Virus record (IMG/VR): IMGVR_UViG_3300031565_000167
Span: 1-36,587 of that record
DNA from: a virus
Length of the DNA stretch: 36,587 nucleotides
Direction: 5' to 3' (one strand)
Part shown: positions 1-36,587 of the stretch, piece after piece
How positions within the stretch are numbered: position 1 is the first letter of the stretch
How the letters are laid out: each line of letters begins with the position of its first letter
Position numbers and translations under genes: made by a program
The notes under the pieces: generated by a model
Told to the model about the DNA's origin: nothing
Seen by the model: only the letters and a program-made list of their open reading frames with translations
Databases searched by the model: none

Positions 1-1013
1 TCGTCGTCGGACGCGAACTTCTCGTAGAGAACCGAGAGGTCATCGTCACCCGCGGCCGAAACATCCATGAGACCCATCGGGTCCTGCTCAGGGGAGAGCA
101 TCTGGATCTCGTCGCTGGCTTCCTTGCCCTCGCCGTCCTCATCGGAGTCGTCCTCGGAGTCGTCGTCAGCCTTGGCGGCCTTCTTGTCCTCCTTGTCGTC
201 CTCGTCCTTGTCGTCGTCCTTCTTGTTCTTGTCCCACTGCTTCTTGAAAGCCTCGGGGACCTCGCCGTCTTCTTTGTCGGCAGCGTAGTGACCAGCCATC
301 ATCTCTTCCAGCATGGCCTCGACCTCGGGATCTTCATCCTCGTCGCCGACGACACCGTAGCCAGACTGGGGGTCGTTCTGTTCACGGCCCATCGAGTCAG
401 CCATCATCTCGTCCATCATGTCCTCTTCCTCGTCCATCATTGGATCCTCGGAAAAGAGGTTCATGCCCTTGAGGATGCGGTCGAGCTTGCCTTCCAGCGA
501 GTCGATGCGGGCGGTGAGAGCGTGGCTAGCTTCCTTGCCGTTGCCCCCCTCGTCCTCGTCCTCTTCGTCCTCTTCGTCGGCGGCGGTGAGGCCGAGACGA
601 TCGAGGGTGTTGTGGATCTGGCTGTTGGGAAGGTCCATGAAGTCGAGGGCTTGGTCCTCGATCTGCGCGACGGTGGCCGAAGGCATCATCGCCTGAGCGA
701 TACGGATGCACTGGGCAGCCTTCTTCTCAGTCGCCTTGCGATATGCAATCTCGTCGGCGGCCTTCATCGGCTTGCCGGGCTTGGCTGCGGGGTGATCTGC
801 GGGCTCCTGATAGCCGGGCGTCGCGGGAGCGGCGCTCGTGTCATAGGGTCCTGGGTGAACATCCTCGCCCCAATCACTCGGGGTGCCGGAGCCCGTGTCC
901 TCGTGATCGGGCTGTGCCGCGGGGTGGTCGCTCTTGTCCGTCCGATCGTTGGCCGGAATTTGCGGGGGCGGGGATGCACTTTTGCTCTGCTGGGTAAGGC
1001 GTTCTCGGGCCAT
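1..1013 (-). CDS. Very acidic virion protein, scaffold- or head-associated (3' end outside window)
   Basis: The frame opens at ATG 1013 with AGGAG eight nt upstream and stays open to the left edge, giving about 337 residues without a stop. The N-terminus (MARERLTQQSK) is followed by a Pro/Ala/Asp-rich stretch. A helical segment around residues 85-145 contains EKKAAQCIRIAQAMMPSAT, and a short coiled segment contains RIDSLEGKLDRIL. After that come long Asp/Glu runs and Met-rich patches such as MMDEEEDMMDEMMAD. The gene directly follows the prohead protease by 19 nt, where phages often encode scaffold or capsid-internal proteins, so a scaffold or protease-processed head role is inferred from position and acidity only. 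No enzymatic motif is visible. The repetitive Asp/Glu codons produce long open frames on the other strand here, which I treat as shadows. Confidence 0.8.
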   Translation of the reverse strand, partial: MARERLTQQSKSASPPPQIPANDRTDKSDHPAAQPDHEDTGSGTPSDWGEDVHPGPYDTSAAPATPGYQEPADHPAAKPGKPMKAADEIAYRKATEKKAAQCIRIAQAMMPSATVAQIEDQALDFMDLPNSQIHNTLDRLGLTAADEEDEEDEDEGGNGKEASHALTARIDSLEGKLDRILKGMNLFSEDPMMDEEEDMMDEMMADSMGREQNDPQSGYGVVGDEDEDPEVEAMLEEMMAGHYAADKEDGEVPEAFKKQWDKNKKDDDKDEDDKEDKKAAKADDDSEDDSDEDGEGKEASDEIQMLSPEQDPMGLMDVSAAGDDDLSVLYEKFASDD

Positions 1014-1032
1014 GATTCGTACTCCTGTTGCT

Positions 1033-2457
1033 CTACTTGGGTGGATTCCACGAGGAGAGGAGCTTCCCAAGATGGAGCATGTCCTTCGCCTCTCCGTGAG
1101 TTGGTTTACGGCCAAGTGCCCGCTCGCAAGCGGTCAGGAACCCGGCCAAGTTTGCGTACCGTCTACTGGCCCCCACGGAGAGGGAGGCACGATACAATTC
1201 AGTTCCAATGCGAATGCCCATCTGGTCGTTGGCCGCGGCCAACTCGTTGATCAGGGCAACCTCGGAGTCTGCGGTGCGGATCAGGCCCTTGATGAAGCTG
1301 CCATAGGCTTGCTTCTTCCGAGCTTGTTTGATCACGTCTTCGCCCGTCGAATTCGCGGGCTCACCGGGGGAAGGCGTGGGGCCCTGCATGTCTTTGTCCA
1401 TGCGGTCCTGCACGCGCTTCATCATCTTCTTGTAGAGCTTGTCTTCCAGCCCTTGAAGGTCGTCCTTCTCTTCGGGAGCTTCTTGGGGAGCTTCCTCGCC
1501 ACCGCCCTCGTCGGGAGTGTCAGTCTCACCGAAATCGAACTCACCTTCGGCCGTGGTCGGCACCTGGACAAGCCGAGCAGCCTTCTCCACGCCGCCCTCA
1601 ACCCACTCAGGGGGAGGCGTCGAGAGAACCTCAGCCACCCGTGCAGCGACCTCTCGGGTCGGTGTCAGGATGTTGCGCATGACCGCTCCGCCGAAGGCAG
1701 GGGTCGCAACCCAGGACGCCTCGATGAAGGTCACGCCTGCGTTGGGGTCAAGCGAGGGGTGTCCGCAAAGCTCAGCGATCCGATGTTCGCCGCCCTTCTC
1801 ATCGTAGAAGCGGTTGCCCTTCTCGTACTTGATGTGATTGCACATTTCCGTCTCGTCAGCCGCGACGTTTCCGCATTTCGTGCAGATCGTTTCGGTGACG
1901 GAACAGCCCATCGAGAGGGTGCCCATCTTGCCGGACTCAATGTCCTTGACGAGCGCCGAGTGCTTGCGGTGGGTGGCAATCAGAATGTCGATGTAGACCG
2001 AGGGGCCGATATCACGCGCAACTGCGTCGATGATCCGGCCCTTGCTTTGCTCCTCGATCTGAACGTGCTCAACGAAGTTGTGGGCGCCGACAAACGTGCG
2101 ATAGCTCTTGAGCAGCACGTCCCGGTCCCAGCAGTCGTTGTTGTTGTTGATGAATTGGTCGCACTCGGGCGTGACGCGGAAGTCAGCCCACTTGCGGTTC
2201 AACTGCTTGCCCGTCATGGGGTCCATGACGGAGCCCGTCTTGACGCCCGTGACCTCGCTCGTGTCCACCGAGCAAACGATGGTGGCGTGGGTCAGCAGGT
2301 AGCTGTTGGGGTCGAAGGTCTCCCCCAAGATCTCATTCGCCTGCGCGACCAGATTGGCCGAGGGCTGTGCGGTCGAGGCCGTACGAACCTTGCTCCACCG
2401 CTTGCCGGAGCAATGCGGCTTGACGACCTTGGCGCGTGCGTAGCGAAGGAAAGCCAT
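1033..2457 (-). CDS. Prohead maturation protease-like protein with zinc-binding insert
   Basis: 474 aa. The segment around residues 108-190 resembles phage prohead proteases: a DRDVLLKSYRTFVGAHN region, a candidate catalytic His131 in EHVQ, Asp157, and a candidate nucleophile Ser182 in GTLSMGCSV. A four-ligand Cys/His cluster (C192, C195, C206, H208) follows directly and probably binds zinc. About residues 300-360 are acidic and low-complexity; the C-terminal ~100 residues are helical and may act as a scaffold or self-cleavage segment. The start overlaps the previous stop by one base (TAATG), with a purine-rich GGAGGGAG upstream. Its likely role is processing head proteins and possibly the neighbouring long multidomain proteins during capsid maturation. 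The family call is by motif pattern; the exact catalytic residues are inferred. Confidence 0.75.
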   Translation of the reverse strand: MAFLRYARAKVVKPHCSGKRWSKVRTASTAQPSANLVAQANEILGETFDPNSYLLTHATIVCSVDTSEVTGVKTGSVMDPMTGKQLNRKWADFRVTPECDQFINNNNDCWDRDVLLKSYRTFVGAHNFVEHVQIEEQSKGRIIDAVARDIGPSVYIDILIATHRKHSALVKDIESGKMGTLSMGCSVTETICTKCGNVAADETEMCNHIKYEKGNRFYDEKGGEHRIAELCGHPSLDPNAGVTFIEASWVATPAFGGAVMRNILTPTREVAARVAEVLSTPPPEWVEGGVEKAARLVQVPTTAEGEFDFGETDTPDEGGGEEAPQEAPEEKDDLQGLEDKLYKKMMKRVQDRMDKDMQGPTPSPGEPANSTGEDVIKQARKKQAYGSFIKGLIRTADSEVALINELAAANDQMGIRIGTELYRASLSVGASRRYANLAGFLTACERALGRKPTHGEAKDMLHLGKLLSSWNPPK

Positions 2458-3020
2458 TAGGCCACTCCCTCCACAGGCAAGAAATCCTCACGCTTGATCG
2501 TGAACAGGCACGAGGGGCAGCACATGAGCTTCGCGCTCTTGCCTTCTCGACGCTTGTAAACGGTCGGTGCGAGGGAGGCTTCACGGCACCTGGGGCAACC
2601 GAATTCGCCCGAATCTGCCTCACCCTTGGTCGCGCGGTACTGACGGTCGCGGCTTGCCCAGTAGATCGATTTCTTCACGAACGCCTCAGCCACGCGGTGC
2701 TCAGAGGCAACTCGTGGGAGAGGGCTGGGACCCGTGATGGGCCCGCCCGAAACCGGGGCAGTGCCCTGGCCTCCGGGGATCTCATTGAATTCGACTGCTG
2801 GCGGGATGGCGTCAGACTGCTCCGGGTTGAGCCGGAGCAAATCCTCGACGGGGAACCGAGTGGTGTCCCCTCCGAGATGAACGTCCACCATGCCGATTGC
2901 GGGCCAAACAGCCACCACGCGTCCGATATCGGTGAGGGAACCTTCCAACAATTGGACGGTATCTCCCACCGAATACTCGGAGGAAAGCTCCTGATAGCGC
3001 GTGGCGGCGTCGTGCTGCAT
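2457..3020 (-). CDS. Virion-region protein with SH3/KOW-like domain and C-terminal zinc ribbon
   Basis: 187 aa from ATG 3020, eight nt after the upstream stop, with an AGG-containing site before it. Residues 17-66 look like a small SH3/KOW-type beta barrel (VGDTVQLLEG, then IGRVVAVWPAIGMVDVHLGG). Residues 103-130 carry RVASEHRVAEAFVKKS, a variant of a motif recurring in neighbouring virion proteins. The C-terminus is a zinc ribbon: CPRC at 142-145 and CCPSC at 167-171. The upstream frame stays open to 3152, but that part overlaps the preceding gene and lacks a convincing start. The function is unknown; position between the topoisomerase-domain protein and the prohead protease suggests a minor virion or assembly component. 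Confidence 0.75.
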   Translation of the reverse strand: MQHDAATRYQELSSEYSVGDTVQLLEGSLTDIGRVVAVWPAIGMVDVHLGGDTTRFPVEDLLRLNPEQSDAIPPAVEFNEIPGGQGTAPVSGGPITGPSPLPRVASEHRVAEAFVKKSIYWASRDRQYRATKGEADSGEFGCPRCREASLAPTVYKRREGKSAKLMCCPSCLFTIKREDFLPVEGVA

Positions 3021-3027
3021 CTGCGAC

Positions 3028-3462
3028 CTATTCGGCAGCGGCTTCAAGCTCAGCGATGCGGGCAGCCATACGAGCGATGCTTGCTTGCACCTTCGACGCG
3101 GCCTTGGCGTTGCTGAATCCGCCGGTCTGCTGGACCTCACGAAGCTCGTCAAACTCCTCCTGAATGAAGTTCTTCTTCATGTAGGGCTCGTCTCCTTCGG
3201 TCTTCGGAGGCGTTGCATCCTGCTCGCCGATCTCGGCGGGGTTGAACGGCTGCGAGGGGCCGACGTTGAAATTCCCCTTGGGGTCCATCGTCCACTGACC
3301 GGCGTGCTTTTCCAGGTGGTCGGAGATCAGATCGCACCGCTTGGCGAAATCCATAGCGATCTTCTCGGGAATCAGGAGCGTCCCTGCGTTTTTCTGAACG
3401 AGGGTTGCGAGGTTATCAAAATGGTCGGTGAGCAGCTTGGCCTGCTTCAGAGCTTCAGACAT
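3028..3462 (-). CDS. Probable separately initiated 144-aa C-terminal product (nested in-frame)
   Basis: ATG 3462 has a perfect AAGGAG (3470-3475) seven nt upstream, the strongest ribosome site in this part of the window, yet it lies in frame inside the 1359-aa reading frame with no stop before it. The product begins MSEALKQAKLLTDHF and is helical, with a coiled-coil tail (KVQASIARMAARIAELEAAAE). The roughly 35 residues just before this ATG (SSPYTTTRLSAERPACAGLP) look like translated intergenic DNA rather than a protein domain. Either the upstream gene lost its stop, or both a long fusion and a short product are made, as lambda makes a short scaffold from inside its protease gene. Which product exists cannot be told from sequence alone. 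Confidence 0.6.
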   Translation of the reverse strand: MSEALKQAKLLTDHFDNLATLVQKNAGTLLIPEKIAMDFAKRCDLISDHLEKHAGQWTMDPKGNFNVGPSQPFNPAEIGEQDATPPKTEGDEPYMKKNFIQEEFDELREVQQTGGFSNAKAASKVQASIARMAARIAELEAAAE

Positions 3463-6400
3463 TGGTTTTCTCCTTGACGGCGCGACGGGAAGTCCAGCGC
3501 AGGCGGGTCGCTCTGCACTTAAACGTGTCGTGGTATAGGGGGATGATTGAAATTTGAAGGCCGATTTTTTCCCCAAATTATCGGCTTCGGTCCCAAACTC
3601 GCCCTCCGCGGGCTCCGAATTCAGGAAATCAGGGTTGCCAGTTTCAATAAACCGGCGAATTGCGAGGATCATCGGGGAATTTGGGAGGTCCCCAACCTTC
3701 TCCTCCAAGAACTCAAGGTACTGCCGAAGGTTTGCCTTCCGCATTTCGACGGCAAATTCGCCGTCGGATACTCCGAAACTTCCAAAGTTGGAGTTTTGAC
3801 CGGCCGTTTTCTTCTTTTTGTCGAAGAGGGATACTCCGAGAAATCCCTTGAGTAGATCGAGAAATCCCTTGTCCTTCTTTTTCTTGCCGATCTTCCGGGC
3901 CTCGTTGGCCCAAAGGTCGCGGTGTTCTGGAATTTTTGAGTCGCGGCCCATGAGAATGTCGTCCTCCACGTCGCCCTTCGGGGGCTTCGGGACGAGCTTC
4001 TTCTTCTTGACCTTCTTGCCATCGACCTCTTCTTCGACCTCTTCTTCGACGTACTCTTCCTGGGGTCCGGCCTCCGCCTCCATCGCCTCGCGCATGAGTT
4101 TGTCCACGATCACCATGTCGTCCACGGCGATCTGAACCATGAGGTCACGAAGGATTTCCTTCTTGTCCCCGGTCATGTACTCGGTGCCGTCGCCGCCCTC
4201 GATGGTGTCCTTGAGTGCCTTGGCAAGCTCAGGCTGAGTCTCTTGCGTTGCTCGGATCAACGACTCGTCGTCCATGCTCTGCAACGCCTCGGTCATCTTG
4301 CTGATGCCTTCGGTGGAGTAGAGGTTCTGCACAGGGCCGAGGAGCAGGTGTGTTTGACCGTCGGCGACCAAGTGCTTCGCCAACTCGACAAACCCCTTGC
4401 TCACATCCCTCCCAGGGATCTTGGCGATGGTTTCGGATTCAGGGTCCGTCCAGGCAGCCAACGCGAGCCCGTCGAGGATTCGATTCAATTCCTGAGCTTC
4501 GGGTGAGCCCCTCTTCGCCGTCTTGAGCTTTTCGGAAAGCGTCTTGGCTGCACCTTCCCGAAGCTCGGGTGGAAGGGCTTTGAATTTTTCAAAGGCGGCC
4601 ATGCCCCGGGCATCCAGATCCGTTGGCGATTTGGGATCGTTGTTGACCTCTTGTCCCCCCACATTGAGTGGGTTCGCAATGATCGTAGCTGCCAAGATTT
4701 GCAGTGCCGCCTGTTCGGCGATCTGCCACGGGTCCTGGCTCGTGATTTCCTTTGACTGGATCGCAGCCACGGCTGCCGCGATGACACTAGAGTCATCGGG
4801 GTTCTCCGCGAGGACTCGCTTGAGCTTGTCAGCCTCGACCCCAATCGCCTGCTGGACCGCCAACACCTCGTCAGGGTCCATCGCTGCGAGGGCGCCCTCG
4901 ACCTTCTGTACAACGTCCCTGGGAAGCTCTGAGACGAGCTTGCCGCTTGCTTTGGCGAGTGCCTGTTTGACCTTTCGGAGCGCCTTCTTACGGTCCTTGC
5001 CCTTGCCCTCGTACCGCTCGACAACCCGCTTCGCTGCGAGCATGTCAGCCACGCTCTGCGCCAGATTTTCAATGGCTACGTCGTCGGAGGCACCGGGCGT
5101 AGTCAGGTCATCGAGATTCTCGTAAAAGTCGGAAATGTCCCCACGGGCCTGTTCAACCGACTCCTCGCTGTCGTTGTATTTTTGCTCGCCCCCGCCCAGT
5201 GCCTTGAGGACCGCCTCGGAGAAGGTTGAAACCTCCTTCGCAGTCATGCCTGCCATCTGCTCGTCAAGGGCTCGACGTAGGTCCGAGGGGATGCGATAGC
5301 GCGCGTCCTTCGTGTCCTCTCGGAGCTTCTTCTGAATCGCGTCGATCGACTTGCTGATCGCCTTCTTCGCCTTCGACCCTCGGTCTTTTTCTACAGAGAG
5401 AACATGCTCGGCACGGACCCGCTCGGCAACGTACTCGGCCAGCTTGGCGGGATCCGTTTCGTTCTCGATCTGGTAGTCAGCGTTCTCGTCAAGGAATCGC
5501 TCGGCCTTTTCGATAGCGTCGGGACCAGTGATCTCGGCGCTCGCCATCGACTCCGCCCATTTCTTCGACGCGTCAAAAAAGACCCCCTGTTCTTGAGGGC
5601 TCATGGCCGCCAGGGCCGCTGGCAGGTATCGCTTGACCTCTGCGGGCAACTGCACGCGCCCACCTTGGAGCGTCGAATCGAATACCTTGCCGACCTCCTC
5701 GGTCAGTTTGGGGGCTTGGGCCTTAGCAGTTTCCCCGGGCTCCTTGGCCTTGGGCTCCTTTTTCGTCTCACCCTCTAGCTTCTTTTCAGCCTCGGCGATC
5801 TGTTTTTCGATCTCAGGGCGCTTGGAAAGATCCTTCTCCCCGTCCAACCTGATCTTGAGGCTTTCAACCTCCTGCTCCAGCTTCTTGCGGCCCCCAGACT
5901 CTTCTTCCTCACCCTTCTCCGAGTCACCCTTGGGCTCGTCGTCGTCCTTCTTCTCCTTGCCCTCGCCCTCTTCGTAGAAGTCCTCCCAGGTCTGAGACGT
6001 GCCGGGGTTCTTGCGCTTGTAGTCCTCGTGGAGCTTCTTCGCACCCTCGGGCGTCGGGGATTTGAACGCCAGGAACCGATGTGCCACTCGCTTGTAGTTG
6101 AGCGACATGTCGGGGTCCTTCTCGTTCTCGTTCTTCATGTCGGGATCCGAGTCCGAATCGGAGTCATGGACGCGGTTGTCCCGAAGGTCGTAGCGCGGGG
6201 GCTTCTTCTTCGGCTCCTTGCGAACGTGATCCTGGGCATCCTCATCCTGCTTCTCAGCGTCGCTTTTGGTCCCAAGCCGCGCCCACTCGGCGATCAAGCT
6301 GGCAGCCTTGTTGAGCTTGTCGATCACGGTGCCGTCCTTCATGTAGGACTCCTCCAATGCAGGGACGAGGTATTGGCTCCGTAGCGTGCTGGGCTCGTGA

Positions 6401-7107
6401 CCCACCGCCTTCGCCGTCTCCTCCAGTGCCCGCTTGAACTCGTCCTTGAGCTTCTTCTCGCGCTTCTTCTTGTCGGAGGGGAGTGGCCCCTTCCGCTGCG
6501 CTTTGAGCATGTCGAGCATCTGTTCGTTGGCGTGAAGACCCCGCAAATCCTTGGCGGTGATTCCTTTGGGGAGGTACGCATTGACCTCCTCCGCGCCCAC
6601 GCAAACCGTCGAGTCGCCATCCTCACAGGTGAAGATCGGATCGGAGCCCTTCTTGCCCTTGACCGCTTCCTTCAGCAATTTGACCGCGCTGCTGTCCGAA
6701 ACCGTCTTGGTCTGCTTGACCCCTGACTTGCCGACGTAGGAGACCGTCGCCTTGCCCCCGGAGAACGAGACGTGCTTGACGAGCCACCCCGTCACACCAA
6801 AGTGGCCCTCCTTCGCGCTCTCGTCGTTACCCACTCGCTCGTAGGTGTGGTCGATGAGCCCGACGGCCAGCGCGGTGAGCCGCGTTTTCAGATCCTTGGC
6901 CTTGTAGTCCTTCTTGACCTTCTTCACGAGGTCAGACCGGATCGACCGGAGCTTCTGCACGCGATCGGCCTTGTCGTTGTTGCGCCTCGACACCTGTCGA
7001 TCGCTGTACTCGTAGACGGTCATGTCCTTACCGTCCGAGTCCTTGACGACCTTCTTGTCCTTGTACTTGGCGCGATACAACGCCGCGATATGCAATGCGC
7101 TTTTCAT
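3028..7107 (-). CDS. 1359-aa virion-region polyprotein with N-terminal type IB topoisomerase domain
   Basis: Residues 1-270 match a poxvirus/bacterial-type topoisomerase IB, which nicks one DNA strand through a 3'-phosphotyrosine and relaxes supercoils. All five catalytic residues are visible: Arg91 (YERVGN), Lys127 (YVGKSG), Arg189 (KDLRGLHAN), His237 (VGHEP) and Tyr246 (SQYLVP). The nine-residue His-Tyr spacing equals that of vaccinia topoisomerase (H265/Y274). Residues 285-333 form a charged linker; 334-350 (MSLNYKRVAHRFLAFKS) read like another protein's N-terminus; 350-470 are Lys/Glu-rich coiled coil; 470-1210 are mostly helical without known motifs; 1216-1359 form a separable C-terminal module. 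GTGA/ATGA-type coupling with the upstream gene (4-nt overlap) supports the start. In-frame Shine-Dalgarno/ATG pairs at 6108 and 3462 suggest shorter products too. The topoisomerase call is firm; virion location is inferred from neighbours. Confidence 0.85.
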   Translation of the reverse strand: MKSALHIAALYRAKYKDKKVVKDSDGKDMTVYEYSDRQVSRRNNDKADRVQKLRSIRSDLVKKVKKDYKAKDLKTRLTALAVGLIDHTYERVGNDESAKEGHFGVTGWLVKHVSFSGGKATVSYVGKSGVKQTKTVSDSSAVKLLKEAVKGKKGSDPIFTCEDGDSTVCVGAEEVNAYLPKGITAKDLRGLHANEQMLDMLKAQRKGPLPSDKKKREKKLKDEFKRALEETAKAVGHEPSTLRSQYLVPALEESYMKDGTVIDKLNKAASLIAEWARLGTKSDAEKQDEDAQDHVRKEPKKKPPRYDLRDNRVHDSDSDSDPDMKNENEKDPDMSLNYKRVAHRFLAFKSPTPEGAKKLHEDYKRKNPGTSQTWEDFYEEGEGKEKKDDDEPKGDSEKGEEEESGGRKKLEQEVESLKIRLDGEKDLSKRPEIEKQIAEAEKKLEGETKKEPKAKEPGETAKAQAPKLTEEVGKVFDSTLQGGRVQLPAEVKRYLPAALAAMSPQEQGVFFDASKKWAESMASAEITGPDAIEKAERFLDENADYQIENETDPAKLAEYVAERVRAEHVLSVEKDRGSKAKKAISKSIDAIQKKLREDTKDARYRIPSDLRRALDEQMAGMTAKEVSTFSEAVLKALGGGEQKYNDSEESVEQARGDISDFYENLDDLTTPGASDDVAIENLAQSVADMLAAKRVVERYEGKGKDRKKALRKVKQALAKASGKLVSELPRDVVQKVEGALAAMDPDEVLAVQQAIGVEADKLKRVLAENPDDSSVIAAAVAAIQSKEITSQDPWQIAEQAALQILAATIIANPLNVGGQEVNNDPKSPTDLDARGMAAFEKFKALPPELREGAAKTLSEKLKTAKRGSPEAQELNRILDGLALAAWTDPESETIAKIPGRDVSKGFVELAKHLVADGQTHLLLGPVQNLYSTEGISKMTEALQSMDDESLIRATQETQPELAKALKDTIEGGDGTEYMTGDKKEILRDLMVQIAVDDMVIVDKLMREAMEAEAGPQEEYVEEEVEEEVDGKKVKKKKLVPKPPKGDVEDDILMGRDSKIPEHRDLWANEARKIGKKKKDKGFLDLLKGFLGVSLFDKKKKTAGQNSNFGSFGVSDGEFAVEMRKANLRQYLEFLEEKVGDLPNSPMILAIRRFIETGNPDFLNSEPAEGEFGTEADNLGKKSAFKFQSSPYTTTRLSAERPACAGLPVAPSRRKPMSEALKQAKLLTDHFDNLATLVQKNAGTLLIPEKIAMDFAKRCDLISDHLEKHAGQWTMDPKGNFNVGPSQPFNPAEIGEQDATPPKTEGDEPYMKKNFIQEEFDELREVQQTGGFSNAKAASKVQASIARMAARIAELEAAAE
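3463..3475 (-). promoter_or_regulatory. Strong internal ribosome binding site for the 144-aa product
   Basis: Read on the minus strand this is AAGGAG plus a seven-nt A-rich spacer immediately before ATG 3462. It is canonical in sequence and spacing, which argues that initiation here is real even though the frame is already open from 7107. Confidence 0.7.
6109..6120 (-). promoter_or_regulatory. Possible internal ribosome binding site at a module border of the topoisomerase polyprotein
   Basis: AAGGA (6116-6120) lies seven nt before the in-frame ATG at 6108, which opens MSLNYKRVAHRFLAF, a sequence typical of an N-terminus among the neighbouring proteins. Initiation here would yield a product lacking the topoisomerase domain. 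The AAGGA is also explained by Lys-Asp codons in a charged linker, so chance is a real alternative. Confidence 0.35.
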
Positions 7108-8441
7108 GCCGGCACCTTTCCCTGAAGCATGCTTCGCATGTCCGCGTCGCTGTAGCCCTTCTCCATGTCTTTCACGATCTGGTCGTAGAGCGCGTCCACG
7201 AATTTGCGAACCGGGTCCTTGGAGCCCTTGTCGTCGGCCGCCAACACCACGTCCTTGATCACATCGAGAATCTTGCCGAAGCCGGGAATGTCTCCGGTCG
7301 TGAACGGAAGATTGGCGCCCGCAAAGGTGGCAACTGTTTCCGCTGCCTCAACACCCAAGAACCCCTCGTCAAAAAGGGCGCTGCACGCCTTGATCCCGAC
7401 GTGAAGCGAGAAACTGTGAAGGAGCGCCTTGGCCCCGCCGAATATCGCGGCCCCTACGAGCCCCCCACTCATCGCCCCTGCGATACCCCCGGCGACATAC
7501 ACCGAGACTCCGTAGAGGGTTCTGAGGTCGCCCTTCTCCAGCTTCCCGCCCTTGATCAAACGCGAAAGGATGCGGCCCGCCTTCGGAAAGGAGTCAGCCT
7601 CAGATTTGAGGGACTCCCAAAGTGATTTCTTCACCTGGGGTGCCTTCGTCTTGAGCACCTCCGCTGTTTCCTTCGTGCGCTTCTGACGGTGTTCCTTGTC
7701 GAACAGGAATTTCTGCGTCTCCTCGGGGGCAGCCCGAACCGCGTCTGCGAGCGCCTTCTTGACCCCTTGGATCTTGGCGAGGGCGGCGTCCGCAAGGCTC
7801 TTTCCGCGACCCTTGCTCGACGCTGGACCCTTGACCGTGTGCCTCTTCGGGTCAGCCTTGGGGTGGTCTTGCAGGTACTTTTTGCGCTGCTTCTCACTCG
7901 CCCATTCCTTCGCCATGTGGAGAGCGGCAACGCGCTCACACGCACCCTTGAACCACGTCCCCCGATCCGAATCCCAGCCACCTCTTGCTGTCGTAAACGA
8001 GAACGAGCGTATGGGGAACCTTTGCGACTCTGCGTCTGCGCCGGGGTCGAGAACGACGTAAGCCGCATTGTGATGCTCAGTGGTCGCACGCGTCGCCGTC
8101 GTGAACCACAAGTGGGCCGTGCGCCCGTTAGGGCCACGCACCTCCCAAGATCGCCCAGTCCTGAGCACCTTGTACTGTTGACCATCGAGCTTGACCACGG
8201 CGTCCGTCGAACCACGCTTCTCCACGTCGGTGTGCCAGATCTTGAACAGACCGAAGGTCTTGTTCTTCTTCCGACCCTTGGGGATGGGCTCAACCTCAAC
8301 CGTAGGGTTGCCCTTTTCCGTGCGTCCAAACGAGACGATGCGGCCCCGCTTGTTCTTGTACTTGCCGAAGAAGATCAGATCGCCGACGCTGAAATAGCCA
8401 GCGACGTGCAGCGAGGCGACGCGTGTCACAGAGGGCTTCAC
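7104..8441 (-). CDS. Virion-region protein with SH3-like N-terminus and hydrophobic Gly-rich segment
   Basis: 445 aa. I chose GTG 8441 because AAGGAG lies five nt upstream and the start overlaps the preceding stop as GTGA; an open GTG six nt further upstream lies against the ribosome site. The N-terminus has RVASLHVAGYFSVGD and a probable SH3/KOW-like barrel (GDLIFFGKYKNKRGRIVSFG). A second RVAALHMAKEW motif near residue 167 is followed by a Lys-rich KKYLQDHPKADPKRH segment. Residues about 310-370 form a long Gly/Ala/hydrophobic stretch (VYVAGGIAGAMSGGLVGAA) that could insert in a membrane or pack in a virion core. No enzyme motif is visible. Its place between two enzyme-bearing polyproteins suggests an internal or ejected virion protein, by inference. 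Confidence 0.75.
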   Translation of the reverse strand: MKPSVTRVASLHVAGYFSVGDLIFFGKYKNKRGRIVSFGRTEKGNPTVEVEPIPKGRKKNKTFGLFKIWHTDVEKRGSTDAVVKLDGQQYKVLRTGRSWEVRGPNGRTAHLWFTTATRATTEHHNAAYVVLDPGADAESQRFPIRSFSFTTARGGWDSDRGTWFKGACERVAALHMAKEWASEKQRKKYLQDHPKADPKRHTVKGPASSKGRGKSLADAALAKIQGVKKALADAVRAAPEETQKFLFDKEHRQKRTKETAEVLKTKAPQVKKSLWESLKSEADSFPKAGRILSRLIKGGKLEKGDLRTLYGVSVYVAGGIAGAMSGGLVGAAIFGGAKALLHSFSLHVGIKACSALFDEGFLGVEAAETVATFAGANLPFTTGDIPGFGKILDVIKDVVLAADDKGSKDPVRKFVDALYDQIVKDMEKGYSDADMRSMLQGKVPA

Positions 8442-10513
8442 GACCACTCCTTGATCACGTGGGCTGTCAGGGCTGACCCGTGGAACGCAAGCTCAGGCTT
8501 GTTGAGGATGAGGGAGCGAGCGAAGGGCATGATGCGCCCTCGGTCACGGCCTTCCAGCTTCAGCCTGCTGATGACTTCCCCGTTGTTGACGGGGGGCTTC
8601 ACAAGGGCGTCGAAGAACCCTTGGGCTTCGTCCGACTCCATCCGAACCGTGATCTCTCGGACTCGTTGGCGGTCGCGCGGAGCCAGGAACGAAAGCGAGG
8701 TCTTGGCGGGGAGGCCCAGGTCGAGCCAGTCGAGAAGAAGCCCCACACGGCGCTCCTTGCCCAGCACGCGAGCGAGGGCAGAGGAAAACGACTTCTGCTC
8801 CCGCACCATGTCGTGCAGCACGTCGAGGATGCCAAGCTCCTTCATCTGCTTCAGGGATTTGCGAGCCGTCGGCTCCGGCAGAATTGCATCGACCAAGATC
8901 GACATGAGCGCCTCGTAAGGCATTCCCTTCATCTTCGGAGCGTTCCGTTTGATCGCCTTCGCCAGATCGGGGGGGACCTTGAAGCCGTACTTGCCCGTGA
9001 ATTTGATCGCGCGAAGGATGCGTGTGGGGTCGTCGGAGAACACCTTGTCGGGGTCCGCCGGACACTGGAGAATGCCCTCCTCCAAATGCCGCTTCCCGCA
9101 GCCGGTAAGGTCGATGATCTCGGCCTTCTCAGGACCGTGGGTGAGGTCCATGAGCCTCCACAGGAGCGTGTTGAACGTGAATTCACGTCGGTACACGTCC
9201 TCCTCGATAGTGGCGGGCTCGACCTCAGACGGCTTGTAGCCCTTGCCCGCCGCGCCCCCATAGCTCTCCTTGCGAGCGTTGGCGATCTCGATCACCTCGC
9301 CCTTCAAGTTGTCGCCGTCCAACTCCCAGTCGCCCTTCACCGTCAGGATGGCGACGCCGTATTGATTCGTGGTCAGGTTCGTCTGCGTCGGGATGGCCCG
9401 CGCTACTTGATCGGCGAACCATTCGGAATCCTTGCCTGCGGCGACCGAATCGATCACCACGTCGATATCCTTGATCGGCTTGTCGATCAGGAAGTTGCGG
9501 ACGGCGCCTCCCACAACGTAGGTGTGTTGGCCGACACCGTGGTTCTGCGCAACCCTGGACAGGAAGCGCATGAGCGCGATGGACCGTCGGTGCGCCGAGG
9601 CTTCGATCCACACGGAGGCCACACGGAGGTTGGACGCCTTGCCAATGGGGATCGTGTGTACGCGAGGCAGCCCCCAGACCTCCATCTCCGTCACGTCCCA
9701 CGAGCCGCTTGGAACGTGCTTGTCCCACTCCCCGTCCATACCGGGGAGATAGGCGAGGGTGACGTGAGGCTTGAATTCGGGAAACTTGTCACCGACCTCA
9801 AAGCCCTCATCTCGTAGCTCCTGCATGACCCGCTGTTTGAACCCCGACAAGTCTTTGTCGAAATCGACGGACACGTGGGGAACTCGACGGTTCTTGTCGG
9901 CGTGGTCGAAATACTCCAAGGGGCCGAGGATCGCCTTGCACTTGGGCCACCAGCGACGGAGACAGTCGCGTAGCGTCTCGACCAAACGAGCCTGTTCGGC
10001 CTTGTCTGTGTAGTCGCCAATGTAGAGAAACGTAACGTGGCTCGGGGAATCGTCATTCTCCCCGAGACCGGGAAATTGAATGGCCAGATTCTTGGGCAGC
10101 CGGATGAAAAGACCCGCACTGGAGCCGTCCCCCGTGCGCGGCCCGGTTGCCTTCGCCATGAAGCGCCGGCTAACACTTGCCAACAGCGCGCCGGGAAGCT
10201 CCGAGTGCCCCTGGGGCATCGGCACCTCGTTCATCTCGTCCTTCTCGTCGTCCTGCTCGTCCTCGTCCTCGTCCTCGTCCAGACCCTCACCACCGGGACG
10301 GAGCGGGTCGGCGGACATGCCGATGTCGTGGCCGTCTGCCTCACCCAAGTGGCGAGACGCGACGCGAGACGCAAAGGTATCGATCCAAGCCTTTTCGATC
10401 GGATCTTCGGCCCAGACCGTAAACGTGGCGTCCAGTAGACCTGGAGTCACGATGTACGCTTTCCGCGCTTGTTTGGGGTTGGGGGCCATAGCCTTCGCTA
10501 AAGCCCTCCCCAT
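8438..10513 (-). CDS. 2H phosphoesterase fused to CCA-adding tRNA nucleotidyltransferase-like protein
   Basis: 691 aa. Residues 130-300 form a 2H (LigT/cyclic phosphodiesterase) fold with both His-x-Thr motifs: HVT at 159-161 and HVT at 250-252. Residues 325-515 match the class II CCA-adding enzyme/poly(A) polymerase head and neck: GGAVRN (335-340), the metal-binding pair Asp349/Asp351 in KDIDVVID, RREFTFNTLLW (442-452) and DPTRILRAIKF (495-505). The rest is helical, as in CCA enzyme bodies. The N-terminal 60 residues carry RVASRHLGE, then an Asp/Glu run, then SVSRRFMAKA. The family-level reactions are hydrolysis of 2',3'-cyclic phosphate or 2'-5' bonds and templateless CCA addition to tRNA. 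Acting in sequence on damaged tRNA 3' ends is my inference. The start is uncertain: ATG 10513 or ATG 10489. It lies 24 nt after the portal gene. Confidence 0.88.
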   Translation of the reverse strand: MGRALAKAMAPNPKQARKAYIVTPGLLDATFTVWAEDPIEKAWIDTFASRVASRHLGEADGHDIGMSADPLRPGGEGLDEDEDEDEQDDEKDEMNEVPMPQGHSELPGALLASVSRRFMAKATGPRTGDGSSAGLFIRLPKNLAIQFPGLGENDDSPSHVTFLYIGDYTDKAEQARLVETLRDCLRRWWPKCKAILGPLEYFDHADKNRRVPHVSVDFDKDLSGFKQRVMQELRDEGFEVGDKFPEFKPHVTLAYLPGMDGEWDKHVPSGSWDVTEMEVWGLPRVHTIPIGKASNLRVASVWIEASAHRRSIALMRFLSRVAQNHGVGQHTYVVGGAVRNFLIDKPIKDIDVVIDSVAAGKDSEWFADQVARAIPTQTNLTTNQYGVAILTVKGDWELDGDNLKGEVIEIANARKESYGGAAGKGYKPSEVEPATIEEDVYRREFTFNTLLWRLMDLTHGPEKAEIIDLTGCGKRHLEEGILQCPADPDKVFSDDPTRILRAIKFTGKYGFKVPPDLAKAIKRNAPKMKGMPYEALMSILVDAILPEPTARKSLKQMKELGILDVLHDMVREQKSFSSALARVLGKERRVGLLLDWLDLGLPAKTSLSFLAPRDRQRVREITVRMESDEAQGFFDALVKPPVNNGEVISRLKLEGRDRGRIMPFARSLILNKPELAFHGSALTAHVIKEWS

Positions 10514-10537
10514 AGCCCGAAAAACGGCGGATCGGCC

Positions 10538-12559
10538 CTACTCTTCGGCCAGCTTGGCAGCCATTTTCTCGGCGACCTTCTCGGCGACCAGATCGGCCAC
10601 CCGATCGGCCACAAGATCGGCCACAAGAGTCGCTAGCACGTCGATTCCGCCTCCTGTGGAGGGCGCGGTTGCGACGCTTGCGGTCTTGGTCGAGGCGAAT
10701 CGACCCATGCTGCCCTCTTCCTCCGGCTCCTTGTACTCCAGACCCAGGTACTCGGCCTGCTTCTCCACGAAATCGGATCGCTCGCCCAGGGAGGTGCCGG
10801 CCTGAGAGTACAGACCACGGAGCACTTCGTTGTAGGTCGGGTCCTTGAACGTGGCGAAGTCCCGCTGAAGCTCCTCGGTCGCCGAAATCGCGTCGATGTT
10901 GAGCAGGTCGTAGATGACACTGATCGGCAACGAGCCCTTTTGGTAGAGGTTGAAAAGGGCGTCGTAAACGTCCTGATTGTCTCGGAGGGCGAGGCGGGTG
11001 AAGGAGAGTTTCGGGTAGACGACCTTCTCGGAGCCCCACTGGTCGATCTCGATGAAGCCCATGCGCGCGCACATCGGCTTGAAGAGATTCTGCTCCACGA
11101 AATCTTGGATGAACTCGCGGACCAGCATGTACCGGACGTTGAGCACCTCCAAGTTGATCCGGTCGCCGGAATAGCTCGATTCACCCGACAAGAGCGACTC
11201 GGTGACGCCGAGGCCAGCGTAAAGCTCGCGGTTGATCAGATCGTACTCGGACGAAAGCTCCAGCAGACGACCTTGCGGGGTCATCTCCTCCCATGTCACC
11301 TGAAAGTTGGTGACGATGGAGTAGTCGGGGTCTTGGAGCGCGAGGTCGATCTGGTCGCGCAATGCTTCCGTGTCGGCCTCGTTCATGCCCTCTGCGTACA
11401 CGAGCCGGATAGGCGTCATGTGCCGTGACGAGATGCTGGTCTGCGCTTGGCGCAGCTTGTCCTTGTAGACGAGGGTACGGATGCACCGTTCCAGCTTGGA
11501 GTGTCCGCGCGGCTCGTACTGAGACACGCGGTTCGCCATGAAATAGTAGAAGCTGCCGGCCTCGGAATCCGTGTTCAACGGGACGTTAGCGCCCTCTCGC
11601 ACCGCCATAACAATGTCTGGCGGCATCGACTCCATGACCTTGATCGCACGCTCGTCGGCTTGGTCAGCCTGCTCGATCACACTTTTGGTCTTGGAGTCAG
11701 GGATGAGCGACGCCATGATCTCGTCCGACATTGGGAACGAGTCGAGGTGAATTTGCTCGGGCGGGAGGATGCGAATTTTCGTCCAACCGCGGTAGTTCTT
11801 CCGCAGCCAATCCGACGCGCGCTTGTCCGCGTCAGGCCACAACGTTTTCTGCTCCTCAAGCTCGCCATCTTCGTGGAGGATGTTCTTGATCTCGTAGCGA
11901 ACCTCCTCCGGCATGTCCTCGTTGTCGTCCTCGATGAACCAGTGAGTCTCGCCGATGACGTTGAATTCGTGGAGCCCTTCGGAGAGGCGGTGCAAGAGGC
12001 CAACGTCCGACACCCAGCGCTTGCAGAAATCAAGAGCCTCCTGCGCCATGTCGTCGGACTGCGCCTCGGGTCGGCCGAGACGGATCTTCGACAGCGGAAG
12101 CTGTCGGTGAATATCCATCGCCTGACCCACGAAGGGGTCGGCCCGGTAGAAGAAGCGGAAGTAGTTGCGTTGCTCATCGAGCGACTGGGGAAGCTCAAGG
12201 AAGTCGGTCGAAAGCTCGGGCGAGTAGAAGTTGCCGCCGCTGCCCACCATCGAGCTACCGACACCACCGCCGAGCCCACCACCTGAGCCGCCGGACATAC
12301 CGGAGCCGGGACCGCCGATGCCGCCCCCTCCGAAGCCGCCACCGCCGCCTCCGATGTTCGCTACTTTGGATCGCATTGATCCAAGTGCGACCTTGGATGG
12401 CTTACCGACCGTAAGATCGGGTCGCGGACCCGCACGATCCGCGCTTGACGGGATCGAAGCGACTTTGACCGCGCCTTCGTTCGTTGGAACGCTCGCAGAT
12501 CCGGCGATATAACGCCGGGAAGCGACAACCCGTCGCCGTTTGACTCGCTGCTTAGCCAT
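10538..12559 (-). CDS. Portal protein
   Basis: 673 aa, the usual size for large portals, which form the dodecameric ring through which DNA is packaged and ejected. The core (residues about 110-590) reads like a phage portal: FLELPQSLDEQRNYFRFFY, VGQAMDIHRQLPLSKIRLGR, EFNVIGETHWFIEDD and the helical RINLEVLNVRYMLVREFIQ. Residues 10-20 contain VVASRRYIAGS, a motif shared with neighbours. Residues 70-110 are a Gly/Ser-rich disordered stretch. The last 35 residues form an amphipathic heptad-like tail of VADL/VADR/VAEK units encoded by a short tandem DNA repeat. It sits two small genes downstream of the large terminase subunit, the classical order. The start overlaps the previous stop by 8 nt, and AGGGGTG precedes it. 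Confidence 0.85.
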   Translation of the reverse strand: MAKQRVKRRRVVASRRYIAGSASVPTNEGAVKVASIPSSADRAGPRPDLTVGKPSKVALGSMRSKVANIGGGGGGFGGGGIGGPGSGMSGGSGGGLGGGVGSSMVGSGGNFYSPELSTDFLELPQSLDEQRNYFRFFYRADPFVGQAMDIHRQLPLSKIRLGRPEAQSDDMAQEALDFCKRWVSDVGLLHRLSEGLHEFNVIGETHWFIEDDNEDMPEEVRYEIKNILHEDGELEEQKTLWPDADKRASDWLRKNYRGWTKIRILPPEQIHLDSFPMSDEIMASLIPDSKTKSVIEQADQADERAIKVMESMPPDIVMAVREGANVPLNTDSEAGSFYYFMANRVSQYEPRGHSKLERCIRTLVYKDKLRQAQTSISSRHMTPIRLVYAEGMNEADTEALRDQIDLALQDPDYSIVTNFQVTWEEMTPQGRLLELSSEYDLINRELYAGLGVTESLLSGESSYSGDRINLEVLNVRYMLVREFIQDFVEQNLFKPMCARMGFIEIDQWGSEKVVYPKLSFTRLALRDNQDVYDALFNLYQKGSLPISVIYDLLNIDAISATEELQRDFATFKDPTYNEVLRGLYSQAGTSLGERSDFVEKQAEYLGLEYKEPEEEGSMGRFASTKTASVATAPSTGGGIDVLATLVADLVADRVADLVAEKVAEKMAAKLAEE
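10567..10629 (-). repeat. Short tandem repeat encoding the portal C-terminal helix
   Basis: The 10-mer gatcggccac occurs at 10591, 10603 and 10615, a 12-nt period, flanked by two ggcgacc-type units. It encodes four-residue VADL/VADR/VAEK units forming an amphipathic helix. Such repeats can change length by slippage without breaking the frame. Confidence 0.75.
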
Positions 12560-12926
12560 TCACCCCTGGCCCCCTGATAGACAGATCGGGGTCTACAAAC
12601 GCCAAATCAGGGTCGTTGTAGTTGGTTCCCGCTGTCCGGCTCGCGTCAGAGAAGCGAGCGACCCTCCTGAGAGCGCCTGCTGCCTCCTCCAGAGCACGCA
12701 GCTTGCGTTTGAGGGCTAGGCCCTCGCCGGATCGGCGGTCCACACGGACGTTCTCAAGCGACCTCGCGGCCTTGCGGATAGATGCCCCAGCCGCGGCCAA
12801 GTGCGCTTCCGCCGCCTCTGACATGGCGACATTCTCCCGCTCCTGCGCATGCTTGCGGATCTGATCCTCCCGGGTGCGGCGATCTTGTCGGCGCTGTTTG
12901 GGAGTGGTCTGCGGACCTTGCGGCAT
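12552..12926 (-). CDS. Small basic helical protein between terminase and portal
   Basis: 124 aa. The N-terminus is strongly charged (QRRQDRRTREDQIRKHAQE) and the middle is an Ala/Glu/Arg-rich helix or coiled coil (SIRKAARSLENVRV, KLRALEEAAGALRRVARF). The C-terminus is Asp/Pro-rich. I do not recognise a family. Genes of this size between the large terminase subunit and the portal can be head-completion or terminase-accessory proteins, but nothing in the sequence proves that. It starts 9 nt after the upstream 82-aa gene and overlaps the portal start by 8 nt, indicating translational coupling. Confidence 0.65.
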   Translation of the reverse strand: MPQGPQTTPKQRRQDRRTREDQIRKHAQERENVAMSEAAEAHLAAAGASIRKAARSLENVRVDRRSGEGLALKRKLRALEEAAGALRRVARFSDASRTAGTNYNDPDLAFVDPDLSIRGPGVNG

Positions 12927-12935
12927 CTCGACACT

Positions 12936-13184
12936 CTACCCCCACTTGGGGGCCTTGGAGATCCAACCGTTCTTGATCCCGGCCTTCAGGATGTTTTTGA
13001 GGAGCTTTGTGTGGCGGACAGATCCCTTGAAAACCTTCTCCCAGGAGCCACCGAGCTTTCCGAACACCGCGATGGCGTGGTCGTACTCGTGGGGAAGGTT
13101 CTGGACCTTCTTGCCTTCAAGCAGATCCTTGATCAGCCGGTAGTCCGCGCGAGCCGGGTCTGAGGGGTCGAGTACCTTGCCCAT
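12936..13184 (-). CDS. Small hypothetical protein following terminase
   Basis: 82 aa, basic, starting at an ATGA overlap with the large terminase stop. It contains ADYRLIKDLLEGKKVQNLP and KLLKNILKAGIKNGWISKAPKW and is predicted mainly helical with a short basic tail. No known motif is seen. The coupling suggests it is made together with the terminase; it could bind DNA or the packaging complex, but that is only positional reasoning. Confidence 0.65.
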   Translation of the reverse strand: MGKVLDPSDPARADYRLIKDLLEGKKVQNLPHEYDHAIAVFGKLGGSWEKVFKGSVRHTKLLKNILKAGIKNGWISKAPKWG

Positions 13185-15217
13185 CAGCCCTTCAACCTCC
13201 CGCCACGTACAGGCATGAACCCGCCGCGGCCCTCCCGTCGTACCGTGCGCTGCTCCATGCTTCCACCGTTCTTGGCCGCGATCCTGTTCTTGCGCTGAGC
13301 CGCAGCCGAGATGCGGTGGCGGTTGGGTCCTCTCGACCCCGCCCGTGCGATGTAGGCCCGGTTTGAGAGTTTGTCGCTGGCGAGCCAGATCATGCGCACA
13401 AGCGCGTCGGAAAGGTCATCGTGCGCGCCTCGGATATTCGGGGCCTTCACGGTGACGACGTACTTCGATTTGTAGTCGGCCTGGAGCGTGAGTAGCTCGG
13501 CGAGATAGGGCATGTGAGCCGGGGCCTTGCCCTCGGAGTCACGCAGCGCCTCGCGCTGGTCCTTCGTGTAGTCGAACAGCACGATCCGCTGATCGAACAT
13601 CATGTCCTTGAAGTTGCGGAAGATCTGACTGTTGAGGGTCTGGGTGAAATGCGTTGCCTTGCACTGCTTCAACCCCTTCTTGAGCAACGCCTGCTCCATC
13701 GGGATACCCGACCACTGGTCGAACATGCCCTCATCGATCAAGAAGCGGCGCGACAAGTCGTAGACCCAATCCGCCACGTCATCGAACTCCAGACGCTCCA
13801 TCCCGACGAAATCGCCCTCGCCAGCTTTGATCTGATCGATGTAGTCGAGAATGATCTGTTCGTTTTCGATGTGGCCGATGGCGACGGCCGAGCCATCGTT
13901 TGCGAGACCAACATCGAGCCCGAGGAAGTAGGGCATCCGAGGGATGCCACGGCTGCGTGGCTTGTGGGCCACGTCCACGCACGCCATGAGATCCTTCGCG
14001 TCATCGATCCATCCAAGAGTACGGTCGCTGAACTTGCCACCGTACTCGGTGTCGAACATGCGGGGGTCCTTGACGTACTCCCCGGCGAAGAATTCGGAAG
14101 GCAACGTGGGGTTGACCTCCCAGGTGGGTGCTTCGATAGCGAGCATCTTGCCCGCTGCCTTCGACCCGCCCATCGCAAGCTGGAACTGCTCGTAGAATTT
14201 CCCCTGCCGACCCAACGGCGAGGAAATCAGGATCATGCGGCCCTCAACCGGACCGATGGGCTCGTGCGTGTTGTCTGGGTTCTTCTGCGAGAAGGCACCC
14301 ATCGACGGCTTGACGGCTTGATACACCTCGTCAGCCGACGACTGCCCACCATCCGTAAAGTGGGCAACCTCGTCCAGAATGATGACGATGTTACCAGCAC
14401 CACGAAGGCCCTTAGCGATGCAGGACCGGAAGGTGACGTTGATGCTGGCCGCGGAAGCGTTCGGGTTCTCGGCGTAGCGACCGTGCCGGTCGATATCGGA
14501 GGGAGTCTGGAAGCGCGCGAAGGACTGAGTAGCGTTGGCTTGGTAAGCCCGGAAGAATTCGCATCCCGCGAAATACTTGGCAACGTCGCGGTACAGAAGA
14601 CCGGCCTGATCCTTGTCGGTAGCGACCGAGATCAACTGGATTGTGTTGCCGTCCGGCAGGCCGTAGTACGACTGGGGGTTGCCCTTCGACAACAGCTTGT
14701 AGGTCTCGTAGGCGGCGATGCACGCGGAGATCGTCGTCTTACCCGAGCGACGGCCGACGCTCAGGATCATCTCCCGGCGCTCCTCGCCCTCGATAACCTC
14801 GGAGATATTGCAGCGGCCTTCGGAGTACAGATGGCGGAGGTACTCCGCCTCGGTCATCCAAAACGCTACGTTGGGGATCGGGTCGCCTCGGAAATCGCAG
14901 ACGCGGATGGTCCGACGCATAACGTGTCGGATCAGCGTCTCTTTGTCAGAATCGGGGTTGAGCATCGGGTGCTCGACCGCAGCGATGGCGTACAGTTGCT
15001 CCTCGTCAAGCTCCTCCAGTTGCTCGTCGGTGAACGCGTCTGGAGTATCGTCAAGCGCAATGCCGTAGTGGGCCTTCAGGATCACCTTCTGGACGGGGTA
15101 GAGCCTCTGCGCGAGACCCCAATCAGACTCAATGAACTCGATGATATTGGCGATGGGCTGTTCACCCACCTCCTGACGCGCTTCATCGAGGACGATGCCC
15201 CCAAGCCCAAGACTCAT
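13184..15217 (-). CDS. terL: Large terminase subunit (packaging ATPase/nuclease)
   Basis: 677 aa. The N-terminal ATPase drives DNA into the prohead and the C-terminal RNase H-like nuclease cuts the concatemer. Visible motifs: Walker A SVGRRSGKTT (153-162, Lys160), Walker B IVIILDEV (277-284, Asp282/Glu283), coupling motif ISSPLG (331-336), nuclease Asp435 in FLGLDVGLAND, and the late acidic motif GAHDDLSDAL (597-606). Catalytic positions of both domains are present, so the protein should be functional. The last 60 residues are Arg/Gly-rich and probably disordered. The start directly abuts the stop of the upstream gene, the probable small subunit. Confidence 0.95.
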   Translation of the reverse strand: MSLGLGGIVLDEARQEVGEQPIANIIEFIESDWGLAQRLYPVQKVILKAHYGIALDDTPDAFTDEQLEELDEEQLYAIAAVEHPMLNPDSDKETLIRHVMRRTIRVCDFRGDPIPNVAFWMTEAEYLRHLYSEGRCNISEVIEGEERREMILSVGRRSGKTTISACIAAYETYKLLSKGNPQSYYGLPDGNTIQLISVATDKDQAGLLYRDVAKYFAGCEFFRAYQANATQSFARFQTPSDIDRHGRYAENPNASAASINVTFRSCIAKGLRGAGNIVIILDEVAHFTDGGQSSADEVYQAVKPSMGAFSQKNPDNTHEPIGPVEGRMILISSPLGRQGKFYEQFQLAMGGSKAAGKMLAIEAPTWEVNPTLPSEFFAGEYVKDPRMFDTEYGGKFSDRTLGWIDDAKDLMACVDVAHKPRSRGIPRMPYFLGLDVGLANDGSAVAIGHIENEQIILDYIDQIKAGEGDFVGMERLEFDDVADWVYDLSRRFLIDEGMFDQWSGIPMEQALLKKGLKQCKATHFTQTLNSQIFRNFKDMMFDQRIVLFDYTKDQREALRDSEGKAPAHMPYLAELLTLQADYKSKYVVTVKAPNIRGAHDDLSDALVRMIWLASDKLSNRAYIARAGSRGPNRHRISAAAQRKNRIAAKNGGSMEQRTVRREGRGGFMPVRGGRLKG

Positions 15218-15916
15218 CTAGTGCTCCACGATCTCCGGTCGTTGATCCCCACGCATAGCGCGTCGGGCCTCGTCCTCCCACGTGTCGTCGTCAAGACGAC
15301 CAGAGAGGAGCGAGAAGATTTTGTCGATGGCTTCGCGGCGGAGTCCGGCCTGCACCATCGTCTCGCGGAAGGTACGAACGATGAAGGTGAACAGCAGCTT
15401 GAACTCAGGGCTGCTCATGTTGACGCCCTTGGCGTTTAGCTGCTCGGCACGTTTGAGATAGGTGTCGCCAACGGCCTTGAGGGCCTGAATACGACTCACG
15501 CTGATCTGGCGGGTGTCGTCCCCCTTCGCCTCGGCCTTCTTCCGCTCAAATTTGAGGGACGCGGCCTCGCGGGCGAACCCACGCATGACCTCGTGGAGCA
15601 CGTCAATGGACTCCGGGTCACGGCCGACAACGGTCGTGAGGGCGTCCTCATCCATGCCCTTGTACTTGGCCTTGACCATCGCCTCGACCTCTTCAGAGAC
15701 CATAGGGGTGGCGGCCACCGGGTCCTTCTTCCGGCCCGGCTCGCGCAACATGACGCGCATCTTGCCCTTCTTGTTGAAAAGCACCTTGTCGTCGGGCGCG
15801 ATCTCATCGATCTTGCGCCACCGCTCGGCACCGGCCACATCCAATACACGAACACGCTTCGCCCCGTTGGGGAGCGCGCGATGCAGTTCTTCTTTGGTGA
15901 GGGTGCGTGCGTCCAT
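15218..15916 (-). CDS. Probable small terminase subunit or terminase-associated protein
   Basis: 232 aa from ATG 15916, three nt after the preceding stop; a longer open frame to 16087 overlaps the previous gene and is rejected. The N-terminus (MDARTLTKEELHRALPNGAKRVRV) precedes a helical middle with DPESIDVLHEVMRGFAREAASLKFERK and a C-terminal helical part (FTFIVRTFRETMVQAGLRREAIDKIF). The call rests mainly on its place immediately before the large terminase with zero spacing and on its size and helical, charged character. I see no clear helix-turn-helix. An alternative is an unrelated assembly factor. Confidence 0.55.
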   Translation of the reverse strand: MDARTLTKEELHRALPNGAKRVRVLDVAGAERWRKIDEIAPDDKVLFNKKGKMRVMLREPGRKKDPVAATPMVSEEVEAMVKAKYKGMDEDALTTVVGRDPESIDVLHEVMRGFAREAASLKFERKKAEAKGDDTRQISVSRIQALKAVGDTYLKRAEQLNAKGVNMSSPEFKLLFTFIVRTFRETMVQAGLRREAIDKIFSLLSGRLDDDTWEDEARRAMRGDQRPEIVEH

Positions 15917-15918
15917 GA

Positions 15919-16641
15919 CTACTTCATCAGGTTGGAGGGGATGACCACCGCCGGGCCAACAATCGGCCGGCGAGCCAACTGCGAGGCGGGACGATTCGGC
16001 TTCAGCCGCTTCATCAGCCCTTCCTCGTTCACGAGCATGATCATGTTGCCGGGCAATCGGATCATTTCGATGTAGCCCCCGACCCACCCTTGAAGCTCGG
16101 CCAAGGTGTAGCTGACCGAGTTGCCGGGCAGCGGAAGGTTCCAGGGTCGGCCAGTCTCCGGGTAGAGCATACTCTCGCCCGCAGCTTCCTTGAGCAGCGG
16201 GAGAATCTCATCCCGTAGCTCGGGGCGGGCGTGAGCAAGACGGATCAGTTTGGTTCGCAGGGTCATGGCGCGTTTTCCTTTTGTCGCTCGCTGGATAAGG
16301 TCAGCGGCTCGTCGGCTCGGGTCTTTCGTAAGAAACCCTTTGCCCCGCCCCTGGCCGTAAGGGACGGGTGTGTCAAATTGCTCAGAAGTCAGGTCCCATA
16401 CCTTCGCGTCGGGCCCTTGAATCCACCAGTGGGGCTCACCCTCGTGGGAAAGGAACATCGGCTTGTAGCCCTCAGCCTTGCCACCGACGAGGTGATAGAA
16501 CGCCTCCGACGCGGCGTAGCAATGACCCGTCCGCTTGTCCGCGCCGTCTTGGACGAGCTTGCGGTACTTGGGTTTGAGGAGGTCAGGCGTAAGATGGCGT
16601 CGAACAGCGCTATACGCCTGCTTTGGAGTCAGGCGTTTCAC
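15919..16641 (-). CDS. Fusion of a Cys-peptidase-like domain and a DUF3846-like domain
   Basis: 240 aa from GTG 16641. The N-terminal part (about residues 1-120) has a Cys-His-Asp arrangement: Cys41 in TGHCYAASEAFYHL, His71 in GEPHWWIQ and Asp83 in VWDLTSEQF. This suggests a papain-like fold, though peptidase activity is unproven. Residues 126-153 carry MTLRTKLIRLAHARPELRDE, a motif shared with the 357-aa protein. Residues 168-235 match DUF3846 (PTLAELQ-like AELQGWVGGYIEMIRLPGN, LVNEEGLMKRLKPN, IVGPAVV), a small domain common in phages and plasmids with unknown role. An internal ATG at 16266 with a good ribosome site could give the DUF3846 half alone. The protein lies just before the probable small terminase. 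Confidence 0.75.
   Translation of the reverse strand: MKRLTPKQAYSAVRRHLTPDLLKPKYRKLVQDGADKRTGHCYAASEAFYHLVGGKAEGYKPMFLSHEGEPHWWIQGPDAKVWDLTSEQFDTPVPYGQGRGKGFLTKDPSRRAADLIQRATKGKRAMTLRTKLIRLAHARPELRDEILPLLKEAAGESMLYPETGRPWNLPLPGNSVSYTLAELQGWVGGYIEMIRLPGNMIMLVNEEGLMKRLKPNRPASQLARRPIVGPAVVIPSNLMK
16267..16280 (-). promoter_or_regulatory. Possible internal ribosome binding site before the DUF3846 half
   Basis: AAGGA (16276-16280) sits nine nt before in-frame ATG 16266, which begins MTLRTKLIRLAHARPELRD. The position coincides exactly with the border between the Cys-peptidase-like and DUF3846-like parts. This supports either two products from one frame or a recent fusion by stop loss. Confidence 0.5.
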
Positions 16642-16643
16642 AG

Positions 16644-17222
16644 CTACAGAATCTCCATTGCCCTCGGCTCAGGCAGCCCCCCAGTCAGGAACCCGCCCTC
16701 CGTGAGCAGTGAGAAGTTGGCAACGGCACCGAAAGTGCGAACGGCCCAACGATGCGCAATGGCGTCAACGCGAGGATCGCCAATCGGGCCCGTCACGTTG
16801 ACCGCAGCAACCACGGCAACCGCGGAGTACCCTGGGAGATTGTCGATAGCGGCGGCAAGGTTCGTCGCAACAACCGCGACACCGAGCCCATCGGCGTCGA
16901 AGTCCTCGTCGGTCACGAGCACAAAGGGCCCGATCATAACTTCGGCCGGCACGGTGAAATCGTCACTGGCGATGGTGACGGTGCCTGTGCTGCGCGTGAA
17001 CTGCCCACCCAGAAGCGTTCCTGTTCGCGCACCGACAACGGTGCCATGCGGCGCAAGACCGACCGGCGTGACATTCTGCTGCCGGAACCCGTTACGGGCT
17101 CGGACAGGATTTCGGCCCACCGAAGGGTCGCCAGGAGCCGTCAGGTTGGCAACGAGAATCGTGAAAGGAGGCTGTGCACCGCCGCGAGCGTAGGGGCTTG
17201 GGAACAGTTTTTCGACGGACAT
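16644..17222 (-). CDS. Probable structural protein, beta-rich
   Basis: 192 aa, ATG start with a GAGAG-type site upstream. The sequence is Val/Ala/Gly/Thr-rich without charged helices, as in phage head or tail decoration proteins: ASDDFTVPAEVMIGPFVLVTD, VVATNLAAAIDNLPGYSAVAV, VNVTGPIGDPRVDAI. The NLAAAIDN segment resembles the repeat-type domain inserted in the 552-aa beta-helix protein (ATNIATAIND). It lies 5 nt after the Dps-like gene. It has no enzymatic motif. A head-tail or tail-surface role is possible; no firm family assignment. Confidence 0.65.
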   Translation of the reverse strand: MSVEKLFPSPYARGGAQPPFTILVANLTAPGDPSVGRNPVRARNGFRQQNVTPVGLAPHGTVVGARTGTLLGGQFTRSTGTVTIASDDFTVPAEVMIGPFVLVTDEDFDADGLGVAVVATNLAAAIDNLPGYSAVAVVAAVNVTGPIGDPRVDAIAHRWAVRTFGAVANFSLLTEGGFLTGGLPEPRAMEIL

Positions 17223-17227
17223 GGGGC

Positions 17228-18532
17228 TTACTCTCTTACGGTTGTCCAGTCCTTGAATTCGGACAGGGGTGGGTGTTCTTCGATCCCTTCAGCCTCCTTG
17301 GCGTCAGGTTGTTCGGTGTCGATCACGTAGCGATGCAGCGTCGAGAGGGATTTACCCCCCGGCTGCTCCTTGATCTCCACCGGAGTAGGTGGGGTGGCGG
17401 GGTCGGTATCGAGGTTCGTGTCGCGCTTAGATTTGACGAATTGGGTCAATTCGTAGCGCTTGGGGTCGTCCCGAAACAGGTACTCAACGGACGGGGCAGC
17501 CTTGTCCCCGATGGCGGCATGCTTTTCGATCTTCTCCAGCTTGTCGTAGTAGGCAGGGTCTTCGGTGAGATGATCAAAACTGATCTCCAGGGCAAGAGCG
17601 GGATCATCGGTGTGCTCGCGCTCAATCTTCAGGCCCTTCTCGATCTGGTCCTCGTCAAAATCGTCGCGTTTCGCCTTGTCGCCCAGACCACCGGGGATCT
17701 GGTCTTCGTGCTCGTCGTCCTCTTCAGAACGTTTGATCGGGCTAAACGACGAGAAGCCTCCCCAGGATTTCTCCACCGGGGTCCACTCCCCTCCCCATCC
17801 GCCCATTGGCGTTGCAGTCTTGGACTGAAGGTCAGCCTCGATGATCTGCATCGCGCTGTTGAACTCTTCCTCGCCCACCTCGCCTTCGACGGCCCAGGAT
17901 CCGTCGGCAAGCCTCTCAGCGCGCCAAAACTCTCCCTCTTCCAGCGCAGCCGTCTTGTACGGCATCTGCATGTCCTTCTCAGGCTCCATGCCCATTTCCT
18001 TGTAACGATCGTTGAGGGCGTTCACATCGACAAGTAGCTGTTGGAGCAGGTACGTGTGTGACTCGTGATTGGACGCGATCGACATGAGGAAATCGTCCAA
18101 TCCAAGGGTCATGCGGCCCATCTGCTTGATCGAGTCGTACGCCTTACGAACGCACTCTTGAAACTGGTCCTCCGAATGGAGGCCGCGTTCCACATGGCAA
18201 TTCGCGTAGGCAACCCACTCGTGAACGCGTTGGGACATCAGGTCCACAAGGCTCGACGGGTCAACGGCCCCCAAACCAAAGTAGCCGATCATCTTCTCGG
18301 CGAGCGTGTCGATTTCGGGTTGGACCGACTCGTACAATCGTTGAAACAGAAGGTGATTGCCGTAGCTTGGCACCCCGGCCGTCTGCCAATGGGCCGTCTG
18401 GTAGCTCCAATACTGCGCACGCAGGCACACCAGCACATCAGCCAAGAGTGCGTGTCCCGCCTCAACGCCGGGGTTCACGTCCCCGCCGGGCAGGGGGTCA
18501 ACGCCACTCCAATATGCTTCGTGCTTCGTCAT
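17228..18532 (-). CDS. Dps/ferritin-like domain fused to DUF5661 domain
   Basis: 434 aa, with GAGGAG six nt before ATG 18532. Residues 25-170 form a four-helix Dps-like domain. Aligned by the HW...H...D...E pattern, four of the five Dps ferroxidase ligands are kept: His48, His60, Asp75 and Glu79 correspond to E. coli Dps His51, His63, Asp78 and Glu82, with exact 12-, 15- and 4-residue spacings; Asp67 is replaced by Gln64. Residues 195-285 are acidic, Trp/Gly-rich linkers. Residues 291-340 match DUF5661 (IEKGLKIEREHTDDPALA, FDHLTEDPAYYDKLEKIE). Dps proteins oxidise and store iron and bind DNA; whether this one does either, and whether it is packaged in virions, is inferred. Its place among structural genes argues against a purely metabolic role. 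Confidence 0.8.
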   Translation of the reverse strand: MTKHEAYWSGVDPLPGGDVNPGVEAGHALLADVLVCLRAQYWSYQTAHWQTAGVPSYGNHLLFQRLYESVQPEIDTLAEKMIGYFGLGAVDPSSLVDLMSQRVHEWVAYANCHVERGLHSEDQFQECVRKAYDSIKQMGRMTLGLDDFLMSIASNHESHTYLLQQLLVDVNALNDRYKEMGMEPEKDMQMPYKTAALEEGEFWRAERLADGSWAVEGEVGEEEFNSAMQIIEADLQSKTATPMGGWGGEWTPVEKSWGGFSSFSPIKRSEEDDEHEDQIPGGLGDKAKRDDFDEDQIEKGLKIEREHTDDPALALEISFDHLTEDPAYYDKLEKIEKHAAIGDKAAPSVEYLFRDDPKRYELTQFVKSKRDTNLDTDPATPPTPVEIKEQPGGKSLSTLHRYVIDTEQPDAKEAEGIEEHPPLSEFKDWTTVRE

Positions 18533-18535
18533 GCC

Positions 18536-20563
18536 CTACTCCTCGTGCATGATCGTGCCGCCAAAGGTGTATTCGGCGAGATCGTCCAGCGCGGGAGCAT
18601 CCTCAATGTCGAAGCCATCGAGTCCGTCGTTCGACAGGTTGAATTCGGACGGGCTGAACAACGAGGCCGTAACCTCTTGATCGGGCGCGTCCGCCAATCG
18701 AATCTGCTCCGCCTGCCATGCGGACAATTCATCTTCACTTGCCATCCGGCCCCCGAAGGCACCGAGGCTGCGCTCCTCATTCGTGAGGAGAACCTTGTTG
18801 TACTTGTTGCACACGCTGTCTTGATTGCGGTGGACACAGGAGCCACAGCGGTCCATCTCCAGAACCGCGGGGAGCCTGTTTGCGCGATGCTTTGCTGCAC
18901 CCTCGTCGCAGCCGGTGGTGCCCGTACGCGAGGCGTAAGCCTCGGCATCGACGTAGGCCGTGCCTGCGATCCCCTCGTGCTTGCGGCGAAGCTGGACAAG
19001 CTGAGGCTTGGCCTGCTTGCGCAGCTTCTTGCTGAAACGACCCCTGAGAGCGTCGGTCAGATCCTTGCCCATGAACCCTTCGGTCATGGCTTGTCGCATC
19101 CAGCGGACCATCTTCTGCGCCTCGCGCAGCGTTTCGCCAGCCAGCTTGGGGAAGGCCGGGTCCTCGGGTTGAGCCTGAGCAGCCTCGTGCAACGCACCGT
19201 AGGCTTCTGACGCGGACACGCCGGGCTCGTAGTGCTTGCCGTCGCCCTGGTAGGAGCCCGTCTCCTGACGGGCCGTGATCATGCGAGCCGCCTTCTGGAG
19301 CACCTTCTTGGGTTCTGCGGAGGACGCGAGGAGCTTCTTCGCTTCCTTTTTGGAGAGCAAGCTGGCCTTAACCCACTGGCCGAGCTTGGCCTGGACCTTC
19401 GCCATCTGACGCTTGGTCTTGAGGGCCTTCGCGTCCACGACCTCTCGGGCCTCGGGCGTCGAAGCCTCAAACGCAGCGCGGGCCTCGGCGGACGTGACAC
19501 GCTCGACGGGAGTCTTGTGGACGGGACGGTCGTCCCGAACACGAGCGCTCATGTCTCGACTCGGGCTCAGGAAGGCGTTCTTGAGGGCGAGCCGCTTGTC
19601 CATGACCGTTGCCGTGCGGTCGAGACGACCCGTCGCAGCAAGGAGAGGAGCGTAGTGGGCATAGGCTGCGTTCCACGGAACCTTTTTGACGACCTTCATG
19701 CCCAGGTGCCGGTTACAGGCACACTCGGAGCAGTTGTTGGCTTGGCAAGCGTCGCAGGAACCACACGCGATCAGATAGCGGGCGTTGGGGCACTTGGCAC
19801 GAATGTGCTTCGCCCATTTCTTCTGGTCAATGCCTGGGAAGGCAGAGGCACGGATGTAGACGTGGCCCACGAGACCGTGCTCGTTCTCCATCGCCTTGAC
19901 GGGTTTCGCCAGACGCATGGCCTCGTGACGAAGGGTCCGAACAATCTCCTTCTTGATCGTCAGCAGGTCGTCACCGTAGGCCGACCGACGCATCGCTCGT
20001 GCAAGGACGCTCCGAAGCTCGTCGTTCGCAACTTTCGGTGCCGCGTCGTTCTCCATTTCCTCACGGGCCTGGATCTCACGACGATCGGTCATTTCGACAC
20101 GGTGCACGCCGTCGGTACGGGTGCCCCACGCATCGACAAGCTCGGGGATGATCGTGTTCGTGTTCAGGTTCGGTAGACGCGAGGGGTCTTGCTCGCTGTC
20201 CTCCAGCCAGGAGAAATCCGTCACGTTGGACGTGTTGTCCTGGTGCGCTCGATCCTCGCTGTACTCGTCTTGGGGAAGCCCCGAAACAGAGCCCTGTGCC
20301 ACATCCAACTCGGAGCCAAGGACCATTCCGATCTCATCGAAATCGATCCCCTCCTCATCGTTGGTCAGGTCAAGATCATACGCTTCTTCGACCTCTTCTG
20401 ACGTGACCACTCCATCGGGGAGGTCCGACAGGCCGTATGCTTCAGGCTGGTTCGCACCATCCTCCACACCGCCATTCGGGCGCACATCAAAGTCGAAAGT
20501 GGGGAGGAGCATGCTCGACCCCATGTCTGGCGTATTGTCGTCAGTCGGCAGCTTCGCGCTCAT
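18536..20563 (-). CDS. Large virion-region protein with duplicated Cys-rich module
   Basis: 675 aa; I choose ATG 20563 at an ATGA overlap with AAGG upstream. Residues 1-160 are acidic (many Asp/Glu/Gly, as in disordered virion proteins). A Cys module at about 224-293 (GLVGHVYIRASAF, then C-rich ACGSCDACQANNCSECAC) is repeated in weaker form at about 528-593 (GIAGTAYVDAEAY, CGSCVHRNQDSVCNKYNK). The copies share G-x-x-G-x-x-Y-[IV]-x-A-x-A, a middle basic part and a CGSC core, so I read them as an internal duplication, probably metal-binding. Between them lies a coiled-coil segment (KALKTKRQMAKVQAKLG). I do not recognise a named family. Confidence 0.75.
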   Translation of the reverse strand: MSAKLPTDDNTPDMGSSMLLPTFDFDVRPNGGVEDGANQPEAYGLSDLPDGVVTSEEVEEAYDLDLTNDEEGIDFDEIGMVLGSELDVAQGSVSGLPQDEYSEDRAHQDNTSNVTDFSWLEDSEQDPSRLPNLNTNTIIPELVDAWGTRTDGVHRVEMTDRREIQAREEMENDAAPKVANDELRSVLARAMRRSAYGDDLLTIKKEIVRTLRHEAMRLAKPVKAMENEHGLVGHVYIRASAFPGIDQKKWAKHIRAKCPNARYLIACGSCDACQANNCSECACNRHLGMKVVKKVPWNAAYAHYAPLLAATGRLDRTATVMDKRLALKNAFLSPSRDMSARVRDDRPVHKTPVERVTSAEARAAFEASTPEAREVVDAKALKTKRQMAKVQAKLGQWVKASLLSKKEAKKLLASSAEPKKVLQKAARMITARQETGSYQGDGKHYEPGVSASEAYGALHEAAQAQPEDPAFPKLAGETLREAQKMVRWMRQAMTEGFMGKDLTDALRGRFSKKLRKQAKPQLVQLRRKHEGIAGTAYVDAEAYASRTGTTGCDEGAAKHRANRLPAVLEMDRCGSCVHRNQDSVCNKYNKVLLTNEERSLGAFGGRMASEDELSAWQAEQIRLADAPDQEVTASLFSPSEFNLSNDGLDGFDIEDAPALDDLAEYTFGGTIMHEE

Positions 20564-21237
20564 TGAACACCTTCCCAATAGGCGTCGGCCAGCGAGGCGG
20601 TCTTGCCTTGCCCTTCGTCGCCGAATTCTTCATCGATCTGCTCGTCGGCCCACTGCTCGGGATCGTCTTTGATCTCCTCTGCGTCGCCCAGCATCTCCTT
20701 GACCTCTTGCATGGCCTCGGGCGTTTCCTGACGGGAAATCGCGGCCCAATGGGGCGCGTGTACCTCGTCGTACATCGTGTCGGTGAGGGCCGAGAGGGCC
20801 TCCACCACGTTCATGTACTGCCGCCGCATGTCGGCGATCTTCTGGATGTAGCCCTTGCCTCCAAGGTTGCCATCGGGGCTGACCCGGGCGGATTTGACCT
20901 TGGCGAAGGTGTGATACGCGGACAAAACGTGCCCGAGTGCGGCCAAGGAGGACCGCAACACCTTGGCGAGCGGCTTCGCATTCTTGGGCGCGTAGTTGAA
21001 ATCTCCAGGCAGGTGCCGCTCGGACGGGGGCACGTCGGCGTAGGCCCACTGGTCCTTGTCGCCTCCGCGGTCCTTGCGGAAAATGACCTCACCGGCCATT
21101 TTGAGGCGGCTAGCGGCCTTTGTACGGCCCTCGGCCATCAGGATTGAACGCGCCTGCGCCATCAGCGGTTGTGCCTCACGGGCCAATTCACGCCATTCGT
21201 AGGCGTCGGCCAGTCGGGTTGGATCTGTTTGCGTCAT
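20560..21237 (-). CDS. Hypothetical helical virion-region protein
   Basis: 225 aa, with an AGGAG close to ATG 21237. The sequence is mainly helical: RLADAYEWRELAREAQPLM, AKVLRSSLAALGHVLSAYH, ADMRRQYMNVVEALSALTD. A very acidic stretch is followed by a C-terminal motif (KTASLADAYWEGVQ). The YWEGV tail resembles the N-terminus of the Dps-like protein (HEAYWSGVDP), another short motif shared between neighbours. I recognise no family. A role in virion assembly is inferred from location. Confidence 0.7.
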   Translation of the reverse strand: MTQTDPTRLADAYEWRELAREAQPLMAQARSILMAEGRTKAASRLKMAGEVIFRKDRGGDKDQWAYADVPPSERHLPGDFNYAPKNAKPLAKVLRSSLAALGHVLSAYHTFAKVKSARVSPDGNLGGKGYIQKIADMRRQYMNVVEALSALTDTMYDEVHAPHWAAISRQETPEAMQEVKEMLGDAEEIKDDPEQWADEQIDEEFGDEGQGKTASLADAYWEGVQ

Positions 21238-21279
21238 TGGCGCTCCTGTACGGGGGGTTCCTATAGATGGATCCGCGCC

Positions 21280-21843
21280 CTAGCCCTTCAGTGGGTCGCC
21301 CGTGTCATCGAACAGGCGGTTGATCACGATGCCTTCGTCGCCCTGTTCAAAGGACCACAGGTCTTTCGTGCTCTTGTGAATCAGATCTCCGGTCACGCCA
21401 TCGTTGGCGCGAACGAAGAATTGAGAAATGTCGCCGAGTCCGCTCGCCGTGATCCGGTAGGCCGACGCGCGCTTGCGGCTTGTCTTGGCGCGGCGGAGGT
21501 AATGACGGTGGATGGCGCGGAGCTTGCCGTCGTCCCACTTGACGAACACCTCGTCGTTGTAGTGCGTCGTGTCGCCGTGGCCTGTGCGGACCATGACGAT
21601 GGTGCCCTCTTCGTGCTCGCCCGGCATGTCAGGGACAGCCAGAACGGAGCCGATGTTCGTAATGAAGGAGACCCGGGTGCCGGGGGCGGCAGAGAGGTCG
21701 AGGCCGTTGGCGTCTCGTCCCCGATCCGTGAGGTCTTGGAGAGACGAGAATTTCGGTCCTCCGAGCGCATCCTCGGATAGATGCTGATCAAGGCTGCTCG
21801 GCGCAGCCCAGGAAATCTCGTCCAAAAAGTCTTTTCCGCTCAT
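21280..21843 (-). CDS. Hypothetical protein with SH3/KOW-like domain
   Basis: 187 aa. I prefer the second ATG (21843, MSGKDFLDE) over the ATG six nt upstream because GGAGG then sits 8 nt away instead of 2. Residues about 50-110 have a small-barrel pattern (GTRVSFITNIGSVLAV, GTIVMVRTGHG, DEVFVKWDDGKLRAIHRHYL), similar in style to barrels in the 187-aa zinc-ribbon protein and the 445-aa protein. The C-terminal half has alternating beta/alpha character. No enzyme motif is seen; it follows the beta-helix tail protein closely and is probably a minor structural component. Confidence 0.65.
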   Translation of the reverse strand: MSGKDFLDEISWAAPSSLDQHLSEDALGGPKFSSLQDLTDRGRDANGLDLSAAPGTRVSFITNIGSVLAVPDMPGEHEEGTIVMVRTGHGDTTHYNDEVFVKWDDGKLRAIHRHYLRRAKTSRKRASAYRITASGLGDISQFFVRANDGVTGDLIHKSTKDLWSFEQGDEGIVINRLFDDTGDPLKG

Positions 21844-21845
21844 GT

Positions 21846-23504
21846 TCATTTCCTCCGTACAGTGACGCCAACCGTGGTGGTCTGCGCCGCGCCGAAATCC
21901 ACCGAGAGGCCGGCAACGGTGCGCGCCGAGGTTCCCGGTACGTCGGTAATGGCCGCGGCTGCACCGAGACCTGAATCGAGATAGACGTGGTACGCCGTGT
22001 CCGGCATCGGCACCGGGAACACGACGGGCGCGGCCACAGCGGCAACGAACGCCACGCTCATCTGGAACACGTCAATGTCCAAGGTGGCTGTGCCGGCTCC
22101 GGCAACGCTGCCCCAGTCGGATTGGCGCGACACCGCGGCCACCGTATCGAGCACAGATAGCGCCCCGGGAGACGCCACGTGGTTCAGGCTGGCGGGCCCA
22201 GCCCCTCCCAGGGTCAGGCTGCCCATCGCCGTGCCGCCCGTGCACACGAACGACTCACCGCCCGTGGTGGTGACTGCGACGCCACCTGCGTAGGTGCCAC
22301 CTGTAAGGGTCAATGAGCCGACTCCGCCATCGAACGCAGCCGCCAGGGCTCCGGTCGCTTCGCATTCAGTCAGCGTGTAGCTCGACGTAGCGACGGACGG
22401 GATAGGCCCACCAGCCACCGTGTCGTAGCGGAGATCGAACAGCGACAGGTTGTCCACGTCGCTGGCCTCAAAGTGAACGCACTCGCGGACACGGATGGTT
22501 GCGCTGCTGCTGGCTCCGTCTGAATTTCCACCGGAGAGGTAGATCCTGCCCACGGATTCCGCGAGAAGGTGGAAGCCAGTCGCGCCCGTAGGTACAAGGT
22601 CGCAATCGACAAAGGAGATCCGGTCGCCTGCGAGAGTGGACCCTGCGACCGAATCCACGCCACCCGCCAGCGTCGCAGCGGACAGGACGAGAACGATGGG
22701 GACCGAGGTCGCCAAAGTGATCGTGTTGCCGGCCAGACCGGGGGTGAATGCCTTGATCGTCACGACTGAAGCCGACGCGAACGCCTGCACCGTCGTTGTA
22801 AGAAGGTTGAGCGGGTCGTTGATCGCCGTGGCGATGTTCGTAGCCGTGGTCGCCGTGTCGGTGCCAAGCTCAAACTCGCCGGCTACAGGGGTGCCTCCGT
22901 TGGCGATGGCCGTGAGGGTCGTGCCTGCGATCGACAGCGTGTCGCCGACGAAGGGGACCGTGGCAACGGTCGTTGTGCCCGTGGCGAACAGACCGGAGAA
23001 CATGCGTACACACGCTTCGGTCGCGCTGGTGTTCTCGATGCGGATGTGGCGGAACTGAACCTTCTCGGGGACGGAGAAGGGCCCTTCTACAAAAGTCAGG
23101 GTGTGAGCACCGGCCGTGGCGTTGCGCAGGACGACGTTGCCGAGGCCCACGACCTCGACGCCGTTCTTCTCCATCAAAGTGTCCTCGATGTAGACGCCGG
23201 GCATGGCGAGGATGACCCACGGGCTCGATGGGCTGGAGGAGGAGGGAACCGCATCGAACGCTTTTTGGAACGTGTCGATCTCGTCGCCGTTCGCGTCCTT
23301 GGTTCGACCCGATCCGCTCTTGCCCAGGACGATGACGCCCCCGACCTGCTGGATGCCAGTCAACGCGTAGAGGGCGAGGTCCGTCACCTTGGAGTCAGTG
23401 AAAAGCAGAGTCCCATCGGTGTCGTGCGACTCAATCAGCCGCGATCCAACACCGCTGTCTCCAACGATCTCTAGTGCATCGACTCTGTACGGAGGTTGGG
23501 CCAT
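21846..23504 (-). CDS. Beta-helix-type tail fibre or spike protein
   Basis: 552 aa, with AGGA seven nt before ATG 23504. The N-terminal 110 residues include PWVILAMPGVYIEDTLMEKN, a typical entry into a right-handed beta helix. The following turns are short Val/Leu/Gly strands (GVEVVGLGNVVLRNATAG, VQFRHIRIENTSATEA, RISFVDCDLVPTGATGFHL). Residues about 180-290 look like an inserted repeat-type domain (TLSIAGTTLTAIANGG, AGNTITLATSV). The last 90 residues form a beta domain with FPVPMPDTAYHVYLDSG, resembling the end of the 142-aa protein. Such proteins bind or degrade host surface sugars; no catalytic residues can be assigned here. Receptor binding is an inference. Confidence 0.7.
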   Translation of the reverse strand: MAQPPYRVDALEIVGDSGVGSRLIESHDTDGTLLFTDSKVTDLALYALTGIQQVGGVIVLGKSGSGRTKDANGDEIDTFQKAFDAVPSSSSPSSPWVILAMPGVYIEDTLMEKNGVEVVGLGNVVLRNATAGAHTLTFVEGPFSVPEKVQFRHIRIENTSATEACVRMFSGLFATGTTTVATVPFVGDTLSIAGTTLTAIANGGTPVAGEFELGTDTATTATNIATAINDPLNLLTTTVQAFASASVVTIKAFTPGLAGNTITLATSVPIVLVLSAATLAGGVDSVAGSTLAGDRISFVDCDLVPTGATGFHLLAESVGRIYLSGGNSDGASSSATIRVRECVHFEASDVDNLSLFDLRYDTVAGGPIPSVATSSYTLTECEATGALAAAFDGGVGSLTLTGGTYAGGVAVTTTGGESFVCTGGTAMGSLTLGGAGPASLNHVASPGALSVLDTVAAVSRQSDWGSVAGAGTATLDIDVFQMSVAFVAAVAAPVVFPVPMPDTAYHVYLDSGLGAAAAITDVPGTSARTVAGLSVDFGAAQTTTVGVTVRRK

Positions 23505-23513
23505 CGTGAATTC

Positions 23514-24587
23514 CTATGCGTGGGTCCGAGCCGCAAGCTCGGCTGCGTGTGCCTCGTCCCACTCCTTGCGGCGAGCCTTTGCTTCCTTGATCACCTTCTT
23601 GGCGACCGGGGCGAGCCCGGGGGACTGAGCCATCGAAGACTGAGCCGTGAGGACAATGTTGTCGTAGATCCAAGGCAACGATCTCTTCAGCGAAGCTCGC
23701 AGGAACCGGATCTGGTATTCCAGCGCGCCCGTCCCATCGGGTGCGCGCCCATTGGCAAGACGGTGCTCGTCGGCGAGCTTGTAAAGCTCGGCGTGGAGAT
23801 CCTCGACCACGCCGTCTGTACGCCACGGGGTCGGGTTCTTGTCCGCCGCTGCCTTGCCGAAGGTCACAGCCGGGGCCAGGACGAGCGGCATGAGGTGGTC
23901 GCGGAATTCGGGGTGGGCATGAGCGAGCCGCACCAGCTTGGAATGAAGAGAGGCACTCTTGCCCTTCTTCGGGGCTTTGGGGGCGCGCTTGATCTCGTCA
24001 CGTAGCATGAGTAGTTCTTCTTTCGCTTGCTCCCACGCATCGAGGCCCTCGTCGCCACGCTTCTTGGAGCGTCCGATCGAAGCCTTGAGGTTGGAAAGCA
24101 TGGTCTGCTCCTGCTTGTGAAGGCAGCGAGTTTCAATGTCTGCGAGAACCTGCTTCGTGCTGATCGGAGCGAAGCCGCGTGCCGTCGAGAGAACGAGCCG
24201 ATCGAGCAGCGTCACAGCGTCGTCGCGTAGCTCCAGAGCTTCTGCCTCGTAGTTGCGCTTGGATTTGAGCGAGTCCACGACCTTCGCGCGGCACTTCTTC
24301 GCCTCCTCCAAATGCTCGATCGCACCAGCCTCACCCTTGGAGGCAGCCAGCCCGGCTTCTTCCAAATGCGCGTCGCACTCTTGCATGAGCTTCTGCTCCT
24401 CTGGGAGAAGCTCAGGCCACGTGTCCACGTACCGTTCAAACCAAAGCTCGCGGACCGAGAGTTCCGCACCCCGACCCGCTTCGATTTGGCGGATCAACTT
24501 GTCGATGGCGGCAGGACCCATCCATGAGTCGTTCGCCATCGAGAGACGGCGCTCCTCAGTGTTGGTCTGTAGTGCTTGTCGTTGCAT
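23514..24587 (-). CDS. Helical virion-region protein with KLxRLAHAxPE motif
   Basis: 357 aa from ATG 24587 with AGGGA upstream, seven nt after the preceding stop; a further ATG at 24539 (MANDSWMG) is possible. The protein is largely coiled or helical: EEQKLMQECDAHLEEAGLA, IEHLEEAKKCRAKVVDSLK. Residues about 210-240 carry ASLHSKLVRLAHAHPEFRD, nearly the same as the segment at the border of the Cys-peptidase/DUF3846 protein. Two further helical parts follow (VVEDLHAELYKLADEHRL, IKEAKARRKEWDEAHAAE). I recognise no family. It lies between two tail-type genes and is probably structural or an assembly factor. Confidence 0.65.
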   Translation of the reverse strand: MQRQALQTNTEERRLSMANDSWMGPAAIDKLIRQIEAGRGAELSVRELWFERYVDTWPELLPEEQKLMQECDAHLEEAGLAASKGEAGAIEHLEEAKKCRAKVVDSLKSKRNYEAEALELRDDAVTLLDRLVLSTARGFAPISTKQVLADIETRCLHKQEQTMLSNLKASIGRSKKRGDEGLDAWEQAKEELLMLRDEIKRAPKAPKKGKSASLHSKLVRLAHAHPEFRDHLMPLVLAPAVTFGKAAADKNPTPWRTDGVVEDLHAELYKLADEHRLANGRAPDGTGALEYQIRFLRASLKRSLPWIYDNIVLTAQSSMAQSPGLAPVAKKVIKEAKARRKEWDEAHAAELAARTHA

Positions 24588-24594
24588 GGCGTCC

Positions 24595-25023
24595 CTAGAC
24601 GAACACGTCGAAACCGACGGCCCCGGTGAAGGTAATGCCGCTCTCCACAACGAACTGTGTGAGCGATTTGAATTGGATGCGGAAGGGGACGAAATCTTCG
24701 ACGGACAGGACGACGCGGTAGGTGGTGTTCACCATCGGTGTCGAAAAGGTCACTGTCTTGGACGTTTCACCCGCAAAGGTCAGGATGCCGTTGACTGCTG
24801 ATGTTTGTGCCAAGAGATTCTCCACCTGCCCTTTGGCAGTAGTTTGGTCGTCAAGGACGTACCCGGGGATCTGCGTCTGCGTGTCGCGGACCAACCCATA
24901 GGGACCGATTTGCTCGCGGATGCCTTGCGTCGAGTTCTGGTTGACGACAACCGTGAATTGCCAAATCTCCCCTCCGAATTCGGAGCGGTAGGTGAAAGCA
25001 GATTCGATCAGAGTCAGTGCCAT
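24595..25023 (-). CDS. Small beta-rich tail-type protein
   Basis: 142 aa starting with MALTLIESAFTYRSEFGG; ATG 25023 is preceded by a weak site. The sequence is beta-rich without Cys. The C-terminal half has KTVTFSTPMVNTTYRVVLS and ESGITFTGAVGFDVFV. This resembles the last domain of the 552-aa beta-helix protein (FPVPMPDTAYHVYLDS, VGVTVRR), suggesting a common small beta-sandwich, perhaps a lectin-like or tail-tip domain. The assignment is by pattern only. Confidence 0.6.
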   Translation of the reverse strand: MALTLIESAFTYRSEFGGEIWQFTVVVNQNSTQGIREQIGPYGLVRDTQTQIPGYVLDDQTTAKGQVENLLAQTSAVNGILTFAGETSKTVTFSTPMVNTTYRVVLSVEDFVPFRIQFKSLTQFVVESGITFTGAVGFDVFV

Positions 25024-25026
25024 CGT

Positions 25027-25335
25027 TCACCAAATCCACGTCGTGTCCATGCCCTTCTTCTCCAAGAAGGTTTTGAGCGACTGAAGGCCGGACCAGTCGT
25101 TCGACCAGACCGTGAAACCCTCGACCTCATGTTTGATCCCGAGATCCGGGATCGGATCGACGCTTCCGAATCGGATCCGATTGTCACGGAAAGATCGGAG
25201 AAGGTTGACGTAAGGGGTCGTGTCCCCGTTGTGGTACACGCGAAAGCGATACTCAGCAGCGGAATGCTGCGAGAGCCAGTCGGCGGCGATTTTCTTCGCC
25301 ATGATTACGCGTCGTTCAGAGGGCTTTTTGGGCAT
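25027..25335 (-). CDS. Hypothetical protein opening the virion gene block
   Basis: 102 aa from ATG 25335 with GAGG six nt upstream; ATG 25347 has its purine site too close and ATG 25302 has none. Basic N-terminus (PKKPSERRVIMAKKIAADWL), then mixed alpha/beta (AEYRFRVYHNGDTTPYVN) and a Trp-rich end (FTVWSNDWSGLQSLKTFLEKKGMDTTWIW). I recognise no family. It is the first gene after the hairpin terminator and thus may mark the start of a transcription unit, though no clear promoter is visible in the 105-nt gap. Confidence 0.6.
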   Translation of the reverse strand: MPKKPSERRVIMAKKIAADWLSQHSAAEYRFRVYHNGDTTPYVNLLRSFRDNRIRFGSVDPIPDLGIKHEVEGFTVWSNDWSGLQSLKTFLEKKGMDTTWIW

Positions 25336-25380
25336 GACAAGCCTCATTCCTGCCGACCCATAGGCGGAAAAGCGAAGCCG

Positions 25381-25420
25381 CGAAAAACGACAGCCAGACC
25401 CCCCTGGGAGGGCCTGGCTG
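25381..25420 (-). terminator. Rho-independent terminator after the lipoprotein gene
   Basis: On the minus strand a GC-rich hairpin (25391-25420; arms CAGCCAGG and CTGGCTG with further inner C/G pairs) is followed by TCGTTTTTCG (25381-25390). It lies 20 nt after the lipoprotein stop in the only intergenic gap over 100 nt, separating the replication/regulation block from the virion block. The rest of the gap (25336-25380) shows no feature I can support except the ribosome site of the next gene. Confidence 0.75.
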
Positions 25421-25439
25421 AGATCGCGTCGGGCGCGTA

Positions 25440-26207
25440 TTAGCCCTCGTCGGACGCCGGAGGATCCTCGGGCGTCTCAGGGGGTGCCTCTTCAGCAGGC
25501 GCTTCCTCGGCGGGAGCCTCCGCAGCCGGGGCCTCCTCGGCGGGTGCTTCTGCCGCTGCTTCCTCTTCGGCGGCCTCTTCCTCGGCGGGCTCCTCAGCGG
25601 GGGCCTCTTCCCCCACGGGAGGTTCCTCGACCGTGCCTGCGGTCTCACACGCGCTCAGGGGGACCTCGACGGATGGGATGGTGAATACCCCGTCAGGGTT
25701 CGACACCTCGTCTGCAATCGGGCCCACGAGGCCCTGGAGGTACGCGATGGCTCCCAAGGCAGCCTTGCCCTTCTTGCAGTCGCTCGTCTCCAGCTTGGCC
25801 GCGTAGTGCGACCCGAGGCCGAGCGCAACGCCAACGACCTGCTCCACGATCATGCCCACGCTCTCCTCGGCTCCCTTGGGGTCCTTGGGGTTCAAGGGCA
25901 TACAGTCGGACAGGTCCACGTCGATGCCGGGGATGGTGACGGTGCCGCCAAGATGGCCCATGAGGGCTTCGCCTGCGGCGTCCGTGGCTGAGATCAGAAC
26001 CTCCGACGTGACGCAGCCCGCGAAGTTCTTCTTGTCGATGGCTTCGTTACGGCCGATCATGGCAGCGGTTTTTCCGCTTTCCATTGCGACGAGGATGAGG
26101 GGGAAGTAGTCGTCAGGGTTGGCAGTGCCCTTTTTGGGCTTGCACCCGAAGGAGCCAATCGTGAGCCCGAGGACGCAGGCGGTCGCAGCCATCTTTTTGA
26201 GTAGCAT
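25440..26207 (-). CDS. Secreted lipoprotein with Cys-containing domain and Glu/Ala/Pro tail
   Basis: 255 aa from ATG 26207 with AGGAG eight nt upstream. The N-terminus is a type II signal peptide: basic MLLKK, hydrophobic core and lipobox GSFGC with lipidation at Cys22. Mature-part cysteines in NFAGCVTS, DLSDCMPL, TSDCKKG and LSACETAG, an even number of four, could form two disulfides in a periplasmic or surface domain. The last 55 residues are a low-complexity tail of EEAPAEE-type units, usual in surface lipoproteins. A phage lipoprotein expressed with regulators could act in superinfection exclusion, receptor masking or lysis (Rz1-like), but it is much longer than Rz1 and has no Rz partner here. 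Lysogenic conversion is another option. The export call is firm; function is not. Confidence 0.85.
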   Translation of the reverse strand: MLLKKMAATACVLGLTIGSFGCKPKKGTANPDDYFPLILVAMESGKTAAMIGRNEAIDKKNFAGCVTSEVLISATDAAGEALMGHLGGTVTIPGIDVDLSDCMPLNPKDPKGAEESVGMIVEQVVGVALGLGSHYAAKLETSDCKKGKAALGAIAYLQGLVGPIADEVSNPDGVFTIPSVEVPLSACETAGTVEEPPVGEEAPAEEPAEEEAAEEEAAAEAPAEEAPAAEAPAEEAPAEEAPPETPEDPPASDEG

Positions 26208-26255
26208 GTGTAGATCTCCTACCTGGAGAGTTGGGATAGGCGCTCTACCGCCCAA

Positions 26256-26867
26256 TCAGTCGATCACGAACGCGACCTGCGCATCCCACGCGGGCCGTTG
26301 GACCTCGCGGAGAATGTTGAGGTTCTTGCTGATCGCATCGAACACCTTGGCGTAGATCTGCATCGCCTCGTTCTTCAGCATCTTCTGGGTTGCCCGCATG
26401 AAGCGGTGACGCACCAAGCCCTGCGTCACGCTCAGCCGCTTGGCGACCTCAGACTGGCAGGTGGTCGTGTACATGAGCACCATGATCTGAACGTCGAGAG
26501 GGTCGCTGAGGAACCCGGACATCGCCTCTTCGATCTGGTCGAGGGTGAGGTCGGGGAGCGACAGCATGAATTGGATTCGCAGCGTCGCACGCTTCAGCCG
26601 GTAGCAGACCGTCGGCTGGCTCACGCGGAAGATGGCGGCAATGTCCGTCTGCTTGAGGTGCCGGAAGAAGTACAGGTCCACGAAATCGGCTTCGCGCTTC
26701 GGCAGAGCCTCCATGATCTCGCGGACGCGCTCAAGGGAGCGCATCGTCTCCTCGGTCGGCTCGTCATTGACGATCTCGCGGACAAACGCGATCGAGTCCT
26801 CGGTGGAAAACCGAGTCTCTAGCTCCGTCGGATCGATGCTCCGACAATCTGTCCATCGTGTACCCAT
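26256..26867 (-). CDS. Sigma-factor-region-4-like transcription regulator with two HTH units
   Basis: 203 aa, start in an ATGA overlap with the NusG-like gene. Residues about 52-100 follow a sigma-70 region 4 pattern: EALPKREADFVDLYFFRHL then the helix-turn-helix QTDIAAIFRVSQPTVCYRLKR. A second similar unit is at about 120-165: LSDPLDVQIMVLMY, then QSEVAKRLSVTQGLVRHRF. Region 2, needed for -10 binding in full sigma factors, is not seen. The protein may therefore be a phage regulator or anti-sigma/co-activator rather than a complete sigma factor. Together with the NusG-like neighbour it suggests the phage redirects host RNA polymerase for later genes. Target promoters are not identified. Confidence 0.7.
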   Translation of the reverse strand: MGTRWTDCRSIDPTELETRFSTEDSIAFVREIVNDEPTEETMRSLERVREIMEALPKREADFVDLYFFRHLKQTDIAAIFRVSQPTVCYRLKRATLRIQFMLSLPDLTLDQIEEAMSGFLSDPLDVQIMVLMYTTTCQSEVAKRLSVTQGLVRHRFMRATQKMLKNEAMQIYAKVFDAISKNLNILREVQRPAWDAQVAFVID

Positions 26868-27427
26868 CAGTTTACTATCACGATGGCTTCGTCACCATCT
26901 GCTGTCAAAAACACTCTTGGGATCGTAGCAACGATCTCCATTGACCGAAGCTCGATCGAAACCAGAGCGTACTCGCCCTCGATCATCAGGACAACGCCCT
27001 CAAGACCTTTGTACCTACCGTCACTCACATGGACGGCTATGTTCGGCTCAAGATCCGATGACACCTCTTCCACGAGCTTGCGCCGAAGCTCGCGGATCTG
27101 ACGATCGGGGATGGTCTTTAAGACGCGGAGACCGCCAGGGCTGCTGGCGGTCATTACCCGTTCTACTAACTTGCCTTCGTGCTCAAGACGGAAGTAGTTC
27201 ACCTCGTCCAGCCCAGAGGCGACGAAGGCATAGCCCTCCATCAGATGCACTACGACCTTCTTCGCGCCCCGCTTGTAAACACGGGAGGGGATGAAGATTG
27301 GCCAGCCTGCATCGAGGGTCAACGCCGAACGTAGCTCGCCGTCGAGCGTCCCAGTCTCAACTTCTTTTTCACCTTGTCGAGTCAACTCCAGAGCGACCCA
27401 CGTTGTTCCATCCCGGCGATCGGCCAT
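26867..27427 (-). CDS. NusG-like transcription factor (NGN plus KOW domains)
   Basis: 186 aa from ATG 27427, overlapping the end of the clamp-loader gene by 59 nt; the frame stays open to a TTG at 27547 but that extension lies within the dnaX-like gene. Residues 8-95 resemble the NGN domain: TTWVALELTRQGEKEVETG, PIFIPSRVYKRG, HLMEGYAFVAS. Residues about 132-175 are KOW-like: DGRYKGLEGVVLMIEGEYAL, with IPRVFL after it. NusG binds the RNA polymerase clamp and controls pausing, termination and coupling to ribosomes or Rho. A phage copy may act as a processive antiterminator for its own operons. The ribosome site is weak, so expression may depend on coupling to the upstream gene. Confidence 0.8.
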   Translation of the reverse strand: MADRRDGTTWVALELTRQGEKEVETGTLDGELRSALTLDAGWPIFIPSRVYKRGAKKVVVHLMEGYAFVASGLDEVNYFRLEHEGKLVERVMTASSPGGLRVLKTIPDRQIRELRRKLVEEVSSDLEPNIAVHVSDGRYKGLEGVVLMIEGEYALVSIELRSMEIVATIPRVFLTADGDEAIVIVN

Positions 27428-28790
27428 GCTCGTGTTCGTACTCTTGAAGGTGTCGATCAAGGGAGTCTGCGAATTGCTCGACCGAAAGAGGTGGGAGGCC
27501 ACCACTGGTTGCTCGACGTGCGGTCTGCTTTCGTCCGTTTGGTACAAGATACACGCCGTCCGTGGTGACGTATGGTTCTACACTACCGGGATCCTTAGTC
27601 GAAGGATCCATTGGCGGCGGTGAATTCGACTCTACCGGAGGTGGAGGAGAATTCGGTGCGGGATCCGATGATGCCCGTTGTACCTCAATAGGCGCTTGGG
27701 TGCGAATTACTGAGGTAACGGTTCCGGTTTTCAATTGATGCAGAACGGCGAGGTCACAAAGCAACATCGAAGCCGATGCACCGCGCGGATGCTTCGCCAA
27801 ACGTGCTGCAACTTCGACCATAAATTCACCGTGGTACTTTGAAACTTCCACAAGGCGGCCCCGATCTACAAAAGATGGGGGGTTTCCTACCCCCAAATTT
27901 CCAACTCGATACCCGAGCATCGCCAGATCTGAAATCTCAGAGTACGCAGTAGAGGGTGAAACTTTGGAGAGGAGATTTTGGGCAGTCTCCATGACAGCCG
28001 GAAGGTCCCGGCCAATCGCCGCGAGTACGTCCAAATACAACGCGTTCGCGTCCATGTGGAGGTAGCTGAAGACGCTCTCAGAGGAGATCGGCCCGAGCAT
28101 GGCGACTCCCTCAACCGCTTTGAGAGCATCTCGGATGTGACATTCCGTTGCCTCCGCAATCAGCGTCAGGGCCGCACCCTCATACGCGATCCCCTCCGAA
28201 TCACAAATGCGGGCGAGGCGCTTACCGATCACCTCGGGCTCGACCGGACGAATGATGAAGGCGGGAGCACAGCGCGAAAGGATCGCGGGCCGCATCTTCT
28301 CGGGCTCGGTCGTGCAGAAAATACAGATCAGCTTCTTGTCTTGGCTCCCCGGCATGCACTCCTCCAAGGGGAGGAGCATCGCGTCCATCGCGGATCGGGA
28401 AAGCTCATGGCACTCGTCCCACAAATAGATCCGACGCTTGCCCGAGTAGGTTCCGAATTCCAGATCCTCCACGATCTTCGCCACGTCGGCCTTGCCGCTG
28501 TTGGTCGCCGCATCGACCTCGATGAAGGCTTCGTGGGTTCCCGTCTCCAAGATCGAAACGCACGAGTCACACTTGTCGCAAGGGTTCCCGTCATCCGGGC
28601 TTTCGCAGAGCAGGGCACGGGCGAGGAGTCGGCCCAGCGTGGTCTTGCCGGAGCCCCACGGGCCTCCGAACAAGTAGGACTGCTGAAAGCCCTGTCCCGC
28701 CTTCACAAACTCCTTGAGGACGGTGATCGTGCCCTCCTGTCCGAGCACATCGTCGTAGATCAGCGGCCGGTACTTGGTATCGAGGCTCAC
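27369..28790 (-). CDS. dnaX: Clamp-loader ATPase, DnaX (gamma/tau)-like
   Basis: 473 aa from GTG 28790 with AAGG upstream. It opens the sliding clamp and places it on primed DNA. Motifs: Walker A GGPWGSGKTT (42-51, Lys49), zinc site Cys62, Cys71, Cys74, Cys77 (CDKCDSC), Walker B YLWDEC (122-127), sensor region FCTTEPEKM and the trans-acting arginine in ILSRC (171-175). Domain III helices follow to about 355. The C-terminal 110 residues are a Pro/Ser-rich linker plus a short helical tail, unlike the polymerase-binding tau domains. It lies in one cassette with a DnaN-like clamp and primase; no polymerase is in the window, so the phage may use one outside it or the host's. Confidence 0.9.
   Translation of the reverse strand: MSLDTKYRPLIYDDVLGQEGTITVLKEFVKAGQGFQQSYLFGGPWGSGKTTLGRLLARALLCESPDDGNPCDKCDSCVSILETGTHEAFIEVDAATNSGKADVAKIVEDLEFGTYSGKRRIYLWDECHELSRSAMDAMLLPLEECMPGSQDKKLICIFCTTEPEKMRPAILSRCAPAFIIRPVEPEVIGKRLARICDSEGIAYEGAALTLIAEATECHIRDALKAVEGVAMLGPISSESVFSYLHMDANALYLDVLAAIGRDLPAVMETAQNLLSKVSPSTAYSEISDLAMLGYRVGNLGVGNPPSFVDRGRLVEVSKYHGEFMVEVAARLAKHPRGASASMLLCDLAVLHQLKTGTVTSVIRTQAPIEVQRASSDPAPNSPPPPVESNSPPPMDPSTKDPGSVEPYVTTDGVYLVPNGRKQTARRATSGGLPPLSVEQFADSLDRHLQEYEHEHGRSPGWNNVGRSGVDSTR
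27589..27609 (-). repeat. Perfect 8-bp inverted repeat in the clamp-loader linker
   Basis: GGATCCTT and AAGGATCC with a five-nt spacer, coding the DPSTKDP part of the linker. It can form a stem-loop in the mRNA about 180 nt before the start of the NusG-like gene. No slippery heptamer was found near it, so a dnaX-type frameshift is not supported. Confidence 0.6.
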
Positions 28791-28824
28791 GACCTACCTT
28801 ACGCCACACAGGCGCGTTCGGGGC

Positions 28825-29232
28825 TCAGTCGAGCCAGTCAAAATCGAGGCCCATGATCCGACACATATCGTAGAGGTATGCGTTAGCGAGGCCCGTGTAC
28901 TCGGCGTCGTAGCACCGCCGGCAACCGAGGAAGACGGAGCGGATCGAGACGACGGGGTTTTTGCAGTTGGCATCGTTGATCGAGTGCCCGGGTTCCTTGC
29001 AGATCGGACAGTCCATGTCGGGGAACTCGACGCACTCGGCGGCGAGCTTGCCCTCTTTACTCGGGACCGGCTGCACGATGCACGAATCCGTGCCGTAGAC
29101 GTAGCTTCCTTCGTAAATCAGATGCTCAACGTCGAAGGGGAAATACTGAACCCCGTCTCGCGGGGTCGTGATTGACACGCCCTCGTAACTCTCGTCGTTG
29201 ACCGCCCATGCGTACCATTCGTTCGGTGTCAT
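28825..29232 (-). CDS. Small zinc-binding-type protein
   Basis: 135 aa, ATG 29232. The central part has CPIC at 75-78, Cys90, and CRRC at 104-107, a spacing that can bind one zinc. The N-terminal half (TPNEWYAWAVNDESYEGVS, IYEGSYVYGTD) and the C-terminus (AYLYDMCRIMGLDFDWLD) show no family I know. Its ribosome site lies in the 3' arm of a perfect hairpin (29236-29253), hinting at translational control. It is between the clamp loader and a metallopeptidase-like gene; function unknown. Confidence 0.65.
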   Translation of the reverse strand: MTPNEWYAWAVNDESYEGVSITTPRDGVQYFPFDVEHLIYEGSYVYGTDSCIVQPVPSKEGKLAAECVEFPDMDCPICKEPGHSINDANCKNPVVSIRSVFLGCRRCYDAEYTGLANAYLYDMCRIMGLDFDWLD

Positions 29233-29235
29233 TTT

Positions 29236-29253
29236 GACCTCTACTCAGAGGTC
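29236..29253 (-). promoter_or_regulatory. Hairpin overlapping the ribosome site of the small zinc protein; possible operator
   Basis: A perfect 7-bp inverted repeat (GACCTCT / AGAGGTC) with a four-nt loop lies three nt before ATG 29232. The 3' arm contains the AGAGG that would serve as the Shine-Dalgarno, so folding would hide it. A TATACT hexamer lies just upstream (about 29254-29260), so it could also be an operator at a promoter; no matching -35 element is seen. Confidence 0.4.
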
Positions 29254-29292
29254 AGTATAGCCGACACAACGGCGGTAGGCTGGCTATGGCCG

Positions 29293-29772
29293 CTATTCGG
29301 CTTCGTCGGGCTCGTCGGGCTCGATGACGCCGAACATTTGCTCGACCGGGGTTGGGGCATCCGGGTCACACTCAGGACGCCAGAAGCCCCACCGCTCGAC
29401 CTCCGCACGGTAGCCGATGAAGTCCGGGGGCTTGACCGAACACTTGACCGTGCCTTCGTCAGCATCCTCCTCGACCAGCATCGAGCACAGATGGTGGTCG
29501 ATGAGCGCCATCTTCTGCGTCTGCGACAGGGTGTGCTGCCACTCATCGCCGGCCAGGACGATCAGGAATTTGTACTCCGTGGCCTGGAAGGCGTTGAACA
29601 GCGGGGCTGCCTTGCTCGTCTTGCCGTAGACCTTGACACCACCCGGAGAACTTGCCTTCTCTTTCAAAGCGATCCCGATCTCGTCCTTTACGAGAAGGAG
29701 ATGGTGGTGGTGTTTGTCGATCAGATCGAACATTATCTCGTAGATTTCAGGTCCGGCTTTCCATACATCCAT
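29293..29772 (-). CDS. Degenerate phage metallopeptidase-like protein
   Basis: 159 aa, with AGGAG six nt before ATG 29772. The order of segments fits a phage family of putative zinc metallopeptidases: an N-terminal helix (DLIDKHHHHLLLVKDEIG), a strand (YKFLIVLAGDEWQ), an ALIDHHLCSML helix, an acidic segment and a final F..YR.EVERWGFW. In the family the helix usually reads DHELCH, i.e. HExxH; here it is HHLCS, so the catalytic Glu and second zinc His are both missing. It may be a catalytically dead form with a binding role, or my alignment may be wrong. Unrelated alternatives cannot be excluded. Confidence 0.6.
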   Translation of the reverse strand: MDVWKAGPEIYEIMFDLIDKHHHHLLLVKDEIGIALKEKASSPGGVKVYGKTSKAAPLFNAFQATEYKFLIVLAGDEWQHTLSQTQKMALIDHHLCSMLVEEDADEGTVKCSVKPPDFIGYRAEVERWGFWRPECDPDAPTPVEQMFGVIEPDEPDEAE

Positions 29773-29781
29773 GTCGTGCTC

Positions 29782-30459
29782 CTATGCGGCGAGGGGGAAG
29801 GCTTTTTCACAGCCTCGTAGACCCGATGAGTCCCAGATTTCGCCTGGGTCCTTGCCGGGTCCGTAGGGATGGTCCTTGCACTCTACCCCTGCCTTCTCCA
29901 AGTAGTAGAGTGCCTTTTCAGTGCCCTCCCGCCCCGCTTTGTCGCGGTCGAGGGCGAGGCGGACGCCGCCCAGGGCGAGCCGCGACAGAAATCGTACCTG
30001 CCCGCGGTGAAGCCGGGCCGTCCCGATAGCGAGGACGGGGGAATTCGGAAGGGCCTGATTGAGAGCGAACAGGTCGAACACGCCTTCACAGATCCAAACG
30101 ACCTTGCCTTCCCACATGCGGGGCATCGCCAAGGGCATCCCGAGCCAGTGCGTCTGCCAATGCCACTTGGGGATGATGTACCGGCTCAGATCCTTCTGGC
30201 CTGCGTGCCGGCTTTCCCAACCGATCAGGAGGCCACGTGCCGACCACAGAGGAAATAGGATCCGATCGTTGAAGAACTCGCCGCGTGAGCCGTATTTCTT
30301 GCGGAACGCCTCATCGGGCGCGGGCTCTTTCGGAGGCACCCACGTCGAAATCCCCAGGCCATGAATCGTGTCCGGCCGCGCACCTCGCCCAAGCAGGTAG
30401 CCGTAGTCCGACTCTGCCAGGGGCATCCCGGCGAGCGCCTTGGTCGCCCACTCCCTCAT
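29782..30459 (-). CDS. DnaG-type primase catalytic core (TOPRIM)
   Basis: 225 aa from ATG 30459 in an ATGA overlap; a longer open frame to 30636 lies inside the previous gene and is rejected. Residues 60-85 match the DnaG catalytic N-terminal subdomain (NDRILFPLWSARGLLIGWESR). The TOPRIM part has CEGVFDL with Glu125 and Asp129, and the metal pair Asp171-x-Asp173 in LALDRDKAGREGTEKAL. It synthesises RNA primers for lagging-strand replication. It lacks both the N-terminal zinc domain and a C-terminal helicase-binding domain, so it is about a third the size of DnaG. Zinc or helicase functions may be supplied by other phage genes. Confidence 0.85.
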   Translation of the reverse strand: MREWATKALAGMPLAESDYGYLLGRGARPDTIHGLGISTWVPPKEPAPDEAFRKKYGSRGEFFNDRILFPLWSARGLLIGWESRHAGQKDLSRYIIPKWHWQTHWLGMPLAMPRMWEGKVVWICEGVFDLFALNQALPNSPVLAIGTARLHRGQVRFLSRLALGGVRLALDRDKAGREGTEKALYYLEKAGVECKDHPYGPGKDPGEIWDSSGLRGCEKAFPLAA

Positions 30460-31061
30460 ACGGCCCCCGCCGCCTGACTGGGCGCCGGCTCCGGCTCCGG
30501 CTTCGGAGAAGGGACCATTTCCCCCGCCATCGTGAAGCCTCTCGTGGCGTTGTGGATGACGGCGCAGACCCGCGAGGTGCCGACGGTGCCCATGAAGCCG
30601 AACAAGGCCCGGTCCTTGGGGATGATCACAACACAACCCGGGAGCATCCAGTCGGCGTCGTGGCGTGGGTTGTTGTCGATCCAGTCCGCCGACACCGTGT
30701 CGGGGTATTCAAAATCTGGGTGCGAGATGACCTCGTACTCCGCGAGGCCGTAGAACGCGAGGTACGAGACACACGCCTTGAGCCCCTCAGTGGTCAGCGG
30801 ATGGATGGATCCCCACTTGTGAACCATGGCAGCTTGGGCAAGCTCCTCCACGGCCTCCTTGTAGAAGCCCTGGACGCTCCTCACGGCCGCCTTGACCGTC
30901 CGTGTCCGCGATGCCCGCTTCGCCCACACCACGCTCCTCGTGGACGACACAAGGTACGGGGCGGCATCCGCAGCGACGGGAAACTCCATCATCTTCGGGG
31001 GCACGCCACGCGGGCCTCGGGCCGCGTAGTCGAAGTTCAGCACGTCTAGGAGGTCAGTCAC
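30456..31061 (-). CDS. Hypothetical protein upstream of primase
   Basis: 201 aa from GTG 31061 with GAGGAG ten nt upstream, overlapping the preceding gene by 8 nt. Residues 1-110 are helical (VVWAKRASRTRTVKAAVRS, GFYKEAVEELAQAAMVHKW). Residues 120-180 are mixed with a strand-rich end: NPRHDADWMLPGCVVIIPKD and FMGTVGTSRVCAVIHNATRG. The tail is Pro/Glu-rich. I recognise no family. Tight coupling to the primase suggests a replication accessory role, which is only positional. Confidence 0.6.
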   Translation of the reverse strand: MTDLLDVLNFDYAARGPRGVPPKMMEFPVAADAAPYLVSSTRSVVWAKRASRTRTVKAAVRSVQGFYKEAVEELAQAAMVHKWGSIHPLTTEGLKACVSYLAFYGLAEYEVISHPDFEYPDTVSADWIDNNPRHDADWMLPGCVVIIPKDRALFGFMGTVGTSRVCAVIHNATRGFTMAGEMVPSPKPEPEPAPSQAAGAV

Positions 31062-31599
31062 CCGTCAACGGCTCCTCGGGGGCCACGGTGTTGTCCAGAT
31101 CACCCCCGAAGAACGACAGGATATTTACATCCGGGTCCGGCTTGGGTGGGGGCTTCTCGCTGTGGGGCTCGCTGTCGAGCACCCACATGAGCGCTGCCAC
31201 GTCAGGGTACTGCTTGGCGATCCACCCAATGTCCACCTCAGTGCCATCGACACCGAGCATCGTGGCGAAGGCAGCTTTCAGATCCTCAGCCTCGGACCCG
31301 CACTCAAAGGTGGGGCAGTCGCGGCACTGCTTCCGGCCGCCAAGGGACTCGTCGCAGGTCACGGCGTTCCACTCGCCGCCGTCCTCTTGCCGAAACGCTC
31401 CGGGCTCCTTGGCGTCCTCGATCCCCCAAGTGCAGATGCGAAGGTGCGTGCGATTGGATCGAGAAGGGTCTCCGATCTCAATCACCGCATTGTGCGTGCA
31501 GTTGGCCGGTCGCCGTCGAAGACCTTCTTCGACGTACTTTTTCCGGTGTCTGTAGAGCACCTGCTTGAGTTTTCGCTTAATCTCTGCCGCCTTCTTCAT
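31054..31599 (-). CDS. Cys-cluster hypothetical protein in the replication cassette
   Basis: 181 aa from ATG 31599, ATGA overlap with the SbcC C-terminal gene. A basic N-terminal helix (KAAEIKRKLKQVLYRHRKKY) is followed by Cys/His residues: NCTHNAVIEIGD, RICTWG, VTCDESLGG and a CRDCPTFEC cluster. Seven ligand-type residues over 65 positions could bind zinc or an Fe-S cluster. A helical part (IAKQYPDVAALMWVL) and an acidic tail follow. No named family comes to mind. Its position suggests DNA binding in replication or recombination. Confidence 0.6.
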   Translation of the reverse strand: MKKAAEIKRKLKQVLYRHRKKYVEEGLRRRPANCTHNAVIEIGDPSRSNRTHLRICTWGIEDAKEPGAFRQEDGGEWNAVTCDESLGGRKQCRDCPTFECGSEAEDLKAAFATMLGVDGTEVDIGWIAKQYPDVAALMWVLDSEPHSEKPPPKPDPDVNILSFFGGDLDNTVAPEEPLTGD

Positions 31600-32234
31600 C
31601 GTCGCTCCTTGAATACCACCCCGTTCGGAGTGGCCTCGATGACGTATGCCTTCTGAGCCGCGTCGATCAACAAAGGGTCGTGCGTTACGGCAAGAATGTC
31701 CATGTCGAGCCGGGAGCACAACGTCGTCAAGAACCCGGCCATGCGCTCGATGTATCCCTTGGCGACCGCGCTGAGCGTTTCGTCCAGCAAGAGCACCGGC
31801 CGCATTTGCCGGCGCAAGATGACGATCACACGGAGCAGGACGGACTCGACCGTCGCCACCGCGCCTCCCATCGTCTCCAAGGGGTCGTCCTTGATCTCGT
31901 AGTCGTCGGAGGTGGCGTCAACCGTGAGCAGGTTGACGGCGACCTTCCCTCGTTCTTCTGTGACCTCGGCCTCAAGACTGAGGTTCTGGTCGAAGAAGAT
32001 TTCCTGCAAACCTTCGGTCTGGAGCTTCGTGACGGCTTCGATCCCTTCCTTGACCTCAGCGTCCGCCAACGATCGGATCAATCCAGCTACGAGGCGCAGG
32101 GTAGCGTCCTCGTTTTCAAGCCGGATGATCTCCGCGTCGTTGTCAGCGCGCTGTTTACCCAAGGCATCCCGAAAACCGATGGCTTGATCGGCTTGGGAGC
32201 GAAGGGTCTTGATCTCTGGAAAGGCGTCGAGCAT
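31596..32234 (-). CDS. SbcC/Rad50-like C-terminal ATPase half (separate gene)
   Basis: 212 aa, overlapping the clamp stop by one base. Residues 1-75 are a short coiled coil. Residues 120-190 hold the C-lobe of an SMC/Rad50-type ATPase: signature-like TMGGAVATVESVLLRVIV (121-138), Walker B PVLLLDE (146-152, Asp151/Glu152) and the H-loop ILAVTHDPLL (His185). There is no Walker A in this protein; it would come from the separate N-terminal half whose gene lies at the right end, 3.6 kb upstream. The two probably join through their lobes in one SbcCD/gp46-gp47-like DNA end-processing complex with the SbcD-like gene between them. Confidence 0.82.
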   Translation of the reverse strand: MLDAFPEIKTLRSQADQAIGFRDALGKQRADNDAEIIRLENEDATLRLVAGLIRSLADAEVKEGIEAVTKLQTEGLQEIFFDQNLSLEAEVTEERGKVAVNLLTVDATSDDYEIKDDPLETMGGAVATVESVLLRVIVILRRQMRPVLLLDETLSAVAKGYIERMAGFLTTLCSRLDMDILAVTHDPLLIDAAQKAYVIEATPNGVVFKERR

Positions 32235-33388
32235 CAGGAGGTGAGCCAGATAAGCAGGGTGAGATAGTCGTCCTCACCGCGGGCATCGCGGAAACGGATC
32301 CACCCACCCTTTTTCCCCTGCGGGTTAATCCCGAAGCGGAGCGCCTTCTGCTTGTACTGCGACAGAAAACGCTGAATGTATGGATACTTGATCGCAAAGC
32401 CCCCTTCAGGCAAGGGCGACTCTGGGTTCTCGCTGGAGCCGTGCTCAGGGCACTCCAACTGGAGGCAGTCAGTCGAGCCCGACGCGGAGGTCATGGACAG
32501 AAGCACCTCGTTGCCCTCGGGATCGAAATCGATCGTGAGGCGGTGGTCCTCCTTGGCAGCGGAAGAGGCAAGCTGCTTGACGGCGCAGTCGAGGTCGTGG
32601 GTCGAGACGACCCACCAGTGCATGTCATCCGAATCCTTGTCCACCTTGATCGGCGGGAAGGCGTTGTGAGGGCGACCCACCGACAGGATACCCTCATCGC
32701 TGCGCTTGAGGAACAGGTTGCGCTCCGTCTCCAGAATCTCCACGTCCTCATCCGCGATGAGTGCCAAGTATGAGAGCACCTGCTGGAGATCCTTGCCGTG
32801 GATGCGCAAGTTGGACTCGGCAAGCTCCTCGATGGTGATCAGAGTGAGCGAGGCCATGTCCGACGCTCGCAGGGATCCATTCTGCACCTCGGTCACGGAG
32901 AGGTGCGGCTTGGTCGTGTCCTTCTCGTGGGTAAAGAGCTTGGCGTGTGACAGCGCCGCGTGGAGCCGCGTCGCCTCCAGATCCACGATCTTCTTCGCCT
33001 GTGCCAGCGACTCGTCCCAAAAAGGGAACGAGGACGGATCGAGGGATCGGAATTTGACGCTGCCCTTGAGCGCCGTCGCCTTCACCGTCCCGTCGTCGTA
33101 CTCCAGCGTGAGCGCGGTGTCAGCCGCAGCGGCGAGCCACTGCTTGAGACGCCAGGACTCCACCGTGAAGGAACTGGCGGCCTCCTCTTCGACCGTAACC
33201 TTGCAGACGAGAGGGATGCTCGCGCCCAGGCGCCCGTTGTACGCCAGGATGCTAACCCGCTCGTCATCGTCCACAACCTCGTGGCGGAACAGGAAATGGG
33301 TGGACAGGTCGGAGCCGGTGCCAGACGTGCCAATTGACACGACCTGCAATGCGGCTTCCAAATCACTTTTAGCTACCTCGATTTTCAT
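32234..33388 (-). CDS. dnaN: Sliding clamp, DNA polymerase III beta (DnaN)-like
   Basis: 384 aa from ATG 33388 (MKIEVAKSDLEAALQVV) with AGGGA upstream; the longer open frame to 33550 lies within another gene. Length and architecture fit a DnaN-type clamp of three similar domains: domain 1 with RLGASIPLVCKV and SFTVESWRLKQWL, domain 2 with DLEATRLHAALSHAK and LRASDMASLTLI, domain 3 with TIDFDPEGNEVLLSMTS and FAIKYPYIQRFLSQY. It encircles DNA and tethers polymerase and repair enzymes; the DnaX-like gene downstream encodes its loader. Divergent from bacterial clamps; the identification is by overall pattern. Confidence 0.75.
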   Translation of the reverse strand: MKIEVAKSDLEAALQVVSIGTSGTGSDLSTHFLFRHEVVDDDERVSILAYNGRLGASIPLVCKVTVEEEAASSFTVESWRLKQWLAAAADTALTLEYDDGTVKATALKGSVKFRSLDPSSFPFWDESLAQAKKIVDLEATRLHAALSHAKLFTHEKDTTKPHLSVTEVQNGSLRASDMASLTLITIEELAESNLRIHGKDLQQVLSYLALIADEDVEILETERNLFLKRSDEGILSVGRPHNAFPPIKVDKDSDDMHWWVVSTHDLDCAVKQLASSAAKEDHRLTIDFDPEGNEVLLSMTSASGSTDCLQLECPEHGSSENPESPLPEGGFAIKYPYIQRFLSQYKQKALRFGINPQGKKGGWIRFRDARGEDDYLTLLIWLTS

Positions 33389-33659
33389 CTGTATCTTCCC
33401 TGTACGGGGCGAGGGCTTGCCTCGCGGTTTGAACGTCGGCCTCAAAGCTGTCCACCAGCTTGATGTACCTCTCGTTGAGTTTCTCCAACGCCACGCCGAT
33501 CTGTTCGGGTTCGATCCCCTTCTCGCGGCACTCCGACTCTGCTTGCGCAAGGCCAGACTCGGCCGCCTCCAGGCGTCCTTCGATCCGTTGAATGTCGGCG
33601 ATCAACTTGTTCCGATCTTTCACGGCCGTTTCTAGGCGGCTGTCCGTGTCAGTCATCAT
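33369..33659 (-). CDS. Small coiled-coil protein
   Basis: 96 aa from ATG 33659 (or the adjoining ATG 33656) with AAGGAG upstream. It is one continuous coiled coil: LETAVKDRNKLIADIQRIE, GRLEAAESGLAQAESECRE, LNERYIKLVDSFEADVQ. It overlaps the nuclease stop by 11 nt and the clamp start by 20 nt. Given that it stands between the two halves of a Rad50-like ATPase, it may be a detached coiled-coil arm segment of that complex, but nothing proves this. Confidence 0.65.
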   Translation of the reverse strand: MMTDTDSRLETAVKDRNKLIADIQRIEGRLEAAESGLAQAESECREKGIEPEQIGVALEKLNERYIKLVDSFEADVQTARQALAPYREDTDENRGS

Positions 33660-34626
33660 GGCTACTCTCCTTACTCGGTGGCTTCGTCTTTTGACCGTCC
33701 GTGTCCATGTCAAATTCCACGAACCCTTCGGAGTGCCCGACGATGGGCAGCAAGTCTTTGCGCTTCTCGGCGTTCGCGTTGTCGATCGTCAACCGCGCAG
33801 GGCAGACCCCCTTGTAAGGGCAGTATTGACACGCCTTGCTCGACGGTTTGGCGTCGAACAACCCCTTATTCATCCCTGTGCGCGCCTTGCGGGCTCGTGC
33901 GGCGATCTCTTGGAGGTCGCGCTCCGTGAAGGGGACCCAATCGAGGCCCTGCTCGTCCTTCCCGTCGTAGGGGAAGCGATACCAAACGAAGGCTGCTCGA
34001 TCCGGCAGCGTGTTGTTGTAGCTCAGATAGAACAGCAGAGCGTAGAAGCGAAGCTGATCGGGATCGACGTGCAGCATCTTCGTCTTGCTGTTCTTGCCGT
34101 CGAGGAGGGTGATCCCGGTGTCCTCGCGGCGAATGATCGTGTCGGCCCACCCCCCAAGCCGGTTGTGCTTGTCCAGGTGGCCGATAAGCTCGACCTCGGC
34201 CCGCGCGTAGGGGCCGAGGAGCTTGTGGTGCTTCATCGTCTTCAGGTAGCCAAGCACCCCGCTGACGACTGTATCTTCAATATCGGCCTGCCCCATGCCG
34301 GCGGCGCGCCAATCGATCCAATTCCGCTCGTCCTTCAGTTCCTTCTGCACGTAGAAGAGGGCGAGCTTCTTCATCTGGTGCTTCAGGCTGTCCGGTGAAC
34401 GCCAAAGCTCCTCGTTGTACAGATCCTCGATCACCGCCTGGATGGCGATGCCCATGACCGCGTGCTCGCGCGAACGCGGCTTGTCGAGAGGCTTCTTCCG
34501 GCCAGGACCCCCTCCAAGGTCTATCTTGCCCCAACCCCTGCTCCACAGGAATTTCAGGCCGCACTCCTCGTACTCCTTGAGGTGAGTCCACCAAAGGGTG
34601 TACGGCCGGTTGGGGTCCCACGCCAT
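33649..34626 (-). CDS. Cas4/RecB-like PD-(D/E)XK nuclease with probable Fe-S cluster
   Basis: 325 aa. The nuclease motifs are His55, Asp162 (GGWADTII), Asp176-x-Lys178 (LLDGKNS) and QxxxY (Gln191, Tyr195). Four cysteines placed as in Cas4 and AddB occur: Cys22 in YEECGLKF, then Cys266, Cys269 and Cys275 in CQYCPYKGVC, which usually hold a 4Fe-4S cluster. The family are single-strand exonucleases in recombination or DNA-end processing. It sits directly after the SbcD-like gene, so it likely cooperates with that complex in recombination-dependent replication. Confidence 0.85.
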   Translation of the reverse strand: MAWDPNRPYTLWWTHLKEYEECGLKFLWSRGWGKIDLGGGPGRKKPLDKPRSREHAVMGIAIQAVIEDLYNEELWRSPDSLKHQMKKLALFYVQKELKDERNWIDWRAAGMGQADIEDTVVSGVLGYLKTMKHHKLLGPYARAEVELIGHLDKHNRLGGWADTIIRREDTGITLLDGKNSKTKMLHVDPDQLRFYALLFYLSYNNTLPDRAAFVWYRFPYDGKDEQGLDWVPFTERDLQEIAARARKARTGMNKGLFDAKPSSKACQYCPYKGVCPARLTIDNANAEKRKDLLPIVGHSEGFVEFDMDTDGQKTKPPSKESSHDD

Positions 34627-34634
34627 GATGCACT

Positions 34635-35630
34635 CTACCGGCCGACAACGGCCCCTTCGGCGGTCTCGATAAATTCGATTGCCCGGTCTCGCACCTTCTC
34701 GGGCAGACCATCCATCGCCCCCACCTTCTCGGAGAGGGTCGCACCGTCCTCCGTCTCAGTGAGCGTCTTTCGGATCGAATCCACGAAGAAGTCCATCGTG
34801 GCAGCCCGCGACTCCTCACGGACACGGCCGTCCACATCAAACACCTCCTCGTGGGGCCGGATCTCGATATCGTGACGTTCGATCTCAATTCCCTCACGCG
34901 TGAACGTGATCACCGACACCGCAGGCTGGCGAGTTACGTCGTCCCAGGCGAGGGAACCGCGAGTCAGGCTGCCAAGGTTGATCACCCACTTGCCGGGTGC
35001 AATCTCGGTGATCCCTTGGTCCTTGTGCCAATGCCCGAAAAGCCACACATCCACGTCCGGCGCGAGTTCGATGAGGTCGGCGTATTTGATCACGTCCTCG
35101 TTGTCGAACATCGTGCCACCCTTCTCTGAAGCGAGGACGTGCGCCATGACGAGCAGGTAATCCTCACCCTGCTTCTTGCAGGCCCGGAAGCGGTCGAGGT
35201 CGTACTTGTTCCCATGGAAGGGGATGCCAAGCACACGGACGGACATGCCGTCGTCGTCCAAAAATCCGTGCTCGTGTTCGTCGTAGCAACGTTGGAACAC
35301 GCCCGTCGCAAACAGGACTCCGAGTGGCTGCTTGGGCAGGTTCCGAATGTCCTGTCGCGTACAGTCGTGGTTCCCAACGTTGCCGTAAACCGGGCATGGG
35401 TACTCCTTGTGAAGCTCCGCCACACCCCGCACAAGCGCGTGACTGTTTCGGATCGGAGCCTTCACGTCGAAGAAATCCGCGTTATCCAGCACGCCATCCG
35501 CGCCCACCCGGCGCGCGAGATCCCCGATCTGTCGGAGCTTCCCGAACACCGTCTCCGTCCAGTCATCCGTCCTAGAAACGGGAGTGTGGTCAGAGAGGTG
35601 AACGTCGGTGCGCGTGACGAAACGGATCAT
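34635..35630 (-). CDS. SbcD/Mre11-like metallophosphoesterase nuclease
   Basis: 331 aa from ATG 35630 in an ATGA overlap; the longer frame to 35771 is inside the previous gene. Calcineurin-type motifs: Asp9-x-His11 (RTDVHLSDH), Asp52 (NADFFD), GNHD (86-89), His164 (VMAHVL) and GHWH (199-202). This matches Mre11/SbcD/T4 gp47, the nuclease partner of Rad50/SbcC/gp46. It processes double-strand ends and hairpins with Mn ions. The C-terminal 100 residues are a capping and ATPase-binding region (TEDGATLSEKVGAMDGLPEK). It lies between both halves of the SbcC-like partner. Confidence 0.88.
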   Translation of the reverse strand: MIRFVTRTDVHLSDHTPVSRTDDWTETVFGKLRQIGDLARRVGADGVLDNADFFDVKAPIRNSHALVRGVAELHKEYPCPVYGNVGNHDCTRQDIRNLPKQPLGVLFATGVFQRCYDEHEHGFLDDDGMSVRVLGIPFHGNKYDLDRFRACKKQGEDYLLVMAHVLASEKGGTMFDNEDVIKYADLIELAPDVDVWLFGHWHKDQGITEIAPGKWVINLGSLTRGSLAWDDVTRQPAVSVITFTREGIEIERHDIEIRPHEEVFDVDGRVREESRAATMDFFVDSIRKTLTETEDGATLSEKVGAMDGLPEKVRDRAIEFIETAEGAVVGR

Positions 35631-35863
35631 CCGACCCCCGGCAAGCGCATCTGTTGGGAGCTTTCCCAGCCCTTGAGATAGGCGTCGCGGTATTCGATCC
35701 ACGGCTTGTAGGTCGTATTGCACGTCCCATCCTTGGCCGTGTGCGGGGGTCTGTACTTCCCCGCAAGACAATCAGCCTTGCCCTTGGCTTCATACGCGCG
35801 CCGTTGTTGGCCGTGCTCCAACCATGACATGAGATTCGCTTCAGCTTCATACGCCTGACACAT
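35627..35863 (-). CDS. Small protein with RMF/CrpP-like pattern
   Basis: 78 aa, ATG 35863 with AAGGGAG upstream, overlapping the preceding stop by 17 nt. Residues 22-70 show AYEAKGKADCLAGK, a Pro-rich middle, and YRDAYLKGWESSQQ. This follows the pattern of the small ribosome modulation factor fold (A/GYxxGxxAxxxGK...P...WLxGW). RMF makes ribosome dimers in stressed cells and CrpP-like relatives have been described on plasmids. It may alternatively be an unrelated phage protein; the match is short and uncertain. Confidence 0.45.
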   Translation of the reverse strand: MCQAYEAEANLMSWLEHGQQRRAYEAKGKADCLAGKYRPPHTAKDGTCNTTYKPWIEYRDAYLKGWESSQQMRLPGVG

Positions 35864-36587
35864 GCTGTTCTCCCTTCAGGTGTGTGCCGCAGGTGGGGCA
35901 CTCCTCGTAATCCCCCAAAATCGCATGGACGTTCTCCTCCGCCGTCTCAAGCTCCTTGCGCTTTTCGATCAGGAGGGTTTGAAGATCGGAAACCTTCTTG
36001 GCCTCATCCTCGATGCCCTTTTGAAGCCGGCCGAGCACCTTCCGCCCCTGCCTGAGCTTGTTGGCCTTCACGACCGCCTCGTCCTCTCCAGGGCGGTTGT
36101 TGGCTGCGATCTCTACGGCTGCCCCCCACTTGTCCACCATCTCCCTGCGGGCTGTGAGGCGCACCTCCAAGGCCGCTAGATCCTTCCGCTCTGTCTGGAT
36201 ATCTCGGATCTCGGTGAGGCGCTCCTTGTCAGGCACTTTCCCCTTGGCGTCTCCAAACCCCTCGTGTCGCTCGACCTCAGCCTTCGCCTTGTCGATCTTG
36301 ACCTGCGCACTCGACAGGATCTTGTGGAGCTTTACTACCTTGTCGCCCTTGGTCCTCGACTCCTCCAGACCATCGAGCAAAGCAACGGCCTCGTCCAGCC
36401 CCTCAAACCGAACGAAGCGCTCGTCCAGCTTCTCGCTGTCCTTGCGCCGCAACTTGAGATCGCTATTTACGCTGCGCCGCTCCGACTCGCAGGATTTGAG
36501 CGCGTGGTTGAGGACGCGGATACGCTCAACGTTCGCCACCGCGTCAGCGATGGCTGAGCCGGGGAGATCGAGAAGGAACAGGTCGCC
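35847..36587 (-). CDS. SbcC/Rad50-like N-terminal half with zinc hook (5' end outside window)
   Basis: The frame is open to the right edge; the first codons visible (GDLFLLDLPGSAIADAVANV) resemble the segment after the N-lobe in phage gp46/SMC-type ATPases. The rest is a coiled coil of about 210 residues (KSCESERRSVNSDLKLRRK, AKAEVERHEGFG, IEDEAKKVSDLQTLLIEKR) ending in a zinc-hook ECPTCGTH, 11 residues before the stop. Walker A should lie outside the window. A continuous SbcC would run on into a descending coil and C-lobe; here translation stops at the hook and the C-lobe is a distinct gene at 31596-32234. A GTG at 36539 can mimic a start but I judge the frame to come from outside. Confidence 0.8.
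   Translation of the reverse strand, partial: GDLFLLDLPGSAIADAVANVERIRVLNHALKSCESERRSVNSDLKLRRKDSEKLDERFVRFEGLDEAVALLDGLEESRTKGDKVVKLHKILSSAQVKIDKAKAEVERHEGFGDAKGKVPDKERLTEIRDIQTERKDLAALEVRLTARREMVDKWGAAVEIAANNRPGEDEAVVKANKLRQGRKVLGRLQKGIEDEAKKVSDLQTLLIEKRKELETAEENVHAILGDYEECPTCGTHLKGEQHVSGV

Follow-up and report, generated by a model that had tools for sequence, protein, structure and literature searches.

A fused 2H phosphoesterase and CCA-type nucleotidyltransferase in a mosaic, peptide-tagged gene cassette beside the portal gene of huge phages

The window analysed here is the whole 36,587-nucleotide stretch of IMG/VR record IMGVR_UViG_3300031565_000167, a fragment of a huge-phage genome. 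Its genes follow the order terminase large subunit (TerL), portal, a fused 2H phosphoesterase–nucleotidyltransferase (2H–NT), a 447-aa protein, topoisomerase IB and head maturation protease (Table 1). The 2H–NT gene, the subject of this report, therefore sits between the portal and the head protease, and its ORF as called shares 10 bases with that of the 447-aa protein.

Table 1. Features of the window and of its 2H–NT protein
Feature	Position	Strand	Basis
Head maturation protease	1033..2457	-	phrog_18299, E 2.9e-11
1359-aa topoisomerase IB protein, tag RVAHRFL at residue 340	3028..7107	-	
447-aa cargo-interval protein; tag-like RVASLHV (residue 9) and RVAALHM (residue 172)	7104..8447	-	
2H–CCA nucleotidyltransferase ORF, 691 aa	8438..10513	-	ORF call, Pfam, PHROG, AlphaFold
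Class II CCA-type nucleotidyltransferase (NT), residues 312-691	8441..9580	-	
2H phosphoesterase domain, residues 133-289, spanning all its modelled strands	9647..10117	-	
Second HxT motif, HVT, residues 250-252	9758..9766	-	
First HxT motif, HVT, residues 159-161	10031..10039	-	
Tag RVASRHL (residues 50-56), within the disordered N-terminal part	10346..10366	-	coordinates computed from residue numbers
Portal protein	10538..12559	-	
Terminase large subunit (TerL)	13184..15217	-	

The 691-aa ORF starts with ATG, has zero internal stops and is a real, intact gene rather than a frame open by chance or what is left of a decayed gene. Pfam assigns it two domains above the curated cut-offs, PF13563 (2_5_RNA_ligase2; residues 155-261, E 2.6e-9) and PF01743 (PolyA_pol; residues 331-482, E 1.2e-14), together with an RNA-binding match, PF12627, at residues 510-566 that falls under its cut-off, and the ORF also matches PHROG 2244, ‘tRNA nucleotidyltransferase’ (E 4.3e-29). 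An AlphaFold model built on a 59-row alignment has 481 of 691 residues at a pLDDT of at least 90 and a pTM of 0.63, with residues 1-34 and 51-124 below 50. The first-pass annotation, made from the sequence, had proposed a 2H phosphoesterase fused to a CCA-type NT in a single chain, with both His-x-Thr motifs of the 2H fold and the signatures GGAVRN, DID, RREFTFN and DPTRILR intact; the fusion is confirmed, and every one of the motifs is present, those of the NT lying at residues 335-340 (GGAVRN), 349-351 (DID), 442-448 (RREFTFN) and 494-501 (DDPTRILR). Pfam detected neither an ART-PolyVal nor an InPase domain in this ORF, and PADLOC gave no match.

The 2H part is nearest to RNA 2',3'-cyclic phosphodiesterases, a class assignment predicted from sequence and structure comparison. 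The modelled fold (pLDDT 89) gives structural Z-scores of 14.7 to YjcG and 14.6 to drCPDase, 13.2 to Usb1, 12.3 to the rotavirus VP3 2-5A phosphodiesterase and 8.1-8.6 to Acb1 entries, and its best profile match to an RNA cyclic phosphodiesterase has an E value of 1.3e-9, against 0.012 for the best Acb1 match. Acb1 is thus further off, and the Acb1-type alternative that had been raised for this domain at the outset is correspondingly weaker. The domain has in common with the RNA 2',3'-cyclic phosphodiesterases (ThpR/LigT, YjcG, drCPDase) the two HxT motifs and the fold, and these enzymes give it its best sequence-profile matches; it differs from them in being fused to an NT, in being only 15-18% identical to its best structural matches and in being known from sequence and a model.

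For the NT part, 3h37, a member of the CCA family, heads the results of a phmmer search of the PDB with the 691-aa protein (E 1.3e-15), and CCA-adding and tRNA-processing enzymes head the list of fold matches. The NCBIfam matches, which leave both CCA and poly(A) addition possible, are to pcnB (poly(A) polymerase; E 8.2e-25) and to CCA models (best E 7.2e-23), every one of them far under the cut-offs. The GG, DxD, RR[ED] and DDxxR motifs and the head fold are common to the window NT and class II CCA-adding enzymes, from which the phage domains differ in carrying mostly RRE rather than RRD (50 of 58 rows), in scoring under the NCBIfam cut-offs and in being fused and at times split by an intein.

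Since a search of viral contigs with the whole 691-aa protein matched only its own near-identical contig, relatives were sought first with TerL and the portal and afterwards with domain alignments. Neither the protein nor the 2H profile had a match in genome_contigs. In the phages collection 76 records match the protein, none covering more than 80% of the query, and among the matches listed (20 of 76) the alignments hardly extend beyond the NT part, while the 2H part alone has one match there, Virus Rctr197k. The domain-alignment searches took the best 80 of 87 and the best 80 of 119 matches, so that the survey is a sample; shared 6-mers served to condense its 182 loci to 103 representatives. 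The catalytic motifs are kept across these relatives, which answers the concern, voiced with the original proposal, that motif residues might be lost in homologs. The 2H domain keeps both histidines and both threonines in 67 of 68 aligned sequences, the exception being a partial match. Of the 70 NT rows in the alignment, all those that cover the residues in question keep the two glycines (61/61), the first aspartate (61/61) and the second aspartate (60/60).

The NT is present in 60 of the 103 sampled representatives, the 2H domain in 67 and both in 25, leaving 35 with NT only and 42 with 2H only within the stretch fetched. The two domains lie in a single ORF, in either order, in 18 representatives and in separate ORFs in seven (a set from which L119, with a single 2H match at 6e-4 only, was left out). 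The 18 include one that ends at a contig edge (L014), two with the final third of the NT in another frame (L016, L034), one that matches NT model positions 11-254 only (L068) and three that carry an insert within the NT (L013, L191, L044). Other relatives join the domains to topoisomerase IB, GNAT or ART in ORFs that reach about 2,800 aa; in L027, for example, NT, 2H, topoisomerase IB and GNAT occupy one chain of 2805 aa. ART-PolyVal and InPase domains are also found in cargo ORFs of relatives. Domain order and joining vary between relatives, and the 2H–NT fusion is therefore optional. It had been suggested that the pairing be looked for next to portal genes elsewhere, and both domains do recur after the portal in many huge phages: among 17 found through TerL or portal alone, with at least 5.5 kb of sequence past the portal, eight have both domains, four NT only, one 2H only and four neither.

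LigT-type 2H enzymes leave a terminal phosphate on their product, and a phosphatase is therefore needed before CCA can be added. The two steps originally envisaged, opening of the cyclic phosphate and rebuilding of the end, thus do not suffice, and a candidate for the missing step, the RNA-repair phosphatase HAD_SAK, is present in some relatives, although Pfam found no HAD_SAK_1 domain in the window 2H–NT ORF. HAD_SAK is fused to or beside the NT in 5 of the 60 NT-bearing sampled representatives: it shares an ORF with the NT in L021 (order NT–HAD–2H) and L140, and follows it by 31 bases in L173, 434 in L144 and 637 in L169. It was found in three of eight whole records, and this rarity, in both counts, weighs against the explanation that we favour below. 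RtcB occurs in four of the eight records and an Rnl2-type ligase in three, one of them under the cut-off. Passages of Iyer et al. (2021; PMC7824862) describe a comparable division of labour in jumbo phages, in which a 2H enzyme opens cyclic ends, a SAK-type HAD strips phosphates and a CCA-adding enzyme restores 3' ends, the three activities that come together in some relatives of the window. There they are listed as separate genes, with the SAK family mostly standalone, whereas here two or three of them lie in a common chain or neighbourhood within the head-gene interval.

The 2H–NT protein also belongs to a mosaic cassette whose members have a peptide tag in common, a feature that goes beyond the first-pass annotation. 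A peptide of about the form RVA[SA]R[YWHF]L recurs in cargo ORFs, and RVA.R occurs 74 times in portal-to-protease ORFs, against a mean of 5.75 and a maximum of 12 in 20 shuffles; this ORF group includes overlapping open frames of at least 200 aa, which hold a few of the 74 copies. The tighter form, counted in five large phage contigs, lies near the C-terminus 19 times (1.2 expected), near the N-terminus 14 times (0.96 expected) and elsewhere 36 times. The terminal copies fall in 33 ORFs of 17 families, and in five of the eight multi-member families homologs switch the end that bears the tag; N-terminal positions hinge on a greedy ORF caller, and C-terminal positions are independent of it. Tagged ORFs include HAD_SAK, topoisomerase IB, a C39-like peptidase and a SAM-lyase-like protein. 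The tag is weak in G004 (9 vs 2.65) and absent or nearly so in the stretches examined of LR745208 and of the cultured phages Tunturi_5 and G, all three of which have the same portal family, and both observations count against the reading preferred below. The analysis came upon no cultured member of the tagged group itself. Its wide form also exceeds shuffles in the upstream families g18536 (9 vs 3.1) and g17228 (5 vs 0.8) and in standalone NT ORFs (6 vs 1.9), and it is therefore not exclusive to the portal-protease interval. Five spellings of the peptide had no match in the collection of open-access papers searched.

Docking was ranked above protease cleavage as the role of the tag, for two reasons. 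Each of the 19 copies near a C-terminus has about 4 to 11 residues past the six-residue core, so that a cut there would free almost nothing. In addition, the G002 ORF for the major capsid protein, which has 38% identity to gp27 of phage G (annotated ‘major capsid’), lacks the tag, also at its start; this lack is at the same time a point against the reading preferred below. The known parallel is the capsid targeting sequence of T4, a short peptide that may direct proteins into the prohead, which the head protease then matures; the window likewise encodes a head protease. The T4 sequence is N-terminal, whereas the phage tag stands at either end or inside, and its loading role is predicted. A tag common to the enzymes of the cassette suggests that they may be loaded into the head and injected.

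The reading that we prefer, and hold tentatively, is that the 2H–NT protein is tagged cargo, probably carried in the virion, and serves to heal the 3' ends of tRNA. Its domains, intact motifs, head-gene position, mosaic shuffling, HAD association and tag enrichment are computed; catalysis, substrate, packaging and the role of the tag are predictions. The ORF would belong, as a module, to a cargo cassette of polyvalent type that lies near the portal gene in a group of huge phages. Its 2H domain would open the 2',3'-cyclic phosphate ends of cut tRNA, a phosphatase (in some relatives HAD_SAK, in the same chain or next door) would clear the terminal phosphate, and the NT would then rebuild the 3' end. 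RVA[SA]R[YWHF]L would be a docking tag that brings takeover and counter-defence enzymes into the prohead, from which they would pass into the cell together with the DNA, to act on host tRNAs at once. Of the two-step tRNA repair protein first imagined, tRNA-end repair stands as the best-fitting predicted job, and the fixed two-step machine does not. A broader proposal, about which we are slightly more hesitant, is that this group uses one portable label, placed at N-termini, C-termini and domain junctions of many unrelated proteins, for head loading, and injects a 2H/HAD/CCA kit along with topoisomerase IB, ADP-ribosyltransferase, acetyltransferase and SAM-lyase-like enzymes, mending host tRNAs before phage gene expression. 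Should the tag prove to be a loading signal, sequence alone would suffice to list the proteins that uncultured huge phages inject, a task for which virion proteomics is now required.

It is unlikely, in our judgement, that the NT simply matures the phage's own tRNAs during infection while the 2H domain trims RNA ends, and that the gene lies next to the portal through an accident of gene order in a late operon. The tRNA genes predicted by ARAGORN, in counts that include a CCA split across the reported gene end, bear on this in both directions. Full CCA is encoded in 22 of the 67 tRNA genes of G001 and 13 of the 46 of G004 and is missing from the other 45 and 33, so that maturation may be the job of the NT there, and standalone NT genes do exist outside the portal-protease interval, for example in G003. 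Against this, G003 and G007 have an NT and zero tRNA genes in 220 kb and 240 kb, respectively, and G002 encodes CCA in 64 of 67; own-tRNA maturation therefore does not explain the NT in G007 or G002, and it leaves both the cargo position and the tag unexplained.

Somewhat less probable still is that the 2H domain, in the manner of Acb1, breaks down alarm signals, whether cyclic oligonucleotides or 2-5A, with the NT an unrelated partner in a polyvalent chain. RNase activity or 2-5A degradation is proposed for polyvalent 2H domains in passages of PMC5512222, mixed enzymes per chain are usual for that class, and the fold does match VP3 and Acb1; RNA cyclic phosphodiesterases are, however, closer by both sequence and structure, and the 2H domain is repeatedly linked to an NT and at times to HAD_SAK. 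An attack on host RNA, with a Usb1-like 2H nuclease and an NT adding poly(A) or pyrimidine tails that disable host tRNA or mRNA, would accord with pcnB as the best partial NCBIfam match, with the Usb1 Z-score and with the ART-PolyVal and GNAT domains in the cargo ORFs of relatives, but CCA-adding and tRNA-processing enzymes top the fold list and the HAD_SAK companions indicate repair, and we regard it as improbable.

Among known systems, the cassette is close to the polyvalent proteins of phages and conjugative elements, which combine 2 to 15 domains of unrelated activity per chain according to passages of Iyer et al. (2017; PMC5512222). The likeness extends to multi-enzyme chains, the portal-terminase context, 2H domains, in cargo ORFs of relatives ART-PolyVal and GNAT domains, and predicted packaging and injection; the window ORF itself has two unrelated domains, with portal and terminase genes nearby. 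According to the same passages, no 2H domain had been observed together with an RNA ligase, and the string CCA is absent from the main text of that paper; main-text passages of PMC7824862, PMC5512222 and PMC7162821 describe no 2H–CCA fusion. The 2H/HAD/CCA linkage offers a specific, testable answer to the role of 2H domains in polyvalent proteins, and suggests that, when host defences attack tRNA, the phage responds with enzymes that may already be there in the first minute of infection. Unlike the polyvalent proteins of those passages, the phage cassette joins 2H to a CCA-type NT, adds HAD_SAK and topoisomerase IB in relatives and carries a portable tag that recurs.

The first-pass annotation had claimed a 2H phosphoesterase and a CCA-type nucleotidyltransferase (NT) in a single chain, and this is borne out by an intact ORF and by Pfam, PHROGs, PDB sequences and an AlphaFold model. 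In the model, residues 1-34 and 51-124 of the N-terminal part have a pLDDT below 50, the 2H domain (residues 133-289, also recognised by Pfam) follows, and a long helix (residues 295-324) joins it to the class II NT. Judged by sequence, both enzymes appear to be alive. The best profile match of the 2H domain is the RNA 2',3'-cyclic phosphodiesterase 5h7e (E 1.3e-9), the best Acb1 match having an E-value of 0.012. Structural comparison puts YjcG (Z 14.7, rmsd 2.7, 151 aligned) and drCPDase (Z 14.6, rmsd 3.9, 162 aligned) at the top, with Usb1 at Z 13.2, LigT at 12.9 and Acb1 entries at 8.1-8.6. The NT fold matches CCA-adding enzymes (6qy6, E 2.8e-13); its NCBIfam matches do not separate CCA from poly(A) addition. 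The three cargo ORFs, those of the 2H-NT, 447-aa and topoisomerase IB proteins, overlap by 10 and 4 bases as called and are therefore probably one late operon; replication genes, named by eye only, lie at the window's far end.

Features of the window, with tag copies placed by protein residue
Feature	Position	Strand	Remark
Terminase	13184-15217	-	
Portal	10538-12559	-	
2H-NT ORF	8438-10513	-	intact, 691 aa
Tag RVASRHL	residue 50 of 2H-NT protein		
447-aa protein	7104-8447	-	
Topoisomerase IB protein	3028-7107	-	1359 aa
Tag RVAHRFL	residue 340 of topoisomerase IB protein		
Head maturation protease	1033-2457	-	231-aa ORF between it and topoisomerase IB protein

Among the viral contigs searched, the sole match to the whole protein was one contig, identical across it. 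TerL queries gave nine loci and portal queries 26, the longest contig having 618,736 bases, and domain profiles added further loci (the best 80 of 87 and the best 80 of 119 matches). At least 182 loci with a 2H or NT match reduce to 103 distinct representatives, of which 7 carry the two domains in separate ORFs, 35 the NT only and 42 the 2H only; in the remaining one, L119, the match is too weak to count. In 18 of the 103 representatives both domains share one ORF, ordered 2H-NT in 14 and NT-2H in 4. Phages reached by TerL or portal alone, with 5.5 kb or more of sequence beyond the portal (n=17), make a less biased sample: both domains follow the portal in 8, NT only in 4, 2H only in 1 and neither in 4 (one of these, L006, has an NT farther along the same contig, as L169). 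Pairing is frequent and not obligatory, and in this shuffling cassette the fused form is one arrangement among others. Other states include a single 2805-aa ORF with an intein-bearing NT, 2H, topoisomerase IB and GNAT (L027), and two 2H domains followed by a separate NT ORF (L017).

LigT-type enzymes leave a terminal phosphate, and a phosphatase is therefore needed before nucleotide addition. A candidate found with the NT in relatives is HAD_SAK_1, 'HAD domain family 1 in Swiss Army Knife RNA repair proteins'. One ORF reads NT-HAD-2H (L021) and another NT-HAD (L140), and HAD_SAK_1 lies 31, 434 and 637 bases downstream of the NT in L173, L144 and L169; in LR745208 (L041), a phage of the same portal family, it is fused to topoisomerase IB. 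The link is occasional (5 of 60 NT-bearing representatives), HAD_SAK being present in three of eight whole records. In passages of Iyer et al. 2021 (PMC7824862), the RNA-repair genes of jumbo phages include those for 2H, SAK-HAD and CCA-adding enzymes. Passages of Iyer et al. 2017 (PMC5512222) held RNase activity or 2-5A degradation to be likelier for the 2H domains of polyvalent proteins, on the ground that no RNA ligase was ever found alongside them. That 2H is linked to a CCA-type NT and to HAD_SAK speaks for end healing rather than for RNase activity or 2-5A degradation.

Whether the NT matures phage tRNAs or repairs tRNAs was weighed on large phage records (G001-G007), and the evidence across them is mixed. 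The window has no second PolyA_pol match across its 36,587 bases, and no tRNA gene was found in it. The NT lies in the portal-to-protease stretch (the cargo interval), without a second match, in G001, G002, G004, G006 and G007 (split in the last); in G003 the 2H stays there and the NT is elsewhere, in G005 the 2H is there with only a distant NT elsewhere, and LR745208 has none. No tRNA genes were found in 220 kb of G003 or 240 kb of G007. In the fetched parts of the records, the tRNA genes that encode the complete CCA number 64 of 67 for G002, 22 of 67 for G001 and 13 of 46 for G004. Where phage tRNA genes are absent or encode CCA, the most plausible role of the NT is to act on host tRNAs or in repair; for G001 and G004 tRNA maturation may be a further role. 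Nearly all G001 and G004 tRNA genes without full CCA (L226-L263) end in a partial C or CC according to ARAGORN, which may be a program effect.

A short peptide tag, with consensus RVA[SA]R[YWHF][LVM], recurs in the cargo ORFs. When gapped four-residue patterns were counted over 225 ORFs, RVA.R ranked seventh by enrichment (34 observed against 1.5 after shuffling); the majority of the other enriched patterns look like runs of glycine or glutamate or conserved parts of portal and terminase. In the portal-to-protease stretch of 44 representatives and four further loci included manually, RVA.R occurs 74 times against a shuffle mean of 5.75 (maximum 12 in 20 shuffles). Elsewhere it was counted 0 times in portal, TerL and the ORF families g18536 and g15218, twice each in g17228, protease and standalone NT, once in standalone 2H, and 8 times (4.7 in shuffles) in other ORFs around standalone NT genes; the wide form exceeds shuffles also in g18536, g17228 and standalone NT ORFs. 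In domain-bearing ORFs, 51 of 62 copies lie outside recognised domains, which make up 33% of residues. In five large contigs, 19 copies of [RK][VIL]A.[RK][YWHF] lie no more than 25 residues from a C-terminus (50 shuffles give an expectation of 1.2), 14 lie near an N-terminus (0.96 expected) and 36 lie elsewhere (8.96 expected). After masking of the tag, 33 tagged ORFs form 17 families, and in five of the eight families with more than one member its place differs between ORFs, N-terminal in one and C-terminal in another; a docking peptide would be expected to move in this way, which common descent by itself would not predict. Among the tagged ORFs with a recognisable domain are HAD_SAK, topoisomerase IB, a C39-like peptidase and a SAM-lyase-like protein, and in one set 7 of 10 scanned had no Pfam match. 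Looser forms occur in the window's 447-aa protein, and the stretches read of LR745208, Tunturi_5 and phage G hold 0, 0 and 1 copies.

Virion cargo is the most economical reading of the 2H-NT protein and its cassette, in view of their location within the head operon, their mosaic build from several enzymes and the tag; passages on SPN3US (PMC10052503), according to which large phages carry much protein in their heads, offer a precedent. In the first minutes of infection the protein would then heal RNA 3' ends. The cassette is placed with the polyvalent proteins; what would be new in it is how its parts are combined and, even more, the portable tag. The SAM-lyase-like protein of G007 (L275 9060-9635; PF23780 E 1.9e-6, close to the cut-off) has the tag at its beginning and, if injected, would suit early anti-restriction.

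Further pieces of the mosaic were seen in relatives. Many have a eukaryote-type topoisomerase IB core in the cargo interval, frequently with the tag immediately to one side of the core; DUF5661 (window 17228-18532) is present in giant cargo ORFs too, and topoisomerase ORFs of relatives, such as that of L029, contain shuffled pieces of the 447-aa protein. A more distant example is a 2039-aa ORF of Virus Rctr197k (L040 4787-10906) with InPase, DUF7178, DUF5661 and a related 2H domain. The NT of L027 (11723-20140) is split at RREFTFN by an in-frame insert matching Pfam Intein_splicing and LAGLIDADG_3, and the NT matches of L013 (12028-15909), L044 and L189 are split at the same positions. The portal in L031 (9989-13456) and L034 (7334-10783) and the terminase in L029 and L036 are likewise interrupted in frame, at recurring sites, by inserts about as long as an intein. 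In L010 (4795-7689) the first residues of an intein-like insert are joined straight to a later part of the NT, the pattern that a deletion of most of the insert together with part of the NT, in nature or in assembly, would leave.

Follow-up and report, generated by a model that had tools for sequence, protein, structure and literature searches.

In many bacterial viruses and prophages, SbcC (Rad50), an ATPase that processes DNA ends, is encoded as separate proteins: a piece that ends in the zinc hook, a piece that supplies the rest of the ATPase head and, usually, a small helical protein. The division at the hook is real and conserved and reflects biology, not error, which means that the classical one-chain arm needs to be assembled from pieces. 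We studied it in a 36,587-base virus fragment from IMG/VR (the window), in which the cassette genes all lie on the minus strand in the order SbcC-N (incomplete at the right end of the window), an ORF of 78 aa, SbcD, a Cas4-like nuclease, the coiled-coil gene h, the sliding clamp and SbcC-C (Table 1). The first-pass annotation, made from the letters alone, had proposed an SbcC/Rad50-type ATPase split at the hook into two genes near SbcD, with the nuclease, coiled-coil and clamp genes also between them; all of these genes were found where it had placed them, and the two halves proved to be conserved families. Building on the conserved split, the hook and the gene companions, together with the predicted folds of both halves, our main reading is that the window encodes a naturally split SbcC that works with the phage SbcD (Mre11) and has the h protein as its third subunit, to which we give a probability of roughly 0.72.

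Table 1. Features of the split SbcC cassette in the window
Feature	Position	Strand	Remarks
SbcC-N half	35847..36587	-	cut by window right end; Walker A (outside window), Q-loop, four-helix arm, terminal zinc hook
CPTCG zinc-hook motif	35886..35900	-	12 residues before stop; both Cys conserved in all 36 homologues; matched by profile to 1l8d, 6zff
SbcD/Mre11-like metallophosphoesterase	34635..35630	-	PF00149, 2.8e-9
Cas4-like PD-(D/E)XK nuclease	33649..34626	-	PF12705, 6e-19
h, coiled-coil protein of 95 aa with two helices and a Gly-Ile-x-Pro turn; candidate third subunit of SbcC	33369..33656	-	phrog_18563 relatives
Sliding clamp (DNA polymerase processivity factor)	32234..33388	-	phrog_947, 2.7e-15
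SbcC-C half: N-terminal helix, degenerate signature, Walker B, H-loop	31596..32234	-	phrog_15167, 1.8e-18
ABC signature position M-G-G, serine replaced	31863..31871	-	
Walker B Asp-Glu (D151, E152)	31779..31784	-	invariant in 103 C-halves
H-loop His185	31680..31682	-	

The Walker A motif, which had been expected to the right of the window, is present in contig L002 (IMGVR_UViG_3300031566_004007). This contig shares 100% identity with the window across 13.7 kb and runs past the window's end. The complete SbcC-N of this contig is a protein of 372 aa (L002:7623-8741) with the start VIKVRVENFQSI and a Walker A of GTNNTGKS. Twelve residues, not the eleven first counted, follow the CPTCG hook, and the stop at 35847, for which a sequencing error had been considered, recurs elsewhere: in L004, a 141-kb contig with the same genes (62% identity to the window in the N-half and 83% in the C-half), the N-half stops 8 residues past its CPTC, and other N-halves end likewise, with tails of 2-17 residues after the second hook Cys. 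As an identical contig completes the N-half and a 62% relative stops at the same point, the break is neither a truncation nor a sequencing error. The short ORF between SbcC-N and SbcD (window 35627-35863, 78 aa) is replaced in L004 by a different ORF of 120 aa. A near-DNA search of the window in phages gave no match.

Profile searches of fetched loci recovered the cassette N-SbcD-Cas4-h-clamp-C, with all genes on the same strand, from many IMG/VR contigs and from an uncultured phage of 485 kb (LR745208.1), the order holding in most, not all, loci, with the C-halves (~211 aa) coming after the sliding clamp. Both N and C were present on 30 non-redundant contigs, counted after removal of near-identical loci with a k-mer filter; some IMG/VR contigs may be re-assemblies of a single virus. 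Both hook cysteines (C356, C359) are invariant in 36/36 aligned N-halves, and conservation in these and in 49 C-halves excludes chance. An artefact or decay, in the form of a frameshift, a truncation or a recent intron or homing insertion in an intact gene, might be suspected from an AP2-domain gene that separates N from h in Bacillus phage vB_BboS-125 (L092:7032-7604) and from a C-half that is itself broken into two ORFs by a frameshift, intron or error (L055:9935-10556). However, the same break point is shared by phages whose N-halves are only 23-62% identical to that of the window and by 54 Bacillota loci, and both halves are under evident constraint, so that we attach a negligible probability to decay; conservation of the split rules out a sequencing error or a pseudogene.

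An unsplit version, which the first-pass annotation had suggested looking for in related genomes, was found neither among about 90 viral loci, where no single ORF contains both halves, nor in 16 related phage records searched with PF13476 and PF13558, the window's own genome being represented only by its 36.6-kb fragment. PF13558 (the SbcC Walker-B domain) was absent from all 16 records and present in 14/14 control genomes. Two long, weak matches in the 16-record search were, by reading, an ABC-transporter ATPase and a helicase-like protein, not intact SbcC. The two halves are unlinked in Tunturi_5 (C at 19 kb, N at 128 kb), in Microbacterium phage Magritte (C at 0.4 kb, N at 94 kb) and in the contig G006 (N near 206 kb, C near 267 kb); that both are present even when unlinked counts for one split SbcC. 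An ABC-transporter ATPase-like frame was seen in a 402-kb IMG/VR contig (G003; L094:1093-3504) and may be an auxiliary gene or a binning error.

The split extends to cellular genomes. The C family occurred in 49 of 398 genomes drawn from class Bacilli, where the C-half ORFs reach at most 297 aa and no fused SbcC was found among the matches, and the N family in 67 of 398 genomes drawn from the phylum Bacillota. The Bacillota N also matches a model of LmuB, the SMC-like defence ATPase of Lamassu (5e-20), its gene neighbours being SbcD, h and C. The coiled-coil gene h (phrog_18563), which had been passed over as a bystander, separates N from C in 54/54 Bacillota loci, a set that includes L101-L104 and in which the L104 genome is present more than once (L105, L135). 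In all 54 the genes follow the order N, h, C on one strand, as a contiguous SbcD-N-h-C or N-h-C; N-h-C followed by SbcD was found in vB_BboS-125 and in Sutcliffiella, Paenibacillus and Brevibacillus genomes. Among other phage loci, h has C as its neighbour both in vB_BboS-125 (profile E 9e-9) and, at 6e-4, in Microcystis phage Mvi-JY20, and it adjoins N in Tunturi_5 and the 455-kb G008 (6e-4 each); no h was found beside the N or C of Magritte. An alignment of 84 h proteins shows the turn proline without exception. When the pieces of locus L148 are placed on phrog_77, a model of unsplit phage SbcC, they follow one another in order, N arm at 455-646, h at 710-779 and C at 770-953, the coiled-coil match of h being weak (2e-4).

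The most consistent companion of the split is thus h, and judging from sequence, SbcC here is probably a three-piece protein (N, h, C). Alternatively, N and C alone could rebuild SbcC, with h acting on its own in recombination or replication, for instance as an accessory of the clamp or of a nuclease, and kept nearby through co-regulation. The window lineage, in which h sits between Cas4 and the clamp and not beside N or C, is consistent with this, as is the outcome of Pfam and NCBIfam searches, in which the only matches to h were generic coiled coils; the coiled-coil matches of h are weak and promiscuous. We nevertheless regard a two-piece SbcC as unlikely, given the position of h in every Bacillota locus, its occurrence beside N or C in phages without an adjacent clamp or Cas4 gene, and a C-half helix whose length would cover only part of the N arm.

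Both halves have the motifs and predicted folds of SbcC/Rad50. The N-half contains the Walker A and Q-loop of the N-lobe, with GxNNxGK(S/T) and G27, G32, K33 and Q124 conserved in 36/36 N-halves, and gave profile matches to the Rad50 N-lobe 5f3w (1e-5) and the Rad50 zinc hooks 1l8d and 6zff (2-4e-5). The C-half contains the Walker B and H-loop of the C-lobe (Asp-Glu in 103/103 C-halves, His in 101/101 with a readable letter) and matches the Rad50 C-lobe fragment 3qkr_B (1.8e-7). Its AlphaFold2 model (pLDDT 92) shows a helix of 72 residues (8-79), of which ~50 lie outside the lobe that follows, and superposes on the P. furiosus Rad50 C fragment 1f2u_B with a VIA Z of 13.6 (144 residues, 2.7 A). 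As 1f2u_B is itself a separate chain, there is a structural precedent for a two-chain Rad50 head. The N-half model (pLDDT 80, pTM 0.39) matches SMC/Rad50 N-lobes in structure searches and has an arm of four helices of about 45-55 residues each (136-186, 190-234, 247-289 and 296-350) followed by the hook; the low pTM means that the model does not fix the direction of the arm helices, and Foldseek/VIA searches with the arm past residue ~157 were uninformative. Membership of the OLD/GajA/RecF-type ABC ATPases was considered and rejected: OLD/GajA proteins have a C-terminal Toprim domain, whereas the C-half consists only of a helix and a Rad50-like C-lobe, and RecF-type proteins have no coiled-coil arm, whereas the N-half has an arm and a hook.

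The signature serine is important for ATP-dependent engagement of Rad50. The C-half had been credited with a signature as well as Walker B and H-loop; the latter two stand, but the signature departs from LSGG: it reads xGG, with Met in place of the serine. Neither Ser nor Thr occupies this position in any of 103 C-halves (Arg in 56, Phe in 31, Tyr in 9, other residues in the rest), and a HMMER alignment of the C-half to 3qkr_B places the signature in the same register. In P. furiosus Rad50, the S793R substitution blocks ATP-dependent dimerisation (PMC7247530, citing Moncalian 2004). As the serine is never present, canonical ATP chemistry should not be assumed; the retained Walker A Lys, Walker B Asp-Glu and H-loop point to an ATPase that is probably active but engages differently. 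The missing serine, often replaced by Arg as in S793R, together with N and C genes that can lie more than 60 kb apart, would also suit halves that do not form one ATPase, with N dimers acting as a zinc-hooked tether and the C-half as a degenerate regulator. This we consider distinctly improbable, as the Walker A Lys, Walker B Asp-Glu and H-loop His are invariant and the halves have complementary motif sets and are found together. Moreover, a lone C-lobe in the ABC/SMC fold cannot bind ATP.

For a split SbcC with h as a subunit, the lengths of the pieces do not support the supposition of the first-pass annotation that two polypeptides would simply form one arm. The distance from Q-loop to hook clusters near 182, 225, 265 and 310 residues, i.e., in steps of ~43 residues, whereas the N-terminal part of the C-half (65-86 residues) and h (83-108 residues, all but one at most 98) are nearly constant. 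N-arm length did not correlate positively with either the C helix (Spearman -0.32, p 0.08, n 30) or h (Spearman 0.08, p 0.72, n 22), which makes a simple, length-matched two-chain arm unlikely. With only ~50 residues outside the lobe, the C helix would pair with the first N helix alone, and the rest of the N arm may fold back on itself or find a partner in either h or a second N-half. Isolated Rad50 hooks form strong dimers held by Zn(Cys2)2 and a short hairpin, the zinc site contributing -20.4, the hairpin -5.8 and the coil, as the smallest part, -2.1 kcal/mol (PMC5093744). As a minimal hook needs only a short hairpin around CxxC, it is plausible by analogy that a hook at a chain end could dimerise in principle, and two N-halves joined by zinc would be the expected state. 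The Magritte N-half (L010:1459-2538) is an exception without any CxxC; here the hook has been lost from a split SbcC and is dispensable in at least this member.

The assembly, the position of h, the dimerisation of the hook and the nuclease role, as we infer them, would combine as follows. Split SbcC and SbcD (Mre11) would process DNA ends during phage replication and recombination. SbcC-N would supply the zinc hook, the greater part of the arm and, in the head, Walker A and the Q-loop, and SbcC-C would supply Walker B, the H-loop and the arm base, its ~50-residue helix pairing with the first N-arm helix. The h protein may lie as a helical hairpin on the rest of the N arm or on its hook-proximal part, replacing the missing descending strand, and one zinc would join two N-halves through their terminal CxxC hooks. 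It is tempting to extend this to a widespread phage Rad50 lineage with a three-protein assembly (N, h, C), a chain-end hook, an arm that lengthens in ~43-residue modules whatever the length of its partners and an ATP cycle without the signature serine; we propose this wider generalisation tentatively, at a little short of even odds. If it is true, head engagement must be driven differently, as the Rad50 proteins studied so far depend on that serine.

Rad50/SMC proteins are treated as single chains in which an antiparallel arm links head and hook. The phage proteins resemble SbcC/Rad50 (E. coli SbcC, P. furiosus Rad50, T4 gp46) and SbcD/Mre11 in their Walker A/Q-loop N-lobe, CxxC hook, Walker B/H-loop C-lobe and adjacent SbcD gene. 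Unlike these, the genes are split at the hook, the N chain lacks a post-hook coil, the C coil has only ~50 residues outside the lobe, an h protein is added and the signature serine has become Arg, Phe or Tyr. From its sequence the phage protein would work like SbcC, yet it lacks two defining features, the single chain and the signature serine. The P. furiosus Rad50 structures 1f2t, 1f2u and 1ii8 likewise form one ATPase head from two chains, although these are laboratory fragments with the arm removed, whereas the phage split is natural and keeps the hook. Jumbo phages likewise divide cellular enzymes, though different ones, namely DNA polymerase III alpha and RNA polymerase subunits, and have near-universal SbcC/SbcD (PMC7824862); the passages of that survey consulted here make no mention of a split SbcC. 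We found no description of a split SbcC/Rad50 in the literature, which is weak evidence as subscription journals were little covered. Single genes of the split are already annotated as exonuclease or ATPase, and its N, h and C pieces stand as three separate PHROG entries, phrog_16465 (exonuclease), phrog_18563 (no function assigned) and phrog_15167 (ATPase); our analysis suggests a function for the second of these, a phage family listed as unknown. A natural Rad50 that is cut at the hook and has a divided arm is a test of whether the chain needs to continue beyond the hook at all, and the missing signature serine tests the generality of the Rad50 ATP switch.

A RecA/UvsX-like gene lies directly upstream of SbcC-N in three loci (L002:6406-7626, L004:3940-5157 and L096:2773-3984; identified by sequence reading in L004 and L096 and by position in L002), marking the SbcC cassette as a recombination cluster. 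Two SbcC-N proteins, of 748 aa (L019:3397-5640) and 676 aa (L021:2761-4788), are far longer than their relatives and keep the normal hook end, and one SbcD, of 711 aa (L034:3884-6016), is similarly oversized; all three are candidates for inteins or other in-frame inserts.
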